Origin: an uncultured Clostridia bacterium
GTDB taxonomy: Bacteria > Bacillota > Clostridia > Christensenellales > CAG-314
Assembly (NCBI GenBank): GCA_947625725.1
Contig: CANQPI010000016.1
Span: forward strand, 1-39,446
Length of the DNA stretch: 39,446 nucleotides
Direction: 5' to 3'
The translations under genes and the position numbers were made by a program. Shown in pieces: positions 1-39,446 of the stretch (position 1 is its first letter; each line of letters begins with the position of its first letter). The notes below the pieces were generated by a model. It did not search any database, had not been told where the DNA came from, and saw only the letters and a program-made list of their open reading frames with translations.

Positions 1-2
1 AC

Positions 3-338
3 TATGTGCATCTCTTTCAAGTGGTTCAAAACATCTGCGCAGATAAGAGCGACCTATACGAAGCTTTTGCTCGCATGACGTTCAATGTGTTGTACGACAA
101 CAAGGACGACCACGGGAAAAATTTTTCTTTTGTATATGACGAAACGATCAACGGATACAGATTGTCGCCTGCATACGATTTGACGAAAACTATTGACAAG
201 TCCGAGCATGAAATGACCGTGATGGGCAATCCCAATCCTGCTGAACGGGATTTGATGAACTTGGCGGCATATGTTGGACTGAGCAAGGGAAAGGCAAAGA
301 GTATTGTTGGCAAGATTAAAGGTGTGATAAAATGTTGA
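3..338 (+). CDS. HipA-like kinase, C-terminal part (runs off the window start)
   Basis: This reading frame is already open at the left edge and stops at 338, so only about the last 112 residues are visible. The stretch with D-D-H-G-K-N-F-S-F followed by S-P-A-Y-D-L-T is the typical C-terminal kinase core of HipA-family proteins, with the asparagine and aspartate expected to bind metal and ATP. HipA proteins are serine/threonine kinases of type II toxin-antitoxin modules that phosphorylate aminoacyl-tRNA synthetases; a HipB partner would lie upstream, outside the window. No second module gene is visible downstream. The family call is fairly safe; whether this copy is intact or toxic cannot be judged. 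Confidence 0.8.
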   Translation, partial: YVHLFQVVQNICADKSDLYEAFARMTFNVLYDNKDDHGKNFSFVYDETINGYRLSPAYDLTKTIDKSEHEMTVMGNPNPAERDLMNLAAYVGLSKGKAKSIVGKIKGVIKC

Positions 339-393
339 TATGATTAATCATACGTGTTATGTATAAACTATTTATAATATACAATCAAAACAC

Positions 394-422
394 TTGCATT
401 TGTACTTATTTTATGGTAAAAT
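394..422 (+). promoter_or_regulatory. SigA-type promoter for the AT-rich gene block
   Basis: The -35 box TTGCAT (394-399) and the -10 box TAAAAT (417-422) are separated by exactly 17 bases and lie 75 bases before the start at 497. No other good promoter is seen before the genes at 964 and 1166, so this one may serve all three. Confidence 0.55.
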
Positions 423-496
423 ATAAACGTAAAAATTAAAGAAGAGCATTTTGTGTTTTTTCACCAAAGAAAACGTGCTCGTAAGCAGAGAAATTT

Positions 497-928
497 ATGG
501 GATACATATTCGCAAAAATAAAAAATAATAACGGCAAACAGACACAAGGAAATGCAGATTATGACCAGTTAGTATTTGTTTATACGCTTATTGTTACATT
601 TGCAATCACAGCAGCTCTAATAATAATCGATTATATAGTCAATAATTATTGTAATTATCAAGAATATTTTAGGGGTGCATATGAGATGCTAATTCCTGCA
701 GTTTTAACACTTGCTTGTGGAGTAATTGTCAGAAATGTACTTTTAACACGTAAACGAATAAAAATACATAGAGCGCAAATTGTTGTCAGTGCGATATTTA
801 TTCCAATAATGTGCATGATGTACGCTATATATATAGTAATCGAGAATATTTACACTATAATATTAACAGGTGTATTTGCTGTGTGTACTGCCATTCTAAC
901 GATACTTGCATATAGAGAAGCAAATTAG
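497..928 (+). CDS. Predicted integral membrane protein of unknown function
   Basis: A 143-residue protein that I do not recognise. After a polar N-terminus of about 25 residues it shows four hydrophobic segments, roughly at residues 28-47, 60-80, 92-115 and 118-140, so it is probably a small four-helix inner-membrane protein with both ends inside. The ribosome binding site is weak (AAGCAGAG). Codons are rich in A and T, unlike the GC-richer chromosome core further right. The two following genes lie close behind in the same direction and have the same base composition, so they may form a short accessory operon. No function is inferred. Confidence 0.6.
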   Translation: MGYIFAKIKNNNGKQTQGNADYDQLVFVYTLIVTFAITAALIIIDYIVNNYCNYQEYFRGAYEMLIPAVLTLACGVIVRNVLLTRKRIKIHRAQIVVSAIFIPIMCMMYAIYIVIENIYTIILTGVFAVCTAILTILAYREAN

Positions 929-963
929 AAAATAATTCATACTAATAAACAGGGAGGTTCGAT

Positions 964-1179
964 ATGTATTTGGCTATATTTGTCTTGGTAGGAATACTAA
1001 TTGGAATTGTTGTGTTCTCATATTTTTCTCTGAAGCGAAACAAAGATAAAAACACAGATTCATTCCCAAAAATATGCCATAAATATGTGAGGGCTGATAA
1101 TTCATATTCTAAATTGACAGAAGTAGAAGAAAAATATAATTTTGCAATACGGAGTTTGAAATCAGATGAAAAGCGTTGA
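964..1179 (+). CDS. Small single-pass membrane protein of unknown function
   Basis: A 71-residue protein with one N-terminal hydrophobic helix (about residues 2-23) followed by basic residues (K-R-N-K-D-K) and a polar tail, which suggests an N-out, C-in anchor with a cytoplasmic tail. A good ribosome binding site, GGGAGG, lies 7 bases before the ATG. The last 14 bases overlap the start of the next gene, which suggests translational coupling. I do not recognise the family. Confidence 0.6.
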   Translation: MYLAIFVLVGILIGIVVFSYFSLKRNKDKNTDSFPKICHKYVRADNSYSKLTEVEEKYNFAIRSLKSDEKR

Positions 1180-1837
1180 TAAAAGTCATTCTTTTGGCTG
1201 GATATGGCTGAGTTCAATAGATCCATCAATTAACGAGTGTGTGAAAGAATGCGATGAATTGTTCTCTAAACGTCAGAACCTAGAAATTAAGAATATTAAA
1301 GATTATAAAGGCAGGGTATATAAATGTTATTATAATGTGCGAGAGGATTACAAACGCTGCTTTCATAATGGCGGGAAATATGCCTCATTGGATATTACCA
1401 AGTTGGGGGCTATTGTTTGTTATGCGCTAATATTGAACAAGCCATTTTCTATTAATTTTGATAAAGAGGATATCAACAAATACGAGAATAAAAAATATTT
1501 AATTAATACTGCTCTTATAAACTATAAAATTGCTTTTAGAGCAAGTATGAGAATTATTTACAATGGAATGATTGCAGAGTGTGTTCACAAAGACATAAAC
1601 GGTGCTTATTTCGTTAAAGATCAAGTCCTTCTTGCGAATTTAGTTAATGCCAAGTGCCTTAAGCACTATGAATATAATAAAGAGGATGATAACTCTGAGT
1701 TAGATACCTTTGAGGAAAGTATGGTGAAAAATTTGGCTTTTTTTGATGCTAATGGGTTGGATTTTGATTTTACTGGCTATTCTATTATTTTGACGGGAAT
1801 TAAAGAATATAACAAACTCTATTACTCAAAAAGTTGA
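1166..1837 (+). CDS. Hypothetical protein, 223 residues, soluble
   Basis: The protein has no membrane segment and no signal peptide, is rich in lysine, asparagine and tyrosine, and matches no motif that I know. It starts inside the preceding small membrane-protein gene (overlap 1166-1179) with GGAG about ten bases upstream, so the two are probably made together. The base composition is as AT-rich as that of its neighbours, in contrast to the recombinase that follows. A phage, defence or other accessory role would be guesswork. Confidence 0.55.
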   Translation: MKSVDKSHSFGWIWLSSIDPSINECVKECDELFSKRQNLEIKNIKDYKGRVYKCYYNVREDYKRCFHNGGKYASLDITKLGAIVCYALILNKPFSINFDKEDINKYENKKYLINTALINYKIAFRASMRIIYNGMIAECVHKDINGAYFVKDQVLLANLVNAKCLKHYEYNKEDDNSELDTFEESMVKNLAFFDANGLDFDFTGYSIILTGIKEYNKLYYSKS

Positions 1838-2231
1838 TATGGATTGTAACTACATAAGATAGACTCACTTCGAAAATGATGTAAATTTATATTATATAAT
1901 TTATTAATTCATTTATAACTTATTGACAGTTTCACGTCTTTGTCAACGACCCCACGCGCGGCTACGGCATGTACGCCAAGTGGATGTTGACAAACTAAAC
2001 TCTGACGAAAATATAAAAACGATATATAACGGCAACGCGATTTCGGCACACCAAATGATCTATTTGATTGAAAAATTCGCGCTGCCCTTATATCTATAAT
2101 TATTGCCACACCGTAATATCGATACGACGGGCGCAACCGAGCCAACCCGTTTCAAAACAAGCGCGCAAGTATTTCCAAATGTAAAAACAGTTCATTCTTG
2201 GGTACAATAAAAGCAAAAAGGAGTTTTTGCA
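1838..2231. other. 394-bp intergenic stretch with gene debris
   Basis: The first 80 bases are very AT-rich and show no gene. Positions 1927-1998 hold the tail of a degraded gene (see separate entry). Positions 1998-2099 can be read as a continuous frame ending in TAA, but it has no ribosome binding site and I do not count it as a gene. A possible -10 box TACAAT at 2203-2208 lies before the recombinase gene but lacks a clear -35 box. Confidence 0.5.
1927..1998 (+). pseudogene. 3' tail of an unknown gene, copy A
   Basis: The frame reads from just after a TGA at 1924-1926 to a TAA at 1996-1998 and ends in D-P-T-R-G-Y-G-M-Y-A-K-W-M-L-T-N. Its GC-rich codons match the chromosomal core, not the AT-rich DNA to its left. 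About 50 bases of it recur almost unchanged at 6704-6754. I cannot name the parent gene. The upstream part is missing, so this is a remnant. Confidence 0.55.
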
Positions 2232-3137
2232 ATGAAGTACCAACAATGGCTGAAAATCTGGCTGAACAACTATGTAAAAACGTCATGCAAGGCGCGGACT
2301 TGCAACATCTACGCGCAAGCGGTAGAGCGCATTATCCCACGATTGGGCGAAATCGAATTGTCCGAGTTGACATTATCCCTGTTACAGCAATTCGTAACCG
2401 ACCTGCTCGCACCAAGCATAGGCAAACCGCTGTCGGCAAGTACGGTAAACGTAACTATCTCCGTACTGCAAAACTCTCTCAAAACGGCGCACCTGCTAGG
2501 TCACGTTGCCACATACGAGGCAAACAAAATACGTCGTCCAAAGTCGGCGGAAAAAAGGGTAGAGTGCTTTTCCGTCTTGGAGCAAAAGCAAATAGAGGCG
2601 CACATAAAAAACGGCAAAAAGTTGAAGTTCTACGGCATAATAATTTGCCTGTACACAGGCTTGCGGCTTGGCGAGTTGCTCGCTTTGGAGTGGAACAACG
2701 TGGATATGGACGCTTGCACGCTCACGGTGGAAAAGACCTGTTACTATCTCAACGGCGAACGAATAGAGGACGCGCCCAAAACGGCAAACTCCCTGCGCGC
2801 CATTCCGTTTCCAAAACAGTTGTTGCCACTGTTCAAGGAAATGTACAAAGCGCGCCAAACCAAGTATGTGCTTGAAGCCAACGGCAAACCGTTAGTTCCC
2901 CGTTCGTATCAACGCAGTTTCGAGTTGCTGCTCTACAAACTCAAAATTCCGCACAGAGGGTTTCACTCCTTGCGACACACATTTGCCACCCGCGCTCTGG
3001 AATGTGGAATGGACGTCAAAACACTTGCTGAACTGCTCGGGCACACAAACCCGACCGTAACGCTCAAACGGTACGCGCACAGTATGTTGGAATACAAAAT
3101 TCAAATGATGAACAAACTCGGCAAAATGTTTGCGTAA
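2232..3137 (+). CDS. Tyrosine recombinase (phage-integrase family), likely promoter invertase
   Basis: A 301-residue recombinase with an N-terminal SAM-like core-binding domain (about residues 1-90) and a C-terminal catalytic domain. All expected catalytic residues are visible: R145 in T-G-L-R-L-G-E, a hairpin lysine K183, H245 and R248 in H-S-L-R-H, H271 in L-G-H-T-N, and the nucleophile Y281 in K-R-Y-A-H. It carries no zinc ribbon or arm-binding domain, so it is of the simple XerC/D-like size. The ribosome binding site is AAAGGAG. The gene lies 214 bp before a pair of inverted repeats that enclose a promoter, which makes a role as the invertase of that switch the most likely one. Chromosome dimer resolution (XerD) is the alternative, but the context argues against it. 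Confidence 0.92.
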   Translation: MKYQQWLKIWLNNYVKTSCKARTCNIYAQAVERIIPRLGEIELSELTLSLLQQFVTDLLAPSIGKPLSASTVNVTISVLQNSLKTAHLLGHVATYEANKIRRPKSAEKRVECFSVLEQKQIEAHIKNGKKLKFYGIIICLYTGLRLGELLALEWNNVDMDACTLTVEKTCYYLNGERIEDAPKTANSLRAIPFPKQLLPLFKEMYKARQTKYVLEANGKPLVPRSYQRSFELLLYKLKIPHRGFHSLRHTFATRALECGMDVKTLAELLGHTNPTVTLKRYAHSMLEYKIQMMNKLGKMFA

Positions 3138-3351
3138 ATAGGTTCTATGAGAAATATAAAAATGTGAATGTGACAAAATATAGAAGTCGGCTTCTATGTT
3201 AAATAGGAATTTTCGCGTGCGAAGATAGCGAAAATTTCGTCTGCAATCGCGGACCTGCGCCCCGTCAGGGGTCGGTTGCGCAGTCAACCGTACAGATTTG
3301 CGTTTGGTCGAAAAAAAATTGACGAAACCTGTCGATCGGCTCCGTCAAAAA

Positions 3352-3382
3352 TGTACATCTAATAGTATATTAGGTGTACAAA
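3352..3382 (+). repeat. Left inverted repeat of the promoter switch (IR-L)
   Basis: A 31-bp site which, on the opposite strand, recurs at 3498-3528 with about 28 of 31 bases equal. The site is itself almost palindromic: the arms TGTACATCTAATA and TATTAGGTGTACA flank a GTA centre. That is the layout expected of a tyrosine recombinase core site with two enzyme-binding arms around a short crossover region. Confidence 0.85.
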
Positions 3383-3458
3383 ATGAGCCGAGTTGGGCGC
3401 AAAAGTTAATTATTTTGACCAAAATCGACAAGAAAAATAAAAATTTTGGGTTTGGGTA

Positions 3459-3487
3459 TTTACATTTGAACGGTCAGAGTGTATAAT
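3459..3487 (+). promoter_or_regulatory. Promoter inside the invertible segment
   Basis: TTTACA at 3459-3464 and a perfect TATAAT at 3482-3487 are separated by 17 bases. The predicted start of transcription, near 3494, lies just before IR-R, so the RNA begins with the IR-R hairpin and a leader of about 230 bases. A weaker second candidate in the same direction is TTGACC (3415-3420) with TAAAAA (3438-3443), also with 17-base spacing. Confidence 0.75.
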
Positions 3488-3497
3488 TAGTATGTAA

Positions 3498-3528
3498 TTT
3501 GTTCGCCTAATATACTATTAGATGAACA
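3498..3528 (-). repeat. Right inverted repeat of the promoter switch (IR-R)
   Basis: This is the inverse copy of the site at 3352-3382, differing at three positions. It is near-palindromic too, with outer arms TGTTCGCC and GATGAACA. In RNA it would fold into a stem of about 10 pairs at the very 5' end of the lipoprotein transcript. Confidence 0.85.
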
Positions 3529-3728
3529 AAATCCATTGCCGAGTGTTCATCTGATTGCGCGCAACTAATCTTCAAACTATGTAATGGCGAACATCTTGCA
3601 TTGGTTCGGCGCGGCAAACACACAAGTTTTGCCGCGTCGAACACTCCTCTCTTGACGAGGCTCAACAACAAAAACCGAGCGGGGCAATCGGTTCAATTTG
3701 CCCTAAAAATCTATAAGGAGAAAAAAGT
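3529..3728 (+). promoter_or_regulatory. Long untranslated leader of the lipoprotein gene with a hairpin
   Basis: A strong hairpin lies at 3610-3636 (arms CGCGGCAAA and TTTTGCCGCG). No T-run follows it, so it is not a standard terminator. Half-site-like words TGTTCATCT (3544-3552) and GGCGAACA (3586-3593), taken from the IR-R sequence, recur here. The leader ends with AAGGAG before the ATG at 3729. A second level of control in the leader, as in cwpV, is possible but not shown. Confidence 0.5.
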
Positions 3729-6356
3729 ATGACAAAATCTAAAAAATTGATGGCTTTGTTGCTTGTATTGGCAATGCTGTTTGCGGTAGTTACGGTAATT
3801 GCCGCTTGCGACAAGCACGAATGTAAACATGTATGCGAAACCTGCGGCAAATGCACGGACGCAACTTGCACAGACCCCGCATGCAAGGACAAATGCCCCG
3901 GACACGAAACCGCTCACGTATGCGGTCACAAATGCCCGACTTGCGGTAAGTGCCTTGACGAAACCTGCACCGACCCCGTGTGCGCGGACAAGTGCCAAGG
4001 ACACCAACAAGCAGGTTTGGAAGCAGGCGACTACAACATTGTTTTGAGAGATGAAACAAACAGTCTTGTTTGGTATGCAACGGGCGCAATCGGTAGCAAG
4101 GGCGGACTGCTTGTAAGCCATTCGGGCACAACGGTTGCGGTTTTGACCGTTATTTACGAAAACGACAAATATACGTTGAAGATCGGCAGTCAATATCTCG
4201 AAGCATATCTCAACGGTACATACAAAAATATGCGCCTTGTCAACACTCCGAGCAACGACGCAATCGAATGGAAATGGAGTACAGAGTACGACACTTTCTG
4301 CGCAACTTATTCCGACGAAACGCGCTACCTTGGCGGTAACTACTACAACGGACAGGTTGACGATTTATATGACAATGCGGTCACTCTTGCCAAAGAATAT
4401 TACTTTGAGAACAATCCCGTTGTAATTCATTACGAAAAATATGTTCCCGCTCCTCCCGTTGAAGTAGAGTCAGTATCTTTTAACACCAAAAGGGATACTC
4501 TTTACTTGTTACCTGTGGAAAAGAATTTTATTGAACTTACCGCAACAGTTCAACCCGCCAATGCTCCGCAGGACATTGTTTGGACGGTTGACAAAGAAGA
4601 CATGGTGACTTTTTCATCGGGTTCTTATGTTGGGGTTAAATTTGGGCGTGTGACTTACAAAGGTCAAACAGGCACAATCACGCTCACCGCAACGGCTAAG
4701 GACACCGACAAGTCCGCTTCCGTCACCATAGTTATTCAAGACCGAGAGGGTACAAAGCAAGATGACCCCATCACCGTTGACGAAGCGATCGCGTTGATCG
4801 CGAGCACCGATCAATATGTTAAAGGGGACGATTCAAACGAAACTCATGGATTTTATATCACAGGTACGGTCGCCGCAGGGTCTAAGAGAGTCAGCGGCGG
4901 TTGGGAGTTTTCTCTGCTCGGTAGCGACGACAAAACGCTTGTCTGCTCCGTAAAAGACGATCAATTGGAAAAAGACGGTATCACGATACCTCTCAAAGCA
5001 GACGGCGGTTTGGACGGCAGTCAAATCATTTTTTATGCGGCAAGTATGCATAATGACAACGGTGTCTACTCCGCAAGTGTGCTAACTTCAATGAACACAA
5101 TAAAATCTTTACAACTTCCCGTACTTACTGCGATAGAGATCGAGGCGGAGCAAACGGAAGTGACTGTTCCTTATTCCGTTGAAATAACGGTCAAGAGCAT
5201 AACTCCCGCCAATGCGGTATTCGAAAACGTCGAATGGCTGACTTCCGACGAAACCAAGGCGACCGTAACGGGCGACGAGAGCAAAGCCACCGTTACGTCC
5301 GTTGCGGCAGGCGAAGTGAAAATTTCCGTCAGATGTGCCAATATTACTTCAAACGAAATAACGCTTACTATTTCGGAAGAACAAACGGCAGTTAAAGTTA
5401 TTTATGATTGGACGTCTGCATTAGAAGGTAAAGTTTGTGATAGCACTCTCTATTCACAACGTGATCCGAGAGAAATGATTACAGAAATTAACCAATGGAC
5501 TCCTGGACAACAGGAAATAAAATCTTTTGTAACTGAGGGAACAATGTACGATAGCATTGAAGCCCCGGGAATTGCTTATATTCCTGCGAAAAGACTTATA
5601 GCAGGTCAAATAACAATTCAAACACTTCACGAAATCAAGAAAGTAACGTTCAAAGTTGTTCCGTTTGCAGATGCGACAACGACACAACTTTCTGTTAATA
5701 CCATTAGCAAAACGCACGAAAAAGGCGACAGCATTTATACGGGCGATCCGAGCAGTGCCATTGACATTGTGTTTGAGTTGACAGAGGCAACTACCACGCT
5801 CAATGTTGAGGCTACGGGAGTTGCAGGTAATAGTTTCGCTATTGTAGGTATAACTTTGGAGCAAGAGTCTGTTTCCTCTAACAGTTTTGAGGCTATTTGG
5901 ACGTCTGCATTAGAAGGTAAAATTTGTGATAGCACTCTCTATTCACAACGTGATCCGAGAGAAATGATTACAGAAATTAACCAATGGACTCCTGGACAAC
6001 AGGAAATAAAATCTTTTGTAACTGAGGGAACAATGTACGATAGCATTGAAGCCCCGGGAATTGCTTATATTCCTGCGAAAAGACTTATAGCAGGTCAAAT
6101 AACAATTCAAACACTTCACGAAATCAAGAAAGTAACGTTCAAAGTTGTTCCGTTTGCAGATGCGACAACGACACAACTTTCTGTTAATACCATTAGCAAA
6201 ACGCACGAAAAAGGCGACAGCATTTATACGGGCGATCCGAGCAGTGCCATTGACATTGTGTTTGAGTTGACAGAGGCAACTACCACGCTCAATGTTGAGG
6301 CTACGGGAGTTGCAGGTAATAGTTTCGCTATCGTAGGTATGACTTTGGAGTGGTAA
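3729..6356 (+). CDS. Phase-variable surface lipoprotein with Ig-like domains and duplicated C-terminal module
   Basis: An 875-residue protein with a lipoprotein signal peptide: K-S-K-K, a hydrophobic core and a lipobox V-I-A-A-C with C27 as the lipidated residue. Residues 32-92 hold two cysteine-rich repeats with C-x-x-C-G-K-C, perhaps metal-binding. Residues about 93-235 form an unrecognised domain. A Big2-like bacterial Ig domain follows at about 240-335, then an OB-fold-like region at about 340-460, a second Big2-like domain at about 465-552, and two almost identical 151-residue modules at 561-711 and 724-874, just before the stop. It is expected on the outer face of the membrane as an adhesin or surface-binding protein; the ligand is unknown. 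Expression would depend on the invertible promoter upstream. A terminator follows at 6433. Confidence 0.85.
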   Translation: MTKSKKLMALLLVLAMLFAVVTVIAACDKHECKHVCETCGKCTDATCTDPACKDKCPGHETAHVCGHKCPTCGKCLDETCTDPVCADKCQGHQQAGLEAGDYNIVLRDETNSLVWYATGAIGSKGGLLVSHSGTTVAVLTVIYENDKYTLKIGSQYLEAYLNGTYKNMRLVNTPSNDAIEWKWSTEYDTFCATYSDETRYLGGNYYNGQVDDLYDNAVTLAKEYYFENNPVVIHYEKYVPAPPVEVESVSFNTKRDTLYLLPVEKNFIELTATVQPANAPQDIVWTVDKEDMVTFSSGSYVGVKFGRVTYKGQTGTITLTATAKDTDKSASVTIVIQDREGTKQDDPITVDEAIALIASTDQYVKGDDSNETHGFYITGTVAAGSKRVSGGWEFSLLGSDDKTLVCSVKDDQLEKDGITIPLKADGGLDGSQIIFYAASMHNDNGVYSASVLTSMNTIKSLQLPVLTAIEIEAEQTEVTVPYSVEITVKSITPANAVFENVEWLTSDETKATVTGDESKATVTSVAAGEVKISVRCANITSNEITLTISEEQTAVKVIYDWTSALEGKVCDSTLYSQRDPREMITEINQWTPGQQEIKSFVTEGTMYDSIEAPGIAYIPAKRLIAGQITIQTLHEIKKVTFKVVPFADATTTQLSVNTISKTHEKGDSIYTGDPSSAIDIVFELTEATTTLNVEATGVAGNSFAIVGITLEQESVSSNSFEAIWTSALEGKICDSTLYSQRDPREMITEINQWTPGQQEIKSFVTEGTMYDSIEAPGIAYIPAKRLIAGQITIQTLHEIKKVTFKVVPFADATTTQLSVNTISKTHEKGDSIYTGDPSSAIDIVFELTEATTTLNVEATGVAGNSFAIVGMTLEW
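5409..5861 (+). repeat. Tandem 453-bp duplication, copy 1 (in the lipoprotein gene)
   Basis: This copy encodes residues 561-711 and matches 5898-6350 at an offset of 489 bp with about three base differences in 453. The linker between the copies (5862-5897) is not duplicated. Such similarity points to a recent or gene-converted duplication in frame. Confidence 0.95.
5898..6350 (+). repeat. Tandem 453-bp duplication, copy 2 (in the lipoprotein gene)
   Basis: This is the second copy, encoding residues 724-874; only one codon (W875) separates it from the stop. Differences from copy 1 lie near 5922, 6333 and 6340. Two of the three change an amino acid conservatively (V to I, I to M). Confidence 0.95.
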
Positions 6357-6432
6357 AACTTACCTATCAACAAATTTGCTTTTCATTGTGTTTTTCTCCG
6401 ACTGCGCGCATGAGGTTGGAAAAAACGCGCAA

Positions 6433-6464
6433 GGGGCTGTGCAAAACGCACAGCCCCCTCTTTT
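6433..6464 (+). terminator. Rho-independent terminator after the lipoprotein gene
   Basis: A perfect 10-bp stem GGGGCTGTGC / GCACAGCCCC with a five-base loop is followed by CTCTTTT. It lies 76 bases after the stop codon. Confidence 0.85.
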
Positions 6465-6524
6465 CAGTCAATTGTCGTATTTTTGTTTGCGCTCTGAGCC
6501 TAAGTTCGGCAGTGGAGCAATTAG

Positions 6525-6704
6525 TCAAACGTTTTGTATTTTGCGCAAAAGGTTTTGCAACGCCCTGCCGCGATGACTGACGGCGAGTTTTTCCTCTGCG
6601 GTCGCCTCGGCAAAGGTTTTGTTCAGTTCGGGACAAAAGAATATGCTGTCGTACCCAAAGCCGCAAACGCCGCGTTCTTCCGTCAGAATGTAGCCGTCAA
6701 CGCG
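6525..6704 (-). pseudogene. rdgB: C-terminal fragment of XTP/dITP pyrophosphatase (rdgB remnant)
   Basis: On the minus strand about 60 residues read G-F-G-Y-D-S-I-F-F, then K-T-F-A-E, E-E-K and S-H-R-G-R-A-L to a stop. This is the conserved C-terminal third of the RdgB/HAM1 family, which hydrolyses non-canonical purine nucleoside triphosphates such as ITP and XTP to keep them out of DNA. The N-terminal two thirds, including the S/T-x-N-K-x-x-E substrate motif, are absent: upstream of about 6704 the frame runs into the unrelated gene tail on the other strand. A functional copy would have to lie elsewhere. The fragment has no internal stop, so the break looks recent. Confidence 0.75.
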
Positions 6705-6754
6705 ACCCCACGCGCGGTTACGGCATGTACGCCAAGCGGATGTTGACAAACTAA
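6704..6754 (+). pseudogene. 3' tail of an unknown gene, copy B
   Basis: Nearly the same 50 bases as 1949-1998, coding D-P-T-R-G-Y-G-M-Y-A-K-R-M-L-T-N and a TAA. Only two bases differ inside the shared block. It abuts the broken end of the rdgB fragment on the opposite strand, which marks a rearrangement junction at about 6704. Confidence 0.55.
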
Positions 6755-6831
6755 CGTACAAGTTGTTGACAAAATTTTACAAAATAGTTTCGTTTTCGCA
6801 TAAAAGTTCGGTTTTTATCATAACAAATGGT

Positions 6832-7407
6832 ATGAAACTATTTAGAAAAATCAAACTGACCTGCGAAGATATTTGGCAGCAAGCGTGCGATCACAAGTGG
6901 AAAACTTTGATTTGCGCGCTTGTCGCCGTTGTCGGAACGGTGGTCGGCGTGGCGCTGTTCAAAGCGTTCGAATACAGTTGGTGGTATCTCAACAGGTGCG
7001 ACTACGCCACAAAATTATTCGAAGGCGGCTTCGGATTGTTTTTTTCCTTTCTTATTTGGTCGGCGGCGTTTTATATTTTGTTGCTTTGTTGCAATCTTGT
7101 GCCGCAGACAAAATACCTTGCAATGGTATTGCTGTTTGTCGCGTGTTTTTATTGCGGCGCAAACACGGCTGCGACCGTAACTTATTGGTCCGTTTGGGGC
7201 ATACTGTTTGCCATTCTCGTCACCTTGGTGGAAATTATCGGATATATGTTTTCCGTTTTGTGCAGTTGCTGTCTGCCCTCCGCCTGTCGGACGATACGCG
7301 AAAGTTTTTGCGACACAAAACGCAGTTTTCATATTATAATCGCGGCGTTTTTGCTCAAAACGGTAATGTTTTTTGTAATCTTGCGCCTGTTAACTAGCGT
7401 TATTTGA
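6832..7407 (+). CDS. Polytopic membrane protein, possibly SpoIIM-like
   Basis: A 191-residue protein with a basic N-terminus and about five hydrophobic segments (roughly residues 24-44, 63-86, 90-110, 113-140 and 166-188). Length and topology fit SpoIIM, a part of the DMP complex (SpoIID-SpoIIM-SpoIIP) that remodels peptidoglycan during engulfment of the forespore. The gene order also fits: in Bacillus subtilis spoIIM lies just upstream of deoB and dacF, as here. Sequence similarity to SpoIIM is not obvious by eye, so the call leans on context. I chose the ATG at 6832; an in-frame TTG at 6763 would add 23 residues and overlap the rearranged DNA. Neither start has a clear ribosome binding site. 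Confidence 0.45.
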   Translation: MKLFRKIKLTCEDIWQQACDHKWKTLICALVAVVGTVVGVALFKAFEYSWWYLNRCDYATKLFEGGFGLFFSFLIWSAAFYILLLCCNLVPQTKYLAMVLLFVACFYCGANTAATVTYWSVWGILFAILVTLVEIIGYMFSVLCSCCLPSACRTIRESFCDTKRSFHIIIAAFLLKTVMFFVILRLLTSVI

Positions 7408-7436
7408 TTGATAAAAAATTTTTTGTTTGATATAAT
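7408..7436 (+). promoter_or_regulatory. SigA-type promoter of deoB
   Basis: TTGATA (7408-7413) and TATAAT (7431-7436) have a 17-base spacing. The -35 box begins directly after the TGA of the preceding gene, so deoB has its own promoter. Confidence 0.75.
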
Positions 7437-7513
7437 TAAATTACAGAAAATCGTTCTGCGGATATTTTTGTCGCGGGCGCGTTGCTCACGGCATATCATG
7501 CAAGGAGAAAAAT

Positions 7514-8662
7514 ATGAGAGCATTCATTTTGGTAATAGACGGTTTCGGTATCGGCGCGATGCCCGATTGCAGGTTGTTCAACGACTTTGGGGCTAACACG
7601 CTCAAAAACATACGCGCGGCTTACGACCTCAATCTGCCCGTGCTTTCGGAATTGGGTCTGTACAATATCGACGGCACTTACAACGACGACAGGCAACCTA
7701 TCGGCGCATACGCCAGGTTGGAAGAACTCAGCAAAGGCAAGGATACCACCGTAGGACATTGGGAAATGGCAGGTATCATTACAAATCAACCTATGCCCAC
7801 ATTCCCAAACGGCTTTCCGCAAAGTTTCATTTCCAAGTTGGAAAAAGAGATCGGTTGCAAGGTGCTTTGCAACAAACCGTACAGCGGCACGGAAGTTATC
7901 AAAGATTACGGCGACGAACACTTGAAAACGGGCTATCCGATAGTGTACACTTCGGCGGACAGCGTGTTGCAAATTGCCGTACACATGGACAGGTACACGA
8001 TAGACGAACTCTACGAGATGTGCGAAAAGGCGCGCAAACTTTGCACGGGTAAATATGCCGTCGGCAGGATAATAGCGCGTCCGTTTACGGGCAAGTATCC
8101 CTTTACGCGCACGTCCGAGCGCAAAGATTTCTCTCTCAATCCGCCCGCAAAAACCATTCTCGACTTTGTAAAGGACGCGGGCATGCAAAGCGTCGCCGTG
8201 GGCAAAATAGAATACATTTTCAACGGACAGGGCATTACGCGCAGTTTGCATACCGTCAACAACCTTGACGGACTCAACAAAACCATCGAAATCGCCAAGG
8301 AACGCTTTGACGGTTTGGTGTTTGTAAATCTTGTGGATACGGACATGAAGTACGGACACAGACGCGACGTGTTCGGTTACGCCGAAGCCTTGGAGGAGAT
8401 CGATTCGAAAGTGGCGGAACTTGTCAAAGTTATGCATCACGACGACGTGCTTTACATCACGGGCGATCACGGGTGCGATCCCACGCACAAAGCGCATACT
8501 GATCACACGCGCGAATACACGCCGTTGCTGGTTTACGGTTGCGACGTTGTGCCCACAAACCTCGGAACGATAAAGGGCTTTGACGTCATTTGCGACACGA
8601 TCAAAGATCAACTCGGCTTGGGCGGCGGTCCCAAATCCGTGTGGGAAAAGATAACTCGGTAA
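7514..8662 (+). CDS. deoB: Phosphopentomutase
   Basis: A 382-residue enzyme of the alkaline phosphatase superfamily that interconverts (deoxy)ribose 1-phosphate and 5-phosphate, linking nucleoside breakdown to the pentose phosphate pathway. The N-terminal metal site is seen in V-I-D-G-F-G-I-G, the catalytic threonine region in D-T-T-V-G-H-W-E-M-A-G, and the C-terminal metal site in D-H-G-C-D-P-T with the later H-T-D-H-T-R-E. The length is normal for the family (about 390). The start has AAGGAG seven bases upstream. It has its own promoter and terminator and is therefore a single-gene unit. In B. subtilis deoB is followed by a nucleoside phosphorylase; that gene is missing here. Confidence 0.95.
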   Translation: MRAFILVIDGFGIGAMPDCRLFNDFGANTLKNIRAAYDLNLPVLSELGLYNIDGTYNDDRQPIGAYARLEELSKGKDTTVGHWEMAGIITNQPMPTFPNGFPQSFISKLEKEIGCKVLCNKPYSGTEVIKDYGDEHLKTGYPIVYTSADSVLQIAVHMDRYTIDELYEMCEKARKLCTGKYAVGRIIARPFTGKYPFTRTSERKDFSLNPPAKTILDFVKDAGMQSVAVGKIEYIFNGQGITRSLHTVNNLDGLNKTIEIAKERFDGLVFVNLVDTDMKYGHRRDVFGYAEALEEIDSKVAELVKVMHHDDVLYITGDHGCDPTHKAHTDHTREYTPLLVYGCDVVPTNLGTIKGFDVICDTIKDQLGLGGGPKSVWEKITR

Positions 8663-8671
8663 CACACAAAC

Positions 8672-8708
8672 CACCTCGACAAACAATTTGTCGGGGTGAT
8701 TTTTTTTG
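8672..8708 (+). terminator. Rho-independent terminator of deoB
   Basis: A 12-bp stem (CACCTCGACAAA / TTTGTCGGGGTG, one G-U pair) with a CAA loop is followed by eight T residues. Confidence 0.9.
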
Positions 8709-8941
8709 TGCGCATTTTTGTTAATTTCGGCGTAACTATGCAAAAAACCGTTTGGACGGAAACTATTGCAGGAAACTTGCCTCGGTAGCGTTTGGGTAAA
8801 TCGGCGCAATCGCTTGATCGCCGACGTTCACCAGAACAAACGATAGTTGAAAATTTTGTCAAAAGAAAAAGTCCGTGAACGTATGTAATATCGCTCGGTT
8901 GGAAATACTTGTTACAAAATCGATAGCATAAGGAGCAAACA

Positions 8942-9217
8942 ATGAAAAAAGGCGAATTTATCGAATATGTAACGGACAAAACGGGCGAAACTTCCAAAAA
9001 GACCGTCGAGTTTTTTGACGCGTTTTGGAAAGGTATCGAAGAACAACTCAAAAAGGGCAACGAGGTTTGTTTGACGGGCGTGGGAACTTTCCGTATCAAA
9101 AAACGCCCCGCGCGCAAGGGCATAAACCCTCAAACAAAAAAGCAGATCACTATACCCGCAAAAAAGGTGATTGTGTTCAAACCCTCGCAAAGTTTTGTAG
9201 ACAGACTCAACGGTTGA
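8942..9217 (+). CDS. HU-family nucleoid DNA-binding protein
   Basis: A 91-residue protein of the HU/IHF family, which binds and bends DNA as a dimer and compacts the nucleoid. The N-terminal helices, the core G-x-G-T-F (V-G-T-F-R-I-K), the DNA-binding arm (K-K-R-P-A-R-K-G-I-N-P-Q-T) with the intercalating proline, and the C-terminal P-A-K-K-V-I-V-F-K-P-S are all present. The ribosome binding site AAGGAG lies eight bases before the ATG. It stands alone between the deoB terminator and dacF, with its promoter probably in the preceding 230 bases, where I could not fix one. Confidence 0.93.
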   Translation: MKKGEFIEYVTDKTGETSKKTVEFFDAFWKGIEEQLKKGNEVCLTGVGTFRIKKRPARKGINPQTKKQITIPAKKVIVFKPSQSFVDRLNG

Positions 9218-9394
9218 CGGTTGCGGCTCGTTCGACATTCGATCGGGCTGTTGTATAAATCGGCAAGACGAACAGTTTTCCGTCGGATACGGTACAAAAA
9301 CACAAACTCGCACACACAACCCGACTCGACCGCTCGGCAGGTATAATCGGTCGGTTAATGCAAATACTAACGGCAAAAATAGTAGGAGAAAAAA

Positions 9395-10534
9395 ATGAAA
9401 AAACTGTTTTTGTTTGTATTTGCCGTCGCGTTGCTCATTGCCGCAATAGTACCCGTTGCCGCATGCGCGGACGCGACGATCAAAATCACCGCCAAAGAAG
9501 CGGTGTTGATGTCGGAAAACGGACAGGTTTTGTTTGAGCAAAACGCCACGGAAAAACGTCCCATTGCAAGCATGACCAAGATCATGACGCTGTTGTGTAC
9601 CTACGACGCTATCGACAGCGGCAAGGCGTCCTTGGACGACGACGTTGTGGCAAGCAGTCGCGCGGCTTCTATGGGCGGCTCGCAGGTGTTTTTGGACGCC
9701 AACGCTACTTACAAGTTGGATAATCTTATCAAATCCATTGTCGTTTGTTCCGCCAACGACAGTTGCGTCGCCGTCGCGGAACATCTGAGCGGCAGTGTGG
9801 AAAACTTTGTGAGCGAAATGAACTCCAAGGCAAAGCAGTTGGGTCTGGTCGCTACTCATTTTGAAAATTGCACTGGCTTGCCCGCCGTCAGCCAATTTTC
9901 CTGCGCCAAGGACGTCGGTGTGATGTTGTCGCAACTCATCAAACATCCGCATTACTTCGAGTGCGCAAGGATATGGATGGAGGACTTTGTTCACCCGTCG
10001 GGCAGAGTTACGGGCATGACCAACACCAACAAATTGATAAGATTTTACGACGGTTGCGACGGCGGCAAAACGGGCTACACAAGCGAGGCGCAACATTGTC
10101 TTGCGGCGACAGCCAAGCGCGGCGACACGCGTATCATTGCGGTGGTGGTTGGCGCGCCCGACAGCAAAGCGCGTTTCAGAGAAGTGAGCGAGATGTTCAA
10201 CTACGGCTTTGCAAATTACGAAAGCAAGTTGTACCTCGACATAAACAAGCAGGTTGACAATGTTTCCGTAAGCGGCGGAAAGTCGGATCAGGTGGAAGTT
10301 CGCGCGGAGGGAAAACTCGTTTCCTTCGGCAAAAAGGGCAAGGCGGAGTGCGAAGTTTGTCTGGACCTGCCCAACCAAGTCAAAGCACCCGTCAAAGCGG
10401 GCGACAAGTTGGGAACGGCTTTTCTCAAAGACAAGCAGGGCAACGTCGTCGCCGAAACAAATTTGGTCGCGGTCAATTCCGTAGACGCCAAAACCTATTG
10501 GGATTACGTTAGGGACATTGTGTGCCAACGCTGA
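9395..10534 (+). CDS. dacF: D-alanyl-D-alanine carboxypeptidase, DacF type
   Basis: A 379-residue low-molecular-mass penicillin-binding protein that trims the terminal D-Ala from peptidoglycan stem peptides outside the membrane. It has a signal peptide (about residues 1-25) and the three active-site motifs: S59-M-T-K62, S119-A-N121 and K225-T-G227. A C-terminal beta-rich domain (about 280-370) is typical of the PBP5/DacF group. The neighbourhood (deoB upstream, spoVA downstream) is that of Bacillus dacF, which is made in the forespore, so a role in spore cortex is likely but inferred. Residues V-A-A-C at the end of the signal could also serve as a lipobox (C24). A terminator follows at 10556. 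Confidence 0.92.
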   Translation: MKKLFLFVFAVALLIAAIVPVAACADATIKITAKEAVLMSENGQVLFEQNATEKRPIASMTKIMTLLCTYDAIDSGKASLDDDVVASSRAASMGGSQVFLDANATYKLDNLIKSIVVCSANDSCVAVAEHLSGSVENFVSEMNSKAKQLGLVATHFENCTGLPAVSQFSCAKDVGVMLSQLIKHPHYFECARIWMEDFVHPSGRVTGMTNTNKLIRFYDGCDGGKTGYTSEAQHCLAATAKRGDTRIIAVVVGAPDSKARFREVSEMFNYGFANYESKLYLDINKQVDNVSVSGGKSDQVEVRAEGKLVSFGKKGKAECEVCLDLPNQVKAPVKAGDKLGTAFLKDKQGNVVAETNLVAVNSVDAKTYWDYVRDIVCQR

Positions 10535-10555
10535 AAATTAAATTATTCGCAAAGA

Positions 10556-10585
10556 GGAGCAACCGCAAGCAGGGTTGCTCCTTTT
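10556..10585 (+). terminator. Rho-independent terminator of dacF
   Basis: The 9-bp stem GGAGCAACC / GGTTGCTCC is followed by TTTT. Confidence 0.8.
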
Positions 10586-10639
10586 GCATGTATATCGAGG
10601 CTTCGAAAGGCTTGTATATTTTTTCTTAATATAATAAGA

Positions 10640-10668
10640 TTGACTTTAACGGCGAATTTTGTTACAAT
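10640..10668 (+). promoter_or_regulatory. Promoter of the protease-scpA-scpB operon
   Basis: TTGACT (10640-10645) and TACAAT (10663-10668) are spaced by 17 bases. Transcription would start about where the ATG at 10675 lies, so the message may be leaderless. Confidence 0.65.
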
Positions 10669-10674
10669 TGCAAT

Positions 10675-11391
10675 ATGTATATCTATCAACTGCTTACCGA
10701 CGGCGGCAGACAAGTTACCCGCGAGGGCTTTTTGAATGTGGTGGCTTTTATTCCGGCGTTGCTCATCGCTTTGATCCTGCACGAAATAGCGCACGGTCTG
10801 GTCGCCCTTTGGAACGGCGACGGCACAGCCAAAGCCTCGGGCAGACTCAGCCTCAATCCTCTCAAACATTTTGATTGGATCGGTTTGCTGATGATGTTTA
10901 TTGTCGGATTCGGTTGGGCAAAACCCGTACCCGTCAATCCGTACAATTTTCGCAAGCGCAAAGTCGGCGCAATTACCGTTTCGATAGCGGGCGTGTTGAC
11001 GAACATTTTGTTGGCGTTTGTGTTTTCTATTGGAGTCGTCCTGTTGGGAAACGTCAAACTCGTCCCCGACACGTCGTTGTACTACTTCGTTTACTTTTGC
11101 TACGCGCTCTGTTTGCTGACAAGACAGTTGAACATAAGTTTTGCTTTGTTTAACATCTTGCCTCTCTTTCCGCTGGACGGATACAGACTGCTGAGTTGCT
11201 TTGTAAACGAAAACAACAAGTTTATGACTTTTATGCGCAGGTACAGCCTGTACATTCTGTTGGGACTTGTTATTTTGGACTACATACCCATAGTAAGCAA
11301 TTACGCGCCGCTCAATCTTTATTTGGGCAGGTTGGGCGAATACATCAACAAAGGATTTACCCGGTTTTGGGAGATTGTTTTCAATGTCTGA
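10675..11391 (+). CDS. Site-2 protease family (M50) membrane metalloprotease
   Basis: A 238-residue polytopic membrane protein. The zinc motif H-E-x-x-H is seen as H-E-I-A-H-G in the first long hydrophobic segment (about residues 41-45), and the third zinc ligand lies in the N-I-L-P-L-F-P-L-D-G-Y-R segment near residue 165. This is the short clostridial S2P type found just upstream of scpAB. Enzymes of the family cut membrane-embedded substrates; the substrate here is unknown. No ribosome binding site precedes the ATG, in line with a leaderless message. The stop overlaps scpA. Confidence 0.88.
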   Translation: MYIYQLLTDGGRQVTREGFLNVVAFIPALLIALILHEIAHGLVALWNGDGTAKASGRLSLNPLKHFDWIGLLMMFIVGFGWAKPVPVNPYNFRKRKVGAITVSIAGVLTNILLAFVFSIGVVLLGNVKLVPDTSLYYFVYFCYALCLLTRQLNISFALFNILPLFPLDGYRLLSCFVNENNKFMTFMRRYSLYILLGLVILDYIPIVSNYAPLNLYLGRLGEYINKGFTRFWEIVFNV

Positions 11392-12196
11392 ACAAAACGA
11401 ACAACAACAATATATATTTGACGAGCAGAAATCGGTGTTGGAACTCAAACTGACAAATTTCAACGGACCGCTGGACTTGCTTTTGGCTTTGGTCAAGGAG
11501 AACAAAATCGAGATCAAAGACATATTCGTTTCGCAGGTTACGGAACAATTTTTGCAGTATATGGATCAACTATCCGATCTGGACGTAGATCAAGCGGGCG
11601 AATATATGGCTATGGCGGCGACGCTGTTGGAAATCAAATCGCGCGCGTTGTTGCCCATTTTGCCCGACCCCGCAGGCGACGACGACTCGCCCGAGCAAAT
11701 GCTCATAAGGCAGTTGGAGGAATACAAACTTTTCAAAGAGATCGTCGGCGAATTGAAAGAGCAGGAGAACGTGGACAGATTTTACCGCGAACCGGACAAA
11801 AACGTCGGCAAGGAAGTGTCGGTCATAAAGGAAAATCTCAGCGTAGAGGGCTTTATCGAGGCGTTCGGCAAGTTTTTGATGCGCATGCAGGTCAAGAACG
11901 CAGCGGAGAGCGTTTCTCGCGCGATAGTCAAGGAAAGTTTTTCCGTCCCGCAAAAGATAGCGTTCATACGCGAAGTACTGCGTTCGGAGGACCGATTTAC
12001 AATGAGTCAACTTTTTGAGCCGACCGCGTCGCGGAACGAGATCGTCACAACTTTTTTGGCGATTTTGGAACTGCTGAAATTGCAAGTCATCAGAGTCATA
12101 CAAAACGGTCTGTTTGAGGAGATCGTGATAGAAAAGAACCCCGATAGCGACAATATCGAGGTAACGGTAGGAGATGAATATGAGTCGATTGAGTAA
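11384..12196 (+). CDS. scpA: Segregation and condensation protein A (kleisin)
   Basis: A 270-residue kleisin subunit of the SMC-ScpA-ScpB complex, which condenses and helps segregate the chromosome. The N-terminal L-x-N-F-N-G-P-L-D-L-L-L-x-L-V that binds the SMC neck is clear, followed by the acidic middle region and a C-terminal winged-helix domain that binds the SMC head. I choose the ATG at 11384, because GGGAG lies ten bases before it; a TTG at 11375 would sit only one base after that motif. It overlaps the protease gene by 8 bp and scpB by 17 bp. Confidence 0.94.
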   Translation: MSEQNEQQQYIFDEQKSVLELKLTNFNGPLDLLLALVKENKIEIKDIFVSQVTEQFLQYMDQLSDLDVDQAGEYMAMAATLLEIKSRALLPILPDPAGDDDSPEQMLIRQLEEYKLFKEIVGELKEQENVDRFYREPDKNVGKEVSVIKENLSVEGFIEAFGKFLMRMQVKNAAESVSRAIVKESFSVPQKIAFIREVLRSEDRFTMSQLFEPTASRNEIVTTFLAILELLKLQVIRVIQNGLFEEIVIEKNPDSDNIEVTVGDEYESIE

Positions 12197-12803
12197 TCAA
12201 ATAGAAGCCATATTGTTTGTGTCGGGCAAGGCGGTGGAAGAAAAGTTTATCAAAGAAAAACTCGAAACGGGCGACAAGCCCTTTACCGAGGCGGTATCCG
12301 AACTGCTTGCCAAATACAGCGGCGAAAGCGGCATACATTTGTTGCGCTTCAACAAAAAACTGCAATTTGCCACCAACCCCGACTACGCCAAAGAGGTAGA
12401 GGCGGTACTCAATCCCATCAAGGAAAAGGAATTGACAAACGCAATGTTGGAAACTCTTGCGATAATCGCCTACAAACAGCCCGTCACTCGCATAGAGATA
12501 GAGGAGATCCGTAGCGTTGACTGCACCTATTCGGTGCAAAACCTTGTGCGACTCGGCATGGTAGAGTGCGTGGGACGACGCGACACGATAGGCAAACCGT
12601 TGCTGTTTGCCACGACGGACGAGTTTTTGAAGCGGTTTTCCATCAGCGACATTACCGATCTGCCCGACTACGAAACGTTGCTTGACAAGTTGCAACAAAT
12701 AAGTTCCGGCGCGAGCGTTCACGTGGTGGAAAAGCCCATGTTCGACGCGGTGGAAGAAGTCCCCGACTTTTTGGCGGGAGAGGACGTCAAAAAGGTGGAA
12801 TAA
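12180..12803 (+). CDS. scpB: Segregation and condensation protein B
   Basis: A 207-residue protein made of two winged-helix domains; as a dimer it binds the middle of ScpA in the SMC complex. Typical family features are E-A-I-L-F-V-S-G near the N-terminus, L-E-T-L-A-I-I-A-Y-K-Q-P-V-T-R-x-E-I-E, and G-R-x-D-T-I-G-K-P-L-L-F-A-T-T-D-E-F-L. GGAG at 12169-12172 sets the ATG at 12180; the ATG at 12174 is too close to it. The gene starts inside scpA, so the two are coupled. Confidence 0.95.
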   Translation: MSRLSNQIEAILFVSGKAVEEKFIKEKLETGDKPFTEAVSELLAKYSGESGIHLLRFNKKLQFATNPDYAKEVEAVLNPIKEKELTNAMLETLAIIAYKQPVTRIEIEEIRSVDCTYSVQNLVRLGMVECVGRRDTIGKPLLFATTDEFLKRFSISDITDLPDYETLLDKLQQISSGASVHVVEKPMFDAVEEVPDFLAGEDVKKVE

Positions 12804-12877
12804 CGAACGTTTGGCGCAAACCGCGACCAGAATTTCGATTTTTAAGCGAATATTGTTCGCAAATTGCTTTTATCGAG

Positions 12878-12906
12878 GCGACCCCGATTTTTTCGGAGTC
12901 GCTTTT
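12878..12906 (+). terminator. Rho-independent terminator of the scpAB operon
   Basis: The stem GCGACCCCG / CGGAGTCGC (one mismatch) has a loop ATTTTTT and is followed by TTTTT. Confidence 0.75.
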
Positions 12907-12912
12907 TGTGAG

Positions 12913-13237
12913 AACGCAATGTCTTGTATTTTTCATATAAATTATTAGATAGAAATCAACTTCTTGTTTTTTATATACCATTCTTTGATAGTGAAGTAAA
13001 TTTTTTGACTTTTTATACAGTTTCTTTAATAGAAAACAAAGCCCCTGTTTATACTAATTTCTCGATATAAACACAATCTCTTTTCCTTTTTCTATATACA
13101 GTTTATATTATAAAAACGCAAATTTTTTTTCTTTTCCATATACAAATTATTTGGTGGTAACGCAAATGTCTTGTCTTTTCATACATTTTCTTTGGCAGAA
13201 AGCACATTCTTTGTTTTTATTAAGTAAATTCGGCGAT
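12913..13237 (+). repeat. Degenerate tandem repeat, about eight units of 36-47 bp
   Basis: Units can be cut at 12913, 12953, 12992, 13033, 13069, 13112, 13159 and 13199, ending at 13237. Each begins with an A-rich word like AAACGCAA, goes on with a T-rich run like TCTTGTTTTT and an ATATACA-like word, and ends like TTCTTTGATAG. Units 1, 2, 6 and 7 are the most alike. The copies are too divergent and too continuous to be CRISPR. Confidence 0.65.
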
Positions 13238-13566
13238 CGAAACCCGATTTTGGCATATATCAAAATCGATTTTACTTGGCATAATATTTGGTTTCGACCT
13301 TTATTTTGTGCCGAAAAGCCATTGAATTACTCTCAAAAATGCAATTTTATATAATAATATGCTTGACATAGTATTTGAAATCAATAAAATTCGGTCTATT
13401 TTATTTGAATACGGACGGATAATTTGACTTCGGTTTGGAAACAATGTTTGTATGAAATATCCCAAAGCAAAAAAATACGGAAGCAACAACGACGAAAGAG
13501 AATCGGTGTTGCCGTTGCAATTCGAGGCGGAAAACAGGCGGGAAAATCCTGCCAAATAGGAGCGTT

Positions 13567-14016
13567 ATGGAAGCAAAAAGCGAGATCACGAGAGAAAATT
13601 ACAAATCCTACGTATTTGAAAAAATGCCCAAAAGTTCGCATTGGAAGAATATGATATGGGCTTTTTTGATAGGGGGAACGATATGCGCGATAGGGCAGGG
13701 CTTTATCGAGTTGTATTCGTTATGGTTCAATTTGCAGGACGCCTCCGTTTTGGCGTCGGGAACGTTGGTTTTTGTCGCCGCAGTGTTGACGGGCTTTGGC
13801 GTTTACGATCAAATCGGGCGTTTTGCGGGCGCGGGTTCGACAATACCAATCACGGGCTTTTCCAACGCGGTGGTATCTCCCGCGCTGGAATTCAGAGCGG
13901 AAGGGTACGTTTACGGCGTGGGCGCAAAGATGTTTTTGGTAGCGGGTCCCGTTATCGTCAACGGCGTCACCATATCCGTGATAGTGGCGTTGATCACGTT
14001 GATTTTCGGGGGTTAA
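13567..14016 (+). CDS. spoVAC: Stage V sporulation protein AC
   Basis: A 149-residue membrane protein of the SpoVA channel, which moves dipicolinic acid into the forespore and lets it out at germination. In Bacillus SpoVAC behaves as a mechanosensitive channel. Conserved stretches include I-G-G-T-I-C-A-I-G-Q, G-F-G-V-Y-D-Q-I-G-R-F-A-G-A-G-S-T-I-P-I-T-G-F-S-N and the C-terminal helix. TAGGAG lies ahead of the ATG. It opens a three-gene operon with spoVAD and spoVAE, the minimal set usual in Clostridia. Confidence 0.96.
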   Translation: MEAKSEITRENYKSYVFEKMPKSSHWKNMIWAFLIGGTICAIGQGFIELYSLWFNLQDASVLASGTLVFVAAVLTGFGVYDQIGRFAGAGSTIPITGFSNAVVSPALEFRAEGYVYGVGAKMFLVAGPVIVNGVTISVIVALITLIFGG

Positions 14017-14017
14017 A

Positions 14018-15019
14018 ATGGACTACTACAAAAAACGCACGCTGGATTTTGCCAAGTCCTTTGTCTTGGAGGGGTACACGGTCGCGGGTCCAAAGGAAAA
14101 CGACGGCAGGTACAAGGGCTTTTTCGATTTCGCGTTGGAAGACGATATGTTCGGTCAAAACACCTTTGAGCGCGCGGAACGCAAGATGTTCGAACACGCG
14201 ATAGAGGGCGCGATAGCCAAAGCCAATCTGGACGACGTTGACGTTGACGCGGTGATCGCGGGCGATTTGCTCAATCAAATAGTTTCGGCGTCTTTTGCCG
14301 CAAAGAAAAATCATGCGGGATTTTTGGGCATATACAACGCCTGCGCGACCTTTGTGGAAAGTTTGATAATCGGCTCCGCAATGCTCAACAACGGTTTGGA
14401 AAACGTCGTATGCGCCGCAGGCAGTCATTTTTCCACTGCGGAAAGGCAGTATCGTTACCCGTTGGAATTGGGCGTGTTGCGCTCTCCCGTCACGCAATGG
14501 ACGGCAACGGGCGTGGGCGCGACGGTTTTGTCGAACAAACAAACGGGCAAACTTCCTCGAATCACTCGTGCGACCTTGGGCAGAGTTATCGACTACGGAG
14601 TTATGGACGTCAACAACATGGGCGCGGCAATGGCGCCGTCGGCTTGCGACACGATCGTAACCTTTTTCCGCGACACAAACACCAAACCCCAAGACTACGA
14701 CGTCATTTACACGGGCGATCTGGGCAAACTCGGCAGCGATATTTTGATGGATCTGACCCGTCAGGAAGGCTTTGACGTTTCCGCACAGTTGCACGATTGC
14801 GGAGCGTCGCTGTATTGGGACGAACAGCAAACTTATCAAGGCGGAAGCGGCGCGGCATGTTCCGCGTTGGTATTCAATTCCGTTTTGTTGGGGCGTATTC
14901 GTCGCGGCGAGTACAAAAAAATTTTGCTTGCGGGCACGGGCGCGTTGATGAGTCCGACAACAAGTTTTCAGGGGGACAGTATCCCCGCAATTACGCATTT
15001 GGTGGAGGTGAGCGCATAA
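14018..15019 (+). CDS. spoVAD: Stage V sporulation protein AD
   Basis: A 333-residue protein with a thiolase-like (KAS III) fold. SpoVAD is the dipicolinic-acid-binding component of the SpoVA complex. Family marks include the N-terminal D-D-M-F-G-Q-x-T-F-E-R-A-E, the N-A-C-A-T-F-V-E-S segment, G-S-H-F-S-T-A-E-R-Q-Y-R-Y-P and the C-terminal G-T-G-A-L-M-S-P-T. The start lies one base after the spoVAC stop with GGGGG as ribosome binding site; the stop overlaps the spoVAE start by one base. Confidence 0.97.
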   Translation: MDYYKKRTLDFAKSFVLEGYTVAGPKENDGRYKGFFDFALEDDMFGQNTFERAERKMFEHAIEGAIAKANLDDVDVDAVIAGDLLNQIVSASFAAKKNHAGFLGIYNACATFVESLIIGSAMLNNGLENVVCAAGSHFSTAERQYRYPLELGVLRSPVTQWTATGVGATVLSNKQTGKLPRITRATLGRVIDYGVMDVNNMGAAMAPSACDTIVTFFRDTNTKPQDYDVIYTGDLGKLGSDILMDLTRQEGFDVSAQLHDCGASLYWDEQQTYQGGSGAACSALVFNSVLLGRIRRGEYKKILLAGTGALMSPTTSFQGDSIPAITHLVEVSA

Positions 15020-15390
15020 TGGATACGTTTTTGATGTTCGTCAAGGCGTTTTTGGTGGGCGGCGGCATTTGTTTGATCGGTCAGATAATAATAAACTTTA
15101 CCCACCTGACCAACGGCAAACTGCTTGTTTTGTTTTTGATAGCGGGAGCGGTTTTGGAAGGTTTCGGTCTGTACGGCAAACTTGTGGAGTTTGCGGGAGC
15201 GGGCGCAAGCGTTCCCATTTCCGGCTTCGGGTATGCGTTGGTTCGCGGCGCGGTGCTTGCCGCCAAGCAGGACGGCGTTTACGGCGCGTTGACGGGCGGT
15301 TTGTCCGCATGCGCTACGGGAGTGAGTATCGCAATCATTTCCGGCTATCTGGTGGCGGTATTGTTCCGTCCGAGAACAAAAAAGAAGTAA
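15019..15390 (+). CDS. spoVAE: Stage V sporulation protein AE
   Basis: A 123-residue membrane protein related to SpoVAC, with the shared pattern F-x-G-G-x-I-C-L-I-G-Q-I and G-L-Y-G-K-L-V-E-F-A-G-A-G-A-S-V-P-I-S-G-F-G. Together with SpoVAC it forms the membrane part of the dipicolinate channel. The ATG overlaps the TAA of spoVAD (TAATG) and GGAGG lies ten bases upstream. An open frame reaches further left (from 14797), but that part is only a shadow of spoVAD. Confidence 0.96.
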   Translation: MDTFLMFVKAFLVGGGICLIGQIIINFTHLTNGKLLVLFLIAGAVLEGFGLYGKLVEFAGAGASVPISGFGYALVRGAVLAAKQDGVYGALTGGLSACATGVSIAIISGYLVAVLFRPRTKKK

Positions 15391-15434
15391 CTTTTGCCAT
15401 TTGAACCGAATATAATGTGAAAAAAGGCAAAACA

Positions 15435-16115
15435 ATGGCTAGATATTCGGTTGTTGACAACGGAACAAAAAGCAAAAAAAAGCACAAGCGGACAAGACGC
15501 GTTGCCATTGTCCTTGTGCTTGTTTTGTTTGTTGCCGTCGCGCTTGCATTGTATTTTTATCGCAAGTCAATGACTCCCATAATATTGGATATAGCCCAAA
15601 CCCGCCTCAAAGCGGAAACGACCCTCGCTCTCAACGAGGCGATTTTCGACGTATTGGCAAATTGCAACGATCAAGATTTTGTCAATGTGGAAAAAAACGA
15701 CCAAAACGACGTGGTGTTAATCTCCGCAAACAGCGCGTACGTAAATCGCCTGGCGCGCGAGGTGTCCGTTGTATCCCAAAAGCAAATCAACAACATTCAA
15801 AAGTTTCGGATACAAATACCGATTGGCACTCTTTCGGGGATACCGTTGCTTTCCGAAAAGGGCGCGGAGGTAGAGGTAACGGTCACTCCCATAGGCAAAG
15901 TTACGTGCAGTTTTACTTCCGATTTCGAGTCGGCGGGGATAAACCAAACTGTCCACAAGATATTTCTCAACGTGCGCAGTCGCGTGGATCTTATTATTCC
16001 CACGTCACACATGGAAGTAGAAACGGTCACGCCGATACTGATCAGCGAAAGTATCATAGTGGGCAAAGTACCCAATACGTTTTTGCAAGGCGGTTTGCTG
16101 CTCGGCTCGGCATAA
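15435..16115 (+). CDS. yunB: Sporulation protein YunB
   Basis: A 226-residue protein with a basic N-terminus (K-S-K-K-K-H-K-R-T-R-R), one membrane helix (about 24-44) and an outer domain with the YunB pattern: P-I-I-L-D-I-A, N-E-A-I near residue 73, Q-I-P-I-G-T-L-S-G-I-P-L-L-S and a C-terminal E-S-I-I-V-G-K-V-P-N-T-F. In B. subtilis yunB is made in the mother cell; its exact role is not settled. AAAGG lies seven bases before the ATG at 15435; the GTG at 15417 has no ribosome binding site. It is placed behind spoVAE with only a 44-bp gap. Confidence 0.88.
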   Translation: MARYSVVDNGTKSKKKHKRTRRVAIVLVLVLFVAVALALYFYRKSMTPIILDIAQTRLKAETTLALNEAIFDVLANCNDQDFVNVEKNDQNDVVLISANSAYVNRLAREVSVVSQKQINNIQKFRIQIPIGTLSGIPLLSEKGAEVEVTVTPIGKVTCSFTSDFESAGINQTVHKIFLNVRSRVDLIIPTSHMEVETVTPILISESIIVGKVPNTFLQGGLLLGSA

Positions 16116-16118
16116 AAA

Positions 16119-16162
16119 ACGCCCGACGACCCTTTTCGAGTTGCCGAGCGACGTTTTTTTTT
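16119..16162. terminator. Terminator between yunB and the convergent regulator
   Basis: An imperfect stem (about 16120-16130 with 16140-16150) is followed by ACG and a run of eight T on the plus strand. An A-run before the stem lets it act on the minus strand also. Confidence 0.65.
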
Positions 16163-16175
16163 CAAAACGTTGCAA

Positions 16176-16388
16176 TCAAATTTGACTCAACCCCAGCAGA
16201 TAGTCTGCTGTAACGTTGAAATATTTCGCTATCTTTACGATCGAGTCGCAGTCGGGTTCGCGCGAGCCCATTTCCCACGCGCTTACCGCTTGATTGCTGA
16301 ACCCCAAAATCTCCCCAAGACGTCGTTGCGACATCTTTTGTTCCAATCGAAGTTCTCTAAGTTTTGTTCCGAGTTCATTGTTTTTCAT
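16176..16388 (-). CDS. Small XRE-family transcriptional regulator
   Basis: A 70-residue protein that is almost only a Cro/CI-type helix-turn-helix: L-R-E-L-R-L-E-Q-K-M-S-Q-R-R-L-G-E-I-L-G with the recognition helix S-N-Q-A-V-S-A-W-E-M-G-S-R-E-P-D, then I-A-K-Y-F-N-V-T-A-D-Y-L-L-G. It binds DNA as a dimer and has no sensor domain. GAGG lies upstream of the ATG. It is divergent from the broken yccF-type gene, and near-palindromic words in the 49 bases between them are likely binding sites. Confidence 0.9.
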   Translation of the reverse strand: MKNNELGTKLRELRLEQKMSQRRLGEILGFSNQAVSAWEMGSREPDCDSIVKIAKYFNVTADYLLGLSQI

Positions 16389-16411
16389 ACAAAGAAAATT
16401 ACCTCAAATTT

Positions 16412-16451
16412 CCCACGTTTTGTTGACTTCCCACAAAATGTGGCATATAAT
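16412..16451 (+). promoter_or_regulatory. Promoter of the yccF-type gene with overlapping operator words
   Basis: TTGACT (16423-16428) and TATAAT (16446-16451) have 17-base spacing. The words CCACGTTTTGTTG (16413-16425) and CCACAAAATGTGG (16431-16443) are inverse versions of each other and overlap the -35 box and spacer, as expected for a repressor site. Confidence 0.65.
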
Positions 16452-16488
16452 AATTTATGTAACAACGGAACAAAAAATTAAAAAGTTT

Positions 16489-16932
16489 TTGAAGTTTCTG
16501 TTTAATTTCTTTTGGGTGTCGATAGTGGTGCTGACGAGCGCAATATCAAGCGCGCTTACGAGAGTCGCCTGTGTTGTTACGATAATAGGCATACCGTTTG
16601 GTCTGCGGCACTTCGAATTTATTCCGCTTGTATTTGCGCCCGCGGGGAAAGTAGTGATACTTCATTACGGTTCTCACCCCTTTATGAACACGATTTGGTT
16701 GTTGTTTGGCGGCTTGGTAACGAGCATTTTGTACATAGCGTTGAGTCTTGTTTGCGTATTCACCGTGATAGGCATAACTTTGGGAATGTAACTGCTCAAA
16801 ATCGCTTCGTATAATTTTGCTCCTTTTGGCGTAGTTATCAATGAAGATCGATATTCAGCCAATAAAAACACGCGTCACGACTATATGTTGTCAGGGCAAA
16901 GAATAGTCGCCAATCTCTGCCGTCCTTTTTGA
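16489..16932 (+). pseudogene. YccF-domain membrane protein with an internal TAA
   Basis: The YccF family is a small inner-membrane family with two copies of a motif like I-I-G-I-P-x-G followed by F-K-(I/L)-A and a P-x-G. The first copy is intact (T-I-I-G-I-P-F-G-L-R-H-F-E-F-I-P, then P-A-G). The second reads V-I-G-I-T-L-G-M, then TAA at 16789-16791, then in the same frame L-L-K-I-A-S-Y-N-F-A-P-F-G-V-V-I, and ends at TGA 16930-16932. The TAA stands where family members have a residue, usually Gln, before the helix, so it looks like a CAA-to-TAA change. I choose the TTG at 16489 because the promoter's -10 box lies downstream of the ATG at 16438. The function of the family is not known. Confidence 0.7.
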
Positions 16933-17009
16933 TATTCGCTCCGTCGGACAAAAATTTCAGTCAATGAGTTAGTTTCGCGCTGTTTTGCGCTATATTTAAT
17001 TAAAAACTG

Positions 17010-17038
17010 TTGTCAAATATATTTTTTTTTGATATACT
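17010..17038 (+). promoter_or_regulatory. SigA-type promoter of the pheST operon
   Basis: TTGTCA (17010-17015) and TATACT (17033-17038) with a 17-base spacer; transcription should start near 17045. Confidence 0.75.
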
Positions 17039-17044
17039 TGTTTT

Positions 17045-17280
17045 ACAGACGTTGACGAAGCACAAGAATTTGCGACAAACGCAGTCAAAGCGAACGGGGG
17101 ACGGTGGAAGCCTCGTATGCGCGCAAAAAGATATTCCCTTCCGAGTTCGGGCGGTGAAAGCAAGTAGCCGCTTGCGGGTCGTTTCCGTTAGCAAACAAAG
17201 AGGAGAGGTTTTTTGCCTCTCGAATTAGGTGGTACCGCGACAATTTTATCGCCCTAAGCGTTTGGCTTGGGGCTTTTTTT
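17045..17280 (+). ncRNA. T-box riboswitch (Phe) ahead of pheS
   Basis: The leader carries the hallmark T-box sequence GGTGGTACCGCG at 17228-17239 and ends in an intrinsic terminator. Uncharged tRNA pairs with a specifier codon in stem I and with the T-box bulge, which favours the antiterminator and lets the operon be read. A UUC (Phe) codon is available in the A-rich loop around 17130-17142, in line with the downstream pheST. Promoter, leader length (about 235 nt) and order of parts are all normal. Confidence 0.93.
17251..17280 (+). terminator. T-box attenuator terminator
   Basis: The stem GCCCTAAGC / GCTTGGGGC (one G-U pair) with a five-base loop is followed by seven T. Its left part competes with the T-box antiterminator. 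Confidence 0.85.
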
Positions 17281-17291
17281 AGGAGTAAATT

Positions 17292-18305
17292 ATGACAATA
17301 ACAGAAATCGAAAAGGACTTTGAACGGGATATCGCCCTGTGCGCGACCCTGCCCGAATTGCAGGAACTAAGGGTAAAGTACCTCGGCAAAAGCGGTCAAT
17401 TGACCGTTTTGCTCAAAAGCATAAAGGACCTGCCGCCCGAGGAACGCCCGACGTTCGGAGCCAAGGTCAACGAGTTGCGCAACAATATGGAACGACGTTT
17501 TGTCGCGCGAACCGACGCGCTCAAACAGGACGAACTTGCTCGCCGTTTGCAGGAGGAGCGCGTGGACATAAGTTTGACTTCCTGTCCCGAGCGCGGCGCG
17601 TTGCACCCCGTCACGCAGATAGAAAACGAGATTTGCGATCTGCTGATTGCGTTGGGTTTCGAAGTGCTGTCCGGTCCGGAAATAGAAACGGATTACTACA
17701 ATTTTCAGGCTTTGAACATTCCCGACGACCACCCCGCAAGGGACATGCAGGACACGTTTTACATCACCGACAGCATTTTACTGAGAACGCAAACTTCGGC
17801 AATGCAGGCGCGCGTTATGGAAAAGCGCAAACCGCCGTTGAAAATAGTTTGCCCTGGCAAAGTTTTTCGCTCGGACAGCGACGCTTCGCACTCGCCCGTA
17901 TTTCACCAAATCGAGGGATTGGTGGTGGACAAAAACATTACGCTCTGCGATCTGAAAGGAACTTTGGAGTACATTGCCGCGCACCTGTTCGGAGAACAGA
18001 CCAAGGTTCGTTTCCGTCCGTCCTTTTTCCCCTTTACCGAGCCGAGCGTAGAGGTGGACCTAACGTGTTGCAACTGTGGCGGCAAGGGCTGTTCTCTGTG
18101 CAAGGGCACGGGCTGGATAGAAGTTTTGGGCGCGGGAATGGTCAACCCCTACGTTCTGGAAAATTGCGGCATAGACAGTTCCAAGTACAACGGATACGCA
18201 TTCGGTATCGGAATGGACAGAGTTGCCATGATCAAATACGGTATTCCCGATATACGGCTGTTTTTCGAAAACGATAAGCGTTTTCTCAAACAGTTTGCAA
18301 AATAG
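17292..18305 (+). CDS. pheS: Phenylalanyl-tRNA synthetase, alpha subunit
   Basis: A 337-residue class II synthetase subunit that carries the active site for joining Phe to tRNA-Phe. The N-terminal coiled coil (about 1-85) is followed by the catalytic core: H-P-V-T-Q near 107, motif 2 in F-R-S-D-S-D-A-S-H-S-P-V-F-H-Q-I-E-G, and motif 3 in F-G-I-G-M-D-R-V-A-M. The sequence C-C-N-C-G-G-K-G-C-S-L-C-K-G-T-G-W lies where most bacterial PheS have a related glycine-rich loop; four cysteines of C-x-x-C type may bind zinc. TAGGAG precedes the ATG. It works as an alpha2-beta2 tetramer with PheT, 12 bp downstream. Confidence 0.97.
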   Translation: MTITEIEKDFERDIALCATLPELQELRVKYLGKSGQLTVLLKSIKDLPPEERPTFGAKVNELRNNMERRFVARTDALKQDELARRLQEERVDISLTSCPERGALHPVTQIENEICDLLIALGFEVLSGPEIETDYYNFQALNIPDDHPARDMQDTFYITDSILLRTQTSAMQARVMEKRKPPLKIVCPGKVFRSDSDASHSPVFHQIEGLVVDKNITLCDLKGTLEYIAAHLFGEQTKVRFRPSFFPFTEPSVEVDLTCCNCGGKGCSLCKGTGWIEVLGAGMVNPYVLENCGIDSSKYNGYAFGIGMDRVAMIKYGIPDIRLFFENDKRFLKQFAK

Positions 18306-18317
18306 GAGATAGACAGA

Positions 18318-20699
18318 ATGAAATTACCTCTTTCTTGGATAAAGGACTTTGTGGACGTTGACGTCGGTATCGACGAACTTTGCGCCAAAATGGTGGCGAT
18401 CGGTTTGGAAATAGAAGAAGTCGCCTACCTCGGCGAACGCGTGACCAACGTAAAGGTCTGTCAGATAAAGGAAATTACGCAGCACCCCAACGCCGAAAGA
18501 TTGCTTTGCTGCAAAGTGGACATAGGCGGCGAGATCATTCCGATCGTTACCAACGACCACCGAGTCAAAGTCGGCGACAAAGTACCCGTCGCGTTGCACG
18601 GCGCGTCGCTTGCCAACGGCATGCGCATCAGCAAGGGCAAAATGCGCGGCGAGGAGTCGTGGGGAATGTTTTGCGGGGCAGAAGAACTAGGTATCAACGC
18701 CGATTGGTATCCCAACGCCGACGTTGACGGCGTGCTTGTATTGCAAGACGGCGCGCATGTAGGCAGCGATATACGCGGCGAAGTGGGGCTGGACGACTAC
18801 GTGTTGGACGTAAGCATAACCGCCAACCGTCAGGATTGCAACAGCGTTTTGGGTTTGGCGCGCGAAGTCGCCGTCGCTCTCGGAAAAACCTGCCGCGAGC
18901 CCGATATATCCTACCGCGAAACGGGCGTTGCCACAACCGACCTCGTAAAGGTGAGCGTTGAGGCGCAAGATCTGTGCAAAGGTTACTTTATGCAGGGTCT
19001 GACGGACGTGACGGTGCAAAAGTCCCCCGTTTGGCTTACTTCGCGTTTGGCAAAAATCGGTTTGCACGGTATCAACAATCTGGTAGACATCACCAACTAC
19101 GTTTTGTTCGAGATCGGTCAACCCATGCACGCGTTCGACTACGCGGATATAGAACAGGGCGAAATCGTCGTGCGGCGCGCTTTCGACGGCGAAAAAATTA
19201 TTCCGCTGGACGGCAAAGAGTACATTTTGAACAACGACGATCTTGTCATTGCGGACAAAGACCGCGCGGTTGGTTTGGCGGGCATAATGGGCGGAGCAAA
19301 CTCGGGCATAAAGCCAACAACTCAATGCGTGCTGTTTGAGTCGGCAACTTTTGCACGGCTCAACGTGCGGCGCACGGGACGACGTTTGGGTCTGAGGTCG
19401 GATTCTTCCGCGCGGTTTGAAAAGGGTATCGAAACATACACCAACAATTTGGGACTATCCCGCGCGCTTCACCTTGCGGAGCAACTCGGTTGCGGCAAAG
19501 TTACTCGCGGACGTATCTCCGTCGGCGAAACGGCGGGCAACCGAACGGTTACCTTCGGCAAAAAGCGCATTGCCGATTTGTTGGGTATCAAAATTCCCGA
19601 CGAGCGAATTTTGTCCATTTTGCGCTCTCTCAACATCTCGGCAAATATCGACGGCGACAACGTTACGTGCGTTGTTCCTCCCTATCGCGACGATATAGTC
19701 CGCGATTGCGACATAGTGGAGGAGTTGATACGCGTTTACGGCTATGACAACATAAAGGGCACTTTGATGGAAAAGTCGCGCATTACCTGCGGGGGCAAGA
19801 CCGTCGAGGCGCGGCGGATCGACCAACTGAAAAACGTTCTTTGCGGTTTGCGCTACAACGAATGTATTTTCTATCCGTTTGCGGGCAAGGCGTTGTTCGA
19901 AAGGGCTTCTACCCGCCCGATAGACGGCGATTTGTACATTCGCGTAAAAAACCCGATCGGAGAAGAACTGTCCTATATGAACAGAGAACTCGCGCCCAAC
20001 ATGCTTCAATGCGTGGAGTTGAACATCTCTCGCGGAAACGGCAATTTGCGCTTGTTCGAAGCGGGCAAGGTCTACCTGTCGGATACCATTCCTCCCGTCG
20101 AGTTGCCCTATGAGCAAAAGCGGCTTTCAATGTGCGCAACCGACGTGACTTTCGACAGTTTTCGTCAGGACGTTTTGCAGGCGATACGTTCGGTATCGGA
20201 CGGGCAAATCAAGTTGACGCGTTCGAGCGCGGACATTCTGCACCCGGGCGTTTCCGCCGACATCTCCGTCAACGGACGCGCCGCGGGCTATTTCGGCAAA
20301 CTGCACCCGAGCGTCGCCGCTAACTTCGATATAGAGTGCGAATGTATGTATGCGGAAATTTTCCTCGACGTTCTGTTGCAAAACGCTCGTGCCGACGTGC
20401 ATTTCGTGCCTTTTGCAAAGTTCCCGTCCGTCAGCCGCGATTTTGCGTTGCTGTGCGACGAGGACGTTGCCGCGCAGGATATTCTCGACGAATTTTTGAG
20501 GTTGCCCCTTGCGGAAAGCGCGGATCTGTTCGACGTTTACCGCGGAGAAAAGTTGGGCGACGGCAAAAAGAGTCTGGCAATAACGGTAGTGTTCCGCGAC
20601 AAAAACAAAACTTTGCAGGACTCCGACATAGAAAAACAGTGCGCAAAAGCCTTGCGCGCAATTCAAGAAAAATACGGCGCGACTCTGCGCGCGCAATAG
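18318..20699 (+). CDS. pheT: Phenylalanyl-tRNA synthetase, beta subunit
   Basis: A 793-residue subunit that binds tRNA and edits mischarged Tyr-tRNA-Phe. Domains run in the usual order: an EMAP-like tRNA-binding domain (about 40-150, with H-P-N-A-E-R-L), the B3/B4 editing domain (about 205-380), the B5 domain (about 400-475), the inactive synthetase-like core, and the C-terminal anticodon-binding FDX-ACB domain (about 700-793; F-P-S-V-S-R-D-F-A-L). The length is normal. AGGAG lies before the ATG. It is cotranscribed with pheS under the T-box. Confidence 0.97.
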   Translation: MKLPLSWIKDFVDVDVGIDELCAKMVAIGLEIEEVAYLGERVTNVKVCQIKEITQHPNAERLLCCKVDIGGEIIPIVTNDHRVKVGDKVPVALHGASLANGMRISKGKMRGEESWGMFCGAEELGINADWYPNADVDGVLVLQDGAHVGSDIRGEVGLDDYVLDVSITANRQDCNSVLGLAREVAVALGKTCREPDISYRETGVATTDLVKVSVEAQDLCKGYFMQGLTDVTVQKSPVWLTSRLAKIGLHGINNLVDITNYVLFEIGQPMHAFDYADIEQGEIVVRRAFDGEKIIPLDGKEYILNNDDLVIADKDRAVGLAGIMGGANSGIKPTTQCVLFESATFARLNVRRTGRRLGLRSDSSARFEKGIETYTNNLGLSRALHLAEQLGCGKVTRGRISVGETAGNRTVTFGKKRIADLLGIKIPDERILSILRSLNISANIDGDNVTCVVPPYRDDIVRDCDIVEELIRVYGYDNIKGTLMEKSRITCGGKTVEARRIDQLKNVLCGLRYNECIFYPFAGKALFERASTRPIDGDLYIRVKNPIGEELSYMNRELAPNMLQCVELNISRGNGNLRLFEAGKVYLSDTIPPVELPYEQKRLSMCATDVTFDSFRQDVLQAIRSVSDGQIKLTRSSADILHPGVSADISVNGRAAGYFGKLHPSVAANFDIECECMYAEIFLDVLLQNARADVHFVPFAKFPSVSRDFALLCDEDVAAQDILDEFLRLPLAESADLFDVYRGEKLGDGKKSLAITVVFRDKNKTLQDSDIEKQCAKALRAIQEKYGATLRAQ

Positions 20700-20712
20700 G
20701 AAGTGTAGTGCG

Positions 20713-22959
20713 TTGAACAAATCGTCGGAAGTTTTGGCTCCGGCAGGGAGCGTCGAACAACTTGTGGCAGCCGTCAACAACGGTTGCGATTCGGTGTACT
20801 TGGGTTTGGACAGTTTCAATGCGCGCATGAAGGCTCCCAATTTCAACCAAGACAATCTTGCCGAATGGTTAGACTACTGTCATTTGTTCGACGTAAAGGT
20901 GTACGTCGCGCTCAATACTTCCCTCAAAAACGACGAGTTCGAACGGGCGGCGCAACTGCTGAAAGTCGCTTACGCAAGCAATGCGGACGGAGTTATCGTG
21001 ACCGACCTTGCGCTGATGAAACTTGCGGCAAAACTGCCGAAGCCTTTCGAAGTGGCGGCGAGTACGCAACTCAACGTCCACGACGCAATGGGCGCGGAAT
21101 TTGTCAAACAATGCGGCGCGACTACCGTCGTCTGCGCGCGGGAATGTAGTTTGCAACAGATACGCGACGTCGCCTCGACGGGCGTCAAAGTGGAGTGTTT
21201 TGTACACGGCGCGACCTGCGTGTGTCAGTCGGGACAATGCCTGTTTTCTTCGACGGTGGGCGGCAACAGCGGCAACAGGGGACTGTGCGCGCAACCCTGC
21301 CGCAAAAAATACTCCGTTGACGGCGGCAAATTCGCTTATTTGCTTTCCGCGCGGGATCTGCTCGGTTTGGATGTAGCGCGCAAATTGCGCGAAGCGGGCG
21401 CGGAAGTTTTCAAAATCGAAGGGCGCAATCGTCGCGCGGAATATGCGGGAGCGACTTCGCGCATATACCGCAAATTGTTCGATAATGATTTCGAATACCA
21501 ACCGCAGGACAAAACCGCGCTTGCGGAAACCTACAACCGCGACATGTCCGAATTGTCCTATCTGAACGGCGACAACTCGGATATAATCTCGCCGCTCTGT
21601 CAAAATCATTCGGGCGTAGCGGTGGGTCAAGTTTGCGGCAAAGCCGTCAAAACAAACGTTCACATCAACAAAAACGACGGTTTCAAAATTTTTTGCAACG
21701 GAACGGAAGTTTGCGGCGGTATCGCAACGGCTTCGGGCACGGGGCTTGTCGCGGCGGAGTTCGGCAAGGAAGCGCGGGACGGAATGGAAGTCAGGCGCAC
21801 GTCCGACGTCGCGCTATCCGACGAAATATTGTCTGCGCGCCGTTTGCTGAACGCAGAGTTGTATTTTCGAGCCGAGCCGAACAACCCCGTCGTCGCAAGG
21901 GCGAAATGCGGAAGCGTCGAGGTGGAAATCTCCGATTTTACCGCGCCTTTGGCGCAAAATACACCGACCTCGCCGTCAGAAGCGGAACTTCAACTGCGAA
22001 AAAGCGGCAATTCCCATTTCAGGATAACGGACGTAAAGGCGGAAGTGGGCAACGTGTTTTTGGCAAAGTCCCAACTCAATTCCGTCCGAAGGCGTTTGCT
22101 GGACGAATTGAAAGTGGCAATTGTCCAAAACTACAACAAACGTTTTGCCGCGCGTAACGCAGATATAAACGAACTTTTGCGTTTGGACAAACCCGCGCCG
22201 CGCAAATGTATTCCCACGGTCGCCATACGTTGCTACGACGAAAGCGAGTTGAAACGCGCTTGCGAGTTGTCCGATACGGTTATTTACAAACCCGCCGTTT
22301 TGGACGAAAGGCAGTTTTGCATTGCGCACGGTTGCGGAGCGTATTTGGATCTGCCCTCTTTTGCCGACGCGCGGTATTTGCGGGAACGGTTGGCAAAATA
22401 TCCTGCGTCGGTGGTGTGTCACAACGTGGGACATGTGCAGTTGGCAAGGCAAATGAATTTGCCCTACATAGCGGGGAGCGGGCTTAACATTTTTAACGAC
22501 CGCATGGCGCAGACGTTTGACGACGCCGCGACCTTTGTGTATTCTTTGGAGTTGACTGTGGGCGAAATAGCCCGATTTGCGGACAGAAGCGGTTTGATTT
22601 TCGCAGACGGCAAAATAACGTTGATGAAACTCGTTCATTGTCCGTACAAACTTCAAGCGCAACTCTGCGGCGACAGGCGTGATTGCGTCGATTGCGCAAA
22701 TATCCGACCGCTGCGTTACCGCGACGAACTCGGCAACGAATTTGTGGTGCAACGCCGCAAGGATCTTCGTTGCACATTTGAATTGATCAACGGCAACAAA
22801 CTGTCCGCCGCTGCGCGACTCAAACGTCCAGACAGGTATTTGGTGGACTACGACGAGGCGGTGGCAAGGCACTACCTTGCTTTGAACGGCGGCGTTGACG
22901 ACGGTTATACCGAACAAAAGCCCTTTACCAAAGGCAGACTGTTCGACAAAGTGAATTGA
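20713..22959 (+). CDS. Peptidase U32 family protein with C-terminal DUF3656-like region
   Basis: A 748-residue protein. The U32 core (about residues 5-300) shows V-L-A-P-A-G-S near the start, the V-Y-L-G-L-D-S-F-N-A-R motif, E-C-F-V-H-G-A-T-C-V-C-Q-S-G-Q-C and G-N-R-G-L-C-A-Q-P-C-R-K-K-Y, whose cysteines probably bind an iron-sulfur cluster. Members act in tRNA or rRNA hydroxylation or ubiquinone synthesis rather than as proteases; RlhA, which hydroxylates 23S rRNA, has this long form, so an RNA-modifying role is the best guess. The start is TTG at 20713 with AGGAAG nine bases upstream; no in-frame ATG fits. It lies 13 bp after pheT and overlaps or abuts mutS2. Confidence 0.85.
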   Translation: MNKSSEVLAPAGSVEQLVAAVNNGCDSVYLGLDSFNARMKAPNFNQDNLAEWLDYCHLFDVKVYVALNTSLKNDEFERAAQLLKVAYASNADGVIVTDLALMKLAAKLPKPFEVAASTQLNVHDAMGAEFVKQCGATTVVCARECSLQQIRDVASTGVKVECFVHGATCVCQSGQCLFSSTVGGNSGNRGLCAQPCRKKYSVDGGKFAYLLSARDLLGLDVARKLREAGAEVFKIEGRNRRAEYAGATSRIYRKLFDNDFEYQPQDKTALAETYNRDMSELSYLNGDNSDIISPLCQNHSGVAVGQVCGKAVKTNVHINKNDGFKIFCNGTEVCGGIATASGTGLVAAEFGKEARDGMEVRRTSDVALSDEILSARRLLNAELYFRAEPNNPVVARAKCGSVEVEISDFTAPLAQNTPTSPSEAELQLRKSGNSHFRITDVKAEVGNVFLAKSQLNSVRRRLLDELKVAIVQNYNKRFAARNADINELLRLDKPAPRKCIPTVAIRCYDESELKRACELSDTVIYKPAVLDERQFCIAHGCGAYLDLPSFADARYLRERLAKYPASVVCHNVGHVQLARQMNLPYIAGSGLNIFNDRMAQTFDDAATFVYSLELTVGEIARFADRSGLIFADGKITLMKLVHCPYKLQAQLCGDRRDCVDCANIRPLRYRDELGNEFVVQRRKDLRCTFELINGNKLSAAARLKRPDRYLVDYDEAVARHYLALNGGVDDGYTEQKPFTKGRLFDKVN

Positions 22960-22961
22960 AA

Positions 22962-25340
22962 ATGATAAACGCAAAAACACTTACAAAACTTCAATATTTC
23001 GACATACTGCGCGCGGCAAGTTCCTTCTGTATCAGCGGTATAGCGCAGAGCAAAATGCTGAGCGTTTTGCCTGCGGACAGTTTCGAACAGGCGCAAAAAC
23101 TCCTCGACGAAACGCGGCAAGCGTACGACCTTTTTCAGTACGAAACGTCCTTTGACCTGTCGGTAGACGACGTTGCGGAAACCTGCGCGCTCGCTCGGGT
23201 AGGCTCGTGCCTTTCTATGAAACAGTTGTTGCAGATCATGAGAACTTTGCGCACTTCGCGCAATTTGCAGACCGCGCTGTTCGTCGATTACGGCGTAGAC
23301 ATATCTCTGTTGCAGGCAAAGGCTTACGCGCTCTACGTTGACAAACGTTTGGAAGACGACATAGACTTTGCGATACTGTCCGACGAGGAAATGAACGACA
23401 AGGCTTCGGAGGAACTGTTTGCCATACGCAAACGCATAAAGGCCATCAACGCCGACATAAAGCAGAAACTGCAAAGTTACACCAAAAACAGCGAAATTTC
23501 CAAATATTTGCAGGATACGATTGTCACGGTGCGCGCAGACAGGTACGTTATACCCGTCAAGCAGGAGTTCAAAGGCAACGTACCTGGGATAGTCCACGAC
23601 CAATCGGCTACGGGGGCGACGCTTTTTGTCGAACCGCTGGCGATAGTGCAGTTGAACAACGCCTTGCGCGAAGCCGTTCTCGAAGAAAAAGCGGAAATAC
23701 AGCGTATTCTCCAAGCGTTTACGGACAGGATCTCGCCCGTTGCGGACAGGATCGCTTTGGCGGCGGATACCGTCAGCGATCTGGACGTGATTTTCGCAAA
23801 GGTAAAGTACGCGCTGGAAAACAAATGCACGTTGCCGCAACTCAACGACAAGGGTATCGTTCGACTGAAAAAGGCGCGCCACCCGTTGCTGGACAAAAAT
23901 AAGGTAGTGCCCATCTCCGTCAAATTGGGCGACGACTACGACGTGGTGGTCATCACGGGACCCAACACGGGCGGCAAAACGGTAACGCTCAAAACGGTAG
24001 GCTTGCTCTGCGCAATGGCAATGTCGGGGCTGTTTGTCCCCTGCGCCGAGGACAGCGCGACCTCTTTCTTTGACGACATACTGTGCGATATTGGCGACGA
24101 GCAGAGCATAGAACAGAACCTATCCACCTTTTCGGGGCATATATCCAACTTGCGTGATATTTTGAACGTTTGCGGGGCGGGACACCTGGTGCTTGTGGAC
24201 GAAGTGGGGGCGGGTACCGAACCCAACGAAGGCTCGGCTTTGGCGTTGGCGATAACCGACTACTTGCGCCGAAGCGGGGCAAAATGCGTGCTGACTACTC
24301 ACTACGGCGCGCTGAAAGAATACTCCCTTGCGACTCCGCGCGTGGAAAACGCTTCTATGGAGTTCGATCTGCAAACGCTTGCGCCCACCTACCGTTTGAT
24401 ACTCGGCGTTCCGGGCAGTTCCAACGCAATAGCGATCGCTTCCAAATTGGGACTTCGGCAGGACGTGATAGAATTTGCAAAGCAAAACGTATCGCAGGAA
24501 AAACTGTCCTTTGAGCGCGTTTTGCAAAACGCCGACGAAATACGCAAGGAATATGAGCAAAAACTGAACGACGTTGCCGAGCAGTACAAGCAACTGCAAG
24601 CGGAAAAAGAACGTACCGCCAAGTTGAACGGCAGTTTGCAAAAGGAACGGGAAAAGTTGCTTGCCGACTCGCGCGAGGACGCCAAACGAATAGTAATTAA
24701 AGCCAAAGAAGAAGCCGCGGCGTTGGTGAACGAGATCAAGGAAATTTTGTCAAAAGATTCCGTTTCGGACAAGGATCTGTTTGCGGCGCGCAACACGGCA
24801 AAACGTTTGAACGACATCAAAACGGAAAACGACGAGGACGGCGACGAGGTTATATTCACGGGAGATAAAGCGGACTTTTCCAAGTTGAAAGTCGGCGACA
24901 AACTCTATTCCAAAAAACTCGGCGTGCAAGTGCGCGTGATAGCGATAAAGGGCAGATCGCGCATAACGGTCAGGTGCGGCGGCATAACCACCGAAGTGAC
25001 GTCCGACGACCTGTACCAAAGCGTTGCCGAACCCAATCCGAGCAAACAACGCAATTATGTCGGGTCGCGAGCCAAAACGCAAGTAAACGCTCGCAGTTTC
25101 GGCAACGAACTGAACATTATCGGACAAACCGTAGACGACGCGATAATGGCGGTAGACGAGTTTATCGACTCGGCTGTGCTTGCGGGATTGACTCAAATTT
25201 GGATCATACACGGCATGGGAACGGGCAAATTGCGCGCGGGATTGCACGAACACTTTCGCCATCATCCCAATATTGCGGAATTTCGGCTCGGCGGCTACGG
25301 CGAAGGTGGCAGCGGCGTCACCGTTGTCAAGTTGAAATAA
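22962..25340 (+). CDS. mutS2: Endonuclease MutS2 (ribosome-rescue / anti-recombination ATPase)
   Basis: A 792-residue MutS homologue without the mismatch-recognition domains. The ATPase domain has Walker A G-P-N-T-G-G-K-T at 333-340 and Walker B L-V-L-V-D-E-V-G-A-G-T-E-P; a long coiled coil follows (about 510-610), then a KOW-like region, and a C-terminal Smr nuclease domain with I-H-G-M-G-T-G-K-L. Family members bind branched DNA, and in B. subtilis MutS2 (RqcU) splits collided ribosomes for quality control. The ATG at 22962 lies two bases after the U32 stop; a TTG six bases before is less likely. No terminator is evident after it. Confidence 0.95.
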   Translation: MINAKTLTKLQYFDILRAASSFCISGIAQSKMLSVLPADSFEQAQKLLDETRQAYDLFQYETSFDLSVDDVAETCALARVGSCLSMKQLLQIMRTLRTSRNLQTALFVDYGVDISLLQAKAYALYVDKRLEDDIDFAILSDEEMNDKASEELFAIRKRIKAINADIKQKLQSYTKNSEISKYLQDTIVTVRADRYVIPVKQEFKGNVPGIVHDQSATGATLFVEPLAIVQLNNALREAVLEEKAEIQRILQAFTDRISPVADRIALAADTVSDLDVIFAKVKYALENKCTLPQLNDKGIVRLKKARHPLLDKNKVVPISVKLGDDYDVVVITGPNTGGKTVTLKTVGLLCAMAMSGLFVPCAEDSATSFFDDILCDIGDEQSIEQNLSTFSGHISNLRDILNVCGAGHLVLVDEVGAGTEPNEGSALALAITDYLRRSGAKCVLTTHYGALKEYSLATPRVENASMEFDLQTLAPTYRLILGVPGSSNAIAIASKLGLRQDVIEFAKQNVSQEKLSFERVLQNADEIRKEYEQKLNDVAEQYKQLQAEKERTAKLNGSLQKEREKLLADSREDAKRIVIKAKEEAAALVNEIKEILSKDSVSDKDLFAARNTAKRLNDIKTENDEDGDEVIFTGDKADFSKLKVGDKLYSKKLGVQVRVIAIKGRSRITVRCGGITTEVTSDDLYQSVAEPNPSKQRNYVGSRAKTQVNARSFGNELNIIGQTVDDAIMAVDEFIDSAVLAGLTQIWIIHGMGTGKLRAGLHEHFRHHPNIAEFRLGGYGEGGSGVTVVKLK

Positions 25341-25373
25341 CCAAACAATAACAAAAATCGCACTTTTAGAGAA

Positions 25374-25392
25374 TACTATGTGTAACATAGTA
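25374..25392. promoter_or_regulatory. Palindromic operator upstream of the cysteine desulfurase gene
   Basis: A perfect inverted repeat TACTATGT-GTA-ACATAGTA. Almost the same word, also preceded by GAA, lies at 37394-37412 upstream of another PLP-enzyme gene. The 8-3-8 layout suits a dimeric regulator; the regulator is not in the window. An Rrf2-type cysteine or iron-sulfur regulator (CymR/IscR) is a guess from the target genes. Confidence 0.6.
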
Positions 25393-25533
25393 ACATAAAA
25401 TGGGTAAAAAAGACGAATTATTTTCGTAAAAGAGGTGCAAACGCCGCCGAAACCGCTCGGCGCGCAACACCAAAGCAAAAATGCCGCTATACGCGGTTAC
25501 AAACGTAAAGTTAAAACAAAATCGGGTGACAAA

Positions 25534-26670
25534 ATGATTTACTACTTTGACAACTGTGCTACGACAAGAGCAGACGACAAAATCGTGGAGATACTCAACA
25601 GGTATCATACGGAAAGATACTTCAATCCCTCCGCACGCAGTTCGTACAGTCTGGAAATCGCGCAGGATATAGTTTCGGCGCGCGAACGGATAGCGAAGTG
25701 CCTCGGTTGCGGCGCGGACGAATTGATATTTACCTCGGGCGGAACGGAAGCGGACAACTTGGCGATATTCGGCTCGTTACGCAAAAAAAGCGGCAACATA
25801 GTGGTAACGCAGGCGGAACACTCCGCCGTGTTCAATCCCGTTGCGGAGTTGGGCAATCGCGGGTACGAAATCAGATATGCCAAAGTTTTGCCCGACGGAC
25901 GTATCGACACGGAGGACTTTGTATCCAAAGTGGACGGAAACACCCTGTTGGCGTGCTTTATGCACGTAAACAACGAAACGGGCGCGATCAACGACATTTG
26001 CCGCCTTAACAGCCTTGTCAAAGCCAAAAATCCCCAAACGGTAACTTTTTCGGACGGCGTGCAAGCGGTGGGCAAGATAACGGTCAATTTGCTCCATTCG
26101 GGCGTGGATATGTACTCCTTTGCGGGACACAAGATACATTGCACCAAGGGGATAGGCGCGTTGTACGTCAAAAGGAGCGTTCGACTTGTACCGACGGTTT
26201 TGGGCGGCGGTCAGGAAAGAGGACTGCGTTCGGGCACGGAATACGTCGGCGGGATAGTCGCGCTTGCCGAGGCGGTGGAAACGGCGACGGATAACATGCA
26301 CCTCAACGCCGTCAATTTCGAACAGTACAAGTTTGTCCTTCGGCAATGTCTGGAAAATTCTCTTCGGTGGAAAGAAATTTGTCCCGAACACTCCTCTCCC
26401 GCGATATTTTCTCTCGCGTTTGCCGACATCAAGGGCGAAGTGTTACTGCACATGTTGGAAAGTTACGGAATAATCGTCGGCACAGGTTCGGCGTGCAGTT
26501 CCAAAAACAAGCAAAGCCGCGTGGCAAAGGCGATCGGACTCGCTCCCGAATACGCCGAGGGTATGTTGCGGATCAGTTTTTCCAAATACAATTCCGTCGA
26601 GCAAGTGCGTTTTTTGGGCGAAAAACTCGCCGAGGGCCTGCTCCGTCTGCGCAAAACCATGATGGGCTGA
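25534..26670 (+). CDS. Cysteine desulfurase (NifS/IscS family)
   Basis: A 378-residue PLP enzyme that takes sulfur from cysteine and hands it on as persulfide. The PLP lysine is in F-A-G-H-K-I-H-C-T-K-G-I-G-A-L-Y and the active cysteine loop in G-T-G-S-A-C-S-S-K. With thiI 36 bp downstream it forms the NifZ-ThiI type of pair used to make 4-thiouridine in tRNA. I choose the ATG at 25534 with GGGTGA just before it, because the family starts with M-I-Y-(Y/F)-D-N-x-A-T-T; the open frame upstream (from 25435) has no family similarity. A palindrome at 25374 probably controls it. Confidence 0.93.
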   Translation: MIYYFDNCATTRADDKIVEILNRYHTERYFNPSARSSYSLEIAQDIVSARERIAKCLGCGADELIFTSGGTEADNLAIFGSLRKKSGNIVVTQAEHSAVFNPVAELGNRGYEIRYAKVLPDGRIDTEDFVSKVDGNTLLACFMHVNNETGAINDICRLNSLVKAKNPQTVTFSDGVQAVGKITVNLLHSGVDMYSFAGHKIHCTKGIGALYVKRSVRLVPTVLGGGQERGLRSGTEYVGGIVALAEAVETATDNMHLNAVNFEQYKFVLRQCLENSLRWKEICPEHSSPAIFSLAFADIKGEVLLHMLESYGIIVGTGSACSSKNKQSRVAKAIGLAPEYAEGMLRISFSKYNSVEQVRFLGEKLAEGLLRLRKTMMG

Positions 26671-26706
26671 AAATTTTTAATTACATACAACAAATAAAGA
26701 GGGAAT

Positions 26707-27858
26707 ATGAAAGTTATTATCATCAGATACTCGGAGATACATCTCAAAGGCAACAATCGCGATTACTTCGAAAGCGCGTTGGTATCCAACATCAAGACCG
26801 TTCTCAAAGATTTTCGCTGTCAATTCGGCAGAAGCAACGCGCGTTACATAATACGCAACTTTGACGAAAACGATCTAGAAGCCATTATCCAAGCGGTCAA
26901 AAACGTTTTCGGCGTACATTCTTTGAGCGTTGCTGAGGAGGTGGACACCGATTTGCCCGCCATATCAAACGCCGCGCTTGCCTTTGCGCCCAACAGCGGC
27001 ACGTTCAAAGTCGTCACCAACCGCGCGGACAAGCGTTTTCCGATGAAGTCTATGGAAATATCCGCCGAAATAGGCGGTGATATTTTGGACGCGCACCCCG
27101 ATCTCAAAGTGGACTTGGTTTCTCCCGACAATACCGTCTATATCGACATTCGCGAAAACGGCAAAACGTTCGTTTACGGCACGACCATAAAAGCCGTCAA
27201 CGGTATGCCCGTAGGCACGGGCGGCAAAGGTATAGTTATGCTTTCGGGCGGGATCGACAGCCCCGTCGCCGCTTATATGATGGCAAAACGCGGAATGACT
27301 CTCCGAGCCGTCCATTTTCACAGTTTTCCCTACACAAGCATGCAAGCGCGCCAAAAAGTGTTGGATTTGGCAAAAATCATCAAAAAATACACCCTGCACA
27401 TGACGGTTGACGTCGTGAGTTTTACGGAAATTCAAACTCAAATACACGAAAAGTGTCCCGAAGAATACATGATCACGATAATGCGCCGTTTTATGATGCG
27501 CATTGCCGAACGCATTGCAAAAATGCACGGGGCGGGCGCGGTCATTACGGGCGAAAGTCTGGGGCAGGTCGCAAGTCAGACGTTGGAAAGCATAACAAGT
27601 ACAAACTCGGTAGCGACAATACCCGTGTTCCGCCCGCTGATCGGTTTCGACAAGGACGAAATAATCGAAATCTCCAACAAAATAGGCACGTTCGAAACCT
27701 CGATATTGCCATACGAAGATTGTTGCACGATCTTTTTGCCCAAACGCCCCGTAACCAAACCGCGTTTGGATCACGTTTTGCGCGTGGAGAGCGCGCTCGA
27801 CGTGGACGCGTTGGTGGAAAACGCCCTCAACAATATCGAAACGGTTGTAATAGAGTAG
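26707..27858 (+). CDS. thiI: tRNA 4-thiouridine synthetase ThiI
   Basis: A 383-residue enzyme that adenylates U8 of tRNA and replaces its oxygen with sulfur. The N-terminal ferredoxin-like and THUMP domains (about 1-165) are followed by the PP-loop S180-G-G-I-D-S185 and the C-terminal Y-E-D-C-C-T-I-F-L-P-K-R-P segment. The rhodanese domain of the E. coli enzyme is absent, as is usual in Firmicutes, so sulfur should come straight from the cysteine desulfurase encoded just upstream. GAGGG precedes the ATG. Confidence 0.95.
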   Translation: MKVIIIRYSEIHLKGNNRDYFESALVSNIKTVLKDFRCQFGRSNARYIIRNFDENDLEAIIQAVKNVFGVHSLSVAEEVDTDLPAISNAALAFAPNSGTFKVVTNRADKRFPMKSMEISAEIGGDILDAHPDLKVDLVSPDNTVYIDIRENGKTFVYGTTIKAVNGMPVGTGGKGIVMLSGGIDSPVAAYMMAKRGMTLRAVHFHSFPYTSMQARQKVLDLAKIIKKYTLHMTVDVVSFTEIQTQIHEKCPEEYMITIMRRFMMRIAERIAKMHGAGAVITGESLGQVASQTLESITSTNSVATIPVFRPLIGFDKDEIIEISNKIGTFETSILPYEDCCTIFLPKRPVTKPRLDHVLRVESALDVDALVENALNNIETVVIE

Positions 27859-27860
27859 CG

Positions 27861-27941
27861 TTGCCAATTGGAGCAGCGTTATTTGGAATTGGATCGGCAG
27901 TTGCAGTTTTAGCATCAGTTTTAGGAGGATTTGTTGCTTAA
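27861..27941 (+). pseudogene. AT-rich remnant of a small hydrophobic peptide gene
   Basis: Directly after thiI a frame of about 26 codons, starting L-P-I-G-A-A-L-F-G-I-G and ending G-G-F-V-A with TAA, is purely hydrophobic. Its codons (GGA, GCA, TTA) differ sharply from thiI. It lacks a proper start and ribosome binding site unless TTG at 27861 is used by coupling with thiI. It may be the tail of a lost gene or a very short membrane peptide. Confidence 0.35.
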
Positions 27942-27961
27942 AAATTTATGAAGGAGAATTT

Positions 27962-28069
27962 ATGAAAAAAAATAGTAAATTAAGCATAAGAGCAACTATA
28001 GCAATGTTCACTTTGATTGTGTCGTTGATGGCAACCGTTATAGCAATGGCTATGCGAATATTCTCTTAG
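27962..28069 (+). CDS. Very small membrane peptide (35 residues)
   Basis: An ORF too short for most gene finders, but with AAGGAG seven bases before the ATG. It has a basic start (M-K-K-N-S-K-L), then one hydrophobic helix (about residues 11-31) rich in Ala, Met, Thr and Val, and an R-I-F-S end. The next gene follows after 9 bp with its own ribosome binding site, so both seem translated from one message. The function is unknown; a toxin-like or regulatory membrane peptide is only one option. Confidence 0.5.
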   Translation: MKKNSKLSIRATIAMFTLIVSLMATVIAMAMRIFS

Positions 28070-28078
28070 GAGCGAATT

Positions 28079-28261
28079 ATGAAATATTCTCTCAGATTAA
28101 TTATATTAAGTTTAATTATGGCACTAGGAATTACTTGTGCAACCATTATATGGCTAATAAAATTCACTTCAACAGTTTTTTATGTGGCATTAGGTATAAA
28201 TTTAACTGCCGTAGTAGTCATAGTAGTATGTTTAATATTGGAAGTTAAACATAATAAATAA
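28079..28261 (+). CDS. Small membrane protein (60 residues), two helices
   Basis: A basic start (M-K-Y-S-L-R-L) leads to two hydrophobic segments, about residues 7-27 and 33-54, and a polar E-V-K-H-N-K end, so it is probably a hairpin in the membrane. TAGGAG lies seven bases before the ATG. The gene is AT-rich like the preceding peptide and unlike the GC-richer thiI and pbp genes around it, which suggests an inserted cassette. I do not recognise the family. Confidence 0.55.
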   Translation: MKYSLRLIILSLIMALGITCATIIWLIKFTSTVFYVALGINLTAVVVIVVCLILEVKHNK

Positions 28262-28268
28262 TTTTAGT

Positions 28269-28277
28269 GGGGGGGGG
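28269..28277. repeat. Homopolymer of nine G
   Basis: An uninterrupted G9 run lies 7 bases after the stop of the small membrane-protein gene and 31 bases beyond the 3' end of the convergent pbp gene. It is the only G/C run of that size I noticed in the window. Runs of this length often vary by slippage. Confidence 0.8.
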
Positions 28278-28308
28278 CGCGTTGACGGGAAGCGCTATTT
28301 TGTTGTAA

Positions 28309-30531
28309 TTACAAGTACCAAAATTCGGTCAGATCGGGAAAGCCGTCGCGCGGAGGGTCGAAGCGGGATCTCTCGTTGTCGGTATCCTCTACGTAATGCA
28401 CGGTCGCAACGGGAGTAGTGTACGCAAGTTTTCCGTCAACGTACAACTTGGCAAAAAACGCGACGTCGCAGTCTATCGTGCAAGCGTATTTGTTGTCGGT
28501 CAAATGGACGGCGACGGCGCGTCCGTCCGTTTGTCGGTACAGTTCCCACGTGCCGTTCGGAACGGTCGCAATGGATATGCTCACGGAGTTGTGTTCCGAA
28601 TTTACGTTCAGTTTGTAGTCATAAGTAACTTTTTTTGCCTGTTCGCAGGGTTTGTTGGATTTGTCAAACCAAAATTTTTCTCCGTCGTCGCTCAGCAACA
28701 CCAACTGATCTTCGTACAAACTGTCTTTGTCGATATTCAACTGAATTACGCTCTGCGGAACAGCAAATTTCGACGGTTTGTTTGCCGAATACATCACGTC
28801 CGCAAGTTTGGAGGCAAACAGACATGGGGCGGTCGCGCCGTTCACTTCGTTGGGAAGATCTCCGCTGTACCACACGCAAAAGGTATTTTGCGTGGTATAT
28901 GCGGCAACCAAAGCGTCGCTGTTGCCCTGCGCGTTGCCTACCGTGCCCGTTTTTGCCGCGATAGAGTAGTCGCTCTTTTTCAACAATTTGGCAGTGCCCG
29001 CGTTGACCGTGTTTACCAACATGTCCGTCATCAGATAGTTCGCTCCCGACTGAAACACGCGGGTATTTTGTTCCCGACGGCTGTACAATGTGCCGTTTGA
29101 GCAGGAAATGCGTTTTATGAACCCCGCGTCGTTGTATTGTCCGTCGTTTGCCAACGTGGCGTAGCACTTTGCAATATCCGTCACAGTCAGCCCGCCGTGC
29201 GCGTTGCCCAACGCGAGGGATAAATTTTGCTCCCCGTTAATGCCCATTTTGCCGAGATATTTTTCCGAAACGGGCAGCGTAAGCGCGTTGAGCGTTTTTA
29301 CCGCGGGGACGTTCAGGCTCTTTGCGACGGCGTATTTTATCGTCGTCCAACCATTGTACCCGCCGATATTCGTCGGCTTGTAACCGTTGAAATCCGTTTC
29401 CTCGTCCAGCACGGGCGACGCCTGCGTTATAATTCTTTCGTTGAGTGCGGGGGCGTAGACAGCAATGGGTTTGAGCGTGCTGCCCGCCTGTCTGTTTGCG
29501 CCCGCCGTATCGCCCCTCATCAAACACGCCTGTACGCCGCCCGTATTGTTGAGAATTATCGCCGAAAGGTCAGCCAACGCGCCGTTTTTCGTCAAAGTTT
29601 TGTCCGCCGATACCAGCGATTGCAACTCTCGTTGGAGTTTTTGATCGCAGTACGTTTCTATCACAAAATCCGATTTTGCAAGTTGCAACGGCGTCATATT
29701 GAGCAATTTGCACGCTTCCTGCATGACAAGATAGACGTAGTTTCGCTCGTTGCGCGCGGTTTGGGGCGAGTAGGTAATGTCCTCGGCACGGGCGGCGGCA
29801 AATGCCTCTTGCGAAATTATGTTTTGTTCCGACATCAGTTTCAACACCGTGTCGCGGCGCGCTCGGCACTTGTCGGCGTTTTTGTCGGGAGCGTAAACGT
29901 TGGGGGCTTTGATCATTCCCGCCAGGATCGCGCTTTCCGAAACGGTCAATTCCGACGCGCTTTTGTTAAAGTAAACGTTTGCCGCCGTTTCGATACCGTA
30001 GGCGTTGCGCCCGAAATATATCGTGTTGAGGTACATTTCCAAAATTTCGTTTTTGGTATAGTTTTTTTCCAACTCGCGCGCCAACATCATCTCGTTGATC
30101 TTGCGTTTGAGCGTTTTGGAACGGTTGAGGTGCGTGTTTTTTATCAACTGCTGACTGATTGTGGACGCGCCCTCGCGATAGCCGCCGCTTTTGAGATTGT
30201 GCAGAATCGCCCCTCCGATCCGCTTGAAGTCTATGCCCTTGTGCGAAAAAAAGCGTTTGTCCTCGACGGCTACAAACGCCATATATGTGTAGTCGTGCAA
30301 CGCGCTGAGCGGTATTTGTTTGTAATCGTTCAAGTAGAGCGGCTCGTGTATTTGTTTGCCCTCGTCGTCCAAGACGGTCAACGCGGTGTACACTTCGTTG
30401 AGTTTTGCCCTGTCAAAGGACACAAATTCCTCGCTGTGGCGAAACCGATCCGTCCAAAGAACTCCGCCCAACGTCGTTGCAACCGCGATCACGGCGAAAA
30501 CTATTCCGAAAACCTTCCAAAACTTCTTCAT
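28309..30531 (-). CDS. Class A penicillin-binding protein (PBP1a type)
   Basis: A 740-residue bifunctional peptidoglycan synthase. An N-terminal membrane anchor (about 5-26) is followed by a GT51 glycosyltransferase domain with the catalytic E90-D-K-R-F-F-S-H-K-G and G-A-S-T-I-S-Q-Q-L-x-K-N, and a transpeptidase domain with S351-T-L-K354, S405-L-N407 and K527-T-G529. A C-terminal region of about 130 residues looks beta-rich and carries no motif I know. It is the only gene of the right half on the minus strand. Its 5' end faces miaB with 119 bp between them, so the two promoters are divergent. Confidence 0.94.
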   Translation of the reverse strand: MKKFWKVFGIVFAVIAVATTLGGVLWTDRFRHSEEFVSFDRAKLNEVYTALTVLDDEGKQIHEPLYLNDYKQIPLSALHDYTYMAFVAVEDKRFFSHKGIDFKRIGGAILHNLKSGGYREGASTISQQLIKNTHLNRSKTLKRKINEMMLARELEKNYTKNEILEMYLNTIYFGRNAYGIETAANVYFNKSASELTVSESAILAGMIKAPNVYAPDKNADKCRARRDTVLKLMSEQNIISQEAFAAARAEDITYSPQTARNERNYVYLVMQEACKLLNMTPLQLAKSDFVIETYCDQKLQRELQSLVSADKTLTKNGALADLSAIILNNTGGVQACLMRGDTAGANRQAGSTLKPIAVYAPALNERIITQASPVLDEETDFNGYKPTNIGGYNGWTTIKYAVAKSLNVPAVKTLNALTLPVSEKYLGKMGINGEQNLSLALGNAHGGLTVTDIAKCYATLANDGQYNDAGFIKRISCSNGTLYSRREQNTRVFQSGANYLMTDMLVNTVNAGTAKLLKKSDYSIAAKTGTVGNAQGNSDALVAAYTTQNTFCVWYSGDLPNEVNGATAPCLFASKLADVMYSANKPSKFAVPQSVIQLNIDKDSLYEDQLVLLSDDGEKFWFDKSNKPCEQAKKVTYDYKLNVNSEHNSVSISIATVPNGTWELYRQTDGRAVAVHLTDNKYACTIDCDVAFFAKLYVDGKLAYTTPVATVHYVEDTDNERSRFDPPRDGFPDLTEFWYL

Positions 30532-30574
30532 ATACTAATATTTTTTGTGATTTATACTTTTATATTTATTTTTC

Positions 30575-30603
30575 TTGAAAAAATATTGAAATGAGTGTAA
30601 AAT
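30575..30603 (+). promoter_or_regulatory. SigA-type promoter of the miaB-mutSL-miaA operon
   Basis: TTGAAA (30575-30580) and TAAAAT (30598-30603) have a 17-base spacer. A hairpin at 30616-30640 (GAAAGTTT / AAACTTTC) lies directly before GGAGG of miaB. Confidence 0.65.
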
Positions 30604-30650
30604 GTTGATATATGTGAAAGTTTGTCGTAACGAAACTTTCGGAGGACGAT

Positions 30651-31967
30651 TTGAACTACTTTATACACACTTACGGATGTCAGATGAACATCCACGATTC
30701 GGAAAAAATCGCAGGCATTTTGGAAAAAGCGGGCTACGTCGCCTGCGACGAGGTGGAAAACGCGGATATAGTCGTTTTCAACACCTGCTGCATACGCGAA
30801 ACCGCCGAGCAAAAAATTTACGGTCATTTGGGCGCGATAAAAAAACTCAAACGCACCAACCCCGATCTGATAGCCGTCGTATGCGGTTGCATGAGTCAAC
30901 AGGAGGGCGTCGCGGAAAAAATCAAAGAGAGTTATCCTTTTGTGGACGTGGTGCTGGGAACGGGCAATTTGAACCTTTTGCAACAGGCGATAGAAACAGC
31001 CCGCAACAAGAAAAAGTACGTCAACGTAGATTTTTTGCATTACCGCGAAGAAGATTTTCCGCAGTCGCGCACAAGTTACCCTAACGCTTGGGTAAACATC
31101 AATTACGGTTGCAACAATTTTTGCACCTACTGCATTGTGCCCTACGTTCGCGGCAGAGAGCGCAGTCGTCCCCTAGCCGACATAATGAGCGAGGTAGAGC
31201 AACTTTTGGCAAAAGGATACAAGGAGATCACGCTCCTCGGACAAAACGTCAACTCCTACGGTCACGATTTGGCGGACGGAACGGATTTCGCGCAACTTTT
31301 GCACTCGATAGGCAAACTGTCGGGGAAATTTCGGTTGCGCTTTATGACCTCTCACCCGAAAGACCTGTCCCAAGACGTGATAGACGCCATTGCCGCCTAT
31401 CCCAATATTTGCGACAACATACATTTGCCCGTGCAAAGCGGCAGTACCGAAATTTTGCGCAGAATGAATCGCCGTTACACGCGCGACGACTATTTGTCGC
31501 TTTTGGAGCGTATTCGCAAGTCGCTTCCCGACGTGGGAATAACCACGGACATAATGGTGGGCTTTCCCGGGGAAACGGAGCAAGATTTCGAGGACACGCT
31601 GGATCTGGTGCGCCGCGCAAAATTCAGTTCCGCATTTTGCTTTGTGTACTCGCGCCGCAAGGGAACGCCCGCCTATTCTATGGAGCAAGTGCCCTATGCG
31701 GTAAAGAAAGACCGAATCACGCGTTTGCTGGCTTGCCAAAACGAAGTTACCAAGCAGATCAGCGCGCAAATGGTGGGACAAAAATACGAAATTTTGGTAG
31801 AGGGCGCAAACAACCGCTATCAAAACACAATGTGCGGTCGCACGGAGAGCGGCAGGCTCGTCAATTTCAAATGCGACGAGGACCTGATAGGTCGCTTTGT
31901 CACGGTTGAGATCGAGCGCGCAAGTTCGGCGACCCTGTGGGGACGCGTATCGACGGAGGAAAGATGA
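30651..31967 (+). CDS. miaB: tRNA-2-methylthio-N6-isopentenyladenosine synthase MiaB
   Basis: A 438-residue radical SAM methylthiotransferase that adds a methylthio group to i6A37 of tRNAs reading UNN codons. The N-terminal UPF0004 domain has the cluster cysteines C10, C46 and C80; the radical SAM motif is C154-N-N-F-C158-T-Y-C161; a TRAM domain closes the protein (about 375-438). The start is a TTG at 30651 with GGAGG six bases upstream; no ATG in frame fits the family. It shares an operon with miaA, which makes its substrate (i6A37), with mutS and mutL between them. Confidence 0.96.
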   Translation: MNYFIHTYGCQMNIHDSEKIAGILEKAGYVACDEVENADIVVFNTCCIRETAEQKIYGHLGAIKKLKRTNPDLIAVVCGCMSQQEGVAEKIKESYPFVDVVLGTGNLNLLQQAIETARNKKKYVNVDFLHYREEDFPQSRTSYPNAWVNINYGCNNFCTYCIVPYVRGRERSRPLADIMSEVEQLLAKGYKEITLLGQNVNSYGHDLADGTDFAQLLHSIGKLSGKFRLRFMTSHPKDLSQDVIDAIAAYPNICDNIHLPVQSGSTEILRRMNRRYTRDDYLSLLERIRKSLPDVGITTDIMVGFPGETEQDFEDTLDLVRRAKFSSAFCFVYSRRKGTPAYSMEQVPYAVKKDRITRLLACQNEVTKQISAQMVGQKYEILVEGANNRYQNTMCGRTESGRLVNFKCDEDLIGRFVTVEIERASSATLWGRVSTEER

Positions 31968-34564
31968 ACGAAAAAATTTCGCCAATGATGAAAAATTATT
32001 TGCAAACAAAGGAGCAGTACAAGGACTGTATCCTCTTGTACCGTTTGGGCGACTTTTACGAGATGTTTTTCGAGGACGCGGAACGGGCGAGCAGAATACT
32101 CGATCTGACGCTCACGGGCAAAAACTGCGGTCTTGAAGAACGCGCTCCCATGTGCGGAGTACCCTATCACGCCGTTGACGCCTATATCGCCAAACTTATC
32201 GCCGCGGGCGAAAAAGTCGCTATATGCGAACAGTTGAGCGAACCGAACGGAAAACAACTCGTGGACAGGGCGGTGGTGCGCGTTATCACTCCCGGAACGG
32301 TGATGGAAAGCGACATTTTGGAAGAACGTCGCAACAATTTTATCGCCGCGGTGTGCGCCGACAAAAACATAGGCGTTGCGCTGTGCGATCTTTCCACGGG
32401 CGACGTGTTCGCTTCGGAATTCGGCGGCAGCGGTTATATCAAAGATTTGCAGGAATTTTTGGTAAGTTACAAACCGTCCGAAGTGTTGGCAAACAGTCAA
32501 GCCAAGTCCGCATCCGCGTTGTTGGACTGCGTTCGCGCAGGTTATGTGCCCGAATTTTCTCTCTACAACGACGACAACTTTGACAAGCGCATTGCGCGGG
32601 AACAAATTTTGCGCCACTACAAAGTAAGCACGGCGGACGGATTCGGACTGCAAGGCAAGCCCGACGCTCTGCGCGCGTGCGGCGCGTTGTTGCGCTATCT
32701 CAAAGAAACGCAAATGAGGGACTTGCCTCACCTCAAAGCGATCAGATATATCGAAAAATCCCGCTATATGTCCATCGACGTCAAAACCCGCAAAAATCTC
32801 GAACTGACCGTTTCCTATCGCGAGGGCAAGCGCAAAGGAAGTTTGCTGTGGCTGTTGGACAAAACTCAAACGGGCATGGGCGCGCGGTTACTCTCAGATT
32901 GGATAGACCGTCCTTTGCAAAAGGCGGCGCAAATAAACGCTCGTCTTGACGGAGTGGAAGAACTGTATCGCGGATATATGGTGCGCGCGGAATTGGGCAA
33001 ATTGCTACATTCCGTCAACGACATAGAACGCCTGGTGGGCAAGATCGCCTACAACAACGTAACGCCCAAGGACTGCGTTTCCCTCAAAGATTCCCTCGCG
33101 ATACTGCCCGAGGTCAAGAAACTCATTGCCTCCGCCCAATGCAAAATTTTGAAAGACGTCAACAATTCCATACACACCCTGCCCGAGGTGGTGGATCTGT
33201 TGGGTCGGGCGATAAACCCCGAAGTTCCCGCCGTCATCAGGGAATCGACGGACTACATTTTGAAAGGTTACAACGCCGAACTTGACGAACTGTACGACCT
33301 TGCGGAAAACGGCGGCGCGCGAATATCCGCGTTGGAAGAATACGAACGCAACCGCACGGGCATAAAAAATTTGAAACTCGGCTACAACAGAGTATTCGGA
33401 TATTACTTCGAAATAACAAACTCCATGTTGGGGTTGGTGCCGGACAACTTTATACGCAAGCAGACCCTGACCAACGGAGAAAGATTTGTCAGCCCCGAAC
33501 TGAAAGAGTTGGAAGAAAAAATGCTTTCCGCAGTGGAGGGGAAAGTGCGTTTGCAAAAGAAACTGTTTGACGAATTGCGTAACGCGTTGTTGCAATACAT
33601 TCCCGTAATGCAACAAACGGCGCAAGCCGTCGCCGCGTTGGACTGTCTTGTTTCCCTTGCGAACGTGGCGCAAAGCAACGACTACTGCAAGCCCAAAATC
33701 AACGCAAGCGGAACGGAACTGCGCGTGACGGAGGGCAGACACCCCATTGTGGAAAGTTACATCAAGCGCGAAAACTTTATCGCCAACGACGTAAATCTCG
33801 ACACCGCCGACAATCGCACTATGATAATTACAGGACCGAACATGGCGGGCAAAAGCACCTTTATGCGGCAGGTTGCGTTGATAACTCTGATGGCGCACAT
33901 AGGTTCGTTTGTACCCGCAAAGGCGGCGGAAATACCCATTGTAGACAAAATTTTCACTCGGGTGGGCGCAAGCGACGATATTGCTTTCAATCAAAGCACC
34001 TTTATGGTGGAAATGGTAGAGGTGGCAAACATACTCAACAACGCCACGTCCAACAGCCTTATCATTTTGGACGAGATCGGTCGCGGCACGTCTACCTTTG
34101 ACGGACTGTCCATAGCCTGGGCGGTGATGGAGTACGTTTCTCAAAAAATTTGCGCCAAAACGCTGTTTTCCACCCATTATCACGAACTGACCGACCTGGA
34201 AGGGCGTATCGAGGGGGTAAAAAACTACCACGTGACGGTCAAAGAACTCAACGGAACGGTGGTGTTTTTGCACAAGATCGCGCGCGGCGGAACGAACAAG
34301 AGTTTCGGTATCGAAGTGGCTTCTCTTGCGGGCGTGCCGCAGGAAGTATGCCTCCGCGCAAAAGAAATTGTCACCATGTTGGAAAACAGCAACATAAGCC
34401 TCAATCTGGACAAAGTGCAGCAGGCGGTTTCGTCGCGGCAGGTCGCAAAAACTTCTCAGGAAGTGTGCGCCGTCTTGCGCGATACCGATATGAACAGAAT
34501 TTCGCCCATAGAGGCGTTTGACATACTCAATTCTTTGGTAAAAAAGGTAAAAGAAAATGGCTGA
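31964..34564 (+). CDS. mutS: DNA mismatch repair protein MutS
   Basis: An 866-residue mismatch sensor. The mismatch-binding motif is G-D-F-Y-E-M-F near residues 29-35, the ATPase has Walker A G-P-N-M-A-G-K-S at 624-631 and L-I-I-L-D-E-I-G-R-G-T-S-T-F-D-G. Domains I to V and the C-terminal helix pair are all present. The ATG at 31964 overlaps the miaB TGA (ATGA) and GGAGG lies five bases before it; a frame reaching back to 31937 has no such site. The gene overlaps mutL by 8 bp. Confidence 0.97.
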   Translation: MNEKISPMMKNYLQTKEQYKDCILLYRLGDFYEMFFEDAERASRILDLTLTGKNCGLEERAPMCGVPYHAVDAYIAKLIAAGEKVAICEQLSEPNGKQLVDRAVVRVITPGTVMESDILEERRNNFIAAVCADKNIGVALCDLSTGDVFASEFGGSGYIKDLQEFLVSYKPSEVLANSQAKSASALLDCVRAGYVPEFSLYNDDNFDKRIAREQILRHYKVSTADGFGLQGKPDALRACGALLRYLKETQMRDLPHLKAIRYIEKSRYMSIDVKTRKNLELTVSYREGKRKGSLLWLLDKTQTGMGARLLSDWIDRPLQKAAQINARLDGVEELYRGYMVRAELGKLLHSVNDIERLVGKIAYNNVTPKDCVSLKDSLAILPEVKKLIASAQCKILKDVNNSIHTLPEVVDLLGRAINPEVPAVIRESTDYILKGYNAELDELYDLAENGGARISALEEYERNRTGIKNLKLGYNRVFGYYFEITNSMLGLVPDNFIRKQTLTNGERFVSPELKELEEKMLSAVEGKVRLQKKLFDELRNALLQYIPVMQQTAQAVAALDCLVSLANVAQSNDYCKPKINASGTELRVTEGRHPIVESYIKRENFIANDVNLDTADNRTMIITGPNMAGKSTFMRQVALITLMAHIGSFVPAKAAEIPIVDKIFTRVGASDDIAFNQSTFMVEMVEVANILNNATSNSLIILDEIGRGTSTFDGLSIAWAVMEYVSQKICAKTLFSTHYHELTDLEGRIEGVKNYHVTVKELNGTVVFLHKIARGGTNKSFGIEVASLAGVPQEVCLRAKEIVTMLENSNISLNLDKVQQAVSSRQVAKTSQEVCAVLRDTDMNRISPIEAFDILNSLVKKVKENG

Positions 34565-36452
34565 TATACGCGTATTGTCACCGGAAGTTTACAACTTGAT
34601 CGCCGCGGGCGAAGTTATCGAACGTCCCTACGGCGCAATGAAAGAACTTGTGGAAAACAGCATAGACTCGGGCGCGGATCGCATTACGATCGAGATCGCT
34701 AACGGCGGTTTCGACCTCATTTCCGTAACGGACAACGGTTGCGGCATAGCCGAAAAGGACGTGGAATTGGCGTTTGTAAAGCACGCCACGAGCAAACTCT
34801 CCGCTCAAAGCGATCTGGACGCTATTCAAACGCTCGGGTTTCGCGGCGAGGCGTTGCCCAGCATTGCGGCGATTTCCAATGTGCGAATGACGACGCGCGT
34901 AAGCGCCTCCGAAACGGGAGTCTGCGTGAATGTGGAAGGCGGCGAGGTAAAGGACAAAACCTACGTTTCGGCAAACGTCGGCACAAAGGTGGAAGTTCGC
35001 AATTTGTTTGCCAACACGCCCGCTCGCAAAAAGTTTTTGAAAACTCCCGCTTCCGAAAGCGCGGAAATAACAAAATTCGTTTCAAAACTTATTTTGACCA
35101 ACCCGAACCTATCGATTACGTACATTGCCGACGACAAAACCGTTTACTCATCCAACGGCAACGGTCGTGAACAGGCGATTTTTGCCGTGTACGGAGCGGA
35201 GTGCTTGGACAACTGTCTGCACATTGCCTACTCCAACGGCGAAATACGTATCGAGGGGTATATCGGCAATCCAACATTCTCCAAGCCGAACCGCAACGGG
35301 CAAACGCTGTCGGTAAACGGGCGGTACGTCACCGACCAATCGATAAGCGCGGCGATAATGCAGGCGTACAAGCCTTTTTTGATGACGAGGCAGTATCCGT
35401 TTTACGTTTTGAATCTGGACATTCCATGCCATCTCGTGGACGTAAACGTTCACCCCAAAAAGACGGAAGTTCGATTTGCCGACGCGCGCAAGGTATGCTC
35501 GCTGTTTTATCATTGCGTGGAAAACGCATTGCAAACCTACACGGAGCAACGTTCCGAACAAATTTTCTCCGAAGAGCCGCAAACAAGACCCGCGCAATAC
35601 CGACAAGAGGACTTTGCCGACGTTTTCGACCGTCTTGCCGCGCAAAACAAAATAGAAATTATGAACCGCGATCAGACCAAAGACGTGGACGAGATGGAAC
35701 GAGCCGAGTTGCAAGCGGACAAGATCGACGCAATTTCCGAACTCGGCACGCGTTTGGAGCGTGAAGTGTCCGTCGCGGCGGCGCGCGCAAATATGGGGCT
35801 GAACGGCGTTGACTATCTCAAACAAGCCGCTCCGCAGTTCAACGAGGTCGTCGGGGCGGAGTCCGCTCCCTCCCGAGAGGATATGCTGTTTTACCGCGCA
35901 AGAATTTTGGGCTCGGCGTTCAAAACGTACCTTATTTTGGAAATTGACGACAAGTTGATATTTGTGGATCAGCATGCCGCGCACGAACGCATTTTGTTTG
36001 ACAGGTTTATGCAAAACCGACCGTCGGACATGCAACCGATAATGTTTCCCTACACGTTTTCCGTGACGGACGAGGAAGCGTTGTTCATAGAGGAAAACAT
36101 TTCCAATTTCAACAAGGCGGGTATCGAATTGCAACGTTTCGGGACAAACACATTCCGTATCACGGCGGTGTCCTCCCTGCTTTCGGATATGGAAATGGGC
36201 GATTTCGTAAAGTACCTGCTGTCGTCGATTGAGGAATTCAAACCCGACGAGCGGGAATTGGCGGTGGAAAAAATCGCTCAAAAAGCCTGCAAAGCCGCCG
36301 TCAAAGCGGGATATTGTTTGAGCGAATACGAAATAAAGTACATTTTGAAAGAGGTTTGCGACAACAAAATTTTGCAATGTCCGCACGGCAGACCGATAAC
36401 GGTAGTGTTTAGCAAGACCCAACTCGAAAAGATGTTCAAGAGGATAGTGTAA
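34557..36452 (+). CDS. mutL: DNA mismatch repair endonuclease MutL
   Basis: A 631-residue partner of MutS. The GHKL ATPase domain shows N-L-I-A-A-G-E-V-I-E-R-P, E-L-V-E-N-S-I-D-S-G-A, D-N-G-C-G-I and G-F-R-G-E-A-L-P-S-I. The C-terminal dimerisation domain has the nicking-endonuclease motif D471-Q-H-A-A-H-E followed by R-I-L-F-D, and C-P-H-G-R-P, as in species without MutH. The last acidic position of the D-Q-H-A motif is Asp instead of the usual Glu. A low-complexity linker lies at about 330-440. It starts inside the mutS end and its TAA overlaps the miaA ATG. Confidence 0.96.
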   Translation: MADIRVLSPEVYNLIAAGEVIERPYGAMKELVENSIDSGADRITIEIANGGFDLISVTDNGCGIAEKDVELAFVKHATSKLSAQSDLDAIQTLGFRGEALPSIAAISNVRMTTRVSASETGVCVNVEGGEVKDKTYVSANVGTKVEVRNLFANTPARKKFLKTPASESAEITKFVSKLILTNPNLSITYIADDKTVYSSNGNGREQAIFAVYGAECLDNCLHIAYSNGEIRIEGYIGNPTFSKPNRNGQTLSVNGRYVTDQSISAAIMQAYKPFLMTRQYPFYVLNLDIPCHLVDVNVHPKKTEVRFADARKVCSLFYHCVENALQTYTEQRSEQIFSEEPQTRPAQYRQEDFADVFDRLAAQNKIEIMNRDQTKDVDEMERAELQADKIDAISELGTRLEREVSVAAARANMGLNGVDYLKQAAPQFNEVVGAESAPSREDMLFYRARILGSAFKTYLILEIDDKLIFVDQHAAHERILFDRFMQNRPSDMQPIMFPYTFSVTDEEALFIEENISNFNKAGIELQRFGTNTFRITAVSSLLSDMEMGDFVKYLLSSIEEFKPDERELAVEKIAQKACKAAVKAGYCLSEYEIKYILKEVCDNKILQCPHGRPITVVFSKTQLEKMFKRIV

Positions 36453-37354
36453 TGAAAACCGTCCTGGGCATAACGGGTACGACCTCGGTGGGCAAATCCG
36501 CGACGGCGGTGGAACTTGCAAAATTACTGAACACGGCGGTAATATCCGCAGACTCTATGCAGATATATCGCGGAATGAACGTCGGCACGGCAAAAATAAC
36601 GCCCTCCGAGATGAAAGGCGTCGCTCACTATATGTTGGATATAGCCGAGCCTTGCGACGAATTTTCTTCATTTTTGTACTCACGGCAAGCGGCGGAGATA
36701 ATCGACTCTATGACGACAACGCCGATAGTGGTAGGAGGGACGGGTTTTTACTTTGACAGCCTTGTCTATCCGCCTGAGTTCGGCGAGGGCGACCCTGCGC
36801 GCCGCAAAGAACTTTTGGAAATATACGAGCGCGAGGGGATCGAACCTCTGCGACAAATTTTGTCGGAATTGGACGGCGACGCCTACGCGCAAATAGACAA
36901 TTTCAACTACAAAAGAGTTATCCGCGCCATAGAGATCGCCGAAAAGGGCGAAAGCGTCACTCGCGGCAGTAACAGACAAAACCCGCGTTATAACTTGATT
37001 TTGTACGTGCTTCAACGCGACAGAGAGGGGTTGTACGCAAAGATTGACGAACGCGTGGACAAAATGGTGCAAAACGGCTTGGTAGAGGAAGTCAGGGGCT
37101 TGATCGACAAATACGGCTACTGCAAAACTTCGGCTTTCGAGGCGATCGGGTACAAGGAAATTATCGAATATTTGAAAGGTAATTGCACGTTGGAACAGGC
37201 CGTTTGTCAAATAAAAACCAACACGCGCCGCTATGCCAAGCGACAAATATCCTACTACAAACGCATGAATGCAGCCGAATATATCGACGCGGACGGCAAA
37301 ACGCCGTTGCAAATTGCAAATTATATCTACGAAAAAGTGCAAAAATTGCTCTGA
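36452..37354 (+). CDS. miaA: tRNA dimethylallyltransferase MiaA
   Basis: A 300-residue enzyme that transfers dimethylallyl from DMAPP to A37 of tRNAs, the step before MiaB. The P-loop reads G-T-T-S-V-G-K-S (family mostly G-P-T-A-V-G-K-(S/T)), then I-S-A-D-S-M-Q-I-Y-R-G-M-N-V-G-T-A-K, V-V-G-G-T-G-F-Y and the C-terminal R-R-Y-A-K-R-Q segment. It begins one base before the end of mutL. No hfq gene follows, unlike in Bacillus. Confidence 0.96.
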   Translation: MKTVLGITGTTSVGKSATAVELAKLLNTAVISADSMQIYRGMNVGTAKITPSEMKGVAHYMLDIAEPCDEFSSFLYSRQAAEIIDSMTTTPIVVGGTGFYFDSLVYPPEFGEGDPARRKELLEIYEREGIEPLRQILSELDGDAYAQIDNFNYKRVIRAIEIAEKGESVTRGSNRQNPRYNLILYVLQRDREGLYAKIDERVDKMVQNGLVEEVRGLIDKYGYCKTSAFEAIGYKEIIEYLKGNCTLEQAVCQIKTNTRRYAKRQISYYKRMNAAEYIDADGKTPLQIANYIYEKVQKLL

Positions 37355-37393
37355 AATATAACAAATTATTCTCAAAATCGGCAAAATGCAGAA

Positions 37394-37412
37394 TACTATG
37401 TTAAACATAGTT
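37394..37412. promoter_or_regulatory. Palindromic operator upstream of the YnbB-type gene
   Basis: ACTATGT-TAA-ACATAGT, preceded by GAAT, is nearly the same as the palindrome at 25374-25392. It lies 16 bases before the ATG at 37428, where a bound protein would block transcription or initiation. Confidence 0.6.
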
Positions 37413-37427
37413 AGATAAGAGGGCAAA

Positions 37428-38636
37428 ATGAACAAGGAAATAGCAGAAGCATTGCAAAACACAAGAGAGATATTCGACAGTCTGGACGAAATTGCTCTGT
37501 TCAATCAAAAAAAGGTAACGGACAGTTTTCGCGAAAACGCGGTCGCGCTCAGACACTTCAACGGAACAAGCGGTTACGGCTCGGACGACGCGGGACGTCA
37601 GACGCTCGGTTGCGTGGTGGCAAAAGTATTCGAAACGGACAAGGCTGTCGTCAGCCCATTGATCGCCTCGGGGACGGCGGCAATATCTTTGGCTTTGTTC
37701 GGCGTTCTTCGTCCGGGAAACAGGGTGCTATCGGTTACGGGAAAGCCTTACGACACTTTGACCGACGTCATTTTCAAAGAGGGCGTCGGCAGTCTGAAAG
37801 ACTTCGGCATAGATTTCGACTCGATCGACCTTGTAAACGGCACGTTCGACTTTGACGCTATCGCACAATATTTGGCTCGAAACCGCGTCAACATGGTGTA
37901 TATCCAACGCTCTCGCGGATACGCCTGGCGGCGCGCTCTTTCCATAGATCAAATAGAGCAGATTTGCCTGTTCGTGAAAAAAATCGACCCGAATATTATT
38001 GTATTTTGCGACAACTGCTACGGAGAATTTGTCGAAAAGCACGAGCCGACGGCTGTCGGCGCGGATCTGTGCGCGGGTTCTTTCATCAAAAATATCGGCG
38101 GCGGGCTTGCACCCACGGGCGGTTACGTCGCGGGCAAAGCCGACCTTGTAGATTTGGTGGCGGGCAGACTCACCGCGCCGTCGTTGGGCATGGAAGTGGG
38201 ATCTTATCAATCGGGATACAGACTGTTTTTTCAGGGAATTTTTGTCGCGCCGCACGTGGTAAACCAAGCGCTCAAAATCTCCACGCTGTTTTCCTACGCG
38301 CTTTCCAAGCGCGGATACAAGGTGACTCCGCAGGTCGGCGAACATCTCGGCGATATTGTCTGCTCGATAAACCTCGGCGATCCCGACAAAATGGTGGCGT
38401 TTTGCCAAGCCGTACAGAGCATTTCGCCCGTGGACGGTTTTGTCAAGCCCGAGCCGTGGCAACAAGCGGGTTACGCCGACAAGGTGATAATGGCGGCAGG
38501 CTGTTTTGTCGAGGGCGCGTCCATCGAACTTAGTTGCGACGGCCCGATACGCCCGCCCTATACGGTGTACTTGCAGGGCGGTTTGACCCTCGAACACGGA
38601 ATTTTGGCGTTGGAAAAGGTGTTGGAAAGCCTCTGA
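37428..38636 (+). CDS. Methionine gamma-lyase-like PLP enzyme (YnbB / aluminum resistance family)
   Basis: A 402-residue member of the Cys/Met-metabolism PLP-enzyme group, annotated in databases as aluminum resistance protein or methionine gamma-lyase family. Marks are F-x-x-x-T-G-Y-G-x-D-D-x-G-R at the N-terminus, V-S-P-L-I-A-S-G-T-A-A-I, Y-I-Q-R-S-R-G-Y-A-W-R, the aspartate in V-F-C-D-N-C-Y-G-E-F and the PLP lysine K221 in S-F-I-K-N-I-G-G-G. The true substrate is not known. In Bacillus ynbB lies a little downstream of miaA, as here. AGAGGG serves as ribosome binding site. It has its own upstream palindrome, shared with the cysteine desulfurase gene, which hints at sulfur-related control. 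Confidence 0.88.
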   Translation: MNKEIAEALQNTREIFDSLDEIALFNQKKVTDSFRENAVALRHFNGTSGYGSDDAGRQTLGCVVAKVFETDKAVVSPLIASGTAAISLALFGVLRPGNRVLSVTGKPYDTLTDVIFKEGVGSLKDFGIDFDSIDLVNGTFDFDAIAQYLARNRVNMVYIQRSRGYAWRRALSIDQIEQICLFVKKIDPNIIVFCDNCYGEFVEKHEPTAVGADLCAGSFIKNIGGGLAPTGGYVAGKADLVDLVAGRLTAPSLGMEVGSYQSGYRLFFQGIFVAPHVVNQALKISTLFSYALSKRGYKVTPQVGEHLGDIVCSINLGDPDKMVAFCQAVQSISPVDGFVKPEPWQQAGYADKVIMAAGCFVEGASIELSCDGPIRPPYTVYLQGGLTLEHGILALEKVLESL

Positions 38637-38880
38637 TCGCCCCGACAGCCACGTTATTCGATTTTACAAGGGCTTGCAGACTAAAAAGTTTGCCTCGGTT
38701 GGCAACAGTTCGCGGATTTTCCGTCTGAAAGCCCGAAATACGTACCGACCCCGCAAACAGAACCAAAGCGGTTACAAAAAAATTTTTCGACAGATTTGAC
38801 CGTTGCATAGCCGTCCGCAACGTGGTTATGTTCGACGGAGGTTGCCGCAACCGCGAAAAAAATTCAACAAGGAACAAACA

Positions 38881-39446
38881 ATGCAATTCGGACAAAAACT
38901 CATTCAATTACGCGAAAAACGCGGTTTATCCCAAGAGCAACTCGCCGACGAACTGCAAGTGTCGCGCCAAACCATCTCGGATTGGGAAAACGACGCAGCC
39001 GTTATCGACGTCGAGAACGCGGCAAATATTTGTCGATATTTCGGCGTGGATATGAACGCGTTGTTTCTCGACCCAACCGACCCCTCGGCGGAACTATCGC
39101 AAAACGACACGCCCGCGAGCGCAACGGACGTCCCCGCAAACGGTAGCGTAACGACCGACTCCGCGCCCGCAAAGTCGGCGCGGGACTCCGACAAAAATTC
39201 TTTGGCAATATGGCGCACGTCGCTAGCGGTCAGCGCAATTTTATTTGCGGTCTTTTTTGCCGTAGCCGTCATTGCGGCGACTTTGCTTGTTTCCGACCCG
39301 AATTCGGGGCTGACGATCAACAACATGATATTCGTAATCGTCGGGCTTGCCTTTGCGGGAATTGCCGCCCTTATGGCTCTTGTAATGTTGATAGTTTCCT
39401 CCGTGATGTTCGTCAAATGCAGAAAGTCGCTTGCAACGAAAAATCA
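38881..39446 (+). CDS. XRE-family regulator with C-terminal membrane segments (runs off the window end)
   Basis: The frame is open to the right edge (188 codons visible). The N-terminal 65 residues are a Cro/CI helix-turn-helix: L-R-E-K-R-G-L-S-Q-E-Q-L-A-D-E-L-Q-V-S-R-Q-T-I-S-D-W-E-N. A linker rich in Ala, Ser, Thr and Asp (about 66-110) leads to two hydrophobic segments, about 114-138 and 146-176, so the regulator is probably tethered to the membrane, a design frequent in Clostridia and often linked to membrane stress or transport. AAGGAA lies seven bases before the ATG. The target is unknown and may be downstream. Confidence 0.88.
   Translation, partial: MQFGQKLIQLREKRGLSQEQLADELQVSRQTISDWENDAAVIDVENAANICRYFGVDMNALFLDPTDPSAELSQNDTPASATDVPANGSVTTDSAPAKSARDSDKNSLAIWRTSLAVSAILFAVFFAVAVIAATLLVSDPNSGLTINNMIFVIVGLAFAGIAALMALVMLIVSSVMFVKCRKSLATKN

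Follow-up and report, generated by a model that had tools for sequence, protein, structure and literature searches.

Among the described systems closest to the locus considered here are the switches of C. difficile, which are short invertible segments lying between inverted repeats and which, in the case of the pdcB switch, carry the promoter inside the segment (as set out in the available text of PMC5903667 and PMC9286219). One of them, the Cdi7 switch near CDR20291_3416, has a recombinase in its vicinity (PMC5903667, PMC9286219), and a single enzyme, RecV, serves several of the switches (PMC5903667). Further invertons of gut Clostridia have been detected from sequencing reads and are described as inverton group 139 and invertase group 35, with 32 of 33 found in Clostridia and a tyrosine-type recombinase near them (available parts of PMC11892184). 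In E. coli the promoter element fimS, which serves a surface structure, is inverted by the tyrosine recombinases FimB and FimE (as summarised in PMC9993118 and PMC7241687).

The stretch of DNA analysed here (the window) is 39,446 nucleotides long and is one entire contig of G000, a 1.68-Mb assembly of an uncultured Clostridia bacterium. A preliminary description of the window had proposed a promoter made invertible by the recombinase next to it, and every part it named is present: inverted repeats of 31 nt at 3352-3382 and 3498-3528, which are complementary at 28 of 31 positions (90%) and enclose 115 nt; a promoter with a 17-base spacer and a perfect TATAAT between them, facing the plus strand; a tyrosine recombinase directly upstream; and directly downstream a gene whose 875-aa product begins with a hydrophobic signal ending IAAC before DKHE, which suggests a lipoprotein that is probably exposed at the surface. 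The coordinates are collected in the table. The inverted repeat scores 23.5, and in 600-bp windows from elsewhere in the same kind of loci, used as a null, a score of at least 16 was reached by 0.28% of 1060 windows, and in a second null by 3 of 1022. Each arm is in addition an imperfect palindrome by itself, of 12 + 5 + 12 bp, and the score of the promoter was reached by 0.7% of 300 base-shuffled spacers.

Features of the switch and its neighbouring genes in the window
Feature	Position	Strand	Evidence or remark
Tyrosine recombinase, 301 aa, presumed invertase	2232..3137	+	Pfam; residue alignment; relatives keep sites just downstream
Left outer half-site TGTACATCTAAT	3352..3363	+	
Left crossover core AGTAT, 5 bp	3364..3368	+	Identical in both arms
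Left inner half-site TGTACACCTAAT (minus-strand letters)	3369..3380	-	Swapped with right inner half-site in L034 and L035
Invertible segment, core centre to core centre	3366..3514	.	148 bp, about 14 helical turns
Promoter TTTACA (3459-3464), 17 bp, TATAAT (3482-3487)	3459..3487	+	Faces the lipoprotein gene (predicted ON); reversed in L034, L035, L036 and L043
Right inner half-site TGTTCGCCTAAT	3500..3511	+	
Right crossover core, AGTAT on the minus strand	3512..3516	-	
Right outer half-site TGTTCATCTAAT (minus-strand letters)	3517..3528	-	
Presumed regulated gene, 875-aa putative surface lipoprotein	3729..6356	+	Big_2 domain; AAGGAG at 3715-3720

The surroundings of the switch have some features of their own. 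A short repeat at 3249-3313, between the recombinase and the switch, has 17 more matches in G000 that are 75-93% identical and in many cases partial, and looks as if it were an inserted small non-autonomous element; it may partly account for the left arm lying 218 bp after the recombinase stop, compared with 40 bp in the related loci L035 and L036. In the leader of the lipoprotein transcript, 3604-3642 could form a GC-rich stem-loop, with a stem of 15 bp that is 93% complementary, a loop of 9 nt and no run of T after it. The 3' end of the lipoprotein gene carries a C-terminal tandem duplication with a period of 489 bp, near-identical by eye. At the edge of the contig, positions 3-338 encode the C-terminal part of a HipA-like protein, and as the genes upstream of the recombinase differ among the window, L035 and L036, this side may be a hotspot for insertion.

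The recombinase matches PF00589 (E=4.6e-26) and PF14659, the SAM-like and catalytic domains being the only ones matched. When it is aligned with 23 relatives and with Int proteins of known structure, the recombinase shows R145, K183, H245, R248, H271 and Y281, which we take to be the catalytic residues, so that the active site beside the switch is complete, as had been claimed, and the enzyme would be expected to act on the site next to it. Its closest solved relatives are the Int proteins in PDB entries 6en0, 6emy and 6emz, presumably those of Tn1549. An integrase of a phage or ICE of the Tn916/Tn1549 type was nevertheless rejected as its identity, as integrases of that type are longer, with an arm-binding domain, compared with the 301 aa and two Pfam domains seen here; no match was found among the viral contigs searched with it, and the downstream neighbours deoB, D-Ala-D-Ala carboxypeptidase, scpA and scpB were also counted against such an element. 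A serine invertase of the Hin/Mpi type was rejected as well, since Pfam gives Phage_integrase and not a resolvase-type catalytic domain.

The alignment of 24 recombinases was used to search more widely. Within the taxonomic family, relatives occur in 20 of 41 genomes, representing 3 of 11 genera (E<=1e-40). For the order two overlapping samples were searched: the first has relatives in 65 of 297 genomes and 29 of 125 genera (E<=1e-90), the second in 77 of 396 genomes and 31 of 142 genera (E<=1e-110). A class-level search (E<=1e-70) gave 30 of 391, and in it the matches that do not belong to the order have open frames that are longer, at 327-451 aa. Regions were taken round 20 genus-level matches and six more, five from the family search, 60 at the level of the order, and 37 that were fetched later and held out. 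Inverted repeats scoring at least 16 lie just behind the recombinase in 16 of 28 loci, compared with the 0.28% of the first null, and in 24 of 65 loci of a second set, compared with the 3 of 1022 windows of its own null. In the first 91 loci scanned for sites 62 had a candidate pair and 59 were above the cut-off, with L234, L065 and L062 dropped; a pair was present in 18 of the held-out loci, giving 77 loci with sites. Also left out were L223, identical to L222 over 600 bp; L189, which nearly duplicates L191; L063 and L068, each with a recombinase that is truncated or distant; L042, which is cut; and L038, which is the same place as L066. A leave-one-out profile that ignores the core found two sites downstream in 74 of 128 recombinase loci and no pair in the other 54, some of which are on contigs that end too early and others on contigs that are long enough (e.g. 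L053, L054, L055 and L060). On this co-occurrence of sequences the cassette is to be seen as part of a family that extends across the order. In L062 (G015:C9) the recombinase is split into two overlapping frames, which is why the site was missed in the first scan, while the inverted repeat and target genes persist. The window's genome holds a second cassette of the family, G000:C4 (L026, L044), in the predicted OFF state before a lipoprotein of the same family, and its recombinase may, to judge from the alignment, be dead, for R248, conserved in 23 of the 24 aligned recombinases, is there replaced by Q.

The preliminary description read these parts as a phase-variation switch, and comparison of assemblies supports this. 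Four related loci, spread over three assemblies, have the homologous segment reversed relative to the window. They are L034, L036, and L035 and L043 (both in G020), and their recombinases are 82-91% identical to that of the window. Against L034, 121 of 133 aligned columns match when the segment is reversed and 76 of 161 when it is read in the same sense; blastn places the segment on the minus strand (92.1% over 177 bp) and the flank on the plus strand (96.9% over 127 bp). The inner half-arms are swapped between the window and L034 or L035 and the outer half-arms are kept, which maps the crossover to the bases that the two arms share, and these hold the core.

Elsewhere in the family the cleanest case is L191 with L194, reversed at 99.4% over 161 bp with a collinear flank at 99.1% over 432 bp, so that a segment bounded by inverted repeats is found both ways round, between assemblies at the window and in a pair at 99% elsewhere. 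Altogether 11 locus pairs, falling into five sets, are reversed, all between different assemblies: the window with the four loci above; L064 with L045 and L066, where the collinear flanks are short (28 and 34 bp); L194 with L189 and L191; L192 with L200; and L219 with L198 and L205, where a collinear flank is reported for the L198 pair and none for L205/L219. Contigs that end just after the recombinase (L043, L045, L049, L051 and L052) were considered as breaks at a site of mixed orientation, but the idea was dropped and given no weight, as contigs also end upstream of other matches when judged by eye.

For the window itself the evidence of inversion is a comparison between species-level assemblies, and it could be imagined that the window strain has a genuine switch that no longer turns, or that does so too rarely to matter. 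The Q in place of R248 in the G000:C4 paralogue would fit with such decay, which may therefore occur in these cassettes, but the window recombinase keeps all six of its presumed catalytic residues and both arms keep identical cores, and a locked switch is considered unlikely.

The sites have a common plan across the family, with each arm made of two inverted 12-bp half-sites (majority bases TGTACATCGATT) flanking a 5-bp core. In the 59 loci conservation of the half-sites is highest at -3 (A, 97%), -8 (C, 92%) and -1 (T, 87%), whilst position -2 is T in 58% and A in 42%. The cores are identical within the locus in 71 of 74 cases and between loci in 1.9%, as measured in the core-free leave-one-out scan; the first choice of centres had also scored core identity and the scan was repeated without that term, with a profile that ignores the core though it was trained on sites found with it. 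Cores that are equal within loci and rarely between them would follow if the protein recognised the half-sites and strand exchange took place in the core.

A clear promoter, predicted by consensus, lies between the sites in 74 of the 77 loci, and its spacing is 17 bp in 70 of these. It points away from the recombinase (predicted ON) in 22 loci and toward it (OFF) in 52, with 3 of the 77 undecided, and in one orientation only does it face the gene. In 58 of the 74 loci the distance between the end of the -10 element and the nearer core centre is 24-28 bp (26 in the window), a position which suggests that the transcript begins roughly where the site does. It might be argued from this that the palindromic arms are repressor operators, or RNA hairpins, round a fixed promoter where nothing flips, as each arm is a dyad by itself and the transcript would begin near the right arm. 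Against this stand the inverted copies in relatives, above all L191 and L194 with their flanks unturned, and the cores that agree within loci and rarely between them, and the explanation is very improbable.

Whether the neighbouring recombinase is the one that turns the segment is a separate question, as another enzyme could flip it in trans with the neighbour a mere bystander, in the way that RecV acts on several switches. The preliminary description tied the recombinase to the segment wherever the latter is kept, and this stood for all three of the close whole-segment copies in other genomes, each of which has the recombinase beside it; a further match, in G003, is weak and covers 38 bp. Two diverged orphan site pairs in G008 lack an adjacent recombinase, but that genome carries one elsewhere. 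These pairs, L112 (G008:C46) and L113 (G008:C43), are full site pairs with differing cores before large surface-type genes, on short contig ends, with no recombinase seen beside them, so adjacency is not strict. The close recombinase of G008, L065, near which no site pair was found, may act on them in trans, and the two pairs could fit a RecV-like mode in that genome. In the window's own genome, however, the two arms of the window are the only places that fit the strict site pattern perfectly; with two mismatches there are 17 further places, compared with 7 for a reversed-pattern control. Half-site identity moreover rises with recombinase identity, from 0.56 to 0.75, although linked descent alone could explain this. 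An enzyme acting in trans on the window is therefore held to be distinctly improbable, and the adjacent recombinase remains the preferred catalyst.

A RecV-type master system in G000 was likewise rejected, the diverged site pair at G000:C4, which escapes the strict pattern, having a recombinase gene of its own. Relatives of the window lipoprotein are encoded on eight other contigs of G000 (C4, C10, C12, C13, C20, C30, C35 and C38), several of them at contig ends. There is a switch on C4 and none was seen on C10, C12 or C38, whilst on C13, C20, C30 and C35 the DNA upstream of the gene is outside the view. No site pairs were found around seven of the lipoprotein paralogue loci (L099-L105), with DNA well upstream in view for L099, L100 and L103; the contigs of L101, L102, L104 and L105 stop at the gene or within it. 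The idea that one recombinase drives the whole set of lipoprotein promoters in G000 has no support in the DNA in view.

The distance between the two sites of a locus is quantised. From core centre to core centre it is 124-129 bp in 4 of the 77 loci, 136-142 bp in 24, 146-150 bp in 32, 158-161 bp in 12 and 168 bp in 3, with one locus each at 200 and 243 bp. Because the gap intervals that were counted had been chosen after viewing the data, period statistics were used instead, and with periods from 6 to 30 bp tried the best is 10.45 bp (R=0.749, n=77). The first 59 loci alone gave a best period of 10.40 bp with R 0.780, which jitter of +-5 bp matched in none of 2000 trials, and in the held-out set the phase that the first set predicts was matched to within 2 bp by 14 of 18 loci, where 0.38 is expected by chance, and missed by 4 of 18; some of the held-out loci are related to the first set, and the 19 of 37 without a pair are uncounted. 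The core-free scan gave a best period of 10.35 bp (R 0.726, n=74), with single pairs at 118, 121 and 189 bp, of which L221 and L263 are probably wrong pairs since their cores are unequal, these being two of the three pairs with unequal cores in that scan. The two orphan pairs of G008, outside the phase statistics, are both at 147 bp.

As the loci are related by descent the phase test is only partly independent, and it could be that the steps of about 10.5 bp are an artefact of shared ancestry or of the way sites were found, and not the mark of a looping constraint. The spacers of one clade share lengths, and one of the two control distances, that from the recombinase stop to the left centre, shows slight periodicity (R 0.20 at 10.45 bp for n=77, where about 0.10 is expected); the other, from the right centre to the first target gene, gave R 0.03 at 10.45 bp (n=50). 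The period persists, however, when one locus is kept per recombinase cluster, with R 0.733 at both 80% identity (n=55) and 70% identity (n=34) and R 0.859 at 60% identity (n=13), and it persists in the profile-found held-out loci and when the core is ignored, which makes an artefact quite unlikely. The simplest reading of the whole-turn spacing would be synapsis in a short loop with both sites presenting the same face of the helix.

Taken with this loop, the reading of the locus as a phase-variation switch, that is a promoter inverton, is regarded as very probable. The recombinase would bind the four 12-bp half-sites, the two 29-bp sites would be paired in a DNA loop of about 148 bp, and exchange of strands within the 5-bp cores would turn the promoter round. 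In the orientation sequenced the promoter would read into the lipoprotein gene (ON), and after inversion it would read back toward the recombinase (OFF). A loop of about 148 bp is about one persistence length of DNA, at which the sites would pair only when they stand on the same face of the helix, and the spacer could then evolve only in steps of about 10.5 bp.

The genes that stand behind the predicted promoters are varied, as judged from Pfam and PADLOC annotation of chosen representatives, the family names being annotations. Homologues of the window's putative lipoprotein follow a switch of this kind in L034, L035, L036 and L044; a List-Bact repeat protein is found in L198 and N-methylation pilin-like proteins in L057 and L241. 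Others resemble restriction and modification genes, with type III modification and restriction genes in L185, an Eco57I-like methylase plus partners in L050 (the first gene of which is homologous to those of L192, L200 and L234), a C5 methylase in L193, and, behind weak inverted repeats, an EcoRI-type methylase in L229 and a large protein matching the PADLOC type IIG model in L061. An HKD+Snf2 helicase follows the switch in L191, with L194 alike, an operon with an AAA ATPase in L064, and a NusG-like factor in L220. Proteins with TIR and SIR2-like domains are encoded in L066, the locus on which the domains were tested, with L046 and L062 alike; the SIR2-like protein of L066 had no PADLOC match, and the genes of this locus are possibly, on their domains, a phase-variable defence system. 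The range of targets, from type III, Eco57I-like and C5 methylase genes to TIR/SIR2 proteins, helicases, pilin-like proteins and lipoproteins, suggests hedging of anti-phage and surface functions by one device.

It is on balance probable, with less assurance than for the window alone, that these are order-wide, self-contained cassettes, each with a private recombinase, four half-sites, a 5-bp core and a fixed promoter, whose crossover sites must stand in helical register and which make surface and anti-phage functions phase-variable. If this is true, what the recombinase inverts is one loop, as a rule of 12 to 16 turns, possibly with no help from bending proteins, and spacer length changes in evolution only by whole turns; in E. 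coli fimS the repeats are short and host bending proteins are required. One mechanism would then govern lipoproteins, pilin-like proteins and operons of at least six restriction-modification or defence-like kinds. The spacing rule also poses a physical question, that of how a tyrosine recombinase achieves synapsis within about one persistence length. Invertons are usually found singly from reads, and this order is known here mostly from assemblies; with 12-5-12 sites, paired cores and whole-turn spacing, assemblies alone could suffice to locate such switches and to tell which state they are in. The preliminary description had recognised the switch itself, which stands, but underrated its generality and was in no position to see the site plan or the spacing rule.

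A promoter inverton with an adjacent recombinase is a known kind of switch, also in Clostridia, and that of the window is a further member. It is like the C. difficile switches in its short invertible segment between inverted repeats, with the difference that the several switches under RecV are scattered and their repeats for the most part unrelated, at least as the available text presents them, whereas here most cassettes have their own enzyme and share one half-site plan. With groups 139 and 35 it has in common the nearby tyrosine-type recombinase; that comparison is one of descriptions and not of site letters, and the available parts of the source state no spacing rule (PMC11892184). It is like fimS in that a tyrosine recombinase would invert a promoter element for a surface structure, although the E. 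coli element is larger, at 314 bp in the sources as available, compared with 148 bp between 29-bp sites here. In the literature searched there was no report of the 12-5-12 site plan with whole-turn spacing, nor, among the matches listed, of helical spacing in tyrosine invertons. The nearest precedent found for the latter would be, by analogy, the internal eliminated sequences of Paramecium, the lengths of which are quantised at about 10 bp (best fit 10.2 bp), as explained by the formation of a loop before excision (available text of PMC3464196). In Paramecium this is a eukaryotic excision by a domesticated transposase, unrelated in enzyme and outcome to the cassette (PMC3464196). Judged by the literature searched, what appears to be new in the cassette is thus not the invertible promoter but the site plan of its family together with the whole-turn spacing of the sites.
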